Shown here in pieces: positions 1 to 64,000 of a DNA stretch of 64,000 bases. The notes beneath the pieces were generated by a model. The model saw only the letters and a program-made list of their open reading frames with translations. It had not been told where the DNA came from and made no database searches. Source of the DNA: Neotamlana laminarinivorans. Its GTDB lineage: Bacteria; Bacteroidota; Bacteroidia; Flavobacteriales; Flavobacteriaceae. The translations under genes and the position numbers were made by a program. The stretch's first letter is position 1. Every line of letters starts with the position of its first letter. The stretch is from positions 496,001 to 560,000 of the forward strand of contig NZ_JAJAPW010000002.1 in assembly GCF_020523925.1 (NCBI RefSeq), in the 5' to 3' direction.

Positions 1-13
1 AATTAAGTAGAAT

Positions 14-54
14 AAAAAAGGTCGAGATGTTTTAGAGCATCTCGACCTTTTTTA
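14..54. terminator. Bidirectional intrinsic terminator
   Basis: A 10-bp perfect stem (GGTCGAGATG at 20-29 with CATCTCGACC at 38-47) has an 8-nt loop and is flanked by A and T runs, so it can end transcription in both directions. It ends the minus-strand gene at 73-447 and probably a plus-strand gene lying left of the window. Confidence 0.85.
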
Positions 55-72
55 TTGATATAATTAAAATAT

Positions 73-447
73 TTAAATTTTAGATTTTATATCTTGTTTG
101 TATTTATTTAATAGCGCTTTACTCATTCCTAAGTTTGCATGCTTTTTATCTACAGCTAAATAAATAAAATACTCATTGTTCTCAGATACATCAATAAGGT
201 GTATCTGGTTGTTTAGAGAAATTAAGATATCATCAATAGAATCATCTAATCCTAATGCGCTAATTGCATTTAATTTTGCCTTAACTACTTCTAAGTTAAA
301 TGCTGATGCTAATTCAGGATCGAATTTTTTATCTACTGATAATGAAAAATAAGAAATACCACTTTTAATTTCGGTTACAGCTACAGCTATAAATCCTGGT
401 ACATTGTTTTTTAAATCTTCTCCAAATTGTTTTAAGAAATCTGACAT
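73..447 (-). CDS. Small roadblock/LC7-like protein
   Basis: A 124-residue soluble protein without signal peptide or membrane segment. The alternation of strands and helices, with the GFIAVAVTE and YFIYLAVDK strands, resembles Roadblock/LC7 (MglB-like) proteins, which usually bind small GTPases; this is a fold-level guess. An in-frame ATG lies 11 codons upstream, but a good -7 box at 478-485 overlaps it, so the start at 447 (MSDFLKQFG) is preferred. The gene stands alone, divergent from ricT, with a terminator after it. No catalytic residues are evident. Confidence 0.6.
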   Translation of the reverse strand: MSDFLKQFGEDLKNNVPGFIAVAVTEIKSGISYFSLSVDKKFDPELASAFNLEVVKAKLNAISALGLDDSIDDILISLNNQIHLIDVSENNEYFIYLAVDKKHANLGMSKALLNKYKQDIKSKI

Positions 448-477
448 TATATAATTTATTTTGGGGTTATTGAGGTG

Positions 478-485
478 CAAATTTA
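478..485 (-). promoter_or_regulatory. -7 box of the roadblock-like gene
   Basis: Read on the minus strand this is TAAATTTG, a full match to the Bacteroidota -7 consensus TAnnTTTG. It lies 31 nt upstream of the ATG at 447 and fixes that start rather than the earlier ATG. No clear -33 TTG was found. Confidence 0.55.
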
Positions 486-516
486 CTAATATAACACATA
501 ACTAACTGTGTATCTG

Positions 517-578
517 TGTAGAATTTGGTCTACAAATTTTTCATTTTCCCCTTTCCGTCATGTAGAATTTATGCTACA
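517..578. promoter_or_regulatory. Twin palindromic operator-like sites
   Basis: Two copies of TGTAG-AATTTnnn-CTACA lie at 517-534 and 561-578. Each is a perfect 5-bp dyad with an 8-nt spacer, and the copies are 44 bp apart. They sit between the divergent promoters of the roadblock-like gene and ricT. The symmetry and repetition suggest binding of a dimeric regulator; its identity is not known. Confidence 0.45.
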
Positions 579-689
579 ATTCGTTAAATTATCATTATTA
601 AGTTAAAAAACATCAATTATTAAACTACTTAAATAACAAAGAGTTTTTTTGTGCTTTTACATTAGTAATTTATCTCAATAAATAATTGT

Positions 690-697
690 TATCTTTA
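690..697 (+). promoter_or_regulatory. Probable -7 box of the ricT operon
   Basis: TATCTTTA matches TAnnTTTG at all but the last position. It lies 78 nt upstream of the ricT ATG, leaving a leader of about 70 nt. No other gene start lies between. The -33 element is not obvious. Confidence 0.35.
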
Positions 698-775
698 CAC
701 ATTAAAATTAATTACAAACCGTTATTCGTAATAATTTTTTATTATTAACGAATTCAATATATATAAAATCAATTT

Positions 776-2014
776 ATGGCTTGTACAAGCTGCTCAACAA
801 AAGACGGCCAACCTAAAGGCTGCAAAAATAATGGTACTTGCGGTACCGATAGTTGTAACAAACTAACGGTTTTCGACTGGTTATCGAATATGTCGCTTCC
901 CAACGGGGAAGAACCATTTAATTGGGTTGAGGTTCGTTATAAAAACGGAAGAAAAGAGTATTATTTAAATACCGAAAACCTAACACTAAGCATAGGCGAT
1001 ATTGTGGCAACACAAGCAAAAGCTGGTCACGATATAGGTATGGTTACCCTTACGGGGGAACTAGTGCGCATTCAAATGAAACGCAAAAAAATACCAACAG
1101 ACACTAAAGAAGCCTTAAAAATTTATAGAAAAGCTAATCAAAAAGATATTGATATTTGGCAAAAGGCAAGAGATAGAGAAGAGTCAATGAAGGTAAAAGC
1201 TCGCCAATTTGCAATAGACTTAAGATTGCAAATGAAAATTTCTGATATCGAATTTCAAGGTGATGCTAGTAAAGCCACATTTTATTATACCGCAGAAGAG
1301 CGTGTAGATTTTAGAGAGCTCATTAAAGTATTTGCTAGAGAGTTCCGTACAAGAATAGAAATGAAACAAGTAGGATTTCGCCAAGAAGCAGCCAGACTTG
1401 GAGGTATAGGCTCATGTGGTCGCGAATTATGTTGCTCTACATGGCTAACCGATTTTCGTTCTGTAAGCACATCAGCGGCACGTTATCAGCAATTATCCTT
1501 AAACCCGCAGAAGCTTGCAGGACAGTGTGGTAAGCTTAAATGTTGTTTGAATTATGAGTTAGATACCTATTTAGATGCTTTAAAAGATTTTCCTAAGGTT
1601 GAAACTAAAATTCAAACCGAAAAAGGTACAGCCGTTTGCCAAAAAACAGATATTTTTAAAGGGCATATGTGGTATGCCTATGAAGGCGAATGGATGAATT
1701 GGCATAAAATAACCACAGAACAAGCCAACGAAATTATAGAGCTAAATAAAAAAAACAAAAAAATTGCTAGTCTTGAAGAGTATGCTAATGATGTGTTAGA
1801 AGAAACTAAAACCAACTTCGAGAATGTTGTTGGGCAAGATAGCTTAACACGTTTCGATAATCCAAAACGTCCTAGAAAACGTAAAAATAACAGAAGCAAG
1901 CAACAAAATACTCAAAGCAAAAATAACGGTAATAATCGTAACCGTAATACCAACAAGAATAATAATAAACGAAGAAAACCTCAAAGACAAAAATCTAATA
2001 ATGGCCCAAAGTAA
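776..2014 (+). CDS. ricT: RicT/YaaT-type PSP1-domain regulatory iron-sulfur protein
   Basis: A 412-residue homolog of Bacillus YaaT (RicT), whose family assists RNA processing and bears Fe-S clusters. An N-terminal Cys-rich stretch (C3, C6, C16, C22, C27) precedes the PSP1 core, and the conserved Cys cluster reads GSCGRELCC (C214, C219, C220) and GQCGKLKCC (C251, C256, C257). From about residue 365 the tail is low-complexity Asn/Lys/Arg, long compared with the roughly 275-residue Firmicutes protein and plausibly RNA-binding. The stop overlaps gldH by 14 nt, and ricT-gldH-PBP1A is a familiar Bacteroidota gene order. The exact role in Bacteroidota is not established. Confidence 0.88.
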   Translation: MACTSCSTKDGQPKGCKNNGTCGTDSCNKLTVFDWLSNMSLPNGEEPFNWVEVRYKNGRKEYYLNTENLTLSIGDIVATQAKAGHDIGMVTLTGELVRIQMKRKKIPTDTKEALKIYRKANQKDIDIWQKARDREESMKVKARQFAIDLRLQMKISDIEFQGDASKATFYYTAEERVDFRELIKVFAREFRTRIEMKQVGFRQEAARLGGIGSCGRELCCSTWLTDFRSVSTSAARYQQLSLNPQKLAGQCGKLKCCLNYELDTYLDALKDFPKVETKIQTEKGTAVCQKTDIFKGHMWYAYEGEWMNWHKITTEQANEIIELNKKNKKIASLEEYANDVLEETKTNFENVVGQDSLTRFDNPKRPRKRKNNRSKQQNTQSKNNGNNRNRNTNKNNNKRRKPQRQKSNNGPK

Positions 2015-2501
2015 AGTTGTTTTATTATTGTTATTAGCTGGGTTTTTAAGTGCAGTGTCTTGCGACTCTAATCGTGTTTACGACACATATAAGTCTATAC
2101 CAAATAAATGGCATAAAGATTCTGTAGTTAGTTTTAATATTTCACCACCAGATTCTACAAACGCTTATAATTTGTTTGTTAATTTGCGTAACACAAACGA
2201 TTATAGATTCAATAATTTATTTTTAATAGTAGAAATGCAATTTCCTCATGGAAAAACCATAAAAGATACTTTAGAGTATAGAATGGCAGACCCAACCGGA
2301 AAACTTTTAGGTACTGGTTACACCGATGTAAAAGAAAATAAATTGTGGTATAAAGAGGGTGTTATTTTTAACGAATCAGGTACCTATACCGTAAATATTC
2401 AACACGCTATGCGCGAAAATGGAAAAGCCAATGGTGTGGTAGAACTTACTGGAGTTACCGATGTAGGTTTTAGGATAGAGAATAAAACAAATAATAATTA
2501 A
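2001..2501 (+). CDS. gldH: Gliding motility lipoprotein GldH
   Basis: A 166-residue lipoprotein: hydrophobic signal (residues 5-20) ending in a lipobox, SAVSC, with the acylated Cys at 22. The body is a beta-rich domain with the features typical of GldH (DSVVSFNI near the start, NLFLIVEMQFPHG in the middle). GldH is needed for flavobacterial gliding and for T9SS-dependent secretion, acting at the envelope. It overlaps the ricT end in another frame, so the two are probably translated together. Its presence agrees with the T9SS sorting signal on the protease at 9068-12970. Confidence 0.85.
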   Translation: MAQSKVVLLLLLAGFLSAVSCDSNRVYDTYKSIPNKWHKDSVVSFNISPPDSTNAYNLFVNLRNTNDYRFNNLFLIVEMQFPHGKTIKDTLEYRMADPTGKLLGTGYTDVKENKLWYKEGVIFNESGTYTVNIQHAMRENGKANGVVELTGVTDVGFRIENKTNNN

Positions 2502-2535
2502 TAGCGTTCAATAAAGGACAGGTTTTAGTAAAGTT

Positions 2536-4872
2536 ATGGCTAAAGTTAAAAAACAAGAAAAAGAAACACAAAGCTTAGCAAAATACATCCGTTGGTTTTG
2601 GTGGATGTTTTTAAGTGGTATTTTAGCAGTTGTGTTAGTGTTTTTATTAGCATCTTGGGGTGCTTTTGGCGAAATGCCAGACCATACCGTTCTAGAAAAC
2701 CCTAAAACAAATTTAGCAACAGAAATTATTTCTTCCGACGGAAAAACCCTTGGTAAGTTTTATTTTGATGATAACCGTACTCCTGTAGGTTATAACGAAT
2801 TACCACAACAATTAGTTGATGCTTTAGTAGCCACAGAAGATGCTCGTTTTTACGACCATTCTGGTATAGATGGACGTGGTACCTTGCGAGCCGTAGTAAA
2901 ATTAGGTGCAGGAGGAGGCGCAAGTACTATTTCACAACAATTAGCAAAGCAATTATTTCACGGCGAAGGCTCTAAAAATATAATTGAGCGTGTATTGCAA
3001 AAGGCTAAAGAATGGATTATTGCTATTCGTTTAGAACGACAATACACAAAAGAAGAAATTATAGCTCAATATTTTAATATTTACGATTTTGGTAATAATG
3101 CCGATGGTATACGTAGTGCATCTAGAATTTATTTTAATAAAGAACCAAACGAGCTAGATTTAAAAGAATCGGCTATGTTGGTAGGCATGTTTAAAAATTC
3201 CTCACTATACAATCCGCGTCGAAATCCAGTAGGTGTAAAAAATCGTCGTAACGTTGTGTTAGCACAAATGCACAAATACGATTTTATTACAGAAACCGTA
3301 AAAGATTCTCTACAGCAAACCGAATTAGATTTAGATTATACTCCAGAAACACATAGCCAAGGCATTGCAACTTATTTTAGAGAGTATTTAAGAGATTTCA
3401 TGAAGCAATGGATTAAAGATAATCCAAAGCCAGATGGTGAAAAATGGAGTTTGTACAACGATGGACTAAAAATTTATACCACCATAGATTCTAGAATGCA
3501 AAAGCATGCCGAAAATGCTGTAGCACAACACATGCCAAGGTTACAAGCAGAATTTTTTAATCAAAATACACCCGATAGAAACCCAACAGCACCTTTTTTA
3601 GATTTAGATAATGATGAAATTACAAAATTATTAAAAGGATCAATGAGGCGTTCAGAGCGGTGGAGGCATATGAAATACGATTTAAAAAAATCGAATAAAG
3701 AGATAGAGGATTCTTTTTATAAACCAACTCAAATGGAAGTTTTTGCTTGGGTAGATGGAAAACCTAGCGAAATAGATACCATTATGAAGCCAATTGATTC
3801 TATGCGTTACTACAAATCATTTTTACGCACAGGAATGATGTCTATGGATCCGCATACGGGCCATGTAAAAGCATGGGTTGGAGGTATGAATTATAAACAC
3901 TTTCAGTATGATATGGTAAAGCAAGGTAAACGTCAAATAGGCTCAACCTTTAAGCCTTTTGTTTATACTGCAGCTATAGATCAATTACATTATTCGCCTT
4001 GCGATGAGTTCCCAGATGTACCGTATTGTATTGAAGCTAATAAATATGGTAATCCAGAAGAATGGTGTCCAAAAAACTCTACGCCAGATTATGGAGGCAC
4101 AAGATCTTTAAAAAATGCTTTAGCAAATTCGGTTAATACAATTACGGCTCGACTTATAGATAAGGTTGGCCCACAAACAGTTGTAGATTTAGCGCAGAAA
4201 TTAGGAATACAGTCCGATATACCAGCTGTTCCTTCAATTGCTCTAGGAACACCGGATATTAGTGTTTACGAAATGGTAGGAGCATATTCAACCTTTGCAA
4301 ATCAGGGAGTTTATACAAAACCAGTTATGGTAACAACTATTGAAGATAAAAATGGAACCATATTATATCAGTTTAAACCAGAAACACGAGATGTTTTAAG
4401 TGAGGAAACCGCTTACGTAACTGTTAAATTAATGGAAGGTGTAACTCAAGGAGGATCGGGTACACGTTTAAGACACAAATGGGCCAACAGTGCTGTTTAT
4501 AAAGAGGTTATTACAGGTTATCCCTATGGTTTAGAAAATCCAATAGCAGGTAAAACAGGTACTACTCAAAACCAAAGTGATGGATGGTTTATGGGTATGG
4601 TACCAAATTTAGTAACAGGTGTTTGGGTTGGAGCCGAAGATAGATCAGCTCATTTTAAAAGTATTACTTATGGCCAAGGAGCTACTATGGCCTTACCTAT
4701 TTGGGGGCTTTATATGAAAAATTGTTACGCCGATGAAAACTTGAATGTTAGTAAAGCTGATTTTGTTGCTCCAAAAGAGTTAACTATAAACATTGATTGT
4801 TCTGTAAACGATGACCATGAATCTGACGATATACCAAGTACAGATGAAGGGCTAGATGATTTAGATTTTTAA
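2536..4872 (+). CDS. Penicillin-binding protein 1A (bifunctional peptidoglycan synthase)
   Basis: A class A PBP of 778 residues that polymerises and cross-links peptidoglycan on the outer face of the inner membrane. One membrane helix spans about 20-42. The GT51 transglycosylase follows: EDARFYDHSG with catalytic Glu101, GASTISQQLAKQLF at 128-141, and the REYTKEEI-like region near 168. The transpeptidase has S470-TFK (SxxK), S532-VN and K673-TG. The C-terminal 40 residues are acidic. It is the third gene of the ricT-gldH unit, 34 nt after gldH, and its stop overlaps the stop of the convergent acetoacetyl-CoA synthetase gene by 4 nt, leaving no space for a separate terminator. Confidence 0.93.
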   Translation: MAKVKKQEKETQSLAKYIRWFWWMFLSGILAVVLVFLLASWGAFGEMPDHTVLENPKTNLATEIISSDGKTLGKFYFDDNRTPVGYNELPQQLVDALVATEDARFYDHSGIDGRGTLRAVVKLGAGGGASTISQQLAKQLFHGEGSKNIIERVLQKAKEWIIAIRLERQYTKEEIIAQYFNIYDFGNNADGIRSASRIYFNKEPNELDLKESAMLVGMFKNSSLYNPRRNPVGVKNRRNVVLAQMHKYDFITETVKDSLQQTELDLDYTPETHSQGIATYFREYLRDFMKQWIKDNPKPDGEKWSLYNDGLKIYTTIDSRMQKHAENAVAQHMPRLQAEFFNQNTPDRNPTAPFLDLDNDEITKLLKGSMRRSERWRHMKYDLKKSNKEIEDSFYKPTQMEVFAWVDGKPSEIDTIMKPIDSMRYYKSFLRTGMMSMDPHTGHVKAWVGGMNYKHFQYDMVKQGKRQIGSTFKPFVYTAAIDQLHYSPCDEFPDVPYCIEANKYGNPEEWCPKNSTPDYGGTRSLKNALANSVNTITARLIDKVGPQTVVDLAQKLGIQSDIPAVPSIALGTPDISVYEMVGAYSTFANQGVYTKPVMVTTIEDKNGTILYQFKPETRDVLSEETAYVTVKLMEGVTQGGSGTRLRHKWANSAVYKEVITGYPYGLENPIAGKTGTTQNQSDGWFMGMVPNLVTGVWVGAEDRSAHFKSITYGQGATMALPIWGLYMKNCYADENLNVSKADFVAPKELTINIDCSVNDDHESDDIPSTDEGLDDLDF

Positions 4873-6830
4873 TTAATAGTTTTTGCAAAATCAATAAAAA
4901 AATTAACCGATTCAGGGTTTTTCATAGCATCCATATTTATGCTTTTTTCTAAAGGTATTTTAAACAGAACTTTTTTTATTGGAGCTTCCATTTTCTTACC
5001 ACTAATGGTATAAGGAATATCTGGAACTTCAACAATATCGTCTGGAACATGTCGGGGTGAATATTCGGTTTTAAGTACATGATTTATTTGTGCTTTTAAA
5101 TTATCATTTAAAGCTTCATTGGTTTTCATTTTTACAAAAAGTGGCATGTAGTGGTTGCCGCCTTCAAGCTCTAAATTAACAATTAAAGCATCTTCAATTT
5201 CGGTTATCTTGTCAATGGCTCGGTAAATTTCGGCAGTACCAATTCTAATACCATGTCTGTTTAATGTAGCATCAGATCTTCCATAAATAACTAACCCTTC
5301 GGTTTCAGAATTAATTTTTATAAAATCGCCGTGTCTCCATTTTCCAGGGTAATTTTCAAAATAGCTTGCTTTGTAACGTTTGTTTTCGGCATCATTCCAA
5401 AAATAGATAGGCATTGAGGGCATAGGTTTATCAATCACCATTTCTCCTAATTCATCTTCAACTGTTTCAGCTAGACTATTATATGCAAAAAGTGAAACGC
5501 CTAAAGCCCTACATTGTATTTCGCCTGTGTGAACAGGATAATCTAAACAGCCACCAACAAAAGCGGTACAAACATCGGTTCCACCAGCCATAGAGCATAG
5601 CCAAACATCGTTTTTAATGTGTTTATATACATATTTAAAAGCATCAGGTGGTAAAGGTGCTCCTGTAGAGCTTATTGAACGAATAGAGGATAGACTATTA
5701 GTGTTTTTTGGCGATATGTTATGTTTCATGCTCGCTATTAAAAAGGGGGCACTTGTACCAAAGTGATTTATGTTAACCTTATCGGAAAAATTCCAAAGTG
5801 CATTTAAATTAGGGTAGGTTGGTGAGCCGTCATATAAAACCATTGTTGCTCCCATGAGTAATGATGCTTGCAAGAAATTCCACATCATCCAGCCGGTTGT
5901 AGAAAACCAAAAGTAATTCTCGTTTGGTTTTACATCGTTGTGAAAAGCCATATACTTGTAATGTTCTAGTAAAATGCCTCCAGTGCTATGTACAATTGGT
6001 TTTGGTAGGCCGGTGGTACCAGATGAGTATAAAACCCAAATAGGATCGTTAAATTCTACTGGAACAAACTCTAGAGGTTCTTGTTTGTTGCTCCATAATG
6101 TATTAATATCTATATAATGCTCTGGAAAAGCTTCCGTTTCATTTATGTAATTATGTATTAAGACTTTTTCAATGGAAGGTAATGATGTAACTATTTTGTT
6201 TACTACGCTTGTTTTGTTAAAAGGTTTACCGTTATAATAATAACCGTTTACTGCAATTATAACTTTTGGTTTAATTTGCGAAAAGCGATCTATAACACTG
6301 TCTACTCCAAAATCAGGCGAAGTGCTAGACCAAATTGCTCCTAATGAATTTACAGCCAGAAAACTAATAGTGGCCTCGGGTGTATTGGGTAAAAATGCAA
6401 CTACACAATCACCTTTTTTAACACCAATAGTTTTTAGGTAATGTGCCATGGCCGATACTTTTTGTTTTAATTCTAACCAATTTAATTTCTTTATTTCACC
6501 AGATTCATTACCAAAAATTATAGCAGTTTTATTTGCTTTATAGTTTTTGAATATATGCTCAGTATAATTTAAAGTTGCACCTTCAAACCATTTAACTCCT
6601 GGCATTTCAGAGCCAGATATTATGTTTTTATATGGTGAATGAAATGTTATATTAAAATATTGAATTAGGCTTTCCCAAAAGTCTTCTATGTGGGTTGTAG
6701 ACCATTGCCATAAACTTTGATAAGAATTGAATTTTATATTGTAACGTGCTAACAACCAGTTTTTATAGTTGTTTAAAATACTGTTGTTTTTTTCAATTTT
6801 GGATGGCGACCATAACGGATTTAAAGGCAT
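4869..6830 (-). CDS. Acetoacetate-CoA ligase (acetoacetyl-CoA synthetase)
   Basis: A 653-residue adenylate-forming enzyme that activates acetoacetate to acetoacetyl-CoA with ATP, feeding ketone bodies or polymer breakdown products into central metabolism. It has the acetyl-CoA synthetase N-terminal segment (about 35-95), the phosphate-binding loop YSSGTTGLPKP at 268-278, the hinge motif GRSDATLNRHGIRIG near 535 and the C-terminal catalytic Lys in SGKKMEAPIKK. The N-terminal WSPS start and the length fit acetoacetyl-CoA synthetase better than acetyl-CoA synthetase (which has a different substrate pocket); the exact acid was inferred from overall resemblance. It stands alone on this strand. Confidence 0.85.
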   Translation of the reverse strand: MPLNPLWSPSKIEKNNSILNNYKNWLLARYNIKFNSYQSLWQWSTTHIEDFWESLIQYFNITFHSPYKNIISGSEMPGVKWFEGATLNYTEHIFKNYKANKTAIIFGNESGEIKKLNWLELKQKVSAMAHYLKTIGVKKGDCVVAFLPNTPEATISFLAVNSLGAIWSSTSPDFGVDSVIDRFSQIKPKVIIAVNGYYYNGKPFNKTSVVNKIVTSLPSIEKVLIHNYINETEAFPEHYIDINTLWSNKQEPLEFVPVEFNDPIWVLYSSGTTGLPKPIVHSTGGILLEHYKYMAFHNDVKPNENYFWFSTTGWMMWNFLQASLLMGATMVLYDGSPTYPNLNALWNFSDKVNINHFGTSAPFLIASMKHNISPKNTNSLSSIRSISSTGAPLPPDAFKYVYKHIKNDVWLCSMAGGTDVCTAFVGGCLDYPVHTGEIQCRALGVSLFAYNSLAETVEDELGEMVIDKPMPSMPIYFWNDAENKRYKASYFENYPGKWRHGDFIKINSETEGLVIYGRSDATLNRHGIRIGTAEIYRAIDKITEIEDALIVNLELEGGNHYMPLFVKMKTNEALNDNLKAQINHVLKTEYSPRHVPDDIVEVPDIPYTISGKKMEAPIKKVLFKIPLEKSINMDAMKNPESVNFFIDFAKTIN

Positions 6831-6993
6831 AGTTTAGTGGTTTTTATTACTTATTTTAGAGCCCTTTAAATATATGAAATGTTAAAAAATAATGCATTTC
6901 ATCGAAATAATATGTTTTTAAGCGATTTATTTTAAAAACTCTTATATATTTGAATTGTCCAAATTAACCAAATCGTTTTAAATAGATTGTCCC

Positions 6994-7074
6994 AAATCTA
7001 CCAAAAACTTAACCAAAAATGTAGAGTGAAATCTACCAAAATTTTTAACCTATGAATGTTGCATCAAATCTACC
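6994..7074. repeat. Three spaced copies of AAATCTACC
   Basis: AAATCTACC occurs at 6994-7002, 7029-7037 and 7066-7074. The first two units extend as AAATCTACCAAAA, then AACC, with period 35-37 bp. The middle one forms a dyad with a preceding TGTAGA (7019-7024). They lie in the 344-bp gap (6831-7174) between the ends of two minus-strand genes. Whether they are binding sites or the decayed edge of an element cannot be told from this window. Confidence 0.4.
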
Positions 7075-7180
7075 TGAACAACCTACTTTAATTGAAAGCA
7101 AATTCAAGGAAACTGTTAGAAAAAACATTCAGTTTTTAAAAAGTTTGCTTTATCTAACCAAGAAGATATTCATGCTATAA
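7052..7180 (+). CDS. Possible 42-residue ORF, doubtful or remnant
   Basis: An ATG-initiated frame of 42 codons begins MNVASNLPEQ and ends KKIFML. It overlaps the last codon of the ABC ATPase gene on the other strand. The composition is protein-like rather than random AT-rich sequence, but no family is recognised, no -7 box lies just upstream, and it could be the decayed start of a lost gene. It is the only coding possibility found in the 6831-7174 gap. Confidence 0.2.
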   Translation: MNVASNLPEQPTLIESKFKETVRKNIQFLKSLLYLTKKIFML

Positions 7181-8848
7181 TCCTTTGGGTATAGCATGAA
7201 TAAGCTTTTTAGTATATTCTTTTTTTGGATTGCTATAAATAGCATCAGCATCATCTAATTCTTCAATTTTACCTTTATTCATTACCAATAACTGGTCACT
7301 CATATATTTTACTACGGCTAAATCGTGGGATATAAAAATATAGGTAAAGCCAAAAGCTTCTTTTAATTCATTTAACAAGTTTAACACTTGGGCTTGAACC
7401 GAAATATCTAATGCCGATACAGATTCGTCGCAAACTATAAGTTTTGGTTGTAACGCAATAGTTCTGGCAATGCCTATGCGTTGGCGTTGGCCTCCAGAAA
7501 ACTCATGCGGATATCTATTAAAATAATCTTCACTTAGGCCTACACGGTTTAAAATATCGATAGTTTTTTCTTTTCGTTCATCTTCAGAATTATATAATTT
7601 ATGAACTCTCATAGGTTCCATAATAGCTTCTCCTACTGGAATTCTTGGGTTTAACGACGAATAAGGGTCTTGAAATATAATTTGAATTTCTTTTCTTAAT
7701 CTCTTTATTTCATAAGTCTTAAGTTTTGTAATATCTTCCCCTTTGTATAAAATTTTTCCAGCAGTGGCTTTATCTAACTGTAAAATAGCATTACCTAAGG
7801 TGCTTTTTCCGCAGCCGGACTCTCCAACTAAGCCAAGTGTTTCGCCTTCATATAATTTAAAACTAACGTTGTTGACTGCTTTAAAAGTTTCTGGTTTACT
7901 AAACCAGCCACCTTTATTAAAATATTCTTTTTCAATATTAACAATTTCTAAAATAGGAGGTTTGCTATATATTTTTTTGTGATTTTTTTTGCGTTGTTCT
8001 TTTGTTATTATTTCTGTTTTAGGTGTATTGTTTAAAAAATCTTGAATTGTTGGTAACACTTTTAAACGGGAATCGAGTGATGGTCTAGAATTTATTAAAG
8101 CCTTCGTGTATAGGTGTTTAGGTTCTCTAAAAATAGTTTGCGCCCGACCTTGTTCTACAATTTCACCTTTATACATTACTAATATTCTATTAGCTATTTC
8201 TGAGATAAGTGATAAATCGTGTGTAATGAAAATAACACTCATTTTAGTATCAGACTGAATGGATTTTAATAGTTTTATTATGTCTTGTTGTACTGTAACA
8301 TCTAGAGCAGTTGTGGGCTCGTCTGCAATTAAAATGTCGGGTTTACAGGCTATTGCCATTGCAATCATTACACGTTGCTTTTGGCCGCCTGAAATTTCGT
8401 GTGGATAGGCATTATAAACACGTTCGGGATTGGGAAGTTTAACTTTTTCGAATAGTGATATAATTTCTTGTTTAGCCTTAGATTTTTCTATTATTAAATG
8501 TTGTGAAATTATTTCTTGTACTTGTTCTCCACAAGTTAATGATGGATTCAAAGAACTCATGGGTTCTTGAAAAATCATGGCTATTTTGTTACCTCTTATT
8601 TTTTGAAATTCTTTTGATTGTAATTGGGTTAAATCTTGGTTATTGAAAATTATTGATCCAGAGTTAATTTTTGATATTTTCTTTGGTAATAATCCTAATA
8701 TCGCCAAAGATGAAACTGATTTACCTGAACCCGATTCGCCAACAATACCTAATATTTCGTTTTCATAAAGATTGTATGAAATATTTTTAATTATTGTTCT
8801 ACTAACTATAGAAATAGATAAATTTTTTACTTCTAATATTTTTAGCAT
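7175..8848 (-). CDS. Fused double ABC ATPase of the peptide transporter type
   Basis: Two complete ABC ATPase domains are joined in 557 residues, equivalent to DppD plus DppF or YejF of enterobacteria. Domain 1 has Walker A GESGSGKS at 37-44, signature SGGQKQRV at 153-160 and Walker B ILIADEP; domain 2 has GESGCGKS at 342-349, signature SGGQRQRIG and Walker B LIVCDES. Domain 1 ends with the segment seen in oligopeptide transporters ([13 protein letters not shown]). The proteins energise uptake of peptides through inner-membrane permeases, but no permease or binding protein lies next to it, so the substrate is unknown and partners must be encoded elsewhere. Confidence 0.87.
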
Positions 8849-9067
8849 AAATTCAGATATTAAATTTGATATTTTTAATTTAAGTTACGGTAAAGCCGTA
8901 AAAAATAGAGTTATTTTTATTTTTTATGTTAAAAAAATGAATTTTTTATTAAAGAAACCTCTTTAGTGTGTATTTTTTTCATTTTTATTTTGTAGGTTTA
9001 ACCATCTTTTTTTGTAGTAAAAATAAAACAAAACAAGTGTTGGTATTAATCAAAATCATATTAAGAG

Positions 9068-12000
9068 ATGAAAAAAACAATTACTTTAACAATGCTGTGC
9101 TTTTTTTACACAGGAATATTTTTTGCTCAAACTAAACTCCAAGTTAATAAAATTAAGGAGAAATACGATATTAATAAATTAAATCAATTAAAAGAAAACT
9201 TTAAAGAAAAAGCGATTACAGATAAAACTAATGCAGTTGAATTTGCTAGAAGAAATAATTTACAAATAAAAACAACGACTAAAGATGGTAGATTATTAGA
9301 ATTACAAAGAATAGTTGATGGCAAACCTATTTATTATTCTACGTTTAACGTTACTGCAGCAGTTTCAACTAGAACCAATCATTTACAAACTGGCGGTTCT
9401 TTAGGTTTAAACCTTATGGGGCAGAATATGATAGCTTATGTTTGGGATGGAGGTGTTGCAAATATAGCTCATCAAGAATATGATGGAAGTGGTGGTAATA
9501 ATAGGTTTTCAATTGGAGATGGAACTTCGTCTCTTAATTTTCATGCAGAACATGTTACAGGTACAATCATAGCATCAGGATATGTTGCTAATGCTGAAGG
9601 TATGGCGCCACAGGCAAGTGCTATAGGTAGTGATTGGAATGATGATAAAGCAGAGGCAACTTCTGCAACTTCAAATGGTATGTTGCTTTCAAACCATTCT
9701 TACGGGTATGCATTTAGAAATCAGTTTGGTCAAGTACAATTACCACAATATTTTTTTGGTGGATATATAGATGAATCTCGAGATTGGGATGAAATTATGT
9801 TTAATGCGCCTAATTATTTGATGGTTGTAGCAGCAGGAAACGATGGAGAGGATGATACTGCTGTTAATAATCCAACAGGTGGTTCTGGATGGGATAAACT
9901 TACAGGGCATTCAACATCAAAAAACAACCTAGTGGTGGCTAATGCTCAAGATGCGAATATAGATAGTAATGGCAATTTAATTTCAGTCACCATTAATAGT
10001 TCCAGTAGTGAAGGACCAACAGATGATATGCGTATAAAACCAGACATTACAGGAAATGGAACAGGCTTGTATTCTACATTTAATTTTGCAAGTTACGATT
10101 CTACATACGGTACAAATTATGCAGATGGGAATATAACGGATGATTATGCAAGCATAACAGGAACATCGATGGCATCACCTAATGTTACAGGATCTTTATT
10201 GCTACTACAGCAGCATTATAATAATTTAAATGGGTCTTTTATGAAAGCAGCAACACTTAAAGGTTTAGCGCTTCATACAGCAGATGATGCAGGTGCTTCA
10301 GGGCCTGATGCTGTTTATGGTTGGGGTTTATTAAATGCTAAAACAGCAGCAGAAGTTATTTCGGCTAAAGATACAGGAAGTAAAATTCAAGAGTTAACAT
10401 TAACTTCAGGTCAAACATACTCCATTACAGTAGACTCAGATGGTGTTAGCCCTTTGTTAGCTTCAATTTCTTGGACAGATAGAGCAGGTACAGCCGTTAC
10501 TTCGGTTAATTCTACAACACCAGTTTTAGTTAATGATTTAGATATTAGAGTAACTCAAGGAAGTAATACATATTTACCTTATATGTTAACAGGCCCTACA
10601 TCTAATAATCAACAAGATAACACAGTAGATCCTTACGAACGAGTTGATGTAGTAGGTGCTACAGGAACTTATACAATTACAGTTACCCATAAAGGATCTT
10701 TAACGGGCGGTAGTCAAAACTATTCATTAATAATTTCTGGATTGTCAAGTACCCCAGTAGTTTGTAATGCAACTGTTCCAACAGCTATTAATACTACAAA
10801 CGTTATAGACACTGAAGCATTTATTTCTTGGGATCCAGTTCCTGGAGCAACTTACGATGTGCGTTATAGAATTGTTGGAACAACTTCATGGACAACTATT
10901 GCTGTAAATGGTGCGTCAACTACATTAACAGGATTGACAGCATTAACAGATTATGAAGTTCAGGTAAGAAGTAATTGTACATCAGGAAGTTCGGCATATA
11001 GTTCTTCGGTTAGTTTTTCTACAACAGAAATGCAGTTAAATTATTGTACGTCTAATGGAAGTAGTGTTTCAGATGAATATATAGGGCGGGTTGAAATAGG
11101 AAATATTGATAATTCTTCAGGAGCATCGTCTAGTGGTTATGCAGATTTTACCACTATTTCAACAGGTTTAACAAAAGGAAGTACTACTACAATAACAGTT
11201 ACCCCAACTTGGACAGGTACAGTTTATAGTGAGGGTTATGCGGTGTTTATAGATTATAATAAAGATGGTGATTTTGAAGATAGTGGAGAAACTGTTTGGA
11301 CGCAATCTGCTACGCAAGCAGCTTCTGTTAGTGGCTCTTTTACGGTTCCTGCAAGTGCAATAACAGGATCAACAACAATGCGCGTGGTAATGCAGTATAA
11401 TACCATTCCTTCTTCTTGTGGTTCTTATGATTATGGAGAAACAGAAGATTATACAGTTAATTTAATTACAGGTACTGCAGATATTACAGCTCCAGTTATA
11501 GCATTAATAGGAGACGGTACAATTAATTTAGAAGTTGGAGCCACATATAATGAATTAGGAGCCACAGCGACAGATGAAACAGATGGAGATATTTCTAGCA
11601 GTATAGTAATTACAGGAACAGTAAATACAAGCGTTGCAGGAACGTATACAAGATATTACAATGTAAGTGATGCTGCTGGTAATGCAGCTACAGAAGTAAC
11701 AAGGTCTGTTATAATTACACAACCATCAACAGGAGGTTGTACTGGAGGAATTTCTTCATTCCCTTATAGTGAAAGTTTTGAATCTGGTGACGGATGGACA
11801 CAAGCTACTGGAGATGATGGAGATTGGGTTAATGATTCTAATGGGACACCTTCATCGAATACAGGGCCAAGTTCTGGAGCAGATGGTAGTTATTATATGT
11901 TTTTAGAGGCATCAACAAATGGTAGTTCAGGTCAAATAGGTACAAATGCTATTGCTATTTTAGAGAGTCCTTGTTTTGATTTATCAGGTGAATCTAGTGC

Positions 12001-12970
12001 TGCATTTACGTTTCAAAATCATATGTATGGATCAAGTGTTGGTTCTTTAGAACTAGAAGCTTCTACTGATGGAACAAATTGGACATCTCTTTGGTTTCTT
12101 TCAGGTAATCAAGGAGATCAATGGAATATAGTATCAATAGATTTAAACCTATATTTAGGACAAACTGTTAGTTTGAGATTTGTTGGTACAACTGGATCTA
12201 GTTGGTCAAGTGATATTGCTATTGACGATTTAGAGATAACAACAGTAGGTACAACACCTGTGGTTTTCCCTGATCCAACCAAGAAATACTATATAGATTC
12301 CGCATATTTTGATTATAGAATTGCAGCAACAGGAGAAAGTGAAGACCCATATACTACTTCAACTTCAACTACTGGGGCAGATGTTGAGTGGGTATTTATT
12401 GACAAAGGAAATGGTTATTGGCATATTCAAAGGGCAGCAGGGGGAAGCTTACCAAGATTGCGTACAGATAATTCTGAGTTTGCAGATATGCAAGGAACAG
12501 CTTGGAGTGGCACCTATACTTATTATGAGTTAACAGAAGGCTATATTGAGGGTAGTTATTTTGTAACGTTGCCAGATGGACCAACAAATTACAAAAGGCT
12601 TCAAGTTAATAGTAATGGTATTGTAAGAATGGTATCTGAAGCTAGTGCACTTACTTGGGAGTCAATTACGTTTACTGAAGCAGGAAGTATATCTAGCACA
12701 GTAATTACATCTAATTTAGATGATGCTTTTGAAAATACAAAAGCAACTTTAAGCATATACCCTAACCCTGTAACTGATTTATTATTTATTAATACTGGAA
12801 GTGAAATAGATGTTAAAGTTACTTATCGTATTGTTAATATGGTAGGTCAAATAGTAAAACAAGGAAAAAACTCTAAGGAAGTTGATGTTAGCAGACTTGA
12901 TAGCGGAGTTTATTTTATTGAAATAAAAAATGGAGAAAATATTATTTCGAAAAAATTTATTAAACAATAA
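9068..12970 (+). CDS. Secreted multidomain S8 subtilisin-like protease with T9SS sorting domain
   Basis: A 1300-residue exported protease. A signal peptide covers about 1-20 (cleavage after FFA). The peptidase S8 domain has Asp127 (VWDGG), His162 (EHVTGT), oxyanion Asn258 (AAGND) and nucleophile Ser367 (GTSMASP). Downstream come a P-domain-like sandwich (about 395-560), a fibronectin type III repeat (about 565-655), a GEVED domain (about 665-805), a bacterial Ig-like repeat of the DUF5011 kind (about 815-885), a MAM-like domain (about 895-1060), a region that may be beta-trefoil, and a C-terminal type A T9SS sorting domain (LSIYPNPVTD to the end). It is probably released or anchored at the cell surface to digest proteins. 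It is monocistronic with a strong terminator. Confidence 0.92.
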   Translation: MKKTITLTMLCFFYTGIFFAQTKLQVNKIKEKYDINKLNQLKENFKEKAITDKTNAVEFARRNNLQIKTTTKDGRLLELQRIVDGKPIYYSTFNVTAAVSTRTNHLQTGGSLGLNLMGQNMIAYVWDGGVANIAHQEYDGSGGNNRFSIGDGTSSLNFHAEHVTGTIIASGYVANAEGMAPQASAIGSDWNDDKAEATSATSNGMLLSNHSYGYAFRNQFGQVQLPQYFFGGYIDESRDWDEIMFNAPNYLMVVAAGNDGEDDTAVNNPTGGSGWDKLTGHSTSKNNLVVANAQDANIDSNGNLISVTINSSSSEGPTDDMRIKPDITGNGTGLYSTFNFASYDSTYGTNYADGNITDDYASITGTSMASPNVTGSLLLLQQHYNNLNGSFMKAATLKGLALHTADDAGASGPDAVYGWGLLNAKTAAEVISAKDTGSKIQELTLTSGQTYSITVDSDGVSPLLASISWTDRAGTAVTSVNSTTPVLVNDLDIRVTQGSNTYLPYMLTGPTSNNQQDNTVDPYERVDVVGATGTYTITVTHKGSLTGGSQNYSLIISGLSSTPVVCNATVPTAINTTNVIDTEAFISWDPVPGATYDVRYRIVGTTSWTTIAVNGASTTLTGLTALTDYEVQVRSNCTSGSSAYSSSVSFSTTEMQLNYCTSNGSSVSDEYIGRVEIGNIDNSSGASSSGYADFTTISTGLTKGSTTTITVTPTWTGTVYSEGYAVFIDYNKDGDFEDSGETVWTQSATQAASVSGSFTVPASAITGSTTMRVVMQYNTIPSSCGSYDYGETEDYTVNLITGTADITAPVIALIGDGTINLEVGATYNELGATATDETDGDISSSIVITGTVNTSVAGTYTRYYNVSDAAGNAATEVTRSVIITQPSTGGCTGGISSFPYSESFESGDGWTQATGDDGDWVNDSNGTPSSNTGPSSGADGSYYMFLEASTNGSSGQIGTNAIAILESPCFDLSGESSAAFTFQNHMYGSSVGSLELEASTDGTNWTSLWFLSGNQGDQWNIVSIDLNLYLGQTVSLRFVGTTGSSWSSDIAIDDLEITTVGTTPVVFPDPTKKYYIDSAYFDYRIAATGESEDPYTTSTSTTGADVEWVFIDKGNGYWHIQRAAGGSLPRLRTDNSEFADMQGTAWSGTYTYYELTEGYIEGSYFVTLPDGPTNYKRLQVNSNGIVRMVSEASALTWESITFTEAGSISSTVITSNLDDAFENTKATLSIYPNPVTDLLFINTGSEIDVKVTYRIVNMVGQIVKQGKNSKEVDVSRLDSGVYFIEIKNGENIISKKFIKQ

Positions 12971-12989
12971 TTTTTTGAGTTAGTTTAAC

Positions 12990-13019
12990 AAAAAAGCCCG
13001 ATGTTTTCGGGCTTTTTTT
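12990..13019. terminator. Bidirectional intrinsic terminator
   Basis: AAAAAGCCCGA pairs with TTCGGGCTTTTT around a TGTT loop. It ends the protease gene and, from the other side, overlaps the stop codon of the exonuclease gene at 13018, so that gene ends inside the terminator T run. Confidence 0.88.
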
Positions 13020-13731
13020 AAATAAAGATTATTTCGTTTTCATGAAGTAGTTCATCATTTCTAAGTCTTAATAATATTTGAGCAACTGCAATAGTATCTT
13101 TTTCACAATAGGTGATAATGCGGTCTATGTCTTGCTCTTGGTAATATACGCGGCAAACTTCGCTACCATCAATGTCGTCTTTTGGAGACGGAATTCCTAA
13201 TACATTAGTAAGTAGTTTTAAAGAAGTGTAGGTTTTGTAGTCACCAAACTTCCAGAGTTCTAAAGTGTCCAGGTGTGGAACTTCCCAAGGTTTTTTACCA
13301 AATAAATTAAGTTTATATGGTAATTCAATGTTGTTTATTATCATCCGGCGTGCAATGTATGGAAAGTCGAATTCTTTACCATTATGAGCGCAGAGTAGGT
13401 GATGGTTTTGACTAAAATGTGAGATAATTAAGTTTTTAAAATCACGAAGTATTTTAGACTCATCGCCGTAAAAAGAAGTGACCCTAAATTTGCGTAAATC
13501 GCCTTGAAAATTAAAGTAACCTACAGATATACATACTATTTTACCAAATTCGGCCCAAATGCCTGCACGTTCGTAAAACTCTTCAGGCGTGTAATCGTCT
13601 TTACGTTGGTATTTCGATTTATGTTCCCATAGTGCTTGTTTGGTTTCATCTAAATCAGAAAAATGTTCTGTTTCTGGAACGGTTTCAATATCTAAAAATA
13701 ATATATGTTCAAGATTTAGCTTCTGTATCAT
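13018..13731 (-). CDS. 3'-5' exonuclease related to the DNA polymerase B proofreading domain
   Basis: A 237-residue DEDD-type nuclease of the predicted PolB-exonuclease-like family (PF10108). The first acidic motif is LFLDIETVPE (Asp14, Glu16); a second conserved segment is LLCAHNGKEFDFPYIARR with Asp in the ExoII position, and the third is DRIITYCEKDTIAVAQ. It probably trims DNA or RNA 3' ends in the cytoplasm; the biological substrate is unknown. The gene lies 25 nt downstream of the serine hydrolase gene and may be cotranscribed with it. Confidence 0.85.
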   Translation of the reverse strand: MIQKLNLEHILFLDIETVPETEHFSDLDETKQALWEHKSKYQRKDDYTPEEFYERAGIWAEFGKIVCISVGYFNFQGDLRKFRVTSFYGDESKILRDFKNLIISHFSQNHHLLCAHNGKEFDFPYIARRMIINNIELPYKLNLFGKKPWEVPHLDTLELWKFGDYKTYTSLKLLTNVLGIPSPKDDIDGSEVCRVYYQEQDIDRIITYCEKDTIAVAQILLRLRNDELLHENEIIFI

Positions 13732-13756
13732 GCCTGTTTTCCGCGAAAGCGATATT

Positions 13757-14902
13757 TTATTTATTCATCATCTTGTAGGCTTCTTCTATATAAACGGTTA
13801 TATCGTTTGTGAATTTACCAACGCCTTGGTCGGGCGATTTTTTGTGGCCTAAACGAACAATAATTAGGTTATCGTTGGGTTCTACTAAAACGTATTGACC
13901 TAAGTGGCCACGCATCATAAAAAAGTGTTTGTTGCCAACATCTTTAAGCCACCAGCCATAGCCGTATTCTGGACTTTCTTTAAAGCGAGGGGTAATGCTT
14001 TTTTTTACGAATGCAGAGTCTAAAAGTTGTTTGCTGTTCCATTTACCGTTGTCTTTGTATAGTTTGCCAAAGCGTGCAAAATCTCTAGCACTGCTTGAAA
14101 TACAACAAAATGTTTTGGCTAATCGGTTTTCGTTATCGTCTAGTTGCCATAGAGCATCGTTGGCAGCTCCCATAGGTTGCCAAAAGCTTTCTGATAAGTA
14201 ATTGGCTAAGGTTTTTCCTGTAGCCTTTTGTATTACCATGCCTAATAGAGCTGTGCTTCCGCTTAAATATTCGAATTCTACTCCTGGTGTTTTTACTACT
14301 TTTTGGTTTAGTATGGTTTCGGCTAAATCGTCGTCGTAATTGGCTCGTGCTGTTACTGAAAACGGACTTGTGTAATGCTCAACCCAATCTAAGCCTGATG
14401 CCATTGATGATAAATCGCCAACCGTTGTTTTCGCATAGTTATATTGAGGGTAAAAATCGCTTAATGGTTGGTCTAGATTTTTTATATAACCATCCATAAT
14501 GGCTTTTCCTAATAGCGCTGAGGTTATACTTTTTGCCATTGAGAAGGAGTTGGTTTTAGAGTCTTTATTGTACCCATCGTAATATTTTTCAAACCAAATA
14601 CTATCGTTTTTTATAATTACATAGGCAATGGTTCCCCAATCTTGGTTTACTTTGCTTAGTTTTTCTGTTGGTTTTACGCTGTTGTAATTTTTATGAATTG
14701 GCCATTCATCAACCTTTGTTCCTTTTTTTATGGTATCGTTTTCAAAGTATGGATAATCGTCTATAAAAGCTGTTTTATGACCAGTAAAATAAACAACTTT
14801 TGCGCCTTTAATAATATAATCATAATCAAAAACATATAATAAAATTATTATGAGAGCAAGTATTGCAACAAGCCATTTAAGAAGCTTTTTTATAAATTTC
14901 AT
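13757..14902 (-). CDS. Membrane-anchored beta-lactamase-family serine hydrolase
   Basis: A 381-residue protein with an N-terminal membrane segment (about 10-26) and a beta-lactamase class C/esterase domain (PF00144). The catalytic SxxK is S121-MAK, the second element is YLS in EFEYLSGS instead of the usual YSN, and the final element is the HLG of RGHLGQYV. The domain would face the periplasm. Family members include esterases, D-amino peptidases and PBP4-like enzymes, so the substrate is not predictable. It is unlikely to be a dedicated antibiotic resistance enzyme. Confidence 0.85.
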   Translation of the reverse strand: MKFIKKLLKWLVAILALIIILLYVFDYDYIIKGAKVVYFTGHKTAFIDDYPYFENDTIKKGTKVDEWPIHKNYNSVKPTEKLSKVNQDWGTIAYVIIKNDSIWFEKYYDGYNKDSKTNSFSMAKSITSALLGKAIMDGYIKNLDQPLSDFYPQYNYAKTTVGDLSSMASGLDWVEHYTSPFSVTARANYDDDLAETILNQKVVKTPGVEFEYLSGSTALLGMVIQKATGKTLANYLSESFWQPMGAANDALWQLDDNENRLAKTFCCISSSARDFARFGKLYKDNGKWNSKQLLDSAFVKKSITPRFKESPEYGYGWWLKDVGNKHFFMMRGHLGQYVLVEPNDNLIIVRLGHKKSPDQGVGKFTNDITVYIEEAYKMMNK

Positions 14903-14949
14903 AGAGTGTAGGGTTTAGTTGAATTAAATATAAGTATTTTAAATGAAGT

Positions 14950-15468
14950 TTATTTATTTCTGCGAAGCTTTAGCTTTTCTTTGTAAAAAGATTTATTTGC
15001 AACATAAATGGTTTTGCTTAATTCTGATATTACAACCCCGTTTTTATCTGTAATGTTTGTGTTTTTTATAAGATTAAATTCTCCGTGTTCTGCAACTACA
15101 GATTTTATGTTTTTAATTTCATCATTTTTAAATATAAACTCGCAATAAACAGTGCTTCTTGCTGGTTTTTTATATTTTATAGTTGCTGCTTTATCCCAAA
15201 CGACATAATCTTTTCCTAAAATATTTATAAGCTGAATCATGTAAAGTGGGTCTGTGGCAGAAAACAAACTGCCTCCAAAAATAGTTCCCACAAAATTTTT
15301 ATTTTTATAGCTTAACGGAATTTTTATTTTAACGTACAACAAATCGTTTGATACTTCTGTTACTTTAGCTGTTGTGCGCCTGTACATTGGCGACCAATTA
15401 AAGCCATATTTATATATTTGCGCATTGCTAAAAAACGTTCGTGCTATTTTTGTTATGGTTTGGTACAT
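14950..15468 (-). CDS. DUF4442 hotdog-fold, thioesterase-like protein
   Basis: A 172-residue protein of the DUF4442 group, a hotdog-fold family near the PaaI-type thioesterases. The hallmark GTIFGGSLFSATDPLY region is followed by a paired strand region ending VVISELSKTIYVA. Acyl-CoA hydrolysis is plausible but not demonstrated for the family. An ATG 12 codons upstream (15504) would overlap the preceding gene; the start at 15468, 1 nt after its stop, is preferred. It follows ogt in the same direction and is probably in one transcript with ogt and the CNNM gene. Confidence 0.7.
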   Translation of the reverse strand: MYQTITKIARTFFSNAQIYKYGFNWSPMYRRTTAKVTEVSNDLLYVKIKIPLSYKNKNFVGTIFGGSLFSATDPLYMIQLINILGKDYVVWDKAATIKYKKPARSTVYCEFIFKNDEIKNIKSVVAEHGEFNLIKNTNITDKNGVVISELSKTIYVANKSFYKEKLKLRRNK

Positions 15469-15469
15469 A

Positions 15470-15943
15470 TTAAAATAAAGTTTGTTGCTTATATGGGCTT
15501 TCATGTTCTAAAAGCCATTGTTTGCGATGTAAACCTCCTGCGTAGCCTGTTAAGCTTCCATCGCTGCCTATTATACGGTGGCAAGGAATAACAATCCATA
15601 AAGGGTTTTTGCCATTGGCATTAGCAACGGCACGAATTGCTTTTACATCGCCTAGTTGTTTGGAAAGTTCTAAATAGGATAATGTTTTTCCGTAGGGAAT
15701 TTGCTCTAAAAGTTTCCAGACTTGCTTTTGAAAACTGGTGCCTTGGGGATTTAGTTTAAGATTGAATGTTTTACGAGACCCTTCAAAATATTCTTTCAAT
15801 TGAAAAGTACAGTCTTCTAAAACTTCAGGAATAATGTCGCTTGGTTTTTCTTCAGAATTTAAAACAGTAATTTTGCTTATACCATTAACATCACCTTCAA
15901 TTCTTGTAAAACCTAAAGGAGATGTTATTATACAAGTTTCCAT
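15470..15943 (-). CDS. ogt: Methylated-DNA-[protein]-cysteine S-methyltransferase
   Basis: A 157-residue DNA repair protein that removes O6-alkyl groups from guanine by irreversible transfer to its own cysteine. The acceptor is Cys121 in the canonical IPCHRI motif; the RAVANANGKNP segment holds the recognition helix and arginine finger, and SLTGYAGG follows the active site. The short N-terminal domain fits the Ogt class without an Ada-type DNA-binding domain. The gene overlaps the CNNM gene by one nucleotide (TAATG), suggesting coupled translation. Confidence 0.93.
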   Translation of the reverse strand: METCIITSPLGFTRIEGDVNGISKITVLNSEEKPSDIIPEVLEDCTFQLKEYFEGSRKTFNLKLNPQGTSFQKQVWKLLEQIPYGKTLSYLELSKQLGDVKAIRAVANANGKNPLWIVIPCHRIIGSDGSLTGYAGGLHRKQWLLEHESPYKQQTLF

Positions 15944-17061
15944 TAGTCATTAGGCGTTTCATTTTCTAGGATGCCTAATTTTTTAGCACGAGCTTCCCAG
16001 CTTTTTCTTGCTTGTAATTGTAAATCGGATACGTTATCGCTTTCATCCATAATTTCTAAACCTAAAAGGGTTTCAATAACATCTTCCATGGTAACTAGTC
16101 CGCTTACAGACCCATATTCATCAACCACTAATGCCATATGGTTTCTGCTCTCAACAAGTTCTTCAAAAAGTGTTGGTATAGGCAAACTTCTATTAACAAT
16201 AATTATATTACGCTGTAATTCAGATAATTTTTTAGCTCCATTTCCAAGAGCCATTTCTTTAAAAATTTCATCTTTTAAAACAAGCCCTTTTATATTATCT
16301 GGGTTTTCTAAGTAAATAGGAATTCTAGAAAAACGCAAATTGAGGTTTCTATTAAAAAAATCTTCAACTGTTGTATTTTGATTTTCGGTTTGCATAACCG
16401 TTCTTGGAGTCATTATATCTTTTGCAAAAACTTCTTTAAACGTAAGTAGGTTTTTAATTATTTTACTTTCATTTTCTTTAAAAACCCCCTCTTTATGTGC
16501 CATATCTGTCATTACCATAAAGCTTTCACGGTTTAAAACACTACCATGTCCTTTGCCGCCAATAAGCTTAGTGGTTAGCTGCAATAACCATAAAATACCA
16601 GTCCATTTTAATGGAAAAATTAAAACATGAAGTGCTTTTGTGGTAAAATTGGCTAAACCTTTCCAATATGTTGCACCAATAGTTTTAGGTATAATTTCTG
16701 AAGCAACTAGAATTAAAATGGTCATTATAGATGACACGACACCAACCATTAAATCTTCGGTAAACGTAACGCCAAAAACTGCAGAAGTTTGACTTCCGTA
16801 AAGCTCTATGTAAGCTACTTTGGCTTGTACCCCCACTAATATGGCACCAACGGTATGTGCAATAGTGTTTAAGGTTAAAATAGCTATTAATGGGCGGTCT
16901 ACATCTGTTTTTAGTTGCTCTAAATCGTTAGCGAACGATTTGCCTTCTTGCTTTTTTACGTTAATAAAAGTAGGTGTAACACTTAATAAAACAGCTTCGA
17001 GTATGGAACATAAAAATGAAAAAAATATTGATATGAAAGCATAAAAGAGTAGTAGAGCCAT
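15943..17061 (-). CDS. CNNM (DUF21) and CBS-domain membrane protein, CorC/YfjD-like
   Basis: A 372-residue protein with an N-terminal DUF21/CNNM membrane domain (three or four helices within about 1-165, including NTIAHTVGAILVG and ASEIIPKTIG), followed by a tandem CBS pair (about 205-330, with DIMTPRTVM and LVVDEYGSVSGLVTMEDVIE). The C-terminal transporter-associated domain of longer CorC proteins is missing, as in many short Bacteroidota members. The family exports or senses Mg2+ or Co2+ at the inner membrane. It heads a probable CNNM-ogt-DUF4442 operon. Confidence 0.85.
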   Translation of the reverse strand: MALLLFYAFISIFFSFLCSILEAVLLSVTPTFINVKKQEGKSFANDLEQLKTDVDRPLIAILTLNTIAHTVGAILVGVQAKVAYIELYGSQTSAVFGVTFTEDLMVGVVSSIMTILILVASEIIPKTIGATYWKGLANFTTKALHVLIFPLKWTGILWLLQLTTKLIGGKGHGSVLNRESFMVMTDMAHKEGVFKENESKIIKNLLTFKEVFAKDIMTPRTVMQTENQNTTVEDFFNRNLNLRFSRIPIYLENPDNIKGLVLKDEIFKEMALGNGAKKLSELQRNIIIVNRSLPIPTLFEELVESRNHMALVVDEYGSVSGLVTMEDVIETLLGLEIMDESDNVSDLQLQARKSWEARAKKLGILENETPND

Positions 17062-17126
17062 GTTTTTTTTATTTAATAAGGACTAAGTTACAAAATGAAT
17101 TTTAAGAAATTGTGTTTTTATGGATT

Positions 17127-18116
17127 TTAGCCTAAAAGCTTAACAACATCCTTAGCAAAATAACTTGTTATAATATCGGCTCCAGCACGTTTAAACGCCA
17201 TTGTAGTTTCTAACATAATTTGGTCGTGGTTTAACCAGCCTTTTTCGGCCGCAGCTTTAATCATGGCATATTCGCCAGAAACTTGGTATACAGCAACAGG
17301 AACATCTACTTCGTTTTTAATATCTCGAAGAATATCTAAATATGAAATACCAGGTTTTACCATTACAATATCGGCTCCTTCTTCAATATCAATTAAAGTT
17401 TCACGAATCGCTTCTATTCTGTTGCCAAAATCCATTTGATACGTTTTTTTGTCTTTTGGTACATCAACTAAATCAACAGGAGCAGAATCTAGAGCATCAC
17501 GAAACGGACCGTAAAAAGATGACGCATATTTAGCGGTGTAAGCCATAATGCCTGTGTTTATAAAGCCTTCTTGCTCTAATAACTCGCGAATTTTTAAAGT
17601 TCGCCCATCGTTCATATCGCTTGGTGCCACAAAATCGGCTCCAGCTTGAGCGTGTGTTAAGGCCATTTTTGCTAAAACTTCTGCCGATTCGTCGTTAATT
17701 ATCATACCGTTTTGTACAATGCCATCGTGACCAACTGAAGAGTAAGGGTCTAGAGCAATATCGGTCATTACCAACATATCTGGACAGGCATTTTTTACGG
17801 CTTTAACCGCGCGTTGCATTAAACCATTTGGGTTTAAGGCTTCGGTGCCTTTATTGTCTTTTAAATGGTCTGGAACTTTTGCAAAAAGTAATACGGCTTT
17901 TAGGCCTAAACTCCATAATTCTTTAACTTCTTTTTCTAATAAATCTAAACTATAACGAAAGTAATTGGGCATTGATGCAATTTCGTCTTTTACACCTTTA
18001 CCTTCAACTACAAAAAGTGGTACTAAAAAATCGTTAGGCGTTATAACAGTTTCTCGAACTAAACTCCGAATAGCCTCGTTTGTTCTTAATCTTCTATTTC
18101 TTCGTAATGGGTACAT
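17127..18116 (-). CDS. hemB: Porphobilinogen synthase (5-aminolevulinate dehydratase)
   Basis: A 329-residue enzyme that condenses two 5-aminolevulinates to porphobilinogen, the second common step of tetrapyrrole synthesis. The two Schiff-base lysines lie in IMAYTAKYASSFYGPFRDA and VMVKPGISYLD. The metal site reads VMTDIALDPYSSVGHDG, with Asp rather than Cys residues, so it is the Mg-dependent rather than the Zn-dependent form. An ATG 15 codons upstream exists; the start at 18116 (MYPLRRNRR) matches the usual family N-terminus. It is the last hem gene of the minus-strand cluster. Confidence 0.94.
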   Translation of the reverse strand: MYPLRRNRRLRTNEAIRSLVRETVITPNDFLVPLFVVEGKGVKDEIASMPNYFRYSLDLLEKEVKELWSLGLKAVLLFAKVPDHLKDNKGTEALNPNGLMQRAVKAVKNACPDMLVMTDIALDPYSSVGHDGIVQNGMIINDESAEVLAKMALTHAQAGADFVAPSDMNDGRTLKIRELLEQEGFINTGIMAYTAKYASSFYGPFRDALDSAPVDLVDVPKDKKTYQMDFGNRIEAIRETLIDIEEGADIVMVKPGISYLDILRDIKNEVDVPVAVYQVSGEYAMIKAAAEKGWLNHDQIMLETTMAFKRAGADIITSYFAKDVVKLLG

Positions 18117-18209
18117 AGTTTTATCTGTGAAGTTGTTTTTAAAGTTTTCTATTAAATACAAAGTTAACTATTAAAACTTAGTTTTATTTATCTAGATTAT
18201 TTGGGTTCA

Positions 18210-18596
18210 TTATTTACTCAAGCCTAAATAATACCATTTGTTACTTTCTTTTACAAAAGCCGATTTTTCGTGAATAACCGCTACTTTGCCATTTTCGTAA
18301 AAATAAGCTTTAAAAGTTACGGTGCCCTCGGTGTCGTTTTCTGTTCCTTTTGTTGTTTCTAGAACATCTAGTTTAATCCATTCTACAGATTTTGCCCATT
18401 TTACAATGGCTTTCTTCTCTTTAATTGGTCTGGTTGAGGCGTGATGACTCTGCATTAAATAATCGCCATTAGCAGTAACAAAAGCTGAATATCTAGAACG
18501 CATAAGCTGTTCGGCAGTTTCTGCTTTCTCTATGTTTTTGTGTGCTTGTTCGCAGCAGTTGGCGTAAGTTTTTGGTTGTCCGCAGTAGCAATTCAT
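18210..18596 (-). CDS. YchJ-family SEC-C motif protein
   Basis: A 128-residue protein of the YchJ/UPF0225 family. The N-terminal metal-binding motif is MNCYCGQPKTYANCC, followed by the family signature AEQLMRSRYSAFV and a cone-shaped NTF2-like domain. The SEC-C type motif usually binds zinc. The function of the family is unknown. It is 9 nt downstream of hemF in the same direction and therefore probably cotranscribed with the heme genes, without a known role in the pathway. Confidence 0.85.
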   Translation of the reverse strand: MNCYCGQPKTYANCCEQAHKNIEKAETAEQLMRSRYSAFVTANGDYLMQSHHASTRPIKEKKAIVKWAKSVEWIKLDVLETTKGTENDTEGTVTFKAYFYENGKVAVIHEKSAFVKESNKWYYLGLSK

Positions 18597-18605
18597 ATTT
18601 AATAA

Positions 18606-19508
18606 TTAAACCCAGTTTACAGGATTTTGTAATACTTTAATTAATTTTTCTTCTTCGCTGCCTGCTTCTGGTTGATGATTGTAAACCCATTGTACATGAG
18701 GAGGTAAACTCATTAAAATACTTTCTATTCGTCCGTTTGTTTTTAGCCCAAAAAGGGTGCCTTTATCGTGCACTAAATTAAATTCTACATAACGACCACG
18801 ACGAATTTCTTGCCAATTTCTATTGGCTTCGGTATATGGTAAATCTTTACGTTTTTCAACAATAGGCACGTAAGCCTCTAAGAAACTATTGCCTACTTCG
18901 GTCACAAAATTATACCAATCTTGCATATTCATAGTTTCGGTTGCTTTACAATAATCGAAAAACAAGCCGCCAATACCGCGGCCTTCGTTACGGTGTGTGT
19001 TATAAAAATATTCGTCGCAACGGGCTTTGTATTTAGGGTAAAACTCAGGATTGTGCTTGTCGCAAGCCGTTTTACAAGTTTGGTGAAAGTGTTTCGCGTC
19101 TTCTTCAAATAAATAATAGGGCGTTAAATCTTGTCCGCCACCAAACCATTGGTCTACAATGTTTCCGTCTTTATCATACATTTCAAAGTAACGCCAATTT
19201 GCGTGTACTGTTGGTACCATTGGGTTTTTGGGGTGCAGAACTAAACTTAATCCGCAGGCAAAAAAATCGGCATCTTCTACACCAAAGTATTTTTGCATAG
19301 AGTCAGGAAGTTTACCATGTACCCCAGAAATGTTTACACCGCCTTTTTCAAAAACGTTTCCGTTTTCTATAACTCGGGTGCGACCGCCGCCACCTTCTGG
19401 TCGTTTCCAAATATCTTCTTGAAATTTAGCTTTACTATCTAAAGCTTCTAAGGTTGAGGTAATTTTATCTTGTAATTCGTGTATGTATTTAAAAAATTTA
19501 TCTTTCAT
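18606..19508 (-). CDS. hemF: Oxygen-dependent coproporphyrinogen III oxidase
   Basis: A 300-residue enzyme that uses O2 to decarboxylate two propionates of coproporphyrinogen III to vinyl groups. Characteristic segments are EDIWKRPEGGGGRTRV, HANWRYFEM, WFGGGQDLTPYYLFEEDAKHFH and RRGRYVEFNLVHDKGTLFGL. The start at 19508 (MKDKFFKYI) is preferred over an ATG 8 codons upstream, and still overlaps the end of the preceding membrane protein gene by 11 nt. Use of HemF here points to oxic heme synthesis; an oxygen-independent HemN is not encoded in the window. Confidence 0.94.
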   Translation of the reverse strand: MKDKFFKYIHELQDKITSTLEALDSKAKFQEDIWKRPEGGGGRTRVIENGNVFEKGGVNISGVHGKLPDSMQKYFGVEDADFFACGLSLVLHPKNPMVPTVHANWRYFEMYDKDGNIVDQWFGGGQDLTPYYLFEEDAKHFHQTCKTACDKHNPEFYPKYKARCDEYFYNTHRNEGRGIGGLFFDYCKATETMNMQDWYNFVTEVGNSFLEAYVPIVEKRKDLPYTEANRNWQEIRRGRYVEFNLVHDKGTLFGLKTNGRIESILMSLPPHVQWVYNHQPEAGSEEEKLIKVLQNPVNWV

Positions 19509-20184
19509 TTCTAATGCGGTCTTTATTTTCAAATAATTTTTTATAATTTTTATTAGGTTTGGTTGAATTGCTTTTTTCAGGTAAGGGATTCCAACTTAAA
19601 AAATAAGCTTCCACAATAGATAATCCTATATAGTAGAGAACCCCAAAACACATTGTAATGTGTGGTTTTTCTATAAATTCTCCGGTAGCTGTTATGCTTT
19701 CATAAAAATTAGTTTCTTTTAAAAAAGTAGGAGTTAAGCCTAAAAATGGAATTAGCGATTGAAATATTAAAACAACAAATATTAAAACAAAGTAAACCCC
19801 CATTGATGAAAATGAATTAAGAATTACTCTTGCTTTTAAATCTGAGGATGTGTCTGAAAACGCGAAACGCATACGGTTAAAAACAACTATGCAATATAAA
19901 ACTAAAATGCTATTATCGTTGGTCATCGTATTGAAAGCAAATGCAAAAACAGCATAAAATGGAACCATAATAAATAACGATATTCTCTTAGGCATTACCG
20001 CCATAAAAATTCCAGAATGTACCATAACAAACTCAAAAACCATTAAGCTTATAAATGAGGTGATTTTTTCGTTATCTTGAAATGATGGTGCATACCAAAG
20101 CATGAAAAATTTATATGCCATTACAACGTTTAGCATCAAGGCACCGTATTGGAAGGGCTTGTCGTATTTTTCAATAATATTCAT
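19498..20184 (-). CDS. Polytopic membrane protein of unknown function in the heme cluster
   Basis: A 228-residue protein with about six hydrophobic helices (starting near residues 12, 42, 64, 85, 115 and 180) and a short basic C-terminal tail rich in Lys, Asn and Arg. No family is recognised. Overlap with hemF and 7-nt spacing from the acetyltransferase gene place it inside the heme transcript. No heme-binding His pairs stand out. Confidence 0.75.
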   Translation of the reverse strand: MNIIEKYDKPFQYGALMLNVVMAYKFFMLWYAPSFQDNEKITSFISLMVFEFVMVHSGIFMAVMPKRISLFIMVPFYAVFAFAFNTMTNDNSILVLYCIVVFNRMRFAFSDTSSDLKARVILNSFSSMGVYFVLIFVVLIFQSLIPFLGLTPTFLKETNFYESITATGEFIEKPHITMCFGVLYYIGLSIVEAYFLSWNPLPEKSNSTKPNKNYKKLFENKDRIRNER

Positions 20185-20191
20185 TAATTCA

Positions 20192-20728
20192 TTATGGCTT
20201 ATAAAATTCGTAAAGCTCCATGTCTAATGGGTTTTCACCGGGAGGCGTGTGTTCTTTTTCAAGTGTTTTTATCCAAGTAAATTTACAATTTTCTGCAACT
20301 TTAATGCTTGCAATATTGGTGTGGTGTACAATAATTTGAAGGGTTTCTAACTTAAGTTCTTGAAAAGCATATTGAGACAAGAATTTTATGGATTTTGAAA
20401 TGATGCCTTTGCCTTCAAAATTATAATCAATAGCATAAGCAAATTCAGCTTGTTTTGTATTCCAGTTTAGGGCTTTTAAATAGATGAGACCTATTATTTT
20501 TTTAGAATTATCGGGTTTTAATATGAATAGGAATTTTTTTTTTGCATTGTACTCTTTTGCTTTTTTTGTTACAAAAAGTTGCGCTAAATCTGGTGTTAAA
20601 TTTTGCTCTAATGTTAATGGAAAATAGCGTTTTAACCTATCTTCGTTGGCTGCTACAAAATCGCAAATGCTCCAAGCATCTTTTTCTGAAATGGTATGTA
20701 TTTCAAATAGCTTAGAATTATACAGCAT
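20192..20728 (-). CDS. GNAT-family N-acetyltransferase, RimJ/RimL-like
   Basis: A 178-residue single GNAT domain resembling the protein N-terminal acetyltransferases RimJ and RimL. The acetyl-CoA region is FAYAIDYNFEGKGIISKSIKFLSQYAF, where FEGKGI stands for the usual Q/RxxGxG/A loop, and the final conserved part is VHHTNIASIKVAENCKFTWIKT. It overlaps the EI24 gene by 11 nt. The protein substrate is unknown. Confidence 0.82.
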   Translation of the reverse strand: MLYNSKLFEIHTISEKDAWSICDFVAANEDRLKRYFPLTLEQNLTPDLAQLFVTKKAKEYNAKKKFLFILKPDNSKKIIGLIYLKALNWNTKQAEFAYAIDYNFEGKGIISKSIKFLSQYAFQELKLETLQIIVHHTNIASIKVAENCKFTWIKTLEKEHTPPGENPLDMELYEFYKP

Positions 20729-21476
20729 GTTGCGGTTTGTTTTTCGATTTTAAAGCATTTATAGTTGTAACCGATGCTGCAGTTACAGAAAGCGGTAATA
20801 CTAGTATAAAACCAATTATAGGAATTAGTAAAATGAGTAGGAATACAATACCGTTGCCGATGGCTATCCCGCGATTTTTTTTAACAAACTGAATGCTTTC
20901 TTGGTATTTAAAATGGCGCTCTAAAGTATAATCCATATTACCAAAACCGGCATAGTAGGCTTGCATTAAAAACAGTAAAACGGATGAAAATATGTTTATT
21001 ATTGGAATGAATTTTAGCAATAATAAGGGTATGGTAAAAACGAGTTCTCTAGATAAATTACGAAGATTAATTTTAATACCGCGCCACAGTTGTTCTTTAA
21101 AACTAGTGTTGCGATGATAATGAACTGTTTTACCTGTTATATGCGCTTCAATTTTTTCGGAAACGGGACTCATAAATGGTGCAGAAAGCGCCATAATGAT
21201 GTGTTTAAACAGAATTAAACCAATTACTAAAATAATTAATCCGCCAATAAACGCGCTTATGGTTATAAAGGTTTCATGACCCCAATCCCAGATCCAGAGT
21301 TTTGCTATAAAATGCCCGATGTTATCTGAAAGTGTATAAGCAGTACCAAAAATAAGAATAAAGGTTATGAAGCTTATTAACATAGGGATAGCAAAGTATT
21401 TCCAGAGTTTTAGTTTTGTTATTAAACTAAAAGCACCAAAGTATGCTTTAATTCCTGAAATGATGTTTTTTAGCAT
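20718..21476 (-). CDS. EI24-domain membrane protein (CysZ-like)
   Basis: A 252-residue membrane protein of the EI24/CysZ superfamily with four or more helices (about 28-50, 70-95, 145-170 and 205-235) and the family-like stretch ALSAPFMSPVSEKIEAHITG. CysZ members move sulfate; homologs near heme genes have no proven substrate, and an EI24 gene between hemE and hemF recurs in Flavobacteriaceae. A REP-like repeat separates it from hemE. Confidence 0.78.
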   Translation of the reverse strand: MLKNIISGIKAYFGAFSLITKLKLWKYFAIPMLISFITFILIFGTAYTLSDNIGHFIAKLWIWDWGHETFITISAFIGGLIILVIGLILFKHIIMALSAPFMSPVSEKIEAHITGKTVHYHRNTSFKEQLWRGIKINLRNLSRELVFTIPLLLLKFIPIINIFSSVLLFLMQAYYAGFGNMDYTLERHFKYQESIQFVKKNRGIAIGNGIVFLLILLIPIIGFILVLPLSVTAASVTTINALKSKNKPQHAV

Positions 21477-21490
21477 GCGTTCTTCGTTTT

Positions 21491-21617
21491 GCGTTAGCGA
21501 TTGAACGGTCTGTTTGAGCTCCTCGCAGAGAGCGAGTAGTGAAAGCGCGACCTACTTTTTTATTTCTATTAGTTGAAATTTATGACTAATTGTTACTAAA
21601 AAAAGTAGGTAACGCCC
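21491..21617 (-). repeat. REP-like intergenic repeat, copy 1
   Basis: Read on the minus strand it begins GGGCGTTACC and ends CAATCGCTAACGC, the two conserved ends of this family. Its second half (CGCTTTCACTACTCGCT, then GAGCTCAAACA) is closely related to copy 3 at 58126-58206. The first half contains an inverted GTTACTTTTTT-like/AAAAAAGTAGG arm that could fold. It lies between hemE and the EI24 gene. Confidence 0.7.
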
Positions 21618-21625
21618 AATTTATT

Positions 21626-22651
21626 TTAGGCTTTATAGTTTTTTACGGCATCTATAAAAGCTTTAGCATTTTCTAGAGGAATATCTGGTAAAATACCGTG
21701 CCCTAGATTTACAATGTATTTGTCTTTACCAAATTGGTTAATCATTTCTGTAACCATTTCTTTTATTTTTTCTGGTGATGAATACAATCGTGTTGGATCG
21801 AAATTACCTTGAAGCGTAATATTACCTCCAGTTAAATAGCGTGCGTTTTTTGGAGAGCATGTCCAGTCTACACCAAGTGCAGAAGCTCCAGATTTTGCCA
21901 TAACATCTAGGGCAAACCAACAGCCTTTACCAAAGGCAATTACTGGTGTTTCATTTTTTAAAGCATCGATTATTTGCTGTATGTATTGCCAAGAGAACTC
22001 TTGATAATCGGTTGGTGACAGCATACCGCCCCAAGAATCGAATACTTGTACGGCGTTACAACCAGCTTTTACTTTTTGTTTTAAATAGGCAATGGTTGTG
22101 TCGGTAATTTTTTGCAGCATTTGGTGTGCCGCAACAGGGTTTGTAAAGCAGAATTTTTTGGCTTTATCGTAAGTTTTGCTGCCTTGACCTTGTACGCAAT
22201 AGCAAAGTATTGTCCAAGGTGAACCTGCGAAACCTATTAATGGTATTTCGTTGTTTAGCTTTTCTTTGGTGGCTTTTATTGCTTTGTAAACGTAGTCTAA
22301 CTCTACTGTAACATCTGGTACAACCACGTTGTCTACATCTTTTTGAGTACGAATTGGGTTTGGTAAATACGGGCCAAAATTGGGTTTCATTTGCACCTCA
22401 ATATTCATGGCTTGCGGAATTACCAAAATATCGCTAAATAAAATAGCGGCATCCATACCGTAACGACGAATTGGTTGAACCGTAATTTCGCTGGCAAGTT
22501 CAGGTGTTTGGCAACGTGTAAAGAAATCGTATTTTTCTTTAATTTCCATGAATTCTGGCAGATAGCGACCTGCTTGACGCATCATCCATACGGGTGGACG
22601 TTCTACGGTTTCTCCTTTTAATGCTCGTAAAAATAAATCGTTTTTTATCAT
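21626..22651 (-). CDS. hemE: Uroporphyrinogen decarboxylase
   Basis: A 341-residue enzyme that removes four carboxyl groups from uroporphyrinogen III. The substrate-binding N-terminus is [15 protein letters not shown], the catalytic Asp lies in [11 protein letters not shown], and [11 protein letters not shown] and [11 protein letters not shown] are conserved. Length and start are standard. A 464-bp inserted element carrying a four-helix-bundle gene begins 2 nt upstream of its start codon, so the element may have moved the gene's leader or split an older hemCD-hemE operon. Confidence 0.95.
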
Positions 22652-22652
22652 G

Positions 22653-23116
22653 TTAGCTTTTGGCTTTTGGCTCTTAGCGGTTGGCTAAAAAGCATTAACT
22701 ATTTTTTATTTTGCTTATTAAGCTATTTATCATTCTTGCTTCTTTTTGAATTAAAGTAAAACTATTTTCAAGTTCATTTTCTTTCAGGAATTTTAATTCT
22801 TTAGTAATAATTAATTGTGTTTCTACTTCAAATAAAGAACCGATAGCAATTTCTAAAAATCGTTTAAATTCAATCTCACTATTTCTACTACAACCTTCAG
22901 CTATATTCGATGGAACAGAAACTGCGGCTCTTGTAAGTTGACTTTTTAAAGCAAACTTTTCTTCGGAAGGTAATTTGTTAGATAATTGATAGACTTGTTT
23001 TACAAGTTCGATTCCGTTCTTCCATATGTCTAGTTTTTTAAAATCTCTCATTTTATTAACTATTTACCTTTAGCTGTTGGCTATAGTGCGTAGTTGTGCC
23101 AAAAGCCAAAAACTAA
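22653..23116. mobile_element. Putative small inserted element with one gene and inverted-repeat ends
   Basis: A 19-bp terminal inverted repeat matches at 18 of 19 positions: TTAGCTTTTGGCTTTTGGC at 22653-22671 and its complement at 23098-23116. Inside each end is a direct repeat TAGCnGTTGGCTAnA (22675-22689 and 23071-23085). The only gene enclosed encodes a four-helix-bundle protein. The right flank beyond the inverted repeat runs into the hemCD stop codon (23127-23129). There is no transposase; movement would need a factor from elsewhere, so mobility is inferred. Confidence 0.45.
22695..23051 (-). CDS. Four-helix-bundle protein of the 23S rRNA intervening-sequence family
   Basis: A 118-residue helical protein beginning MRDFKKLDIWKNGIELV, with the conserved core LTRAAVSVPSNIAEGCSR and a third and fourth helix around FLEIAIGSLFEVETQLIIT and the C-terminus. 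This family (PF05635) was named for ORFs in intervening sequences of 23S rRNA genes and is related to the Avd proteins of diversity-generating retroelements, where a pentameric basic bundle binds nucleic acid. No reverse transcriptase or variable repeat is nearby. It sits between hemE and hemCD and has no evident link to heme. Confidence 0.88.
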   Translation of the reverse strand: MRDFKKLDIWKNGIELVKQVYQLSNKLPSEEKFALKSQLTRAAVSVPSNIAEGCSRNSEIEFKRFLEIAIGSLFEVETQLIITKELKFLKENELENSFTLIQKEARMINSLISKIKNS

Positions 23117-23126
23117 TAGCTAAGAG

Positions 23127-24704
23127 CTACAACACAAAGTGGTTGTTCACCAACTCAATAACACTTTCTACGGTTGGTACTTTGGCTATTTTTACTTCTT
23201 TAAAATGTTTTCGAGCTTCTTTGGCAGTAGTTTCACCTATACAAAATGCTGTAATATCGTTGTCGTTTTTTTGCTTGTAACTTTGTACGGTACTTGGACT
23301 AAAAAATAGAACACTGTTTACAGATTTTGGAAGCTCTACAGCATCGAATTTGGTTTGGTAAGCTTCAACTTCGTTTACTTTAATATTATTGTTTTCTAAA
23401 ATATTTGGTAAATCGTCTAGCCTTAAATTACTACAAAAGTAGGTGACTTCGGTACCTTCAATATATTCAACTAAATGTTCGGCTAAAGCCTTTGCGTTTT
23501 TTTCGGAGTGCTTTACTTTGCCTATTTTGTTTTCAATTAAACGTTTTGTACGACGGCCAACACAGTAAATATTTTTAAATTGTAACTCGGGTGCCGAAAA
23601 GTTGGTTAGCAAAGCATCAACAGCGTTTTTACTTGTAATAATAACGTTTTCAATTTCGTTTTTTATTATATGTTTTAAAATGCGGTTGGGGTTAGTTTTT
23701 ATAAAATCTGAACTTTCTGCTTTTATAGCATCACTAAAAAGTAAACGTTGGTCTTCGGTTAAGGATTTTGTTGAATAAACATTGGTTTGCTTGCCTTCGT
23801 TTTTAATATCGTCCATTAAACGTTTACCACCACGTTCTATAATATAATTTGAAGCGTAGGTTGCAATATCGTGGTGTTTACCTAGTTTTTCAACGCGTGT
23901 TACTTCTATTTTTTTGCTTCCGTCTTTACTTAAAAGAATGCCTTTAAACGAAACTTCTTCATCTTTAATTTTAGCTAAAGCGCCTATTGGTGCAGTACAA
24001 CCGCCTTCAAGTTTGTTTAAAAATTCACGTTCTATGGTTGTGCAAATTTCGGTTTCTTCGTGGTTAAGGTGTTCGCAAGCTTCAACTGCAAAGTCGTTTT
24101 CGGCCAGAGCAGCAATCATTATGGCGCCTTGTGCAGGAGCAGGAATCATCCAATCTAAATTTATGGACTCGGTTGGTCTTATTCCAATTCTACCAATACC
24201 TGCAGCGGCAAAAATAGCGCCATTCCAATCGTTGTTTTGTAGTTTTTCGAGTCTTGAGTTTACGTTTCCTCGTAAATCTACAACGCTGTGTGTTGGGTAA
24301 CGGTTTAGCCATTGTGCGCGCCTACGTAAACTTCCAGTAGCGATAGTTGCATTTTTAGCTCCTAAAAACTCTTCGTTGTCTTTAAAAACTAAAGTATCGT
24401 TAACATTGCCACGTTTTAAAACAGCGACTTGTTTTACGCCTTTTGGTAAAATTGTTGGCACATCTTTTAACGAATGCACAGCAATATCTATATCTTTATT
24501 TAATAAAGCAATATCTAGAGTTTTGGTGAAAATACCAGTAATTCCAAGCTCGTAAAGCGGCTTGTCGAGTACAATGTCGCCTGTAGATTTTACAGGAACT
24601 AGCTCGCTTTCATACCCTAAATGTTCGAGTTGTTGTTGTACGGTTTTGGCCTGCCATAACGCTAATTCGCTATCGCGGGTACCTATTTTTATAATTTTAG
24701 ACAT
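23127..24704 (-). CDS. hemCD: Fused hydroxymethylbilane synthase and uroporphyrinogen-III synthase
   Basis: A 525-residue fusion. Residues 1 to about 300 are porphobilinogen deaminase: KIGTRDSELALWQA, HSLKDVPT, GSLRRRAQ and the dipyrromethane cofactor Cys236 in EGGCTAPIGA. Residues from about 305 are a HemD-like domain (VIITSKNAVDALL, FFSPSTVQSY, FCIGETTAKEA). Fusion would pass the unstable linear tetrapyrrole directly to the cyclase. It overlaps hemA by 8 nt. The C-terminus (NNHFVL) and TAG stop lie directly beside the inserted element, so the last codons may have been rewritten. Confidence 0.93.
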   Translation of the reverse strand: MSKIIKIGTRDSELALWQAKTVQQQLEHLGYESELVPVKSTGDIVLDKPLYELGITGIFTKTLDIALLNKDIDIAVHSLKDVPTILPKGVKQVAVLKRGNVNDTLVFKDNEEFLGAKNATIATGSLRRRAQWLNRYPTHSVVDLRGNVNSRLEKLQNNDWNGAIFAAAGIGRIGIRPTESINLDWMIPAPAQGAIMIAALAENDFAVEACEHLNHEETEICTTIEREFLNKLEGGCTAPIGALAKIKDEEVSFKGILLSKDGSKKIEVTRVEKLGKHHDIATYASNYIIERGGKRLMDDIKNEGKQTNVYSTKSLTEDQRLLFSDAIKAESSDFIKTNPNRILKHIIKNEIENVIITSKNAVDALLTNFSAPELQFKNIYCVGRRTKRLIENKIGKVKHSEKNAKALAEHLVEYIEGTEVTYFCSNLRLDDLPNILENNNIKVNEVEAYQTKFDAVELPKSVNSVLFFSPSTVQSYKQKNDNDITAFCIGETTAKEARKHFKEVKIAKVPTVESVIELVNNHFVL

Positions 24705-25965
24705 TTTTTGTAGAAGGCTCTAATTGAAACACTTTTTTAATTAGTTCTAAACTATCGTCGGTAGAAATATTATCATCTTTTAAATGATGCGCAAAGTGAT
24801 TTGTTATTTTTTGTATAATGTTATTACTAATTAATTCCGCTTGGGCTTCGTTAAAATCTGATAGTTTTTTACGTTGCACATCGAGTTCGGCAACGGCAAA
24901 ATCGTTTAACTTGTGTTTTAAAGCTTTTATTGTTGGTGCAAATTTTCGGGTTTCTAACCAGGAGTTAAAATCTGCTTTAACATCTTCAATAATAGTTTCG
25001 GCTAAAGGAATATGTTTTTTTCTTGCTTCTAAAGTTTGATTGGTAATTTTCGATAAATGATCTAAATGAATTAACGTCACATTATCCAGTTCTTTTACGT
25101 TTTCATCTACATTTTTAGGTATAGATAAATCGAGAATTAATAATGGTTTTTTACTCTGAATTAAATATTTATCGATAGTTGGGCGTTGTGCACCAGTAGC
25201 GACAATTAAAATGTCCGATTTACTTAATTCTTCTTGTAAATTGGCATAATCTTTAACCACTAAATTAAATTTACCAGCAATTGCTTCGGCTTTAGTTTTG
25301 GTACGGTTAATTAATGTAATATGCTCGTTTTTTGTATGTTTTACAAGATTTTCACAGGTGTTTCTTCCTATTTTTCCGGTTCCAAAAAGTAAAATGTTTT
25401 TGCTGGGAATATCTTTAACAGTATTAAAGATATATTGAACCGAAGCAAATGAAACCGATGTTGCGCCAGATGAAATTCCTGTTTCTGTTTTAATACGTTT
25501 ACTTGCTTGAATTATAGCATTAACTAAGCGCTCTGAAAACGGGTTAAGTAAGTCGTGCTTTCTGGATAATCGTGCTGAAATTTTTAATTGACTAATAATT
25601 TCGAAATCTCCTAGAATTTGGCTGTCTAAACCAGACCCTACACGAAACATATGCGAAATGGCTTCTTGGTTTTTGTAAATGTATGCCACTTCTCTAAACT
25701 CTTCAACTGTGCCGCGAGTATTATCGCAAAGTAATTCAATAAGTTGGTAAGGGTGTTGTGCAAAACCATAAATTTCGGTACGGTTACAGGTAGAAATAAC
25801 AATAAGGCTATCAACAGCATTGGCTTTAGCTTGGTTTAATAATTTTAGTTTAGCCTCATCGTCTAAGCTAAAATGTCCTCTTACTTCGGCATCTGCTTTT
25901 TTGTAACTTAAACCAATAGCATAAAAGGAACTACTTTTCGAAATGTTATACTGCTGCATACTCAA
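24697..25965 (-). CDS. hemA: Glutamyl-tRNA reductase
   Basis: A 422-residue enzyme that reduces glutamyl-tRNA to glutamate-1-semialdehyde, the first committed step of the C5 pathway. The catalytic Cys60 is in ISTCNRTEIYG, the NADPH fold starts ILLFGTGKIGRNT, and a helical dimerisation domain forms the C-terminus. It is the first gene of the minus-strand heme cluster. The next enzyme, glutamate-1-semialdehyde aminotransferase (hemL), is not in this window. The gene is divergent from an AraC regulator 183 bp away. Confidence 0.95.
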   Translation of the reverse strand: MSMQQYNISKSSSFYAIGLSYKKADAEVRGHFSLDDEAKLKLLNQAKANAVDSLIVISTCNRTEIYGFAQHPYQLIELLCDNTRGTVEEFREVAYIYKNQEAISHMFRVGSGLDSQILGDFEIISQLKISARLSRKHDLLNPFSERLVNAIIQASKRIKTETGISSGATSVSFASVQYIFNTVKDIPSKNILLFGTGKIGRNTCENLVKHTKNEHITLINRTKTKAEAIAGKFNLVVKDYANLQEELSKSDILIVATGAQRPTIDKYLIQSKKPLLILDLSIPKNVDENVKELDNVTLIHLDHLSKITNQTLEARKKHIPLAETIIEDVKADFNSWLETRKFAPTIKALKHKLNDFAVAELDVQRKKLSDFNEAQAELISNNIIQKITNHFAHHLKDDNISTDDSLELIKKVFQLEPSTKNV

Positions 25966-26083
25966 ACCTAAATTCTGGAAGCAAAAATATAGTCTTGCAT
26001 TAATAAAAAATAACGCTTAAAGAACTTTTAATATCGTTAAGGGTTTTTTAAGGTGAATTTACCCGAAAGTGTGATAAATATCA

Positions 26084-26091
26084 TATTTTTG
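26084..26091 (+). promoter_or_regulatory. -7 box of the AraC regulator gene
   Basis: TATTTTTG fits TAnnTTTG exactly, 57 nt before the ATG at 26149. The 183-bp divergent region shared with hemA is the obvious place for control of both genes. Confidence 0.55.
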
Positions 26092-26148
26092 TAGTAAACA
26101 CAACGGTTTTTTAAAAATCTATTTAGAACAAATCTAAATAAAACAGAC

Positions 26149-27048
26149 ATGAATAACGCTCAAAATCATAATCAAAATGTCGCTGTAAGTGCATTTGATG
26201 AAACAAAAATAGATGATGGTTTTTTTATATTAACTTACAAAAACGATCAAAACCAAACACAAAATGTTGTAAAAGATATAGATAGTGATTTTATTCAATT
26301 TCATTTTTGTTTAAAAGGAAGTAGTAAGTTTGTTTTTAACCAAGGACGCTATGCGTTAAATATTTTGGCAGAAAATGCATTGCTACTTTATAACCCGCAG
26401 CGAGATTTACCAATTAATTTAGAGGCTGACCCTAATTCTTGGATTGTTTCTGTATTAATATCAATAAAAAAATTTCACAGTTTATTTTCTCAAGAGGCTG
26501 GATACATTACTTTTTTAAGTGAAGAAAATAAAGATAAAAAGTATTATAAAGATGGAGTAATTTCACCATCAATGGCAATTGTTTTGAATCAGTTAATCAA
26601 TTACAATTTAAACCAAAGCGTAAAAAATTTGTACTTTAAAGCTAAAGCATACGAATTATTAAGTCTGTATTTTAACAGAAGTGAAGATGCAGATGTTGAG
26701 CAATGTCCTTTTTTAGTTGATGAAACTAATGTTATTAAAATTAGAAAAGCAAAAGATATTATTATTTCAAGAATGGCAGAACCACCAAGTTTACAGGAGC
26801 TTGCAGACGAAATTGGTTTAACCCTAAAAAAGTTAAAAGAAGGCTTTAAGCAAATTTATGGCGATTCAGTTTTTAGTTTCTTATTCGACTACAAAATGGA
26901 AGTAGCTAGAAAATTATTGGAAGCCGGAAATGATAATGTAAACGAAGTTGGCCTAAAAGTTGGTTATAGTACTTCAAGCCACTTTATAGCGGCATTTAAA
27001 AAAAAGTATGGCACTACGCCTAAAAAATATGTAACATCTTTAAATTGA
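26149..27048 (+). CDS. AraC-family transcriptional regulator divergent from hemA
   Basis: A 299-residue regulator with an N-terminal ligand or oligomerisation domain (about 1-195) and a C-terminal double helix-turn-helix: LQELADEIGLTLKKLKEGFKQIYG and VNEVGLKVGYSTSSHFIAAFKKKYGTTPKKY. The N-domain resembles that of PchR-like regulators, which in other bacteria answer to siderophores or iron; that link is inference. Its position facing hemA suggests control of heme synthesis. A 53-codon ORF and a ThuA-like gene follow closely. Confidence 0.88.
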   Translation: MNNAQNHNQNVAVSAFDETKIDDGFFILTYKNDQNQTQNVVKDIDSDFIQFHFCLKGSSKFVFNQGRYALNILAENALLLYNPQRDLPINLEADPNSWIVSVLISIKKFHSLFSQEAGYITFLSEENKDKKYYKDGVISPSMAIVLNQLINYNLNQSVKNLYFKAKAYELLSLYFNRSEDADVEQCPFLVDETNVIKIRKAKDIIISRMAEPPSLQELADEIGLTLKKLKEGFKQIYGDSVFSFLFDYKMEVARKLLEAGNDNVNEVGLKVGYSTSSHFIAAFKKKYGTTPKKYVTSLN

Positions 27049-27055
27049 TTTAGTT

Positions 27056-27217
27056 ATGAAGTTTTTAACCCCAGAAATTGAAGCCTTAGCCAACGAAACT
27101 AGTAAGAAATCTTTAGTAAAGCCAGGTGTGTCTTGTGGAATTTTTCAAGATATTGGAAGTAAAAAAGAACGCCCAAAATATTACTACGAGAAAAAAATAG
27201 AGCAACAAAATAAGTAA
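27056..27217 (+). CDS. Small 53-residue protein after the AraC regulator
   Basis: An ATG frame (MKFLTPEIEALANETSKK...) ending YYYEKKIEQQNK, 7 nt after the AraC stop and 3 nt before the ThuA-like gene. Tight spacing on both sides and charged, helical composition argue for a real translated gene. One Cys (residue 27) is present. No family is recognised. Confidence 0.6.
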   Translation: MKFLTPEIEALANETSKKSLVKPGVSCGIFQDIGSKKERPKYYYEKKIEQQNK

Positions 27218-27220
27218 AAC

Positions 27221-27928
27221 ATGAAACAATTATTATCGGTAATACTACTTGGTTTTGTTTTTTTATCACATGCCACAGATAAAGTTTTAGTATTTAGCAA
27301 AACCGACGGTTTTAGGCATAAATCTATTGAAGTAGGAGCCGAAGCTATAAAAAAACTTGGTAACGAAAATAACTTTGAAGTATTTCATACTGAAAATGCT
27401 AATTTGTTTACCTATAACAACCTAAAGCAATACAAAGTAGTGGTGTTTTTAAATACAACAAAAAATGTTTTAAATGAAAAGCAAGAAGCAGCCTTTAAAA
27501 AATATATTAACAAAGGAGGAAGCTTTTTGGGCGTGCATGCTGCTACAGATACTGAGTATAATTGGCCGTGGTACAATAAATTAGTTGGAGCTTATTTTTT
27601 AAGTCACCCAAATCAATGCGAAGCTACAATGCATATTCAAGATAATAAGCATGCTTCAACTAGACACTTAAATAAAACATGGATAAAGCACGACGAGTGG
27701 TATAATTTTAAAAATATAAGTGAAAAAATAAATGTTGTTTTAACAGTTGATGAAGCTACATACAAAGGCGGAGAGAACGGTAAGTTTCATCCAGTAGCTT
27801 GGTACCAAGAATTTGATGGTGGTCGTATGTTTTATACTGCATTAGGCCATACAAAGGAATCGTACACAAATCCAGATTTTCTTAAGCATTTACTGGGTGG
27901 TTTTTTTTATTGTTTAAACCGAAAATAG
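27221..27928 (+). CDS. Secreted ThuA-domain protein
   Basis: A 235-residue protein with an N-terminal signal peptide (about 1-18) and a ThuA/trehalose-utilisation domain of the class I glutamine amidotransferase-like fold (PF06283). Characteristic segments are VLVFSKTDGFRHKSIEVG, GGSFLGVHAATDTEYNWPWYNKLVGAYF, HPVAWYQEFDGGRMFYTALGH. The amidotransferase Cys is absent, as usual in the family. Related proteins act in sugar oxidation or are linked to PL/GH proteins, but the activity here is unknown. Probably cotranscribed with the preceding two genes. Confidence 0.83.
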   Translation: MKQLLSVILLGFVFLSHATDKVLVFSKTDGFRHKSIEVGAEAIKKLGNENNFEVFHTENANLFTYNNLKQYKVVVFLNTTKNVLNEKQEAAFKKYINKGGSFLGVHAATDTEYNWPWYNKLVGAYFLSHPNQCEATMHIQDNKHASTRHLNKTWIKHDEWYNFKNISEKINVVLTVDEATYKGGENGKFHPVAWYQEFDGGRMFYTALGHTKESYTNPDFLKHLLGGFFYCLNRK

Positions 27929-27935
27929 TATAACA

Positions 27936-28439
27936 TTGAAAGGATTATTTTCATTAAAATTAATTATTTTTTTTAGTTTAAGCATTCTTCAGGCACAAGA
28001 CATTCACGTTTTAGCATATTCAGATTACGATGTAACCGTATTTGAAACAGAGGCTTATCAAGAATATTTAAATAAGGTTAATAAACAATCAATAAGTTTT
28101 CAAAATAAACTAAAAGAGTCTAAACTTAAAGCAGTATACAAAACAGGTAGCGGATTTAGTCAAAGCTTTTTTAACCTTGTTAAATCAGAAAAAAAAGAAA
28201 ATATCAATAAAGTAGAAAATGAAATTCATTTTAAACTAGATTATATTATAAATGAAACTGGAGAAAAAGTTCTTGCCTGTGCTGTGTATTTTCCAAAAGA
28301 ACAAGTGTTTTTAAGTGCATCAGAAATTCAAGCAGTTTTAGAAGAAGCTATGACACATAAATTTAACTATATTAATAAGCCAAAAGCAATAAGTAAATTT
28401 TATTTTAAAGTTATTTGCACCTACAATAATTTGTTGTAA
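27936..28439 (+). CDS. Small secreted protein of unknown function, TTG start
   Basis: A 167-residue protein whose first codon is TTG; the hydrophobic stretch LKLIIFFSLSILQAQ then serves as a signal peptide. No ATG lies before the signal, so the TTG start is needed. The mature part has alternating strands and ends with FYFKVICTYNNLL. It resembles no family known to me. It begins 7 nt after the ThuA-like gene. Confidence 0.65.
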   Translation: MKGLFSLKLIIFFSLSILQAQDIHVLAYSDYDVTVFETEAYQEYLNKVNKQSISFQNKLKESKLKAVYKTGSGFSQSFFNLVKSEKKENINKVENEIHFKLDYIINETGEKVLACAVYFPKEQVFLSASEIQAVLEEAMTHKFNYINKPKAISKFYFKVICTYNNLL

Positions 28440-28553
28440 TTTTAATTATTAATAATGAGTTATTTATCTTTTTTGTAAAAAAACATATTTATACGACGTA
28501 CGGTATTTTTAACAAGACGAACAACGTTTCTAGATAAAAATTACGCACTTTAA

Positions 28554-28584
28554 CGATAAAATATGATTTTTATCGATATTTTTG
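28554..28584 (+). promoter_or_regulatory. Promoter with overlapping palindrome for the lipoprotein gene
   Basis: A perfect 8-bp dyad, CGATAAAA/TTTTATCG (28554-28575), abuts a consensus -7 box TATTTTTG at 28577-28584. The dyad occupies the place of a -33 contact, as an operator would. The predicted leader to the ATG at 28700 is over 100 nt. Nothing else was seen in the 260-bp gap 28440-28699. Confidence 0.4.
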
Positions 28585-28699
28585 TTTTTTATTAACAAAT
28601 AAAGCGTAACTATATCCTGTATTTATAAAATACGCCCCAAACCTAATCTAGTTTTTAACTTAACCAATAGACTATCAGTCTAGTCAATTTTTTTTACTT

Positions 28700-29446
28700 A
28701 TGAAAAAAACAATCCTTTTATCAGTTTTCACCTTCACTTTAATAACCTCATGCAAAACCGGCGTGGAAAATAGAGATGTTGAATTATGCAACTTATTTGA
28801 AATAGGAAATTTTAGTTTTTATAGTCCAAGTGTATACGAACATCCAATATTATTTAGTAAAGGCACTCACGATTTATTACATGACGAGTATGTTCCTGCA
28901 TGGTATTCAGGTTACTGTGCCTTAAATAAGCCATCGCATTTCAAGTCTAAAGAAGACTTTATGAAATATATTCACTCATCAAATATAGAATTACATGGTA
29001 AAGAATATTATGAAAAAATGTACGATCACTATAAAGACAACCCTGTTGGTGTAGAAGGCTATAATCATAAAGATTTTCATTTATTGTTTAGAGGGACAGT
29101 AAGTGTTAAAAATTCACGGTCAGGAAATGAATACTTGTTGGTTGCCGGTAAAAATTATATAGAAAAAGAGGAAGATATTGATAAAAACACTGATTTCTAC
29201 GAAAGAAACGTAGAAAATATGTTAGCTTTTGCATTAGAAGATGGTGTATATAAAGCAGTAGATTTACAGTTGGTTAATGGAACATTTACTAAAGCGCAGG
29301 ACGAAAAGGTGTTTGCTATTTTAAATGTTGATAATTTAATAAACTCAACTTGTTTCCAGAATATCAACACATTAAAAAAACCAAACTTCAATAATTCAGA
29401 TTTACCAAAATGGGTGTATAACAAATCTGCTTTAGATGAAGAATAA
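28700..29446 (+). CDS. Lipoprotein of unknown function
   Basis: A 248-residue lipoprotein: hydrophobic signal and lipobox LITSC with the acylated Cys at 18. The mature part is rich in aromatic residues and Asn, without recognisable domain; a conserved-looking segment is EHPILFSKGTHDLLHDEYVPAWYSGY. It stands alone with its own promoter (28577-28584) and terminator. Confidence 0.75.
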   Translation: MKKTILLSVFTFTLITSCKTGVENRDVELCNLFEIGNFSFYSPSVYEHPILFSKGTHDLLHDEYVPAWYSGYCALNKPSHFKSKEDFMKYIHSSNIELHGKEYYEKMYDHYKDNPVGVEGYNHKDFHLLFRGTVSVKNSRSGNEYLLVAGKNYIEKEEDIDKNTDFYERNVENMLAFALEDGVYKAVDLQLVNGTFTKAQDEKVFAILNVDNLINSTCFQNINTLKKPNFNNSDLPKWVYNKSALDEE

Positions 29447-29476
29447 ATAATTATACAAAATAAACGGGGTGTTAAT

Positions 29477-29509
29477 TAAAAGCTTTACTATTTGGTAAAG
29501 CTTTTTTAT
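29477..29509 (+). terminator. Intrinsic terminator after the lipoprotein gene
   Basis: AAAGCTTTAC pairs with GTAAAGCTTT around a short TATTTG loop and is followed by a T run. Confidence 0.85.
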
Positions 29510-29626
29510 TTAAATAAAGTTAGCTAATAAAAAATACCTTTATTTAAAGTGTTTATAATAAATATAAATAATCATAATATAAGTAAAGAGTGGCTATATC
29601 AATCTTTACTTTAATTAATCTATGTG

Positions 29627-29634
29627 TATTTTTG
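29627..29634 (+). promoter_or_regulatory. -7 box of hemH
   Basis: TATTTTTG fits TAnnTTTG exactly and lies 18 nt before the ATG at 29653; this short leader favours that ATG over the in-frame TTG two codons upstream. Confidence 0.6.
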
Positions 29635-29652
29635 TAAAAAGAGTTATTGAAA

Positions 29653-30672
29653 ATGAAAAAAGGAATTTTACTTGTTAATTTAGGCTCACCAGATAGCCCA
29701 ACACCTAAAGATGTAAAAAAATATTTAGGTGAGTTTTTAATGGATGAGCGAGTTATAGATATTCCTACTATTGCCAGAGCAGCATTAGTAAAAGGAATTA
29801 TTTTAAAAACGCGACCAAAGCAATCGGCTGCGGCTTACAAAAAAATATGGTGGGACGAAGGTTCTCCACTAATTGTAATATCCGAACGCGTACAAAATAA
29901 GGTTCAAAACCAGGTAGAATTTCCAGTAGCTTTGGCTATGCGTTATGGTAGCATGACCATTAAAAAAGGGTTGCAAGAATTAGTAGATAAAGGTGTAAGC
30001 GAAGTTCTTTTATTTCCGTTATATCCGCAATTTGCTATGGCAACTACCGAAACTATTACGGTTTTAGCTGAAGATATTAGAAAGGAGTTTTTTCCTAATT
30101 TAAAAATTGAATCGTTTCCTGCATTTTATAACAGAGAAGATTATATAGAAGTATTAGCTAATTCTATGAAAAAGCATTTAGAAGGGAAAAAATTTGATCA
30201 TCTTTTGTTTTCTTATCATGGAGTTCCGGAACGACACATCCGAAAAAGTGATATAACCAAATCGCATTGTAAAATAGATGGTAGTTGTTGTAAAACTGCA
30301 AGTAAAGCACACGAGTTCTGTTACAGGCATCAATGTTTTGAAGTAACACGATTGGTGGGCGAAAAGTTAGGACTAGCGGAGGGTACGTTTTCAACATCGT
30401 TTCAATCCAGATTAGGTTTCGATCCTTGGTTACAACCTTATACAGATAGAACCATAGAGCGTTTTGGTAAAGAAGGACTAAAAAATATGGCAATAGCAAC
30501 TCCAGCATTTGTTAGTGATTGTCTTGAAACTCTTGAAGAAATAGCCATGGAAGGCGAAGAAATATTTCATGAAATGGGCGGGGAAAATTTTACCACCATT
30601 CCGTGTTTAAATGACGATCAAGAATGGGTAGATTTACTCGCAAAATGGATAAATAATTGGGCAAAGGCCTAA
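29653..30672 (+). CDS. hemH: Ferrochelatase
   Basis: A 339-residue enzyme that inserts Fe2+ into protoporphyrin IX. Conserved parts are ILLVNLGSPDSPTP at the start, FPLYPQFAMATTET and the metal-ligand His in SYHGVPERHI. An internal segment carries five cysteines within 23 residues (about 206, 212, 213, 223, 228: HCKIDGSCC then FCYRHQC). Several bacterial ferrochelatases have Fe-S clusters, though not necessarily at this place. The TTG two codons upstream is the other possible start. It leads a hemH-MATE-hemJ run, so the last two heme steps are clustered. Confidence 0.94.
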   Translation: MKKGILLVNLGSPDSPTPKDVKKYLGEFLMDERVIDIPTIARAALVKGIILKTRPKQSAAAYKKIWWDEGSPLIVISERVQNKVQNQVEFPVALAMRYGSMTIKKGLQELVDKGVSEVLLFPLYPQFAMATTETITVLAEDIRKEFFPNLKIESFPAFYNREDYIEVLANSMKKHLEGKKFDHLLFSYHGVPERHIRKSDITKSHCKIDGSCCKTASKAHEFCYRHQCFEVTRLVGEKLGLAEGTFSTSFQSRLGFDPWLQPYTDRTIERFGKEGLKNMAIATPAFVSDCLETLEEIAMEGEEIFHEMGGENFTTIPCLNDDQEWVDLLAKWINNWAKA

Positions 30673-30687
30673 CCCGAAAAAACATAA

Positions 30688-32040
30688 ATGCCAAAAATAC
30701 AATCTGAAGATTTAGCAACATTACCAATAAATAAACTTTTAGTAAGGCAAGCAGTTCCCGCCTCAATAGGCATATTGGTAATGTCGCTAAATATTCTAGT
30801 AGATACTATTTTTGTAGGACATTGGATAGGTTCTATAGCCATAGCAGCTATAAACGTAGTATTACCAGTATCTTTTTTTATTGCGGCTTTAGGTATGAGT
30901 ATTGGCATTGGCGGCTCATCTATAATATCAAGAGCTTTAGGAGCCAACAATAAAGAAAAAGCACTATTAACCTTTGGTAATCAAATAACACTAACCTTAA
31001 TTTTAACAATAACCTTAGTAACCTTAGGTTTAGTTTTTATTGACAATATTATTCCGGCATTTGGAGGTAAAGGTGATATTTTTGCTCCAGCTAAAGTTTA
31101 TTACAGAATAGTACTTTATGGAGTGCCCATATTGGCTTTAAGCATGATGGGTAACAACGTAAGTCGTGCAGAAGGGAAACCTAAGTTTGCTATGTATGCC
31201 ATGATGTTGCCATCGGTAAGTAATTTAGTTCTAGATTATGTTTTTATAAATTTATTAGGTTGGGGAATGCAAGGCGCGGCATGGGCAACAACATTGTCCT
31301 ATGGTTTTTCATTTTCATTTTTATTATGGTTTTTCTTGTCTAAGCACTCCGAGTTAAAAATAAATTTCACGCATTTTACTTTAAATTTTGGTATAGTAAA
31401 AGAAATTGCCTCTCTAGGTTTTGTAACTTTATCAAGGCAAGCTGTAGTGAGTATAACCTACTTGCTTATGAATAATATTTTGTTTAACCTTGGTGGTACA
31501 AACTCTGTAACGGCTTATGCTATTGTTGGGCGTATGCTTATGTTTGCAATGTTTCCTGTTTTGGGGGTAACTCAAGGTTTTTTGCCTATAGCAGGGTTTA
31601 ATTATGGGGCGAAAAATTATATACGAGTAAAGCATAGTATAAACATAGCAATAAAATATGCATCTGTTTTAGCAACCATAATTTTTATAGTATTAATGGC
31701 TTTCCCTGAATATATAACCAAGATGTTTACAACAGATATAGAGGTTATTAAACAAACACCAAATGCTATGCGATGGGTGTTTGCGGCAACACCAATAATA
31801 GCAGTTCAACTAATAGGTGCGGCTTATTTTCAAGCTATAGGTAAAGCAAAACCAGCACTTTTATTAACGCTAACACGGCAAGGTTTTTTCTTTATTCCTT
31901 TAATTTTTATCTTGCCAAAGTTTTACGGCGAGTTTGGTGTTTGGGTATCGTTTCCAATAGCAGATGTGCTTTCAACATTAGTAACGGCATATTTTTTAAA
32001 CCAAGAAATTCGAAGAGATTTAATAGCCAAAACAGAATGA
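30688..32040 (+). CDS. MATE-family efflux transporter
   Basis: A 450-residue inner-membrane protein with two six-helix MatE repeats (about 15-190 and 240-420), e.g. LVMSLNILVDTIFVGHWIG, GIGGSSIISRALGANNKEKA and VLGVTQGFLPIAGFNYGAK. The family exports organic compounds in exchange for Na+ or H+. Lying between ferrochelatase and HemJ it might handle a tetrapyrrole or related compound, but this is inference only. The stop codon overlaps the start of hemJ (ATGA), suggesting coupled translation. Confidence 0.9.
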   Translation: MPKIQSEDLATLPINKLLVRQAVPASIGILVMSLNILVDTIFVGHWIGSIAIAAINVVLPVSFFIAALGMSIGIGGSSIISRALGANNKEKALLTFGNQITLTLILTITLVTLGLVFIDNIIPAFGGKGDIFAPAKVYYRIVLYGVPILALSMMGNNVSRAEGKPKFAMYAMMLPSVSNLVLDYVFINLLGWGMQGAAWATTLSYGFSFSFLLWFFLSKHSELKINFTHFTLNFGIVKEIASLGFVTLSRQAVVSITYLLMNNILFNLGGTNSVTAYAIVGRMLMFAMFPVLGVTQGFLPIAGFNYGAKNYIRVKHSINIAIKYASVLATIIFIVLMAFPEYITKMFTTDIEVIKQTPNAMRWVFAATPIIAVQLIGAAYFQAIGKAKPALLLTLTRQGFFFIPLIFILPKFYGEFGVWVSFPIADVLSTLVTAYFLNQEIRRDLIAKTE

Positions 32041-32591
32041 TTATGGAATATTATAACTACATAAAATCATTTCACTTAATTTTTGTAATTACATGGTTTG
32101 CAGGTTTGTTTTACATTCCGCGTTTATTCGTTTATCAAATAGAAGCCAACCAAAAACCTTCGCCAGATAAAGAAATTTTAGGTAAGCAACTAAAAATTAT
32201 GGCAAAACGGCTTTGGTTTATAATTACATGGCCATCTGCAGTTTTAGCAACACTATTTGCAGTTTGGTTGCTTATTATAATGCCACATTGGTTGCAACAA
32301 CCCTGGATGCATGTAAAACTAGCATTTGTAATACTGCTATACATATATCATATTAAAACACATCAATATTATAAACAACTGCAAAATAATACCTGTACAA
32401 AAACCTCAAGTTTCATGAGAATCTGGAATGAAGGAGCCACCTTTATACTGTTTGCCGTGGTGTTTTTAGTAATTTTAAAAAGTGCTTTAAATTGGGTATG
32501 GGGCGTTGTAGGTATTTTAGTTTTGGGCATACTAATTATGTTAGGCTTTAAGTTGTACAAAAAAATCCGTGATAAAAATCCAGAAGCCTAA
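32037..32591 (+). CDS. hemJ: Protoporphyrinogen oxidase HemJ
   Basis: A 184-residue membrane protein of the HemJ/CopD-like (UPF0093) family that oxidises protoporphyrinogen IX to protoporphyrin IX. The first helix has YIKSFHLIFVITWFAGLFYIPRLFVY, including the conserved His that ligates heme, and three or four more helices follow (WFIITWPSAVLATLFAVW; HVKLAFVILLYIYH; ATFILFAVVFLVIL). The start may be 32037 (ATGATTATG, overlapping the MATE stop) or 32043 (MEYYNY). It supplies the substrate for HemH from the same operon. Confidence 0.88.
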   Translation: MIMEYYNYIKSFHLIFVITWFAGLFYIPRLFVYQIEANQKPSPDKEILGKQLKIMAKRLWFIITWPSAVLATLFAVWLLIIMPHWLQQPWMHVKLAFVILLYIYHIKTHQYYKQLQNNTCTKTSSFMRIWNEGATFILFAVVFLVILKSALNWVWGVVGILVLGILIMLGFKLYKKIRDKNPEA

Positions 32592-32617
32592 TTATAAATA
32601 GTAAAAAAATATTTTAT

Positions 32618-32705
32618 GGCGTTACCACGCTTTAGGCGCGGTCGGGCTTTACATTATATCTTTTTCTCGTACCTCAAAAAAGGATGCCATTTCAATCCCT
32701 AACGC
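32618..32705 (+). repeat. REP-like intergenic repeat, copy 2
   Basis: Starts GGCGTTACC, then CGGTCGGGCTTTAC, TATATCTTTTT, CAAAAAAGGATGCC and ends TTCAATCCCTAACGC. The layout (GGGCGTTACC ... GTCGGGCT ... ATATCTTTTT ... AAAAAGGATGCC ... AATCCCTAACGC) is that of a widespread Bacteroidota intergenic repeat. It fills most of the gap between hemJ and the histidine kinase gene. Confidence 0.75.
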
Positions 32706-32823
32706 GAGCAGCAACACTACAAATTTACAGCAATATATTTATGTTAAACAATCCTGTTTATATAAGCTTTAACTAATTTTGGTGTAATTATTGCTATCTT
32801 TAAAAAATATAAAATTGCTTTTT

Positions 32824-34281
32824 TTGAAACTCAAAAAACTATCCTTAAGAATTCGTATTTTTATAGCCATGATACTGTTGGTGTTATTTGCCTCAGTACT
32901 CATTTCGTTGGTGGTTGTTTATCAATATAAAGAGCAAAGTAAAGACTACCATTCAGGACGATTAGATCGTAAAGAGGAGAGCATAAGAACTCACATTACA
33001 AATGTATTAAATGGTAGGCAAAACACCTGGGAAGTAAAAACCGAAAATATCCCTTTAATTTTTAAAGAAGAAGTTTACAACATTGCCCATATACATAAAC
33101 TACAAATTAACCTTTACGATTTAGATGGAACACTTTTAATTTCATCAAAAACAAATTTAAAAGTAAACGTAGAAGATCGTTGTATAGATGCCGAAATTTT
33201 AAATGATATTTCACATTCTGCAGACCACAGGTATGTAGATAATAATATGGTTAATGGCGAAACATTTCTATCTTCGTATACCTTCATTAAAGATCAAAAA
33301 TCAAAACCATTAGCGATATTAAATTTACCATATTTAGAAAATGACGATTTTTTAAACATGGAGCTCAACGAATTTCTAGAGCGACTACGTTACGCTTTTT
33401 TACTTATACTACTAATGGCTATTGGTATAGCTTTTTTATTATCTAAATACATCACAAAATCTTTAAAGTCTATAAGTGATAAAATTAATGCTACACGACT
33501 AGAAAAACGAAACCAAAAAATTGAAACTAGCGATACAAGCGAAGAAATTTCAACCCTAGTAAGTTCTTATAATAGTATGATAGACGAGCTTGAAGAAAGT
33601 GCTATACAGCTCGCAAAAAGTGAGCGAGAACAAGCTTGGAGAGAAATGGCAAAACAAGTGGCGCATGAAATAAAAAACCCATTAACCCCAATGCGATTAA
33701 CTGTACAAAATTTTCAGCGAAAATTTAATCCTAGAGATCCAGAGATTGATGATAAAGTAAACGAATACAGTAAAACACTTATTCAGCAGATAGATACCAT
33801 GAGTTCAATTGCTTCAGCATTTTCAAACTTCGCTAAAATGCCAGCACAACAAAACGAAACTCTTAATGTGGTTAAAATTGTAAAGCTTGCGCTCGATATT
33901 TTTAACGAAACATATATTGTTTTTTCTGCTCAAGAAGAAGAAATTATAGCAAAAGTAGATCGTACACAACTTATTCGGGTAGTCACTAATTTGGTTAAAA
34001 ATGCAATTCAAGCTATTCCAGTTGAGGTTGAAGGCAAAATTGAAGTGCGTGTTAGTAAAAGCGATAATAAGGTGTTAATTACAGTAGCCGATAATGGTAC
34101 AGGAATTTCAGAAGAAAACATAGCTAAAGTATTCGAACCCAAATTTACAACCAAATCTAGCGGTATGGGCTTAGGTTTAGCAATGGTAAAAAATATAGTA
34201 GAAAATCATAAAGGAAGCATAACCTTTACAACAAAAAAGAATAAAGGAACTACATTTACAGTAATTTTTCCAAAAGAATAA
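32824..34281 (+). CDS. Membrane sensor histidine kinase, NtrY-like
   Basis: About 485 residues: a membrane helix (MILLVLFASVLISLVVVYQY), a periplasmic sensor loop (about 140 residues), a second helix (FLLILLMAIGIAFLLS), a HAMP linker, and the kinase core. The phospho-acceptor His lies in KQVAHEIKNPLTPMRLTVQ (NtrY type), the ATPase has LVKNAIQAIP (N box), ADNGTGIS (G1) and SSGMGLGLAM (G2). No ATG precedes the first helix; TTG codons at 32791, 32815 and 32824 are possible starts, and a -7-like TATCTTTA at 32795-32802 favours 32824. No response regulator is adjacent, so it is an orphan kinase. Confidence 0.87.
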   Translation: MKLKKLSLRIRIFIAMILLVLFASVLISLVVVYQYKEQSKDYHSGRLDRKEESIRTHITNVLNGRQNTWEVKTENIPLIFKEEVYNIAHIHKLQINLYDLDGTLLISSKTNLKVNVEDRCIDAEILNDISHSADHRYVDNNMVNGETFLSSYTFIKDQKSKPLAILNLPYLENDDFLNMELNEFLERLRYAFLLILLMAIGIAFLLSKYITKSLKSISDKINATRLEKRNQKIETSDTSEEISTLVSSYNSMIDELEESAIQLAKSEREQAWREMAKQVAHEIKNPLTPMRLTVQNFQRKFNPRDPEIDDKVNEYSKTLIQQIDTMSSIASAFSNFAKMPAQQNETLNVVKIVKLALDIFNETYIVFSAQEEEIIAKVDRTQLIRVVTNLVKNAIQAIPVEVEGKIEVRVSKSDNKVLITVADNGTGISEENIAKVFEPKFTTKSSGMGLGLAMVKNIVENHKGSITFTTKKNKGTTFTVIFPKE

Positions 34282-34284
34282 ATA

Positions 34285-35067
34285 ATGAATTATAATAACG
34301 TATTATCCAGCTTTAAAAATGGTATTACAACCATTACCATTAATCGTCCAAAAAAATTAAACGCATTAAATAAAGAAACTATTAGCGAATTGCACGAAGC
34401 GTTTAAATTAGCTAATGCAGATAAAAACACAAAAGTTATAATTATAACAGGAAGTGGTGAAAAAGCCTTTGTAGCTGGAGCAGATATTAGCGAGTTTGCA
34501 AGTTTTTCAGGAAAAGAGGGGGCTGAATTAGCTCAAAAAGGGCAAGATGTATTATTTAGCTTTATAGAAAGTTTAAACACACCAGTAATAGCTGCTGTTA
34601 ATGGGTTTGCACTTGGTGGAGGTTTAGAGCTTGCCATGGCTTGCCATTTTAGAGTTGCTAGTAATAATGCCAAAATGGGACTTCCAGAAGTAAGTTTAGG
34701 TGTAATTCCCGGTTATGGTGGTACCCAACGCTTACCTCAGTTAATAGGTAAAGGGCGCGCTATGGAAATGATTATGACTGCTGGAATGATAGACGCAAAT
34801 AATGCCCTTAATTACGGGTTAGTAAACCACATTACCACACAAGCAGAGTTACTTAATATGTGCCAAGATATTGCAAATAAAATAATGAAAAACTCTCCTG
34901 TAGCCATAGGTAAAGCCATTGAAGCTGTTAATGCTAGTTATAAAACAGGAGTTGATGGTTTTGATATTGAAATTAAATCGTTTGGAGCTTGTTTTGATAC
35001 AGAAGATTTTAAAGAAGGAACAACAGCATTTTTGGAAAAACGAAAGGCAAATTTTCCTGGAGCATAA
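34285..35067 (+). CDS. Enoyl-CoA hydratase (crotonase family)
   Basis: A 260-residue crotonase that hydrates 2-enoyl-CoA thioesters. The oxyanion-hole motif is GEKAFVAGADISE, and both catalytic glutamates are present (Glu115 in GGGLELAM, Glu135 in GLPEVSLGV). Short-chain enoyl-CoA hydratase of fatty acid or butanoate metabolism is the likeliest role. It starts 3 nt after the kinase gene. Confidence 0.9.
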   Translation: MNYNNVLSSFKNGITTITINRPKKLNALNKETISELHEAFKLANADKNTKVIIITGSGEKAFVAGADISEFASFSGKEGAELAQKGQDVLFSFIESLNTPVIAAVNGFALGGGLELAMACHFRVASNNAKMGLPEVSLGVIPGYGGTQRLPQLIGKGRAMEMIMTAGMIDANNALNYGLVNHITTQAELLNMCQDIANKIMKNSPVAIGKAIEAVNASYKTGVDGFDIEIKSFGACFDTEDFKEGTTAFLEKRKANFPGA

Positions 35068-35374
35068 AATTATAAAATGTTTTTTCTATTACCTTGATAT
35101 TAAAAAGATAAAACAGATAATGTTCTATTGCTTAAAAAGTTACAAGCCACCTTTTTAACACATTAATTTAAATCTATTTTATAATTATTGAATTATCGTT
35201 GTGTTTTTTGTTTTTATCGATAAAATTTTTAAGAATTACATAAAAATACATCTTTATATTAAGAAATTAAAAAACTTAATAATTCTTTTTTTATCTTGAG
35301 TACTCAAATTAAAGACTTCTAACCAAAAGTCTGATTTTAAACATAAACTAAATCTAAAATACATTAAACAAATT
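35068..35374 (+). promoter_or_regulatory. 307-bp upstream region with palindrome TTTTATCGATAAAA
   Basis: No gene is seen here. The perfect 14-bp palindrome TTTTATCGATAAAA lies at 35212-35225. The sequence TTTTTATCGATA also occurs beside the promoter at 28566-28577. A weak -7-like CATCTTTA lies near 35250. The palindrome may be an operator of the following secreted protein gene. Confidence 0.35.
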
Positions 35375-36175
35375 ATGGAAATTACCACCTCAAATTTTAA
35401 GATTAAAACAAGCAAACTAATTTTATTATTAATGCTTATTACTTGTTGGGCACAAGCCCAAACAGAAGCAGGAGATATTAATTGGAAAAAATGGCAGATA
35501 GATATTCCTGTAAATGGCAAATCAAAAATAATTGAAGGGAAAGCTATAAAAAAAGCACTTTCTAGTGGGGCCTACAATGATTATTTTAAACAAAACTCAA
35601 ACAAAACAATCGAATTAATATCTGGGCAAAAGTTGAGAAGCAATACTGGAGATGCTGAATCTCGAGGTTTTTCATCAAGTGAATTGGTAGAAATTTATCA
35701 TAGTAAATCTAACGATTATAGCTCTTACTGGACTAACAGTGGCACTCATGTTTTATCAGCAAGATTAAAAGCATATAAAGCAGAGGGTTCTCCTGAAACT
35801 TATTTAGCAAGAATTTTAAGTGCAGACAAAAGTGGTACATTTGATAAAATGAGGTTAATTTGGGATAATGGAATTTTATCGGTGGAATATATTGATGGTG
35901 CTCCTGCTGATAGACGTTATTCAAAAAAACAAATTGGAAAAGTTGACGAAAACATGTTTACATTGACTGTTAAAATGATAAGTGGAGACTTAAGTTTATC
36001 AATAAAATGTAAAAAAGCAGGCTTAGATATTAAAAATATGCTAGTAGCTAATTATGTAAACACAGAGTATTCTCATAACTTATTTAGAATAGGAAACTGC
36101 TTTAACTATAGCAAAAGTATTGATGACGGCGTTAAAGTTCAATTAAAATATGTGCAACTAATGCATAAAAAATAA
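35375..36175 (+). CDS. Secreted alginate-lyase-like (PL7-fold) protein with altered active site
   Basis: A 266-residue protein with signal peptide (cleavage after AQA, about 29). The mature part follows the order of PL7 alginate lyases (jelly-roll): a KLRSN strand, SSELVE at 101-106 in place of RSELR, SGTHVLSARLKAY, ARIL at 145-148 in place of QIH, the LSVEYIDG strand and LFRIGNCFNYS at 236-246 in place of YFKAGxYxQ. The His of QIH and the Tyr of the last motif thus appear to be missing, so it may bind rather than cut alginate, or cut another glycan. The assignment rests on motif order seen by eye. Confidence 0.6.
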   Translation: MEITTSNFKIKTSKLILLLMLITCWAQAQTEAGDINWKKWQIDIPVNGKSKIIEGKAIKKALSSGAYNDYFKQNSNKTIELISGQKLRSNTGDAESRGFSSSELVEIYHSKSNDYSSYWTNSGTHVLSARLKAYKAEGSPETYLARILSADKSGTFDKMRLIWDNGILSVEYIDGAPADRRYSKKQIGKVDENMFTLTVKMISGDLSLSIKCKKAGLDIKNMLVANYVNTEYSHNLFRIGNCFNYSKSIDDGVKVQLKYVQLMHKK

Positions 36176-36197
36176 AATTCGTTTGAATTTGTAAATT

Positions 36198-36226
36198 AAC
36201 CTAGTTTTCATAGCTAGGTTTTTTTA
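36198..36226 (+). terminator. Intrinsic terminator after the PL7-like gene
   Basis: AACCTAG pairs with CTAGGTT across a 9-nt loop and is followed by a T run. Confidence 0.78.
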
Positions 36227-36304
36227 TATTAATAAAATATCTTGAGGAAATTTACTCAAGATATTTTGTTTTTAAATTTTACCTGTTTTAAATACTTATT
36301 TACT

Positions 36305-37378
36305 TTGAATAAAAAATCTGTTATAAAAGGTCGAGGCGCACAGCTCAATACCCCTAATCGGTTTTTTGAGTTTAGTCACGAAACGCGCAGCGATTTTTTA
36401 GAATATTGCCATAAAGAGGGAGAAAATGCAGACAAAAACAAAACGCTTTATCTTCCTGTTTTTCCTAAAACCATAGTAAATAAAGTTCAAAGTCCAGATA
36501 TTGGTATGGCTTATTCCATGAATATGTATCAGGGTTGCGAACATGGTTGTATATATTGCTATGCACGAAATACCCATGAATTTTGGGGTTATAGTCCTGG
36601 GCTAGATTTTGAACGTCGTATTTTAGTAAAACAAGACGCTCCAAAATTACTGGAGGCGCATTTAAAAAAGAAAGGTTGGCAAGCTAGAACCATTGTTATG
36701 TCTGGTAATACAGACTGCTATCAACCAGCTGAAAAGGAATTTGAGATAACAAGAAGGTGTTTACAAGTGTTTTTAAAATATAAACATCCTGTTGGTATAA
36801 TTACTAAAAATGCCTTAATATTACGAGATTTAGATGTGTTAATAGAGTTAGCAAAAGACAATTTAATTACTGTAAATATTTCTATTACTTCATTGTCTGA
36901 AGACACTAGACGTATTTTAGAACCACGAACAACCACCATAAAAAAGCGATTAGAAACTGTTAAAGAGTTAAGTGAAAATGGCATACCTGTAAATGTTATG
37001 CTAGCACCAATAATACCCGGAATTAACAGCCATGAAATACTGCCATTGGCAAAAAAAGTTTCTGAGCTAGGAGCTTTATCTGTAACTCATACAATTGTTA
37101 GATTAAATGGGGTCATTGGAGAAATTTTTACCGATTGGATAAAAAAAACAATGCCAAATAAAGCTGATAAAGTTTTAAACCAAATAGCAAGTTGCCATGG
37201 AGGAAGTTTAAATAATTCTAGTTACATAAACAGAATGCATGGCGATGGTGAAATTGCAAAGCAAATTAACAAATTAATGGTATTAGCTAGACGAAAGTAT
37301 TTTAAGAATAAACATATGCCTAAACTTAATAATGATCTTTTTAAACCTTACCAAAATGGTCAATTAAAGTTATTTTAA
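36305..37378 (+). CDS. PA0069-family radical SAM protein (spore photoproduct lyase-like)
   Basis: About 357 residues with the radical SAM cluster motif MYQGCEHGCIYCYAR (CX3CX2C, Cys 78, 82 and 85 from this start), a SAM-binding half barrel and conserved segments SGNTDCYQPAEKEFEITR and LEPRTTTIKKRL. Family members resemble spore photoproduct lyase, but no substrate has been shown. No ATG fits the N-terminus; TTG at 36305 gives MNKKSVIKGRGAQ, which begins where the family usually starts, whereas an upstream TTG at 36242 adds 21 hydrophobic residues. Confidence 0.85.
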   Translation: MNKKSVIKGRGAQLNTPNRFFEFSHETRSDFLEYCHKEGENADKNKTLYLPVFPKTIVNKVQSPDIGMAYSMNMYQGCEHGCIYCYARNTHEFWGYSPGLDFERRILVKQDAPKLLEAHLKKKGWQARTIVMSGNTDCYQPAEKEFEITRRCLQVFLKYKHPVGIITKNALILRDLDVLIELAKDNLITVNISITSLSEDTRRILEPRTTTIKKRLETVKELSENGIPVNVMLAPIIPGINSHEILPLAKKVSELGALSVTHTIVRLNGVIGEIFTDWIKKTMPNKADKVLNQIASCHGGSLNNSSYINRMHGDGEIAKQINKLMVLARRKYFKNKHMPKLNNDLFKPYQNGQLKLF

Positions 37379-37380
37379 AT

Positions 37381-37410
37381 AAAAAAGGTTGCCTATTTGG
37401 CAACCTTTTT
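37381..37410. terminator. Bidirectional terminator
   Basis: AAAGGTTGCC-TATTT-GGCAACCTTT, flanked by A and T runs, between the convergent radical SAM gene and paralog A. It is duplicated at 38518-38549. Confidence 0.88.
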
Positions 37411-37432
37411 AGTGTATGTTTTTAATGTTAGA

Positions 37433-38023
37433 TTAAATATTTTGAGTAAATATTTTACCTTCAGATTTAAATACTAATTTGTAGTGTTGAGAACCTAAAC
37501 CTTCAAGCTTGTAAGCTTTTTGAATGTTTTTCTTATGGTCAATATTATCTGTATAAACTAGATCTGAATTGCTATCGTAAATTTTAACTTCTAAAGGTGC
37601 TTCAGTTAAAGATAATTTAGATACATAAACAATACCATTTTCTAATCTAGCATAAGGCTTGTAAGTAACGCTTTTATCATTGTTATTAAAAACAACTTCT
37701 TTGTTAGTTACAGTAAAAGGAATAACATCAATTTCTAAATCTTTTTCAAGTTCAAAAGTGTATTCACCATCCGGTAAAGTTGAAAAATCGAAAGCTTTTT
37801 TATAGTTACCGTTTTCAGAAATTACTTCTTTATATAAAACAACACCGTTAGCGTCAATAATAGATAATTCATTTCCTTCTTTAACACTTTGTAAGTTTAA
37901 GATGGTTTTTTTAGCATCTTTAGTAAAAGTTATTAAAGTAGATTCATTTGCGAAACTTAACAAGGTAGCAAACATTGTTACCATTAAGAATCCTTTTCTA
38001 GCGTTTTTAATTACGTTTTTCAT
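37433..38023 (-). CDS. Small secreted protein, paralog A
   Basis: A 196-residue exported protein with signal peptide (about 1-25, ending LLSFA). The mature part is two similar beta-sandwich halves, each with a turn of the type found in T9SS sorting domains: IIDANGVVLYKEVISENGNY with LPDGEYTFELE in the first half, and IYDSNSDLVYTDNIDHKKN with HYKLVFKSEGK at the end. No catalytic domain precedes them. It differs from paralog B by a single residue (Ser for Asn at 23) and is similar to paralog C. A structural or adhesive envelope role is a guess. Confidence 0.82.
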   Translation of the reverse strand: MKNVIKNARKGFLMVTMFATLLSFANESTLITFTKDAKKTILNLQSVKEGNELSIIDANGVVLYKEVISENGNYKKAFDFSTLPDGEYTFELEKDLEIDVIPFTVTNKEVVFNNNDKSVTYKPYARLENGIVYVSKLSLTEAPLEVKIYDSNSDLVYTDNIDHKKNIQKAYKLEGLGSQHYKLVFKSEGKIFTQNI

Positions 38024-38051
38024 AATATGTTGTTATTAACATTCAACACTT

Positions 38052-38085
38052 CAAAGATAGGCCACGCTTAACAGCTGTAAAACAA
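38052..38085 (-). promoter_or_regulatory. Array promoter of paralog A
   Basis: On the minus strand: TTG (38085-38083), 23 nt, then TATCTTTG (38059-38052). The downstream start region GAAGTGTTGAATGTTA is shared by all five units. Confidence 0.75.
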
Positions 38086-38217
38086 TGATATTAATGTATA
38101 GTTATGCTATATTAACAAGAAAATCAACTGGTTGTTAATATGCTATAGATTAGGATTAAATGAGTATAAAACCGACGAAATACACGTAAAAAGAAATTTA
38201 AATATTGGGTAATTATA

Positions 38218-38497
38218 TATTAAGGTGTATTACATAATATTAAATACATAAACATTGTTTTTGTTTATTGTAACCAAAAATTTGGTATATCAACTTTAGT
38301 AGCTGAGTTAATATATCCTTTAATGATTTATTAATGTTTTAAGAGATCTTTATGTTCTTCAATTTTTTTAAGTTCTATTAAGTAGATGATAATTTGTTTA
38401 AGCGATTAATTTAATAGTGGTTGATAAATTTACATTGAAGAGGGAGATTTTAAATTAACCAGATTACTTTAAGTATTTATAATTTTATAAAGTTCAG
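38218..38497. other. AT-rich spacer between duplicate units
   Basis: Unique sequence of 280 bp between the two duplicated blocks. No ORF, hairpin with T run or promoter match was found. Confidence 0.5.
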
Positions 38498-38517
38498 CAA
38501 TTAAAATTATTTTAAAT

Positions 38518-38549
38518 AAAAAAAGGTTGCCTATTTGGCAACCTTTTTA
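38518..38549 (-). terminator. Terminator of paralog B
   Basis: The same hairpin AAAGGTTGCC-TATTT-GGCAACCTTT as at 37381-37410, with one extra A. Confidence 0.85.
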
Positions 38550-38570
38550 ATGTATGTTTTTAATGTTAGA

Positions 38571-39161
38571 TTAAATATTTTGAGTAAATATTTTACCTTC
38601 AGATTTAAATACTAATTTGTAGTGTTGAGAACCTAAACCTTCAAGCTTGTATGCTTTTTGAATGTTTTTCTTATGGTCAATATTATCTGTATAAACTAAA
38701 TCTGAATTGCTATCGTAAATTTTAACTTCTAAAGGCGCTTCAGTTAAAGATAATTTAGATACATAAACAATACCATTTTCTAATCTAGCATAAGGCTTGT
38801 AAGTAACGCTTTTATCATTGTTATTAAAAACAACTTCTTTGTTAGTTACAGTAAAAGGAATAACATCAATTTCTAAATCTTTTTCAAGTTCGAAAGTGTA
38901 TTCACCATCCGGTAAAGTTGAAAAATCGAAAGCTTTTTTATAGTTACCGTTTTCAGAAATTACTTCTTTATATAAAACAACACCGTTAGCGTCAATAATA
39001 GATAATTCATTTCCTTCTTTAACACTTTGTAAGTTTAAGATGGTTTTTTTAGCATCTTTAGTAAAAGTTATTAAAGTAGATTCATTTGCGAAATTTAACA
39101 AGGTAGCAAACATTGTTACCATTAAGAATCCTTTTCTAGCGTTTTTAATTACGTTTTTCAT
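38571..39161 (-). CDS. Small secreted protein, paralog B
   Basis: A 196-residue protein identical to paralog A except for Asn at position 23 in the signal peptide region. The mature proteins are therefore identical, and the duplication increases dosage rather than adding a new function, unless the copies are regulated differently. Promoter and terminator are also duplicated. Confidence 0.82.
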   Translation of the reverse strand: MKNVIKNARKGFLMVTMFATLLNFANESTLITFTKDAKKTILNLQSVKEGNELSIIDANGVVLYKEVISENGNYKKAFDFSTLPDGEYTFELEKDLEIDVIPFTVTNKEVVFNNNDKSVTYKPYARLENGIVYVSKLSLTEAPLEVKIYDSNSDLVYTDNIDHKKNIQKAYKLEGLGSQHYKLVFKSEGKIFTQNI

Positions 39162-39189
39162 AATATGTTGTTATTAACATTCAACACTT

Positions 39190-39223
39190 CAAAGATAGGC
39201 CACGCTTAACAGCTGTAAAACAA
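39190..39223 (-). promoter_or_regulatory. Array promoter of paralog B
   Basis: On the minus strand: TTG (39223-39221), 23 nt, TATCTTTG (39197-39190); identical to the promoter of paralog A. Confidence 0.75.
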
Positions 39224-39355
39224 TGATATTAATGTATAATTATGCTATATTAACAAGAAAATCAACTGGTTGTTAATATGCTATAGATTAGGATTAAATG
39301 AGTATAAAACCGATAAAATACACGTAAAAAGAAATTTAAATATTGTGTAATTATA

Positions 39356-39583
39356 AACAAGATTCATTCACTAATCTGCAAACTAAAAATTTTAAAGTTT
39401 AGCTACTTATATTTGAATGAATATATAATTATGTATATAAATTCTAAACTTTTAAGTTAAACTGTTTGCTTAAAATATGACATTTATTAGTTAAATGCAT
39501 TTTATTATGAGGTTTGTTTTATAAAGAATTTAGTTAATGTGTTAAATTTGTTTAAGTTAATAATTGTGGTAATAAATAATAAA
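39356..39583. other. AT-rich spacer between paralogs B and C
   Basis: No gene. It contains a separated 9-bp inverted repeat, ATTCATTCA near 39363 and TGAATGAAT near 39415, enclosing a weak inner stem, which could form a cruciform or RNA hairpin of unknown meaning. Confidence 0.4.
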
Positions 39584-39585
39584 AT

Positions 39586-39617
39586 AAAAAAGGACTGGTA
39601 TATACCAGTCCTTTTTT
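39586..39617 (-). terminator. Terminator of paralog C
   Basis: A perfect 20-bp palindrome GGACTGGTAT/ATACCAGTCC, flanked by A and T runs, 22 nt beyond the paralog C stop. Confidence 0.88.
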
Positions 39618-39639
39618 ATAAAATTAAACTTTTAAGCAA

Positions 39640-40239
39640 TTAAATATGCTGAGTAAATATTTTACCATCTGTTTGAAAAACAAATTTAAATTTACCTTCT
39701 CCTAAGCTAGAAATTTTGTAGGCTTTTTGGATGTTTTTAGTGTTCTCTACGTTTTCAGAAAAAACAAGTTCAGTCTCACCATCATTAATAAAGTAAATAT
39801 CTATTTTTAATGGTTGTTTGTTTAAGGCAAGTTTCGATACAAAAGCGACCCCATTTTCAATGCGGGCATAAGGCTTATATGTAATTTTTTCGCTTGCTTT
39901 ATTAAAATGAACAGTATTGTTTTTTACAGTAAAAGGCATAATGTCTATTTCTAAATCTTTTTCAAGTTCAAAAACATATTCACCATCCGGAAGAGCAGTT
40001 AAATCAAAAGCTTTTTTGTAATTACCAGCTTGTTCTATTACTTCTTTATATAAAACCACACCATTAGTATCAACAATAGTTAGCAGGTTTCCTACCTTCA
40101 CACTATCTAAAGATAAGATAGTTTTTTTAGCATCTTTAACAGTAGTTAAAGTAGCAGGCTCTGTTGCGAAACTTAACAAGGTAGCAAACATTGTTACCAT
40201 TAAGATTCCTTTTTTTGTGTTTTTAATTACGTTTTTCAT
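39640..40239 (-). CDS. Small secreted protein, paralog C
   Basis: A 199-residue relative of paralogs A and B with the same signal peptide (MKNVIKNTKKGILMVTM start) and the same two-half beta structure (IVDTNGVVLYKEVIEQAGNY; LPDGEYVFELEKDLEID; GKFKFVFQTDGK). The sequence has diverged in many positions, so this is an older duplicate than A/B. The terminator differs from that of A/B. Confidence 0.8.
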   Translation of the reverse strand: MKNVIKNTKKGILMVTMFATLLSFATEPATLTTVKDAKKTILSLDSVKVGNLLTIVDTNGVVLYKEVIEQAGNYKKAFDLTALPDGEYVFELEKDLEIDIMPFTVKNNTVHFNKASEKITYKPYARIENGVAFVSKLALNKQPLKIDIYFINDGETELVFSENVENTKNIQKAYKISSLGEGKFKFVFQTDGKIFTQHI

Positions 40240-40267
40240 GATTTGGTGTTATTAACGTTCAACACTA

Positions 40268-40301
40268 CAAATTTAGGTAGTTGTTTTAAGGTGTAAATCA
40301 T
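40268..40301 (-). promoter_or_regulatory. Array promoter of paralog C
   Basis: TAAATTTG (40275-40268, minus strand) matches the -7 consensus. At the usual 23-nt distance the -33 triplet is ATG instead of TTG. The TSS region GTAGTGTTGAACGTTA matches the other units. Confidence 0.65.
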
Positions 40302-40605
40302 TGATATTGATTTATATATGTGCTAAATTATCCATTTTTTTTAGTGCTGGTTAATTTAGAATATTATAAGGTTAATTAACTATAAACATTATTCTTTGTA
40401 ATTTTTTAAACAAGTACAATGGTGTTTTTTAAATTATTTATTATGTCAGGTCGTTGGATCTTATATGTTGTTGTAACTACTTAAATAAATATCTTTTTTA
40501 GATTATAGGAAAGCGACAGAATACAAATACAATATATATTGTTATGAATATGTATTAACTATTTGTGAAAAAAAGTAAATTACATAGGGTTTTTAAATAG
40601 AAAGA
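40302..40605. other. 304-bp gap upstream of paralog C
   Basis: No reading frame of note. A perfect 14-bp palindrome ACAATATATATTGT lies at 40529-40542. Otherwise AT-rich sequence without recognised signals. Confidence 0.45.
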
Positions 40606-40696
40606 AAACTAAGGCATAAAAAAAAGTGAGCCACCACAGCTCACTTTTACCAACTAAACTAAATAAGACATTAAACTAATTATTAATGAATTTTGT
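40606..40696 (-). repeat. 91-bp direct repeat, copy 1
   Basis: Identical at every position to 40996-41086 (offset 390 bp). It contains a terminator hairpin AAAAGTGAGC-CACCACA-GCTCACTTTT (40622-40648) and 45 nt of upstream sequence. Confidence 0.95.
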
Positions 40697-40818
40697 CACT
40701 CTGTAGAGTATATGTTTTATCAAATTAATTTTAAAAAGGTTTAAAAAAATCTACCACCAACTTTTTTAAAACTTTATATTATTAAAATCTATTTGATAAT
40801 AAATTTAATAATGTTTAA
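40618..40818 (-). ncRNA. Candidate small RNA, array unit 4
   Basis: Predicted transcript of about 200 nt from the promoter at 40824-40857 to the hairpin and T8 run at 40618-40648. It has no ORF longer than a few codons. Three hairpins are predicted: a 13-bp stem with one mismatch (40736-40748 with 40762-40774) presenting a loop with UUGGUGGUAG; a short ACUCU/AGAGU stem (40698-40709); and the terminator, with loop UGUGGUG. Unit 5 has the same order of hairpins with a different first stem. Expression and function are untested. Confidence 0.5.
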
Positions 40819-40823
40819 CACTA

Positions 40824-40857
40824 CAAATATAAGTTAGCGATATGCTCTAGAAAACAA
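40824..40857 (-). promoter_or_regulatory. Array promoter of small RNA unit 4
   Basis: On the minus strand: TTG (40857-40855), exactly 23 nt, TATATTTG (40831-40824), followed by TAGTGTTAAACATTA. Upstream CAATGATATT (plus strand) also matches paralogs A and B. Confidence 0.75.
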
Positions 40858-40995
40858 TGATATTGACTAAAATATATACTATTTTATCCTTAAATACATG
40901 TTTAGGTTAAAATAGCATAGTTTAGGGTTAAAAAAGGTTAAAAAAGTTTTGGTGATTCTATTTTTTATATTAATTTCACAAAAAATTAACAAACT

Positions 40996-41086
40996 AAACT
41001 AAGGCATAAAAAAAAGTGAGCCACCACAGCTCACTTTTACCAACTAAACTAAATAAGACATTAAACTAATTATTAATGAATTTTGT
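40996..41086 (-). repeat. 91-bp direct repeat, copy 2
   Basis: Perfect copy of 40606-40696. Similarity breaks at 41087, where the small ACTCT/AGAGT stem follows with a different loop. Confidence 0.95.
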
Positions 41087-41207
41087 TACTCTATAAAGAG
41101 TTTATTTTTTTACGATTACCTTAATTTCCTTAATTAAACAGTTACCACAAAGTTTAATTAAGGTTTTTTTGTTTAGATAAACGTTATATGTGCATCATAA
41201 TGTTTAA
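41008..41207 (-). ncRNA. Candidate small RNA, array unit 5
   Basis: Predicted transcript of about 200 nt from the promoter at 41213-41246. The first hairpin has a perfect 12-bp stem, CCTTAATTAAAC (41128-41139) with GTTTAATTAAGG (41152-41163), and loop UUUGUGGUAACU; the second is ACUCU-UUAU-AGAGU (41088-41101); the third is the terminator shared with unit 4. The first stem has no sequence in common with that of unit 4, yet pairs fully and keeps the GUGGUA loop. The plus-strand hairpin is followed by T7 and could also act as a terminator in that direction. Confidence 0.5.
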
Positions 41208-41212
41208 CACTT

Positions 41213-41246
41213 CAAAAATAGTTTGTAATTACAATTTATTAAACAA
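41213..41246 (-). promoter_or_regulatory. Array promoter of small RNA unit 5
   Basis: On the minus strand: TTG (41246-41244), exactly 23 nt, TATTTTTG (41220-41213), followed by AAGTGTTAAACATTA as in the other four units. Confidence 0.75.
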
Positions 41247-41361
41247 CTATTTTATCTTATATGTGTGCTAAATTAACCATTAATAAATTGTTAATGTGGT
41301 GTAAAGTTAAAATAACATATATTTAAGAGAAATAAATGTATAGTGTCTTCATAATATATAT

Positions 41362-41369
41362 TAATTTTG
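41362..41369 (+). promoter_or_regulatory. -7 box of the AraC regulator gene at 41407
   Basis: TAATTTTG fits TAnnTTTG exactly and lies 37 nt before the ATG at 41407. The in-frame TTG codons at 41383 and 41386 would leave almost no leader, so the ATG is preferred. Confidence 0.55.
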
Positions 41370-41406
41370 CATTAAAATAGTATTGTTGTCCGTAAAACTA
41401 TTTATT

Positions 41407-42294
41407 ATGATTAATAAGAAACCTACATTCAGAAAGCTTACACCTAGTTTTGGTAGCTCTATACTAATTAAGCAACACTCAGATTCACTTGATAAAAATG
41501 CCGCCTATTGGCATTTTCATCCAGAATTAGAACTTATTTATGTAAACAAGGGGCAAGGTAAAACACACATAGGTAACCATTTGTCTTACTTTAATAATAG
41601 TCAGTTAATATTAATGGGGGCTAATTTACCACATAATGGTTTTACCGATAGGCTAACCGCAACAGGAACAGAAACTACAATACAGTTTAAAGCCGATTTT
41701 TTAGGTGATGATTTTTTAAACGTACCAGAAACAGCAAATCTTTCTGCTCTTTTTGATAGAGCTAAAAAAGGTATTCGTTTTAAGGTTGAAACAAAAAAAA
41801 CGCTAGGACCAAAAATTGAAGCGCTTAATGGTTTTGAAGGTTTACAAAAAGTTATAAAATTTTTAGAAATTTTAGATTTTTTAGCAAAAACAGACGATTA
41901 CGAACTATTAAATGCCGATGGGTTTGCCTTTGAAACCGATGCTCAAGATAGTTCTAAAATTGATATTGTTTTTAAATACGTAAACAAAAATTTTCAAAGT
42001 CATATTACTTTAGATGAAATAGCAGATAAAGTAAGTATGACGGTACCTGCATTTTGTAGATACTTTAAAAAATCTACAGGGAAAACATTTACCCAATTGG
42101 TTAACGAATATCGTGTTGTACATGCAACTAAGCTATTAAACGAAAGCCAAATGAGTATTGCCGATATTTGTTACGAATGCGGATTTAATAATTTTTCGCA
42201 TTTTAATAAACAGTTTACCGAGATTACAGGAAAAACAGCATCAAATTACAGAAAAGAAATAAAACTAATTATTCAAGATTCTGAAATTATTTAA
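41407..42294 (+). CDS. AraC-family regulator with N-terminal cupin domain
   Basis: A 295-residue regulator. The cupin-like N-domain has the metal or ligand motif YWHFHPELELIYVNKGQGKTHIG and PHNGF; the C-terminal HTH pair is ITLDEIADKVSMTVPAFCRYFKKSTGKTF and IADICYECGFNNFSHFNKQFTEITGKTASNYRKE. Such regulators often sense sugars, and this one may be local regulator of the divergent five-unit array; that is inference from position. Its stop overlaps that of the HD hydrolase gene by 4 nt. Confidence 0.88.
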   Translation: MINKKPTFRKLTPSFGSSILIKQHSDSLDKNAAYWHFHPELELIYVNKGQGKTHIGNHLSYFNNSQLILMGANLPHNGFTDRLTATGTETTIQFKADFLGDDFLNVPETANLSALFDRAKKGIRFKVETKKTLGPKIEALNGFEGLQKVIKFLEILDFLAKTDDYELLNADGFAFETDAQDSSKIDIVFKYVNKNFQSHITLDEIADKVSMTVPAFCRYFKKSTGKTFTQLVNEYRVVHATKLLNESQMSIADICYECGFNNFSHFNKQFTEITGKTASNYRKEIKLIIQDSEII

Positions 42295-42947
42295 CAATTT
42301 CCATCCCATTCGTTGTAAAACTGGTCTAGAAAATTAAGCATAAACTCATGGCGTTTATAAGCTATTTTTTTTGCGCTTTCGGTATTCATTTTATCTTTTA
42401 AAAGCAGTAATTTTTCGTAAAAATGATTTATTGTAGGTGCAGTTGAGTTTTTATATTCCTCCTTACTCATGTTTACATTTGGTTTAATTTCTGGGTTAAA
42501 TAATGCCCGGTTTTTAAAGCCTCCATAATTAAAACATCTTGCAACACCAATGGCGCCTATGGCATCAAGCCTATCGGCATCTTGCACCACCTTTAATTCT
42601 ATTGATGAAAAATTAGTTTCACCTGATAGTGAGTTTTTAAACGAAATGTGTTTAATAATATTAACTACATGTTCAATTACTTTAGAGTCTACATTTAATT
42701 TAAATAAAAATTCTCCGGCTATTTTAGGGCCTACAGTTTCATCTCCATTATAAAACTTACTATCGGCAATATCGTGTAATAATGCACCTAAAGCTACTAT
42801 ATAGTGGTTTACTTGTTCGGTTTTTGCAATAAGTAGCGCGTTATTATACACACGTAATGTATGAAACCAGTCGTGGCCTCCTTCAGCATCACTTAATGTG
42901 TTTTTTACAAAGGCTTTAGTTTTATTTATAATATTTTCTTCCGTCAT
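42291..42947 (-). CDS. HD-domain phosphohydrolase, YedJ-like
   Basis: A 218-residue metal-dependent hydrolase. The HD signature is present as HDWFHTLRVYNNA, LLHDIADSKF and VQDADRLDAIGAIGVARCF, with a C-terminal helical part KIAYKRHEFMLNFLDQFYNEW. Members such as YedJ are thought to hydrolyse nucleotides. It lies 12 nt downstream of the desaturase gene. Confidence 0.85.
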   Translation of the reverse strand: MTEENIINKTKAFVKNTLSDAEGGHDWFHTLRVYNNALLIAKTEQVNHYIVALGALLHDIADSKFYNGDETVGPKIAGEFLFKLNVDSKVIEHVVNIIKHISFKNSLSGETNFSSIELKVVQDADRLDAIGAIGVARCFNYGGFKNRALFNPEIKPNVNMSKEEYKNSTAPTINHFYEKLLLLKDKMNTESAKKIAYKRHEFMLNFLDQFYNEWDGNC

Positions 42948-42959
42948 ATTGTTAAAACA

Positions 42960-43952
42960 TTATTTAAGTGTTGCAGGTTCAACCCACTTAAATTGATACG
43001 AGTTTTCAGGAATTTTAATACGTTCTGCCAAACGATACATGCGTTTAGGAAGCTTCATTAAGTAATCGCGAGCTTTTTCTGCCTCATCTGTAAGATTAGA
43101 AAGCTTATCAATTTCCCAACGTGTTATTAATTTTTGAAGAATATCAACATAATCTGTCGAGGTGTAAACTCCAATACGCTGTGCGGTGTTTGAAAACTCT
43201 TCGAAAGCAGTACTTATTTTGTCGCCAGATTCTCTTAAAAAATGTGCAGGCATGGTTATTTTTTGTTTCATCATGTAGTAAAATGCCATCATCATTTGGC
43301 TCGGGTCTACTTTAAATATACGATCTACAAATTCTGCGTAAGCGTTATGATGACGCATTTCGTCTCCTGAGATTATCTGGCACATTTTACCTAAACGTTT
43401 ATTTCCTGCTTTTTTTGCAATTTTTGCAACTCGATTGTGAGATATGTAGGTTGCTAATTCTTGAAAACTGGTGTAAACAAAGTTTTTGTATGGGTCTCTG
43501 TCGGTTCCAATATCAAAGCCATCGGAAATTAAATATTGTGTGGTTTTTTCAATTTCACGCATATTTACTCTACCTGATAAATATAGGTATTTGTTAAGTA
43601 CATCGCCATGTCTATTTTCTTCGGCAGTCCAATGTTTTACCCATTTAGACCACCCGTTAGGATTGCCAACTTGGTCTACGCCTTCAACGTCCATTAACCA
43701 CGATTCGTAAGTAGGTAAGGCTTCTTCTGTAATCATATCGCCAACTAAAACTACCCAAAAGTCATAAGGTAATTCTTTTGATAACTCTCTGATTTCTTGT
43801 ATTTCTTCAAAAAAGGTTAGCCCTTCAGAGTTTGGTAAAAAGTCTGCAGGTTGCCAAATAGTATCTATTGGTATTAAGTATTTTTGAATTAATGCCTCTA
43901 CATCCTTTTCAAGGAATTTCATAACCTCTAATCTTACATTTTTTAATGACAT
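42960..43952 (-). CDS. Acyl-[acyl-carrier-protein] desaturase (soluble di-iron)
   Basis: A 330-residue soluble desaturase of the plant stearoyl-ACP type (FA_desaturase_2). The two di-iron motifs are EENRH (111-115) and DEMRHH (197-202). It would introduce a cis double bond in acyl-ACP with O2 and reduced ferredoxin, making unsaturated membrane lipids. The neighbouring plsC gene, 12 nt upstream, uses acyl chains for phospholipid assembly, so a lipid operon is likely. Confidence 0.9.
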   Translation of the reverse strand: MSLKNVRLEVMKFLEKDVEALIQKYLIPIDTIWQPADFLPNSEGLTFFEEIQEIRELSKELPYDFWVVLVGDMITEEALPTYESWLMDVEGVDQVGNPNGWSKWVKHWTAEENRHGDVLNKYLYLSGRVNMREIEKTTQYLISDGFDIGTDRDPYKNFVYTSFQELATYISHNRVAKIAKKAGNKRLGKMCQIISGDEMRHHNAYAEFVDRIFKVDPSQMMMAFYYMMKQKITMPAHFLRESGDKISTAFEEFSNTAQRIGVYTSTDYVDILQKLITRWEIDKLSNLTDEAEKARDYLMKLPKRMYRLAERIKIPENSYQFKWVEPATLK

Positions 43953-43964
43953 TTTCTTGTTTTT

Positions 43965-44699
43965 TTAGTTAATAGCTTCTTTTATTGTTGATTCTATTGC
44001 TTTTATTAATGCCGTTTTATCTTCAAATTTTGATAGCTCTAAAGGTTTATGTACATTAATTTTTAAGTGTGCGCCAATACCCATTGGAAATTTACCATAT
44101 TTTAAAAGTTTCCAAGAATTATTAATGGTAACCGGTACAATTATTGCCGATGGGATTTTTTTAAATAATATTTCTAAGCCTTTAGTTTGAAAGGGTTTTG
44201 GTTTACCTGTTCTGCTTCTTGTGCCTTCGGGAAAAATTACTGCTGCTCGCTTGGTTTTTTCAATGTATTCGCCAAATTTAATTATGGCAGGAATAGATTG
44301 TCTTGGGTTTTTGCGTTCTATTAAAACCGAACCTCCATGGCGTAAGTTATATGAAACGCTAGGTATACCTTTTCCTAATTCTTTTTTACTTATAAATTTA
44401 ACATGATGTTTACGTAAATACCAAATTAATGGAGGAATATCGTACATGCTTTGGTGGTTGGCTACAATTATTAGTGGCTTATTTACAGGTATGTTGTATG
44501 GGTTGCTAAAGGAAAACCTTGTGCCTAATGCATTTAAGCTACGCATAATAAAAAACTGTAGCCAATCTACACTTATTTTATGCCCTTTATAGCCAAAAAC
44601 GTTAAAACAAAACCATTGTATTGGATGAAAAATAATTAAAGTTAATCCAAAAAGAATAAAATAAATAACTGTTAAAGGGTAAGCTAAAATTTTTTGCAT
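43965..44699 (-). CDS. plsC: 1-acyl-sn-glycerol-3-phosphate acyltransferase
   Basis: A 244-residue membrane-bound acyltransferase that makes phosphatidic acid. The HX4D catalytic motif is NHQSMYD (His82, Asp87), and the glycerophosphate-binding motif is FPEGTRSRTG (156-165). A hydrophobic N-terminal stretch (about 8-32) anchors it. It heads plsC-desaturase-HD genes. Confidence 0.9.
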   Translation of the reverse strand: MQKILAYPLTVIYFILFGLTLIIFHPIQWFCFNVFGYKGHKISVDWLQFFIMRSLNALGTRFSFSNPYNIPVNKPLIIVANHQSMYDIPPLIWYLRKHHVKFISKKELGKGIPSVSYNLRHGGSVLIERKNPRQSIPAIIKFGEYIEKTKRAAVIFPEGTRSRTGKPKPFQTKGLEILFKKIPSAIIVPVTINNSWKLLKYGKFPMGIGAHLKINVHKPLELSKFEDKTALIKAIESTIKEAIN

Positions 44700-44725
44700 G
44701 AAGCAAAAATAACGAAAACCAAATT

Positions 44726-45124
44726 TTAATATACGGCTTTGCAGGTGTTATTTTCACAGATTAAGTCTGTTGGTGGATTTACAATGCTACAATCTGAAAT
44801 TATTCCCCATTTTTTATTAAATGCAGCTTCTTGTTCATTATAAGTTTTAACAAGTAGCTCTAAACTATCTGTTTTAATTGACGTGGAGTAAATTAAATAG
44901 GATTTAGGTCCACCGCATGCCTTACTGCCAAAACCAATATATTTACAGATAGTTGTATCGTTGCATATTGATGAGTTAGCTAAATTAATTATTTGCGATT
45001 GCATGGTAGATATTTCTGATTTTTCGTTTTCAAAATCATCTTCATCTTCATTTTCATTACATTGAAAGGCAGTAAAACAAAAAAATGCTGAAATTAAAAC
45101 GGTTGCAAACAATAGCTTTTTCAT
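44726..45124 (-). CDS. Small secreted Cys-containing protein
   Basis: A 132-residue exported protein starting MKKLLFATVLISAFFCFTAFQC; an ATG further upstream (45205) would overlap the preceding terminator and is rejected. AFQC at 19-22 may be a weak lipobox (Gln at -1 is unusual). The mature part starts with an acidic tract (NENEDEDDFENE) and has six further cysteines, in CNDTTIC, KACGG, SDC and CENNTC, likely paired as disulfides. No family is recognised. Confidence 0.68.
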   Translation of the reverse strand: MKKLLFATVLISAFFCFTAFQCNENEDEDDFENEKSEISTMQSQIINLANSSICNDTTICKYIGFGSKACGGPKSYLIYSTSIKTDSLELLVKTYNEQEAAFNKKWGIISDCSIVNPPTDLICENNTCKAVY

Positions 45125-45181
45125 AAATGATGAATTTTTATAATAGATGAAACTATTAAAAAAAGGTTGCGCTAAAGGAAT

Positions 45182-45210
45182 AAAAAAAAGCCATGGAAAT
45201 TCCATGGCTT
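45182..45210 (-). terminator. Terminator of the bacilliredoxin gene
   Basis: AAGCCATGGAA pairs perfectly with TTCCATGGCTT and is followed on the minus strand by T8. It lies 30 nt beyond the bacilliredoxin stop. Confidence 0.88.
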
Positions 45211-45239
45211 AGTGATTTTGTTTATGCTAAAATTATTGT

Positions 45240-45650
45240 TTAGCAGTGTGTGTTGTAAGCATCCATAAGGTTTTCTGCTATTAATTCTGCAGGTCTCCCT
45301 TCAATATGATGACGCTCTAGCATATGTACTAATTCACCATCTTTAAACAAAGCAATACTTGGTGAACTTGGAGGAAAAGGAATCATATGTCCGCGAGCAG
45401 TATCAACGGCCTCTTTATCTACACCAGCAAACACGGTTACTGCATGATCTGGTTTTTTAATGTTTTGCAAGCTTAATTTAGCTCCAGGGCGAGCATTTGC
45501 TGCAGCACAACCACAAACCGAGTTTACTACTACCAATGTAGTTCCTTCTTTTGCTAAGGCACTATTTACGGCTTCTGGAGTTTGTAATTCTTCAAAACCA
45601 GCGTTAACTAAATCTTCACGCATTGGTTTTACTAATTCTGCTGGATACAT
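45240..45650 (-). CDS. Bacilliredoxin BrxA/BrxB family (YphP/YqiW)
   Basis: A 136-residue thioredoxin-fold protein with the CGC motif (SVCGCAA, Cys46 and Cys48) and conserved GHMIPFPPSSPSIALFKDGELVHMLERHHIEGR. In Firmicutes, such proteins remove bacillithiol from protein cysteines; some Bacteroidota also make bacillithiol. A third Cys is the last residue (C136). Monocistronic. Confidence 0.92.
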   Translation of the reverse strand: MYPAELVKPMREDLVNAGFEELQTPEAVNSALAKEGTTLVVVNSVCGCAAANARPGAKLSLQNIKKPDHAVTVFAGVDKEAVDTARGHMIPFPPSSPSIALFKDGELVHMLERHHIEGRPAELIAENLMDAYNTHC

Positions 45651-45857
45651 ATTTTTAATTTTTTAAAATTAACAATTTTTTAGATTGCAAAGATATCAAT
45701 TGTGTAACAAAAACGCTTAGCAATCAACTAACAAATATTATATTTACGCTCACATTATTTATGTTAAATAAAGTAAGCCTGTAGGCAAGTATTTTGAGTT
45801 TAAAAGTAAACTTTAAAATTATTTGTTTAGTAGACGAAAATAAACACAAAAAATTAC

Positions 45858-46637
45858 ATGAGTTTTTCAAAATGGATAGGAGGCGCATTAGGTTGGTCGG
45901 TTGGCGGACCTTTAGGTGCTATAGTTGGTTTAGCCTTAGGTAGTTTGTTAGATAGTTTTGTAACCGAAAATGGAAGCCCATTTTTAGGAGAAGGAAACAC
46001 ACAAAAACAGAGAAAACAAGCCACATACCAAACAAGATCAAATCAAAGACCGCAAACTCAATCTGGAGATTTTGAAGTAAGTTTACTGGTGTTAGCTTCT
46101 GTAATTATTAAAGCTGATGGTAAGCAAGACCAAAGAGAGCTAGATTATGTTCGCCAGCAATTTGTAAATATGTATGGTAAAGATCGGGCAAACCATGCTT
46201 TTAAATTATTTAAAAATATAAGCAAACAACAAGTTTCGGTTAGGCCAGTTTGTTTACAAATTAGGCAGATGATGGATCATGCATCTCGACTACAATTAAT
46301 TCACTTTTTATTTGGTATAGCAAAAGCAGATGGCATGGTAACTCAAGACGAAGAACGTCAAATTTATACCATGGCAGGTTATTTAGGAATAAGTTCTGTA
46401 GATTACCAGAGCATTAAAGCTATGTTTTATAATAGTAGCGACAATGCTTATAAAATTTTAGAAATTGAAAAATCTGCTTCTGTTGATGATATAAAGAAAG
46501 CATATCGCAAAATGGCTAAAAAATATCATCCAGATCGAGTAATTCATTTAGGAAAAGAACACCAAGAAGGAGCCGAAGAAAAGTTTAGGCAAGTACAAGC
46601 AGCTTACGAACAATTACAAAAAGAACGTGGATTTTAA
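45858..46637 (+). CDS. TerB and DnaJ domain protein (DjlA-like)
   Basis: A 259-residue co-chaperone. The N-terminus has a Gly-rich hydrophobic segment ([24 protein letters not shown], described here for residues 8-31), followed by a TerB-like acidic helical domain (about 72-190, with [16 protein letters not shown] and [15 protein letters not shown]) and a C-terminal J domain with HPD at 224-226. The J domain would stimulate DnaK. The order membrane/TerB/J resembles DjlA of proteobacteria. Its stop overlaps that of the LD-carboxypeptidase gene. Confidence 0.88.
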
Positions 46638-47653
46638 TTAGTTGAAAAAATAATTGAAGAATTAGAGGTATCAACATTTAAATCAACGCTTCTTCCCAAA
46701 ATTAAAGCTCTATTATCTTTTTCATGACCAGCAGGCATGTTAAATGCAATAGGAAAATTGTATTCTGCTAATGCATCTAAAATAAGTTGCTCAATGCTGG
46801 AACCCCAAAGTGTTGTGTTTTTTCGCATTTTACTCATATCTCCAACAATTACACCTTTACAATTTTTAAAATATCCAGCGCGCTTTAAACTTTGTAACAT
46901 TCTATCGATATGATATTTGTATTCGCCAATTTCTTCAATAAATAAAATTTTTCCGGAAGTATCAATACTGGTGTTAGAGCCTAACATGGTGTGTAATAAA
47001 GTTAAATTGCCACCAACAATTTGTCCTGTTGCAGAACCAGGCTTGTTGTAGTTAGAACCTTTTAATGTATAGCTTATAGGTTTACCAAAAAGAGCATCTT
47101 TAAAAGTTGAAATAGTTTCGGCTATAGTGGTGTAATCTTTGTTTAAACTTGTGCACATCATGGCGTGTATAGTTTCAATGCCCTCGTTATGAATTTGGCT
47201 GTGTAAAGCAGTAATGTCAGAATAACCAATAAGCCATTTTGGGTTTTTATAAAATTTTTCCCAATTCAATTTATCTAAAACCCTAACTGTACCATAACCG
47301 CCACGAGCACACCAAATAGCACTAATTGTAGGGTCGTCCATAGCTTTTTGTAAGTCTTCGCAACGTTCGTCGTCTGTTCCAGCAAAATGATTGTCTTGAC
47401 TAAAAACATGTTTACCAACCACGGCATGTAGCCCCCAACTTTTAAGTAAAGTTTTGGCTTTATTAACTTCTTCTGTACGATTTTTTAAAACTCCAGAAGG
47501 AGCTACAATAGCTACTGTATCACCTGGTTTTAGGTATGTAGGTTGTTTTAGACTCATATTTAAGTTTGTAGTTTTGTTTTGTGCTAGTGCTAAATTTTTT
47601 CCAAAGAAAAAAACGCTACAAAACAAGCTTAGTGTTAATAGATATTTATGCAT
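46634..47653 (-). CDS. Exported LD-carboxypeptidase (peptidase S66)
   Basis: A 339-residue S66 peptidase that removes the terminal D-Ala from murein tetrapeptides. A signal peptide (about 1-25, ending ALAQ) directs it to the periplasm. The nucleophile Ser is in [10 protein letters not shown], the Glu in [17 protein letters not shown] and the His in MPAGHEKDN. The start at 47653 (MHKYLLTL) is preferred over an ATG 5 codons upstream. The usual family enzyme is cytoplasmic, so export is worth noting. Confidence 0.86.
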
Positions 47654-47696
47654 AACGTAAATGTACATTTTTTTTCTAAATAGTAGTCAAAATGCG

Positions 47697-47704
47697 TACT
47701 TTTA
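47697..47704 (+). promoter_or_regulatory. -7 box of metG
   Basis: TACTTTTA is near TAnnTTTG and lies 20 nt before the ATG at 47725. It overlaps an in-frame ATG (47692), which is therefore an unlikely start. Confidence 0.45.
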
Positions 47705-47724
47705 CGGCTTCAAAACAAAATATA

Positions 47725-49785
47725 ATGTCAAAAAGATATACCATTACAACTGCGTTACCTTATACTAACGGTCCTATACATATTGGGCATTTAGCAGGGG
47801 TTTACGTACCAGCCGATATTTATGCACGCTATTTACGATTAACAGGAAACGATGTGGTGTTAATTGGTGGTAGTGATGAGCACGGTGTACCAATTACAAT
47901 AAAAGCAAAAAATGAAGGTGTAACACCGCAAGATATAGTAGATAAATATCATGCTATTATAAAAAAGTCTTTTGAAGATTTTGGAATTTCTTTTGATAAT
48001 TATTCGCGTACATCGGCGCCAATTCATCATAAAACAGCATCAGCGTTTTTTAAAACTTTAAATGAGAAAGGTGAATTTATTGAAGAAACCACAGAGCAGT
48101 TGTACGACGCTGAAGCTAATCAGTTTTTAGCTGATAGATTTGTTACAGGTACATGCCCTAAATGTGGTAATGAAGAAGCTTATGGCGATCAATGTGAAAA
48201 ATGCGGCACTAGTTTAAATGCAACAGATTTAATAAATCCGAAATCAACCTTAACCGGAAATACGCCAACTTTAAAAGAAACCAAACACTGGTTTTTACCT
48301 TTAAATAAACATGAAGATTTCTTAAAAAAATGGATTCTTGAAGGTCATAAAAAAGATTGGAAACCTAATGTTTACGGACAGGTAAAATCGTGGATAGACG
48401 ATGGTTTACGCCCAAGAGCGGTAACTCGTGATTTAGATTGGGGAATTCCTGTGCCTGCCGAAGGAGGAGAAGGTAAAGTGCTTTATGTGTGGTTCGATGC
48501 GCCAATTGGTTATATTTCTTCAACCATAGAATGGGCAGAACGCGAAGGTAAAGACTGGGAACCGTATTGGAAAGATGAGGACACTAAGCTTATTCATTTT
48601 ATAGGTAAAGATAATATTGTGTTTCACTGTATTATTTTCCCAAGTATGTTAAAAGCTGAAGGTAGTTATATATTACCAGAAAATGTGCCAGCAAACGAGT
48701 TTTTAAATTTAGAAGGAAATAAACTATCAACCTCTAAAAATTGGGCGGTGTGGTTGCCAGAATATTTAGAAGAATTTCCAGACCAACAAGATGTGTTGCG
48801 TTATGTGTTAACGGCTAATGCACCAGAGACAAAGGATAACGATTTTACTTGGAAGGATTTTCAAGCCAGAAATAACAACGAGTTAGTAGCCATTTTTGGA
48901 AACTTTATAAACCGCGTGGTAGTATTAACTAACAAGTATTACGACGGTGTTGTTCCGGAGCCAAGTGATTTTACAGATGTAGATTTAGAAACTCTGGCAG
49001 CAGTAAAAGCATATCCAAACGTAATAGCAAGTTCTATAGAGCGTTACCGTTTTAGAGAAGCAGGTCAAGAACTTATGAATTTAGCACGTTTAGGAAATAA
49101 ATATTTAGCCGATGCCGAACCTTGGAAAGTAATTAAAGAAGACGAAGCAAGAACTAAAACCATAATGTATGTGGCATTGCAAATTGCAAGTGCTTTAGCA
49201 ACATTAAGTGAGCCTTTTTTACCATTTACTTCAACCAAATTAAAAGGCATACTCAATGTCAGTTCGAGCGCAGTCGAGAACTCATGGAATGATATAAGTG
49301 AAAAAGAAGTGCTTCTTCCTGCAAACCATCAAATTGGTAAAGCCGAACTTTTATTCAGTAAAATTGAAGACAAAACCATTCAAGAGCAATTAGATAAGTT
49401 AGAAGCAAGTAAAAAAGCAAACGAAGCGGCTAATAAAGCGATAGAACCTCAAAAAGACGTTATTACTTTTGAAGATTTTACGAAACTTGATATTCGTGTA
49501 GGTACTATTCTAGAAGCCGAAAAAATGCCAAAAACTAAAAAATTATTGGTTTTAAAAGTTGATACAGGTATTGACACCAGAACCATAGTTTCAGGTATTG
49601 CCGAAAGTTTTTCACCAGAAGAAGTGGTTGGTAAAAAAGTAACAGTATTAGTAAACTTAGCGCCAAGAAAACTACGCGGTGTAGAGAGTCAAGGTATGAT
49701 TTTAATGACCGAGACTCCAGAAGGTAAATTGGTTTTTGTAAATCCAGATAACGAAAAAGCAAGTAACGGTTTGCAGATAAGTTAG
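47725..49785 (+). CDS. metG: Methionine-tRNA ligase with C-terminal tRNA-binding domain
   Basis: A 686-residue enzyme charging tRNA-Met. HIGH is at 19-22 ([10 protein letters not shown]), the zinc site is [18 protein letters not shown], and the second signature is KLSTSK. An anticodon-binding helical domain follows, then a linker and a Trbp111-type domain ([15 protein letters not shown] to the end), as in dimeric MetG. The linker between them contains a palindromic repeat (49261-49282) read in frame as SSSAVENS. Start chosen from the -7 box at 47697. Confidence 0.95.
49261..49282. repeat. REP-like palindrome within metG
   Basis: The imperfect palindrome AGTTCGAGC...GTCGAGAACT, preceded by TGTC, is the core of a sequence that recurs in intergenic regions of many Flavobacteriaceae (from general knowledge). 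Here it lies in the coding sequence of the metG linker without breaking the frame. Confidence 0.6.
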
Positions 49786-49839
49786 TTTTCTAAAATTACT
49801 TTGTTTATTTTCATGCTTTAATTTTAAGAAAATTTATAG

Positions 49840-51396
49840 GTGAAGCGAAAGAAATTACTCCTCAGTTTTATTGTTGGATTACATGTTGTTGGTTTTTCTC
49901 AAGAAAGATTAGTTGAATTCGAAAACAATTTAAATTCTTCCAGGTACGCAACAAAAGAAGTATTTCAAGTTGTAAATCAAGAAAACAAAGATTTTGTCAT
50001 GTTTTTTATCAACGCAAAACAAGTACATAGTTATATGTTTAACGAAGATTTTGAGATAAAGAACAAGCTGAGTTTAGAAGACAAAAGGCGAAAATATAAT
50101 ACGATAATAGGATATGGTTTAGAGAACGAGTTGAATTATAATTTGTTTTTAACCAACGAGAAACTTAATAAATTTGCGGGCATAGGTTTTTCTTTTGATG
50201 GTCAAGTATCTTCTTTACAGGAGTTTACTTTAAGTAGTTATAAAGAAAAGTTTATACAAACGGTAACAATCGATAACAAGTTCTACATGTTTACCATCAA
50301 TTCAGAAACTTCAATATTAAATATTTATGAGTTTGATGGTGTTAATTTGCCAAAACCACATCGTTTGAATTTTCAAATGGGAGAATTTTTAGGTCGAGAC
50401 GGTAAAAGTCAAACGTTATACAATGTTTTTAAAATAAACAGTAGAGGCAATTATGTAAATATTGAAACCAATAAGATTGACAATAAATTACCGAATCCTA
50501 TCGAAGTTACATCAAAAGAAAAAAAACTTTATGTAATTGACGATCATGTTGTTTTTACATTCGATAATTATAAACATAAAACCCAGATTCTTACTATAAA
50601 TATTAAGGATTACAGTTACGACATAAAAACTGTAACTAAACCGCTAGAATCGATAAAGCTAAATCAAAAAAGTGCCAATACTTATATAAATAATAACCTT
50701 ATTTATACCATAGCGTCAAATAACAAAGAGATGCAAGTAGATATAAAGAACTATCGTACTGGCGAAATAATTAAAGAAATCAACTTGAAAGTTGAGGACA
50801 GTATTACCTTTAAAAATACTCCAATAATTCAAGAAGGGGGTATTTACGATAATTATAGAGAGTTAGAAAGCACAAAAAAGTTTCTACGAAAAATTTCTTC
50901 TGGAGATTTGGGTATAAGTGCTTATGAGCAAGATTCAGAACATATTATTACCATAGGAAGTGAAAAAGAAGTTGCTCGAGGAGGCGGAATGATGATGCCT
51001 ATGGGTGGTTTTGGCGGAATTCCAATTGCAACCATGGGTAATAGTAACATTTTTTTCAACCCTACTTATTTTGCTTATAACGCATATACATCGTCGAAAT
51101 CAACAAGAATTGAATGTTTGTTTGATGCTGATTTTAATCATTTAGATGGTGATATAAAACCTAACATTTTCGATAGAATTGATGATTATATTGATGATAC
51201 GGGAAAGTCTAATACTACATTATCTTCGGTAGCTTCTGGTTCTTCAAAAGGTGGGTATCAAAGTATCCAAAAAGAATCTGAAATTAGTGATAAAAAGGAA
51301 ACTGAAACTATTTTCAGATATAAGGATTACATCATTTTAGGAAATTTTACTAAAGGTGCCTCTAAAACTTATTTTTTAACCAAGTTTACTGAGTAG
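49840..51396 (+). CDS. Secreted protein of unknown function, GTG start
   Basis: A 518-residue exported protein. The GTG at 49840 precedes a clear signal peptide (RKKLLLSFIVGLHVVGFSQ). The mature part is strand-rich with repeated blades resembling a beta-propeller (YMFNEDFEIKNKL, SFDGQVSSLQEF, FMFTINSETSILNIYEF), then a Gly/Met-rich segment (RGGGMMMPMGGFGGIP at about 382-397). No family is recognised. Monocistronic, with a strong terminator. Confidence 0.72.
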   Translation: MKRKKLLLSFIVGLHVVGFSQERLVEFENNLNSSRYATKEVFQVVNQENKDFVMFFINAKQVHSYMFNEDFEIKNKLSLEDKRRKYNTIIGYGLENELNYNLFLTNEKLNKFAGIGFSFDGQVSSLQEFTLSSYKEKFIQTVTIDNKFYMFTINSETSILNIYEFDGVNLPKPHRLNFQMGEFLGRDGKSQTLYNVFKINSRGNYVNIETNKIDNKLPNPIEVTSKEKKLYVIDDHVVFTFDNYKHKTQILTINIKDYSYDIKTVTKPLESIKLNQKSANTYINNNLIYTIASNNKEMQVDIKNYRTGEIIKEINLKVEDSITFKNTPIIQEGGIYDNYRELESTKKFLRKISSGDLGISAYEQDSEHIITIGSEKEVARGGGMMMPMGGFGGIPIATMGNSNIFFNPTYFAYNAYTSSKSTRIECLFDADFNHLDGDIKPNIFDRIDDYIDDTGKSNTTLSSVASGSSKGGYQSIQKESEISDKKETETIFRYKDYIILGNFTKGASKTYFLTKFTE

Positions 51397-51424
51397 AAGT
51401 AATTCTCATAATTCTAAATATATC

Positions 51425-51453
51425 AAAAAAGCACCTATTAAAGGTGCTTTTTT
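51425..51453 (+). terminator. Intrinsic terminator
   Basis: AAAAAAGCACCT-ATTA-AAGGTGCTTTTTT, about 28 nt beyond the stop of the preceding gene. Confidence 0.9.
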
Positions 51454-51622
51454 GTTAAACTACAGTTAAAAATATTTAAACAAAAAAAGGTGCAACACTC
51501 TGTTTTATAGTGATTTTAGTGAGTAATCTTTAAACCTCACAAACTCTTAAAATAAAGTAAAAGCAAAACCAATTGGTTATTTAGTATCGTAAATAAAGTA
51601 GTTATGAATCAAAAACAACTTT

Positions 51623-52090
51623 ATGAAAAGAATACTTTTATTATTTACACTTATTGGATTAATGTCTTGCGGATCATCAAAAGTCGTGCGGCAATCAAAT
51701 AAGGTAATCAAAGGAAGTTGGTCGTTAAATTCAATTACCTACAACCAACCAGGAACTTACAATGTTACTTTATTAAACGATGTTTCAAAATATTGCTTCG
51801 AAGGCAGTACATGGCAATTTGTGCCAAATAACAATACAGGAATTTATAGTATAAATAATACTGATTGTACTGCAGGAGAACGCCATTTTGTATTTACAAT
51901 TCAAGAAATTGATGAAACCACAGGACTTTACGACTTTTTGTTAAAGCCAACAAGCGAGAAGTATAAATCGGAAACCAATGTAGGTTTCAGGTTTAGTTTA
52001 ACAAATCTATCTGAAACTACAATGCAGTGGCAGCAAACTTTAAATGTAGATGGAAAACCATTTACAATAACCATGAATTTTTCAAAATAA
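51623..52090 (+). CDS. Lipocalin-like lipoprotein
   Basis: A 155-residue lipoprotein with lipobox GLMSC (Cys16) and a lipocalin-like barrel: the start is IKGSWSLNSITY (GxW type), a CFEGSTWQF strand, and the end MQWQQTLNVDGKPFTITMNF. Two mature cysteines (C57 and C76 region) could pair. Ligand unknown. It is 24 nt before an OmpA-family lipoprotein in the same direction. Confidence 0.78.
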   Translation: MKRILLLFTLIGLMSCGSSKVVRQSNKVIKGSWSLNSITYNQPGTYNVTLLNDVSKYCFEGSTWQFVPNNNTGIYSINNTDCTAGERHFVFTIQEIDETTGLYDFLLKPTSEKYKSETNVGFRFSLTNLSETTMQWQQTLNVDGKPFTITMNFSK

Positions 52091-52114
52091 CAAGCTATCA
52101 AAAAAACAATTAAT

Positions 52115-52819
52115 ATGAAAAGAATAATAAATATAACCGGAATAACAATACTTGCAATAGTAACAGTAATAGCGTTTACCAACTGTAAATCTGTGCAAAA
52201 TGCTAATAATAAACAAAAAGGAGCTGTAATAGGAGCTACAGGAGGAGCTATTTTAGGAGCCATAATTGGTAATAATGTTGGTAAAGGTGGTAATGGTGAG
52301 TTAGGAGCTGTTATAGGCGGCGTAGTTGGCGGTGGTGCAGGTGTGCTTATTGGTAATAAAATGGATAAGCAAGCCCAACAAATAGAAGAAGAAGTTCCAG
52401 GAGCTGAAGTAGAACGTGTAGACGATGGTATTGTAGTAACCTTTGATGAAAATAGCGGTGTTTACTTTGCAACTAATAAATACAATATTAATGCAGCCTC
52501 AGAAGATAACTTAAACAAGCTAATAGGTGTTTTTAAAGAATATCCAGATACTAATATTTTGGTAGTAGGACATACCGATAGCCAAGGAGCAGAAGAGTAT
52601 AACATGACATTATCGAAAAACCGAGCGTATGCTGTTACAAATTATTTATCAAGTCATGGCATTAGTAGTAGCAGATTAACAACTAATTGGTTTGGTGAAA
52701 CTCAGCCTATGTACGATAATGCTACTGCCGATGGTAGAGCAAAAAATCGTCGTGTAAACATAGCTATTCTTCCAAACGAAAAAATGATTGAAGACGCTAA
52801 ACAACAAGCAGGAAGTTAA
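52115..52819 (+). CDS. OmpA-family lipoprotein with glycine zipper
   Basis: A 234-residue outer-membrane protein. The signal ends AFTNC (acylated Cys24), a glycine-zipper segment follows (about 38-85, with repeated GAxxG, e.g. GAVIGATGGAILGAIIG), then a C-terminal OmpA domain with GHTDSQGAEEYNMTLSKNRA and DGRAKNRRVNIAI, which binds peptidoglycan. It links the outer membrane to the wall, similar to YiaD. Probably cotranscribed with the lipocalin-like lipoprotein. Confidence 0.9.
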   Translation: MKRIINITGITILAIVTVIAFTNCKSVQNANNKQKGAVIGATGGAILGAIIGNNVGKGGNGELGAVIGGVVGGGAGVLIGNKMDKQAQQIEEEVPGAEVERVDDGIVVTFDENSGVYFATNKYNINAASEDNLNKLIGVFKEYPDTNILVVGHTDSQGAEEYNMTLSKNRAYAVTNYLSSHGISSSRLTTNWFGETQPMYDNATADGRAKNRRVNIAILPNEKMIEDAKQQAGS

Positions 52820-52855
52820 TTTATTTATAAGGGATTACTATTTAATTTAACTTTT

Positions 52856-52885
52856 AAAAAGCCACACAATTCGTGTGGCTTTTTA
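52856..52885 (+). terminator. Intrinsic terminator
   Basis: AAAAAGCCACAC-AATTC-GTGTGGCTTTTT, 37 nt beyond the OmpA-like gene. Confidence 0.9.
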
Positions 52886-52976
52886 GTTTTACCTATTTAT
52901 AATATTTTTATAATAGAAATTATTTATGGTTATTAAATTTTAACAATGTATTTTATTTAGATTAATTAAAAACAAG

Positions 52977-52984
52977 TATTTTTG
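52977..52984 (+). promoter_or_regulatory. -7 box of the small basic Cys protein
   Basis: TATTTTTG fits TAnnTTTG exactly, 24 nt before the ATG at 53009, which excludes the in-frame TTG at 52982. Confidence 0.6.
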
Positions 52985-53008
52985 CTAAAATTATTTCTCT
53001 GTAAAACT

Positions 53009-53185
53009 ATGGGAAAGAAGAAGAAAGAAAAAAAACAGCAAAAAAAAGCGCTTAAAACTTTACATGAAGCAGGCATAATTAATGCCAAAAAAGTAAAGAG
53101 CAAATGTTGTGAAAAATATAAAAAAGGTGAAAAAAAGCGCTGTGGTAAATGCCCATGTTTCGATTTGCTTAAAAAAGTAGCCTAA
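53009..53185 (+). CDS. 58-residue basic protein with Cys cluster
   Basis: Begins MGKKKKEKKQQKKALKTL, has a Lys-rich helix and ends with six cysteines arranged CC, C and C..C.C (SKCCEKYKKGEKKRCGKCPCFDLL). The cysteines probably bind a metal, and the basic half could contact RNA or DNA. Similar small proteins occur in related Flavobacteriaceae; no function is known. It has its own promoter and is convergent with the NTF2-like lipoprotein gene. Confidence 0.72.
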   Translation: MGKKKKEKKQQKKALKTLHEAGIINAKKVKSKCCEKYKKGEKKRCGKCPCFDLLKKVA

Positions 53186-53186
53186 A

Positions 53187-53654
53187 CTATCTTTTATTTA
53201 CTCGCGTTGAGTGCATCAATTCTAATTTCCAAACGCTATCTTGTTTTACAGCTACAACGCTTTCTAACCATTGCATTTTTCTTGTTAAAGTATCTTTTTT
53301 AAAAGTAGCATAATTGTGATAAGCCATCCAAATACGGTTGTCTTCCTTTTTAGCTTTAAAAAAATCAAAACTATTAATTCGTGTTACACCATTATCTCTA
53401 ATTTTGGCACGTTTACACCAATTGGCAATAGTATCGTTTGTCCAAACTTCTCCATGTTCTAGAAGAATAAAATCATTGGTATGATATTTACTCAGTAAAT
53501 CTTCATTTTTATTACTCCAAATATCATCAAAAACACCTTGAACAATTTGTTCTACAGCTTTAAAATCTACTGAATCATCAACAGGATTTTCAGTTACTTT
53601 ATTACAGTTAAAAAGTAAAATACTGCCAATAAAGGCTATTATAAAATTTTTCAT
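53187..53654 (-). CDS. SnoaL/NTF2-like lipoprotein
   Basis: A 155-residue lipoprotein with lipobox LLFNC (Cys17) and a single NTF2-like (SnoaL/DUF4440) domain: an initial helix (AVEQIVQGVFDDIW), FILLEHGEVWTN, and the final strands MQWLESVVAVKQDSVWKLELMHSTR. The domain is used in both enzymes and binding proteins, and no active site can be named. Confidence 0.75.
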   Translation of the reverse strand: MKNFIIAFIGSILLFNCNKVTENPVDDSVDFKAVEQIVQGVFDDIWSNKNEDLLSKYHTNDFILLEHGEVWTNDTIANWCKRAKIRDNGVTRINSFDFFKAKKEDNRIWMAYHNYATFKKDTLTRKMQWLESVVAVKQDSVWKLELMHSTRVNKR

Positions 53655-53719
53655 GGTTGTTTGTTTTTTTACAGATTCAACTCAAATCTATATCTTATTT
53701 TAGCAAAAAAATAAATGTA

Positions 53720-55846
53720 ATGCCATCATTATTAAAATATATTACCTCAAATATACAATTACCAGAGCAGTCGGTACAAAACACTATAAATTTATTAAAC
53801 AATGCCTGCACTATTCCTTTTATTTCGCGATATCGTAAAGAAGTTACCGGAAATTTAGATGAGGTACAAATTGGTGATATTGTAAAATATAAAGAACAAT
53901 TTGAAGCTCTAGAAAAACGAAAATCTGCCATTTTAAAAGCCTTAGAAGAACAAGGTGTTTTAACTTCAGATTTAGAACAGAAAATAACGTTAACATTAGA
54001 TTTAACGACGCTTGAAGATTTATACTTGCCTTATAAAAAAAGCAGAAAAACAAAAGCAGAAAAAGCACGACAGTTAGGTTTAGAGCCTTTAGCCAAAATA
54101 ATAATGAGCCAGAATGCAAGAGATGTAGAATCGGTGGCATTTCGTTATGTAAAAGGAGACGTTAATTCGGTTGAAGATGCTTTAGAAGGTGCGCGCCACA
54201 TAATTGCTGAATGGATAAACGAGCGCAGCGATATTCGTAATAACATCCGATATCAATTAGAGCGTTTTGCTATTATTTCAACAAAGGTTGTAAAAACAAA
54301 AGAAAACGAAGAAGATGCCCAAAAATTTAAAGATTATTTTAATTGGGAAGAATCGCTAAGCAGAATTCCGTCGCACCGTTTACTCGCCATTCTTAGAGCA
54401 GAAAAGGAAGGTTTTATTCGTGTAAAAATTGAAATTGATGATGACAGAGCGTTAAATAAAATTGAACAACGTATTATAAAATCGAATAACGACTGCGCCG
54501 AACAAATAGAAATAGCCATAAAAGATGCTTATAAACGTTTGTTGTTACCATCGTTAAGTAACGAAGCGTTGCAACAAGCTAAACAAAAGGCGGATGAAGC
54601 AGCGATTACAGTATTTGCCAAAAACTTAAAGCAATTATTATTAGGTTCGCCGTTAGGAGAAAAGCGTGTTTTAGCAATCGATCCAGGATTTCGTACAGGT
54701 TGTAAAATTGTGTGTTTAGATGCGCAAGGGCAATTAAAACACAACGAAACCATTTATCCGCATCCGCCAAAAAATGATAGCACAGGTGCTATTAAAAAAA
54801 TTAGCACGTTAGCTGAAGCTTATAAAATTGAAGCTATAGCTGTTGGAAACGGAACAGCCTCACGCGAAACCGAAGCTCTAGTGCGTAAAATTAGGTTTAA
54901 AAACGAAATGCAAGTATTTGTGGTTAGCGAAGCAGGAGCAAGTATTTATTCGGCATCAAAAATTGCGCGCGACGAATTCCCGAATTACGATGTTACCGTG
55001 CGCGGAAGCGTTTCTATTGGACGGCGCTTACAAGATCCGTTGGCAGAATTGGTTAAAATTGATGCTAAAAGTATTGGTGTTGGACAATATCAACACGATG
55101 TAGATCAAACTAAATTAAAAAGCGAACTTGATACCGTTGTAGAGCATTGTGTTAATGCTGTTGGCGTAAACTTAAATACAGCTAGTAAAAGTTTGTTAAG
55201 TTATGTGTCGGGCATTGGACCAAAACTTGCCGAAAATATTGTGAGTTATCGCGACGAGAACGGAGCATTTAAGTCGCGTACCGATTTAAAAAGTGTACCA
55301 CGCCTTGGCGGAAAGGCTTTCGAGCAAGGTTCGGCCTTTCTTAGAATTAAAGACGCTAAAAATCCGTTAGACGATTCTGCAGTACACCCAGAAAGTTATC
55401 ATATTGTAAAAACCATTGCTAAAAACGAAGGCAAAACCGTGAGCGAACTTATTGGTAATGCTTCGGTTTTAAAAAGTATAAATTTAAAACAGTATGTTTC
55501 AGATAAAGTGGGATTGCCAACGCTTCAAGATATTGTAAAAGAATTAGAAAAACCTGGATTAGATATTCGCGAGCAAGCTAAGGTTTTTACTTTCAATCAA
55601 AACATAAAAACCATAACCGATGTGCAAGAAGGGCAACTATTACCGGGAATTGTAAATAATGTTACCAATTTTGGTGCTTTTGTAGATATTGGTATTAAGG
55701 AAAGCGGCTTAATTCATATTTCAAATTTATCCGATGGTTTTGTAAGCGATGTAAACGAGCACGTTAGTTTGCATCAGCAAGTTATTGTTAAGGTTTTAGA
55801 AGTAGATCTTCCGCGAAAGCGTATTCAATTAAAATTACATAAATAG
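53720..55846 (+). CDS. tex: Tex-family S1 RNA-binding transcription accessory protein
   Basis: A 708-residue protein: Tex N-terminal helical domain (PFISRYRKEVTGNLDEVQI), YqgF-like RNase-H-fold domain (VLAIDPGFRTGCKIVCLD), HhH module (NTASKSLLSYVSGIGPKLAENIVSYR) and a C-terminal S1 domain (GQLLPGIVNNVTNFGAFVDIGIKESGLIHIS). It binds nucleic acids and affects transcription in several bacteria. The start at 53720 (MPSLLKYIT) matches the family; an ATG 21 codons upstream is rejected. Confidence 0.93.
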   Translation: MPSLLKYITSNIQLPEQSVQNTINLLNNACTIPFISRYRKEVTGNLDEVQIGDIVKYKEQFEALEKRKSAILKALEEQGVLTSDLEQKITLTLDLTTLEDLYLPYKKSRKTKAEKARQLGLEPLAKIIMSQNARDVESVAFRYVKGDVNSVEDALEGARHIIAEWINERSDIRNNIRYQLERFAIISTKVVKTKENEEDAQKFKDYFNWEESLSRIPSHRLLAILRAEKEGFIRVKIEIDDDRALNKIEQRIIKSNNDCAEQIEIAIKDAYKRLLLPSLSNEALQQAKQKADEAAITVFAKNLKQLLLGSPLGEKRVLAIDPGFRTGCKIVCLDAQGQLKHNETIYPHPPKNDSTGAIKKISTLAEAYKIEAIAVGNGTASRETEALVRKIRFKNEMQVFVVSEAGASIYSASKIARDEFPNYDVTVRGSVSIGRRLQDPLAELVKIDAKSIGVGQYQHDVDQTKLKSELDTVVEHCVNAVGVNLNTASKSLLSYVSGIGPKLAENIVSYRDENGAFKSRTDLKSVPRLGGKAFEQGSAFLRIKDAKNPLDDSAVHPESYHIVKTIAKNEGKTVSELIGNASVLKSINLKQYVSDKVGLPTLQDIVKELEKPGLDIREQAKVFTFNQNIKTITDVQEGQLLPGIVNNVTNFGAFVDIGIKESGLIHISNLSDGFVSDVNEHVSLHQQVIVKVLEVDLPRKRIQLKLHK

Positions 55847-55956
55847 GAGTTGTATAAGTGTGGTATACATTGTCGCTTCCAGCAAAATTCAGCAAAAAAA
55901 TTGTGTCAAGAAGTAAATAAATGTAATGTTTTGTTAAGTTTTTAGACTTAAAACAC

Positions 55957-56799
55957 ATGATGCACGCTTTTACAGAGTTTACCACAAATGCCGTACTTAA
56001 AATAAGTAACGAGTCTATATTACAAAACTATGTTTCGGCAAAACCCTTAGATGTTTTTGCCTTTATTTGTACAAATACTACAGCGGCCCAAGTTGTTATC
56101 GATAATATTCCAGTAACCATAAATCCACATAGTATTTTAGCGCTTACAAATGTGCAATATTTTCAATTTGTATCTGGTCAAAATTTAAGAGTGTACTTTT
56201 TTAACAGAGAATTTTATTGCATAAAAGACCACGATAAAGAGGTGGGTTGCGCCGGTGTTTTATTTTATGGCAACGAGCAAAATCCATTAATAACCTTAAG
56301 CAAAACCGAACAAACTAAGTTTAATGTGCTGCACGATATTTTTATAGACGAGCTTGAAACTAAAGATAATATTCAAGCCGAAATGTTGCGTATGCTCATG
56401 GCCAGATTTATTATAAAAACAACACGTTTGTTAAAAGATAAAAATAACGCAAGCGCGCAACAACAAAATACAAAAAACGAATTGTTAAGGCAGTTTAATG
56501 TACTTGTCGAGATGCATTTTAGAGAGCAGCACAGTGTACAGTTTTATGCCGATACCTTGTTTAAATCTGCAAAAACCTTATCGAATTCCTTTTCAAAATT
56601 TAATACAAGTCCGTTAAAAATAATTCACGAACGTATTATTTTAGAAGCCAAACGTTTGTTAATGTACACTAACAAAACGGCAAAAGAAATTGCCTTCGAG
56701 TTAGGCTTCGACGATGCTTCACATTTAAGCCGTTTATTTAAAAAACACACCAATTTATCGCCTTCAGAATTTAAAAAACAGTTGGAAATTACCAATTAG
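55957..56799 (+). CDS. AraC-family regulator upstream of the cupredoxin-like gene
   Basis: A 280-residue regulator with an N-terminal domain of unclear type (about 1-170; a Cys-containing FYCIKDHDKEVGCAGV segment at 85-102 could be redox- or metal-sensitive) and an HTH pair QFYADTLFKSAKTLSNSFSKF and AKEIAFELGFDDASHLSRLFKKHTNLSPSEFKK. Start may be the first or second of two consecutive ATGs. The likely targets are the two small genes downstream, which share an operator-like sequence. Confidence 0.86.
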   Translation: MMHAFTEFTTNAVLKISNESILQNYVSAKPLDVFAFICTNTTAAQVVIDNIPVTINPHSILALTNVQYFQFVSGQNLRVYFFNREFYCIKDHDKEVGCAGVLFYGNEQNPLITLSKTEQTKFNVLHDIFIDELETKDNIQAEMLRMLMARFIIKTTRLLKDKNNASAQQQNTKNELLRQFNVLVEMHFREQHSVQFYADTLFKSAKTLSNSFSKFNTSPLKIIHERIILEAKRLLMYTNKTAKEIAFELGFDDASHLSRLFKKHTNLSPSEFKKQLEITN

Positions 56800-56864
56800 G
56801 GAAAAATTGACACGCGTTAAGGTGTTTCGTCTATGGTAATGTGCGTGCTTTTAAATCATCTTTG
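56799..56864 (+). promoter_or_regulatory. Operator-like site and promoter before the 55-residue ORF
   Basis: GGAAAAATTGACA at 56800-56812, AAGG and ATGGTAA elements next to it, and a -7-like CATCTTTG at 56857-56864. The 44-nt distance between GACA and the -7 box is identical to that before the gene at 57171. Confidence 0.55.
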
Positions 56865-56890
56865 TACTGTAATTATAAAACAACAAAGTC

Positions 56891-57058
56891 ATGAATTTAA
56901 AACACATATCACTTTTCAATTTAATTGAAATTTTTAGAGGAAAAAAGCAAGTAGCCTTAAATACCATAACTCCAAAAACACACTGCGAGCAAAAGCATAT
57001 TCACGATTTTTATTGCGATGCCGAAAAGCCGTATATAAGCCCTGAATCTTTTAGATAA
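56891..57058 (+). CDS. 55-residue peptide with His/Cys motif
   Basis: Starts MNLKHISLFNLIEIFRGKKQ and has THCEQKHIHDFYC (His31, Cys32, His36, His38, Cys42), which could bind Cu, Zn or Fe. The predicted promoter ends about 27 nt upstream. It lies between an AraC regulator and a cupredoxin-like secreted protein and shares their regulatory sequence. No signal peptide, so a cytoplasmic sensor or buffer is possible. No family is recognised. Confidence 0.55.
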   Translation: MNLKHISLFNLIEIFRGKKQVALNTITPKTHCEQKHIHDFYCDAEKPYISPESFR

Positions 57059-57069
57059 AATTCATAAAA

Positions 57070-57134
57070 GGAAAAATTGACAATAATAAAGGCTTTTTTT
57101 ACATGGTAAGCCTTTAGTTAAAGTCTCAAATTTG
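57070..57134 (+). promoter_or_regulatory. Operator-like site and promoter before the cupredoxin-like gene
   Basis: GGAAAAATTGACA at 57070-57082, AAGG and ATGGTAA at the same offsets as in the site at 56799, and -7-like CAAATTTG at 57127-57134. The leader to the ATG at 57171 is about 30 nt. Confidence 0.55.
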
Positions 57135-57170
57135 CAACAGTAAAAAACAACCATTTAAATTATAAAAATT

Positions 57171-57539
57171 ATGAAAAAAGTATTAGCAATTTTAGTATTT
57201 GTTTTAGCATTTACATTTAATGCCCAAGCACAAGAAGTAAAAACCATTGCTTTAGAGCAAACAAAAGGTGAGTTTACACAAAAATCTATAACAGTAAGCG
57301 AAGGTACTTATGTATTTGCAGTAGCAAACAATAATGTAGGTAAAGATGTAGGTTTAGTTTTAGTTAAAAAAGGAGCCGATGCAAGCAAACCAGAAAACCA
57401 CATTCAAACGGCATATGTAACAAAAGCAGTTGCCACTGGTAAGGTTGAAAACTCAAAACCGACTACATTAGCAAAAGGCGAATATTTATATTTCTGTCCA
57501 TTAAACCCAACACCACAATATACATTAACAGTGCAATAA
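57171..57539 (+). CDS. Small periplasmic cupredoxin-like protein
   Basis: A 122-residue exported protein with signal peptide (about 1-20, ending AQA). The mature part is a Greek-key barrel of cupredoxin type: ITVSEGTYVFAVANNNVGKDVGLVLVKKG and, at the end, GEYLYFCPLNPTPQYTLTVQ. The usual copper ligands (His in the NxxH region, His and Met after the Cys) are not seen; only the Cys remains, so a type 1 copper site is unlikely in the standard form. It is probably the main target of the AraC regulator at 55957. Confidence 0.72.
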   Translation: MKKVLAILVFVLAFTFNAQAQEVKTIALEQTKGEFTQKSITVSEGTYVFAVANNNVGKDVGLVLVKKGADASKPENHIQTAYVTKAVATGKVENSKPTTLAKGEYLYFCPLNPTPQYTLTVQ

Positions 57540-57561
57540 GAATAAAGGGATTAATTCTTAT

Positions 57562-57598
57562 AAAAAAAGCGAGTTCTTAATATTAAGAACTCGCTTTT
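57562..57598. terminator. Bidirectional terminator
   Basis: AAAAGCGAGTTCTTAAT and ATTAAGAACTCGCTTTT form a 17-bp perfect palindrome between the convergent cupredoxin-like and TerB genes. Confidence 0.9.
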
Positions 57599-57622
57599 CT
57601 GTTTTAACAAATAACTTTAAAG

Positions 57623-58054
57623 CTATTTATTCATATTTTTCATTTCGTCAATAAAAGTATCTAAATCAACACCAGCAGTAACCAGGGTTAAAGCTTTATC
57701 AACAATATATTTAACGTTTTCTGGGTGAAACCCTAAACCAACACCAATTTTTTTAAGTAAATTTTGTTCATCCTCATCCTTAATGGTATCAACATGCACC
57801 ATTCTAGACAAGTCATACAAGCGCTCAAGGCGTAAATCGTAAGAATGTGGTGCATTAATTGGGTGTTTTTTGTAGTTTTTTAAAATAGTTTCATAATCTA
57901 CCTCACTAATATCTAAGTTACGAGCTAGCCTATCTAAAAACGCTTTTTCTTCTTGGGTAATAATACCATCATCCATAGCAACACGAACAATAGCAGCGAA
58001 ATGGTCTTCATTACGCTTTTTAAAACCACTATCAAATAAATCTGAAAACGACAT
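57623..58054 (-). CDS. TerB-like helical protein
   Basis: A 143-residue cytoplasmic protein made of a single TerB-type domain (VAMDDGIITQEEKAFLDRLARNL; VDTIKDEDEQNLLKKIGVGLGF). It shares this fold with the middle part of the DnaJ protein at 45858 but has no J domain. TerB proteins often bind metals through acidic residues. The start MSFSDLF at 58054 is preferred over a second ATG 3 codons upstream. Function unknown. Confidence 0.8.
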   Translation of the reverse strand: MSFSDLFDSGFKKRNEDHFAAIVRVAMDDGIITQEEKAFLDRLARNLDISEVDYETILKNYKKHPINAPHSYDLRLERLYDLSRMVHVDTIKDEDEQNLLKKIGVGLGFHPENVKYIVDKALTLVTAGVDLDTFIDEMKNMNK

Positions 58055-58125
58055 AATTATCAATTTTTTAAGTGTTGCAAACCTACATATTTTTTTAATA
58101 AATTAACTTAAAAATTTAAAAATTT

Positions 58126-58206
58126 GGGCGTTCCTAACGGGCGGGCTTTCACTACTCGCTGCCTCCTGCGTCGGCGAGCTTAAACAAGCCGCTCAATCCC
58201 TAACGC
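58126..58206 (+). repeat. REP-like intergenic repeat, copy 3
   Basis: Starts GGGCGTTCC and ends CTCAATCCCTAACGC. The middle, GGGCTTTCACTACTCGCT then GCGAGCTTAAACAAGCCG, is shared with copy 1. It has an internal hairpin (CGCTGCCTCCTGCGTCGGCG region). It is much richer in G+C than its surroundings. Confidence 0.75.
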
Positions 58207-58269
58207 AGGTTTAGCCCAATAAACTTTGCAATTTAATGCAGTATATTACTAAAAATAAAGTGCATACCT

Positions 58270-58277
58270 TATCTTTG
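58270..58277 (+). promoter_or_regulatory. -7 box of mfd
   Basis: TATCTTTG fits TAnnTTTG exactly, 21 nt before the GTG start at 58299. Confidence 0.6.
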
Positions 58278-58298
58278 CAACTTTAAAAACAAAATTAG

Positions 58299-61200
58299 GT
58301 GAGTAAAACCCATATCTCTCAAACCTATTTGCAGGATTTGCAAATGCATAATCTGCAAGACGCCCTATCCCAAAATCAAATAAAAACACATTTAAAGGGT
58401 CTAGTAGGTTCATCGTTATCCTTTGTTTTAGCCAACGCATTTAAACAATCAAACAAGCCATTTTTATTGGTGTTTGAAGATAAAGAGGAAGCCGCACATT
58501 ACCTTAACGATTTCGAGCAACTTTGCGATAAAACCAATGTGCTTTTTTATCCAGGTAGTTACCGCAGACCCTACGAAATAGAAGAAACCGATAATGCTAA
58601 TGTATTACTACGTGCCGAGGTTTTAAATCGTATAAACTCGCAAAAAAAACCAGCGTTAATAGTTACTTATCCCGATGCACTTTTCGAGCAAGTAGTAACC
58701 CGAAAAGAGTTAGAGCGTAACACCTTAAAAATAGCTGTAAGCGATAATATTTCTTTAGATTTTGTAAACGAAGTTCTTTTCGAGTACAAATTTAAACGTG
58801 TAGATTTTGTAACCGAACCTGGCGAATTTTCAGTACGCGGTGGTATAGTAGATGTGTTTTCGTTTAGTAACGACGAGCCTTACCGTATCGAGTTTTTCGG
58901 CGATGAAGTCGATACCATTCGTACCTTCGATGTAGAAACGCAGTTATCCATAAATCAGCTAAAAAAAATCAATATTATTCCCAATGTGGCGAATAAAATG
59001 ATTGAGGAAAAACGCCAAAGTTTCTTAAAATATATTGCCCAAAAAACAGTAATTGGTATAAAAAATGCCGATTTACTATTTTCAAGAATAGACGATTTTT
59101 ACTCCAAGGCCCAAGAAGCATTTGCTGGACTTTCATCCGATATAAAACACGCTAAACCCAACGAGTTGTTTTGCGATTCTACATTACTAAAAAAGCAATT
59201 GCTCGATTTTTCAATTGTCGAGTTTGGTAACGTATCGGTTATGTTAAGCCAAATTGAAACTTCAAAAAACACACTTTTAGAGTTTAACACCACACCGCAA
59301 CCATCGTTTAATAAACAATTCAATTTATTAATTGAAGATTTAAACAGCAATCACAATAAAGGGTATACCAACTACATAGCTTGTGTAAGCGAGCAACAAG
59401 CCAAACGTTTTCACGATATTTTCGACGATTCAAACCTTGAAGTAAGTCCGTATAACACCATAATTTTATCGCTTCATCAAGGGTTTGTCGATCATCAAAA
59501 TAAAATAGTTTGCTACACCGATCATGAAATTTTTGAACGCTATCATAAATTTCACATTAAAAATGGCTACGCAAAAAAACAAGCCATAAGTTTAAAAGAG
59601 CTTACTAATTTAGAAATTGGCGATTACGTAACACACATCGATCATGGTGTTGGACGTTTTGGCGGCTTACAAAAAATTGATGTAGAAGGCAATAAGCAAG
59701 AAGCCATAAAACTGGTGTATGGCGAGCGCGATGTGTTGTATTTAAGCATTCACTCTTTACATAAAATAACCAAGTTTAATGGTAAAGATGGCAAACCGCC
59801 TAAAATTTACAAATTAGGTAGTACCGCCTGGAAAAAGCTTAAACAAAAAACTAAAGCACGAGTTAAACATGTGGCGTTTAACTTAATAAAACTTTACGCA
59901 AAACGTAAAACCGAAAAAGGATTTCAATACCAACCCGATAGTTATTTACAACACGAACTGGAAGCCTCGTTTATTTACGAAGATACACCAGACCAAAGTA
60001 GTGCAACTGCCGATATTAAAGCAGATATGGAAAGCGAGCGCCCAATGGACAGACTTGTTTGTGGAGATGTTGGTTTTGGTAAAACCGAAGTAGCTATTCG
60101 TGCTGCTTTTAAAGCTGTAGATAACGGTAAGCAAGTGGCTGTTTTGGTGCCAACAACAATTTTGGCTTATCAACATGCGCGAACGTTTAGAAAACGTTTA
60201 GAAGATTTCCCTGTAACCGTAGATTACGTAAACCGTTTTAGAACCGCCAAACAGAAACGTGAAACTTTAGAACAGCTTGAGAAAGGCGCTGTCGACATTA
60301 TTATTGGTACACACCAATTGGTAAATAAAAACGTAAAGTTTAAAGATTTAGGACTTTTAATTGTAGACGAAGAACAAAAATTTGGAGTAGCAGTAAAAGA
60401 AAAACTAAAAACCATAAAAGAAAACGTAGATGTATTAACGCTTACCGCAACACCAATACCACGAACGCTTCAGTTTAGTTTAATGGCGGCGCGCGATTTA
60501 TCGGTAATTACAACGCCACCGCCAAATCGTTATCCAATTGAAAGTCATGTTATTCGCTTTAACGAAGAAACCGTTCGCGATGCAGTAAGTTACGAGATAG
60601 AACGTGGTGGACAAATTTTCTTCATTCACAATCGTATAGAAAATATTAAAGAAGTTGCTGGCATGATTCAGCGTTTAGTTCCCGATGCAAAAGTGGCTGT
60701 TGGACATGGGCAAATGGATGGTAAAAAGCTGGAAGAGCTTATGCTTCAATTTATGGATGGCGCTTTTGATGTGTTGGTTAGTACAACTATTATTGAAAGC
60801 GGACTAGATGTGCCAAACGCCAATACCATTTTTATAAACAATGCCAATAATTTTGGGTTAAGCGATTTGCACCAAATGCGCGGTAGAGTGGGGCGAAGCA
60901 ATAAAAAAGCATTTTGTTATTTTATTACACCAGAATATTCGGCAATGACGGAAGATGCCAGAAAACGAATTACCGCCTTAGCGCAATTTACAGAACTGGG
61001 TAGCGGTTTTAATATCGCAATGAAAGATCTTGAAATTCGTGGCGCAGGCGATTTACTTGGTGGAGAACAAAGCGGATTTATAAACGAAATTGGTTTCGAT
61101 ACCTACCAAAAAATATTAAGCGAAGCTATTGATGAGCTTAAAGAAAACGAGTTTAAAGATTTGTATGATGAACCCGAAGAAAATAAGGTTTATGTAAAAG

Positions 61201-61658
61201 ATGTAACCATCGATACCGATTTCGAGCTCCTTTTTCCAGATAGTTACGTAAATAATATAGCAGAACGTTTAAGCTTATATACACAGCTTAATGAATTAAA
61301 TACTGAAGACGAACTGCTAAAATTTGAAGCTAACTTAATAGATAGATTTGGTGAATTACCAGAACAAGTGACCGATTTGTTAAACAGTGTCCAAATAAAG
61401 TGGTTAGCAACCAAAATTGGTTTCGAAAAAATAATAATGAAACAAGGCAAGCTTATAGGTTATTTTGTAAACGATCAACAAAGTAGTTTTTACCAAAGTA
61501 CTAATTTTACTAAAGTTTTACAGTTTGTACAAAAACATCCTGAAGCATGTAAAATGAAAGAAAAGCAAACCCGAAACGGTTTACGATTATTGCTTACTTT
61601 TAATAACATAAAAACGGTAAAACAAGCATTAAATGCTTTACAACCCATTGTGGCTTAA
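58299..61658 (+). CDS. mfd: Transcription-repair coupling factor Mfd
   Basis: A 1119-residue SF2 translocase that removes stalled RNA polymerase and recruits the excision repair machinery. Order: UvrB-like domain (about 25-330), RNA-polymerase-interacting CarD-like domain (IGDYVTHIDHGVGRFGGLQ), two motor domains with Walker A GDVGFGKTEVA, DEEQ box (LLIVDEEQKFG) and motif VI MRGRVGRSNKKAFCYF, and TRCF C-terminal domain. The start is GTG, supported by the -7 box 21 nt upstream. No ATG is near. Confidence 0.95.
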   Translation: MSKTHISQTYLQDLQMHNLQDALSQNQIKTHLKGLVGSSLSFVLANAFKQSNKPFLLVFEDKEEAAHYLNDFEQLCDKTNVLFYPGSYRRPYEIEETDNANVLLRAEVLNRINSQKKPALIVTYPDALFEQVVTRKELERNTLKIAVSDNISLDFVNEVLFEYKFKRVDFVTEPGEFSVRGGIVDVFSFSNDEPYRIEFFGDEVDTIRTFDVETQLSINQLKKINIIPNVANKMIEEKRQSFLKYIAQKTVIGIKNADLLFSRIDDFYSKAQEAFAGLSSDIKHAKPNELFCDSTLLKKQLLDFSIVEFGNVSVMLSQIETSKNTLLEFNTTPQPSFNKQFNLLIEDLNSNHNKGYTNYIACVSEQQAKRFHDIFDDSNLEVSPYNTIILSLHQGFVDHQNKIVCYTDHEIFERYHKFHIKNGYAKKQAISLKELTNLEIGDYVTHIDHGVGRFGGLQKIDVEGNKQEAIKLVYGERDVLYLSIHSLHKITKFNGKDGKPPKIYKLGSTAWKKLKQKTKARVKHVAFNLIKLYAKRKTEKGFQYQPDSYLQHELEASFIYEDTPDQSSATADIKADMESERPMDRLVCGDVGFGKTEVAIRAAFKAVDNGKQVAVLVPTTILAYQHARTFRKRLEDFPVTVDYVNRFRTAKQKRETLEQLEKGAVDIIIGTHQLVNKNVKFKDLGLLIVDEEQKFGVAVKEKLKTIKENVDVLTLTATPIPRTLQFSLMAARDLSVITTPPPNRYPIESHVIRFNEETVRDAVSYEIERGGQIFFIHNRIENIKEVAGMIQRLVPDAKVAVGHGQMDGKKLEELMLQFMDGAFDVLVSTTIIESGLDVPNANTIFINNANNFGLSDLHQMRGRVGRSNKKAFCYFITPEYSAMTEDARKRITALAQFTELGSGFNIAMKDLEIRGAGDLLGGEQSGFINEIGFDTYQKILSEAIDELKENEFKDLYDEPEENKVYVKDVTIDTDFELLFPDSYVNNIAERLSLYTQLNELNTEDELLKFEANLIDRFGELPEQVTDLLNSVQIKWLATKIGFEKIIMKQGKLIGYFVNDQQSSFYQSTNFTKVLQFVQKHPEACKMKEKQTRNGLRLLLTFNNIKTVKQALNALQPIVA

Positions 61659-61693
61659 TAATTGAAATAAATTTTAAAAACAGATTAACTTAA

Positions 61694-63022
61694 ATGAAAC
61701 GTACACTTTTAATCCTTCTTTTTTTACCAAGTTTATTGTTGGCACAACATACTATTAAAGGGGTGTTTAGTCCTGCCGAAGAGTTTAAAGCCACTATTTT
61801 ATATAAAGTAACGCCAACCATATCAAAATACGTAGCAAGTTACGAGTTGGAAGAAGATGGTTCGTTTGTGCTTAAATTAGATTCTACAGCAACAAAAGGT
61901 ATGTATCGTTTAGTTTATGCACTTCCTCAAGAAGATTATAATTTCGATATAATTTACAATGGTAAAGAAGATATTGAGTTAACATTTAACCCAGAAACAG
62001 GCGTTTCGTTTATAAAATCTACCGAAAATAAGTTGCTAGCATCGTATACCAATAGTATGTCTTTAATAACACAAAGCTTAAGCAATTATTTTAGCTCTCA
62101 AAGTAAGGATACAACAGCATTAAAAGCCATTTTTAAAACGCAAAGAGAAACCCAAGTTAATTTTGAAAAAGCAGCCGAAAACACAATAGCTCAACATTTC
62201 ATAAAAGCTAATAAACCTTATATACCAAAGCACGCAGAAAATGTAAAAACTTATATAAGCAATTTAAGAAAACATTATTTTGATTATATAGATTTTAGTA
62301 ATACAATATTACAAAGTTCTAATTTTTTAGATGAAAAAATGCTTAACTACGTGTTTGGTATGAGCGATAATACCAAAAGCGAAGTTGAAAATTATAAACA
62401 AAATATTCGAGAGTTTTGTAAAGCCATGAATAAAGTGCCGCTAAAAACTAAACGCATTTTATTATTCGATTTATGGCAACAAATGGTAGATTTAGGTTTA
62501 GAGCCAGTGGCTAATTTTATATCTGAAGATTATTTAATGGATATTGCAGTAAAATTAAACGACCAAGAACTGTTGCAATCTTTAATACTTTATAAAAATT
62601 TATCTAACGGAAGCATTGCGCCAGATTTTACTATTGAGTTAAAAACAGAAACAAAAACAACTAAGCAGAAGTTAAGTGAATTAAAATTAGCAGAACATTA
62701 TGTTATTGTATTTTGGAGTAGCACTTGCTCGCATTGTTTAGATGAGGTACCACAGCTTCATAAATTTGTAAAAACCCTTGAAAAAGGCAAAGTAAAAGTA
62801 ATAGCCGTAGGCTTAGAAGATCAAATTTATGGTTGGAAAACATTAACCTACGAATACCCCGAGTTTATTCATGTTTATGGTGAAGGTAAATGGGATAACC
62901 CAATTGGAGATGATTATGGTGTAACAGCTACACCAACATATTTTGTTTTAGATCAAGACAAAAAAATTGAATCAAAACCAGAAAATTTTGAAGCTTTAAA
63001 AAGTTTTTTTTCCAAGGAATAA
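61694..63022 (+). CDS. TlpA-type periplasmic thiol-disulfide oxidoreductase
   Basis: A 442-residue exported protein with signal peptide (1-17, ending LLLA), a beta-rich N-terminal domain of the DUF4369/5106 type, helical middle part and C-terminal AhpC/TSA-thioredoxin domain. The redox motif is C345-SHC in VFWSSTCSHCLDEVPQL, and the cis-Pro is in GVTATPTYFV. Such proteins reduce disulfides of envelope proteins, often for cytochrome or cell surface maturation. It starts 35 nt after mfd. Confidence 0.87.
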   Translation: MKRTLLILLFLPSLLLAQHTIKGVFSPAEEFKATILYKVTPTISKYVASYELEEDGSFVLKLDSTATKGMYRLVYALPQEDYNFDIIYNGKEDIELTFNPETGVSFIKSTENKLLASYTNSMSLITQSLSNYFSSQSKDTTALKAIFKTQRETQVNFEKAAENTIAQHFIKANKPYIPKHAENVKTYISNLRKHYFDYIDFSNTILQSSNFLDEKMLNYVFGMSDNTKSEVENYKQNIREFCKAMNKVPLKTKRILLFDLWQQMVDLGLEPVANFISEDYLMDIAVKLNDQELLQSLILYKNLSNGSIAPDFTIELKTETKTTKQKLSELKLAEHYVIVFWSSTCSHCLDEVPQLHKFVKTLEKGKVKVIAVGLEDQIYGWKTLTYEYPEFIHVYGEGKWDNPIGDDYGVTATPTYFVLDQDKKIESKPENFEALKSFFSKE

Positions 63023-63045
63023 TTGCTAATCTATAGTTTATAAGC

Positions 63046-63076
63046 AAAAAGGCGTTAAATTATTTAACGCCTTTTT
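63046..63076. terminator. Bidirectional terminator
   Basis: AAAAAGGCGTTAAA and TTTAACGCCTTTTT pair between the convergent TlpA-like and outer-membrane barrel genes. Confidence 0.9.
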
Positions 63077-63083
63077 GGTATGC

Positions 63084-63626
63084 TTAAAATGAGAAATAGT
63101 AGTGAGCTCCAATTCCAATAAAAGGATCAGAATCATTATCTATACCAGACCTAGATATACTTGCATAGCCAACCTCTGCACACAATCCTAATTGTTCAAA
63201 TCCAGGTAAGGCATATTCTATGCCGCCACCAAGGCCAAAAGCAACTGCGGTATTACGATCGTAATCGTAATAATAATCATAATAATAGTCGTCGTAATAA
63301 TCATCGTAATAGTAATCTTTAGTGCCTATCCAAGCTCCAATTTGTGCAAACCCGTATACTTTAAAGCTATCCTGAAATAAAAAATTATAAAGATATTTTC
63401 CAGTAATAGTAACCGGGCTGTCATAATGATCTTTAAAAGAGCTTCCTATTATTAATTCGGCATTATGTTTTTCAGTAAAGTTGTATTTAGCACTTACGCC
63501 ATAAACATGGGTGTTAATTTGTATGCCTGCGCCTAATGCTTTGGCTTCAAACATACCTTGAGAGAATGAGGTTGAGATAAATGTAAATGAAAACAATGCA
63601 AATGCTGATAAAAGTAATTTTTTCAT
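63084..63626 (-). CDS. Small outer-membrane beta-barrel protein with Asp/Tyr tract
   Basis: A 180-residue protein with signal peptide (ending SFSQ, about 22) and eight predicted amphipathic strands ending in an aromatic residue (GIGAHYYFSF), the hallmark of barrel insertion. One loop (about 105-128) is almost wholly Asp and Tyr, coded by a degenerate trinucleotide run at about 63245-63320. The loop is probably exposed at the surface. Ligand unknown. Confidence 0.82.
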   Translation of the reverse strand: MKKLLLSAFALFSFTFISTSFSQGMFEAKALGAGIQINTHVYGVSAKYNFTEKHNAELIIGSSFKDHYDSPVTITGKYLYNFLFQDSFKVYGFAQIGAWIGTKDYYYDDYYDDYYYDYYYDYDRNTAVAFGLGGGIEYALPGFEQLGLCAEVGYASISRSGIDNDSDPFIGIGAHYYFSF

Positions 63627-63897
63627 AAGTAATAAATTATTGGTTAATAGCTAATTACCATAATTTAAGGTAGGCTGATTTTTAATAAAAAAAGGGATAA
63701 GAACGATGCTTTTTAGTAAGTAATTTTACATGGTCGAATTTACTAATAAAGAACAGGTTATAGCAATACGTAAATTCCCGTATTTTTTTCAGGAAAAATA
63801 CCTTTTATATTAATTTTGGTGAGTTTGTACGAGGTATTATATAAAAAAGAATGTTTTTTATTTTAATAGGAATTAAGGAAAAACGCCTTGGTTAAGT
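63627..63897. other. 271-bp intergenic region
   Basis: No ORF of note. It contains the promoter region of the barrel gene and the 3' flank of the gene at the right edge. No perfect hairpin terminator was seen. Confidence 0.4.
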
Positions 63898-64000
63898 TTA
63901 AGGTGTGTTTTTTTCTGTAAATTTTTGTTCTAATTCAGCTTGAAATTCTTCCATTACAGGGCGCACAGTACTTTCTGGTAAGTCAGCAATTTTTATATAC
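63898..64000 (-). CDS. C-terminal end of an unidentified protein (cut by the window)
   Basis: The last 33 codons of a minus-strand gene: YIKIADLPESTVRPVMEE, then a charged helix, ending TEKNTP. The frame continues beyond the window. The piece is too short to assign. Confidence 0.6.
   Translation of the reverse strand, partial: YIKIADLPESTVRPVMEEFQAELEQKFTEKNTP

Follow-up and report, generated by a model that had tools for sequence, protein, structure and literature searches.

Tandem candidate small RNA genes with a DUF3244-derived tail and predicted pairing at glycan-gene starts in Flavobacteriaceae

The window analyzed here is a 64,000-nucleotide stretch of the Neotamlana laminarinivorans genome. 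It carries two candidate stand-alone sRNA genes in tandem, units 1 and 2, with three DUF3244-like genes adjoining them downstream and a divergent regulator gene on their other side. The promoter and first leader nucleotides are common to the DUF3244-like genes and the units. Genes B and C are almost identical including their upstream regions, a recent duplication. The features are as follows.

35375..36175, plus strand: alginate lyase (Alginate_lyase2), with a leader that may be a target (-21.3 kcal/mol, a level reached by 1 of 100 shuffled cores)
37433..38023, minus strand: DUF3244 gene C, same promoter as the units, nearly identical to B
38571..39161, minus strand: DUF3244 gene B, same promoter as the units
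39640..40239, minus strand: DUF3244-like small secreted protein gene A (Pfam score 21.3, below the curated cut-off of 25)
40618..40831, minus strand: unit 1 (type A), candidate stand-alone sRNA gene, running from its promoter box TATATTTG (40824-40831) as far as the T8 run
40618..40696, minus strand: conserved 79-nt element of unit 1 (model R1, 109 bits), made up of the CDS-derived ..TTCATTAATAATTAG, antisense core and terminator
40623..40647, minus strand: terminator hairpin of unit 1, loop UGUGGUG
40646..40692, minus strand: antisense core (47 nt) of unit 1, complementary to mRNA leaders
40698..40709, minus strand: small ACUC...GAGU hairpin of unit 1, directly 5' of the element
40729..40771, minus strand: upstream hairpin of unit 1 (type A), containing the conserved motif UUGGUGGUAGA
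41008..41220, minus strand: unit 2 (type B), candidate stand-alone sRNA gene, running from TATTTTTG (41213-41220) as far as the T8 run
41008..41086, minus strand: conserved 79-nt element of unit 2, with the same sequence as in unit 1
41013..41037, minus strand: terminator hairpin of unit 2, loop UGUGGUG
41036..41082, minus strand: antisense core of unit 2, same as in unit 1
41088..41101, minus strand: small ACUC...GAGU hairpin of unit 2
41128..41163, minus strand: upstream hairpin of unit 2 (type B; three relatives retain the stem but have other loops)
41410..42294, plus strand: AraC-family regulator, divergent, candidate activator

A preliminary description of this DNA had reported two minus-strand units of about 200 nt with promoters, hairpins and T8 terminators, and all of these parts are present as claimed. 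The units are two copies spaced 390 bp, and their longest identical stretch is exactly 91 bp (40606-40696, identical to 40996-41086). Both have a TTG-N23-TAnnTTTG promoter and a terminator consisting of a perfect AAAGTGAGC/GCTCACTTT stem, the loop TGTGGTG and then T8. The first hairpin has 13-nt arms matching at 92% in unit 1 (40729-40741/40759-40771) and 12-nt arms matching at 100% in unit 2 (41128-41139/41152-41163). The two stems differ in sequence, and both loops contain GTGGTA. Neither unit contains an ORF of at least 60 aa. Compared with dinucleotide shuffles the predicted folds have z scores of -3.34 and -2.77, with 0 of 200 shuffles equally stable for each unit. The transcript of unit 1 would span about 40618-40819, its start being inferred. 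Directly past the terminator T-run there is a second, partial core copy (ATGYCTTA..TAGTTTAG; window 40606-40617 and 40996-41007, minus strand), which is also found past the T-run of other units (L032 2421-2444; L034 3006-3029; L035 371-394).

Searching the units against Rfam 15 gave no gathering-level match; five matches appeared at E<=10, all far below gathering scores and none named FopS or GibS. We carried out the covariance search that the preliminary description had proposed. The tail model has matches (E<=0.001) in 54 of 397 Flavobacteriaceae genomes, representing 38 of 237 genera, and in 2 of 395 genomes from a class-wide draw, both of them Flavobacteriaceae; strict filters were used in the family and class searches alike. 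The terminator has compensatory changes in all 11 pairs (94 distinct aligned rows), as do 21 of the 22 model pairs, in an alignment fitted to the covariance model, which favours finding such changes. Cells at model pairs are paired in 96.9% of cases versus 91.3% when shuffled, and the UGUGGUG terminator loop is commonly kept. The earlier view that the units look like structured small-RNA genes is supported. As judged by covariation, they belong to a structured RNA family with conserved structure and without an Rfam 15 match.

Conservation also extends 5' of the element. Among the best 90 of the 117 tail matches retrieved, an ACUC..GAGU-like hairpin with a stem of at least 4 bp precedes the element in 39 of 43 distinct stand-alone rows (100 shuffles: mean 22.8, maximum 31) and in 31 of 45 mRNA rows (shuffle mean 17.2, maximum 24). 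The number of TTTAG repeats in the core varies by lineage, from about two to four.

Units are present in all four genomes of the genus, the host included, with six in tandem in genome G001. They are of two types, A (like unit 1) and B (like unit 2), one type B being found per genome. Contigs of genome G003 end inside units (start of L035, end of L036, start of L037, end of L038); draft assemblies may therefore collapse tandem arrays, and copy numbers are lower bounds. In type A, UUGGUGGUAGA is kept in 10 of 10 aligned copies of the genus, and 4 of 40 predicted pairs have changes on both sides. The corresponding count for type B is 0 of 49.

The source of the tail can be followed in relatives. 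In Algibacter the tail closes a DUF3244-like gene, comprising its final codons (F-I-N-N-stop), 3'UTR and terminator; this gene sits between an AraC gene and the next DUF3244-like gene. The Algibacter terminator has GTGGGC/GCCCAC in place of GTGAGC/GCTCAC with an unchanged loop. The TTCATTAATAATTAG of the element likewise reads F-I-N-N-stop in DUF3244 genes. The 117 tail matches come from 61 fetched sources. An ORF of at least 150 aa has its stop within the first 30 nt of the element in 66 of them, so that, as in 3'UTR-derived sRNAs, the RNA module doubles as the 3' end and terminator of an mRNA. Three more have a stop nearby and 48 have none. The long ORFs were taken as DUF3244 by eye from their ends (MKN..., ..FINN), with Pfam run for the three in the window, and among the 48 matches without a long ORF are fragments at contig ends and a few located at other genes (L061, L087, L090, L091, L093). 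The ORF before the element is not DUF3244 in L061 (1501-1576) and L087 (2709-2785), where it has about 80 aa and ends KKYNKTVKK or KKYNNSLKK. By comparison of these sequences, the tail is derived from the end of a DUF3244 gene and the promoter is common with DUF3244 genes. Locus L070 (3232-3396, minus strand) codes for a DUF3244 start, followed by two in-frame stops and then directly by the element, and is possibly a step from protein gene toward sRNA gene.

An AraC-family regulator is encoded at 37 of 44 element loci checked by tblastn. In 38 of the 48 hits without a long ORF, TAnnTTTG lies 80-208 nt upstream of the element and is accompanied by a TAnCAYAnA box exactly 50 nt before it, in a search that allowed a spacing of 45-95; these hits come from 30 genomes, among which is the MAG record L028. 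The box of unit 2 is at 41262-41270 in the window, and unit 1 is one base off the TAnCAYAnA/TAnnTTTG pattern. A box resembling TAnCAYAnA also lies upstream of DUF3244 genes in alignment. The box, at this fixed distance from the promoter, is a likely activator site, and we suspect that the AraC-type regulator acts there. The adjoining regulator would then probably activate both the DUF3244 genes and the sRNAs.

It could be argued that the units are just decaying DUF3244 duplicates, with the tail acting only in cis as a good terminator or mRNA-stability element. Remnants of coding sequence and the stop codon context do persist, L070 has its two in-frame stops before the element, and a long ORF stops inside the element in the 66 matches. 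Against decay, promoter, box spacing and element are kept together in 38 of 48 stand-alone units, there are six tandem copies in G001, the long invariant core 5' of the stem would be needless for a cis terminator, and the core has antisense sites at start codons, described below. We consider decay unlikely.

The preliminary description also held that the GUGGUA loops are constant while the stems change, and proposed that repeated GUGGU loops titrate an RNA-binding protein in the manner of a CsrB-type decoy. Constancy holds for type A, with its 10 of 10 copies in the genus, and fails for unit 2, three relatives of which retain the hairpin stem with differing loops; one part of the paired GUGGUA loops in units 1 and 2 is thus, on the aligned copies, coincidental. 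Beyond the genus, unit-1-type hairpins from three further genera (L040, L046, L048) keep GUGGUAG between different outer stems and are predicted to fold alone at -5.7, -5.6 and -2.7 kcal/mol; in L040 and L046 the predicted fold places part of GUGGUAG in weak inner pairs. Of the 48 matches without a long ORF, 14 have GTGGTA within the 110 nt that precede the element, 11 of the 14 in one genus.

In decoy RNAs such as CsrB and RsmY the loops carry a repeated short motif. The window units are like them in repeating a short motif in loops, and the commonly kept UGUGGUG terminator loop and the retention of GUGGUAG in type A as well as in three further genera speak for a decoy. However, each window unit has two GUGGU copies, the first-hairpin copy of unit 2 is unconserved, and conservation is strongest in a long contiguous core rather than in a short repeated motif. 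The longest invariant part of the units is this core, complementary to starts of carbohydrate genes. No match to RRM_1 (PF00076) was found in the host genome, a 99.85% complete draft, with a control Bacteroides genome positive; an RbpB-like RRM_1 partner was thereby dropped as a candidate. Titration through the loops appears highly improbable. A further possible role of the type A loop is pairing of its UUGGUG with the ACACCAAAUCAUG leaders of DUF3244 genes, which is seen in Tamlana and, by eye, fits worse in three other genera.

The core, of about 47 nt, reads AUUCAUUAAUAAUUAGUUUAAUGUCUUAUUUAGUUUAGUUGGUAAAA. Its predicted mean unpaired probability is 0.50 in unit 1 and 0.47 in unit 2. Three type B relatives have values of 0.35-0.37, for an overall range of 0.35-0.50 in six units. 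A core that is only about half open in the predicted folds speaks against a pairing role. The GUCUUAUUUAGUUUAGUUGG part of the core has an unpaired probability mostly of 0.5-0.9 in two type A units. The core also contains ATGTCTTATTTAGTTTAG, from which a tiny peptide, MSYLV, could be read. This five-codon frame is intact in 87 of the 117 elements, yet the nucleotides outside it are equally invariant, the start falls where the mRNA copies have their 3'UTR, and L089 and L102 are among the copies in which the frame is altered. We find a coding role hardly credible.

Marine Flavobacteriaceae are degraders of algal polysaccharide. Searching the host genome with a 60-nt core returned, among the best non-self matches, three antisense sites directly before start codons on contig C81. 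The first precedes the gene for a 1108-aa protein with CBM6 and sorting-tail domains, PL6-like by eye, in which Pfam shows no lyase domain. The second, 7 nt before the ATG of a PL gene (alginate-lyase-family), has 19 nt of perfect complementarity; a T. sargassicola relative of this gene has an Alginate_lyase domain (Pfam). The third precedes a SusC gene. The neighbours of these genes code for sulfatases, GH31, SusD and GH39, all in one polysaccharide utilization locus. Seven of 18 scored frames in the C81 stretch, one of the 18 being the cut remainder of the PL gene, have leaders below -19 kcal/mol. At E<=0.2 the host genome gave 10 non-self core matches, five of them antisense before or over a start, five coding and none sense.

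In the T. sargassicola counterpart of the C81 locus, where only the PL site was known from BLAST before scoring, four of 17 leaders are below -24 kcal/mol, and none of the remaining 13 is stronger than -15.9. The four belong to the PL gene, SusC, and the counterparts of DUF4959 and LRR proteins, the last two assigned by position and N-terminus. The alginate lyase gene at 35375 had no relative in the fetched loci.

We also examined eight other element-bearing genomes, which gave 74 core matches at E<=0.2. After removal of 17 element copies, 3 partial copies adjacent to these and the 7 weakest matches, 47 non-self matches were classified: 22 cover a start or lie no more than 60 nt before it in antisense orientation, 1 does so in sense, 15 are coding and 9 are other, including a weak element copy (L158) in the DUF3244 cluster of genome G215. 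Products among the 22, identified by eye, include SusC, GH43, MFS and sodium-solute transporters, galactose mutarotase and transaldolase. A carbohydrate role is plausible for at most 13 of the 22 antisense start-site genes, mostly judged by eye from translations; Pfam was used for L169 (DUF4450, GH116-like) and the PL gene. Those without a sugar role include malate dehydrogenase, an ATP-synthase-like protein and a ribonucleotide-reductase-like protein. Genome G215 has targets, yet all its elements follow long ORFs, suggesting that the mRNA form can act too.

How far this pairing exceeds chance was assessed with SusC leaders, shuffled cores and element-free genomes, target discovery and part of the testing having drawn on the same genomes. 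The SusC leaders of two element-bearing genomes (n=28, a subset of SusCs: 30 loci returned minus two whose match begins mid-protein) have a mean of -17.7 kcal/mol versus -13.4 for shuffled cores, and 0 of 300 shuffles were as low. For three element-free genomes (n=30) the mean is -14.4 versus -13.0, with 17 of 300 as low. The two sets differ (one-sided Mann-Whitney p=0.0016; 0.004 when the two SusCs that BLAST had found earlier are left out) and are similar in composition (A+T 0.797 and 0.788; A 0.460 and 0.466). Leaders below -19 kcal/mol number 10 of 28 with the element, 2 of 30 without it, and 2 of 49 among window genes, one of these two being the alginate lyase gene at 35375. Over 65 leaders from the window and the C81 stretch the mean is -14.4 versus -13.2 shuffled, with 4 of 100 shuffles as low. 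The leader signal is partly generic, since in element-free genomes, too, the core pairs with SusC leaders somewhat more strongly than its shuffles do.

When unit 1 was scanned segment by segment, each against 60 shuffles, the core segments starting at 127, 141 and 155 gave z scores of -2.4, -2.7 and -2.9 with the element versus -0.7, -1.6 and -2.1 without it. In the last segment, which starts at 169, the signal is however lower with the element (-1.1) than in its absence (-2.2). The segment 85-124, of weak energy, reached -3.8 with and -2.5 without the element and is regarded as generic.

Eight element-free genomes, none with a model match, gave 21 core matches: 3 antisense, 2 sense, 11 coding and 5 other. 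In the nine element-bearing genomes, shuffled core 1 gave 1 antisense and 1 sense among 30 classified (47 matches), and shuffled core 3 gave 11 antisense and 3 sense among 30 classified (32 matches), perhaps because it contains the reverse of the ATGAAAAC start. The antisense proportion alone is not proof, as that of shuffled core 3 (11 of 30) is near the real one. At 34.6 bits or above, antisense start sites make up 10 of 16 matches in the nine element-bearing genomes, 0 of 3 in the element-free genomes, and 1 of 4 and 0 of 2 for the shuffled cores.

Complementarity of the core at start codons is present in the sequences themselves. As in trans-acting sRNAs, a conserved seed is predicted to be complementary to several unlinked mRNA starts, with the caveats given by the shuffled cores and element-free genomes. 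The core being antisense to glycan-gene starts, the RNAs would probably turn those genes down. We consider it probable that the units are base-pairing sRNA genes that arose from DUF3244 genes and block translation of glycan-uptake genes. A DUF3244 gene would have lost its coding sequence while promoter, last codons, 3'UTR and terminator remained, giving an sRNA gene; in relatives this 3' module is also found at the end of DUF3244 mRNAs, from which it may be released. Once transcribed, AUUCAUUAAUAAUUAGUUUAAUGUCUUAUUUAGUUUAGUUGGUAAAA would pair across translation starts in the mRNAs that serve glycan uptake and degradation (SusC porins, lyases, perhaps sugar transporters), and the duplexes formed in cells would most likely block translation.

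FopS of Bacteroides thetaiotaomicron provides the closest comparison. FopS are reported (PMC11697453) to be paralogous multicopy sRNAs of about 65-70 nt, one of them 3'UTR-derived, linked with RbpB. Their single-stranded 5' seed pairs near SusC start codons of glycan loci, they are described as translational repressors, and deposition of the family in Rfam is mentioned. Like FopS as so described, the units are multicopy in Bacteroidota with predicted pairing near SusC starts. Unlike FopS, they measure about 200 nt between promoter and terminator and have their core beside the terminator, though a shorter processed form is possible; they match no Rfam model; they are in tandem, with a protein gene's promoter and a DUF3244-derived tail; and their host had no RRM_1 protein in our search. 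By this description, the units would work like FopS in predicted pairing and differ in the other traits of the family (Rfam, length and seed, RRM_1).

The module also resembles 3'UTR-derived sRNAs such as SdhX/RybD (PMC6393394) in that it is an mRNA 3' end with its terminator; unlike them, many genomes here also hold promoter-bearing copies without coding sequence. Rfp18 of Flavobacterium psychrophilum is reported (PMC9723704) to have predicted targets among metalloproteases and an adhesin, with pairing via its third stem-loop. The units are like Rfp18 a conserved sRNA of the same bacterial family with predicted mRNA targets, and are set apart from it by description, not sequence, in target classes and pairing region. 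Among the open-licence PMC papers listed, judged by titles and abstract openings, none describes an sRNA layer over Flavobacteriaceae glycan loci, or these units.

A fuller reading, which we place only a little above even, is that Flavobacteriaceae have an sRNA regulon, unlike FopS in sequence, that controls polysaccharide use at translation starts and whose genes were born from DUF3244 genes, with type B perhaps a self-masking or sponge form. Under the same reading, present-day genomes would together display the mRNA forms, the stop-bearing remnant and the free tandem sRNAs. If true, glycan uptake in Flavobacteriaceae has an sRNA layer like that of gut Bacteroides, via a different RNA, and the locus illustrates a protein gene turning into a regulatory RNA gene.

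Type B may be a self-masking or sponge form because three of the four carry a target-like CTAAATAA stretch. It lies in the 5' part of the units at L032 2443-2645 (minus strand), L034 2803-3009 (plus strand) and L035 391-589 (minus strand), and the exact CTAAATAA string is absent from unit 2 of the window. In the consensus fold of type B, part of the core pairs with a AACTAAATAA-like 5' stretch resembling a target site. Elsewhere in the window, outside the units, lies the sole match of an Rfam search of the whole window, Flavo-1 RNA (RF01705), a known Rfam sRNA family, at 32636-32717 on the minus strand (47.5 bits, above the gathering score).
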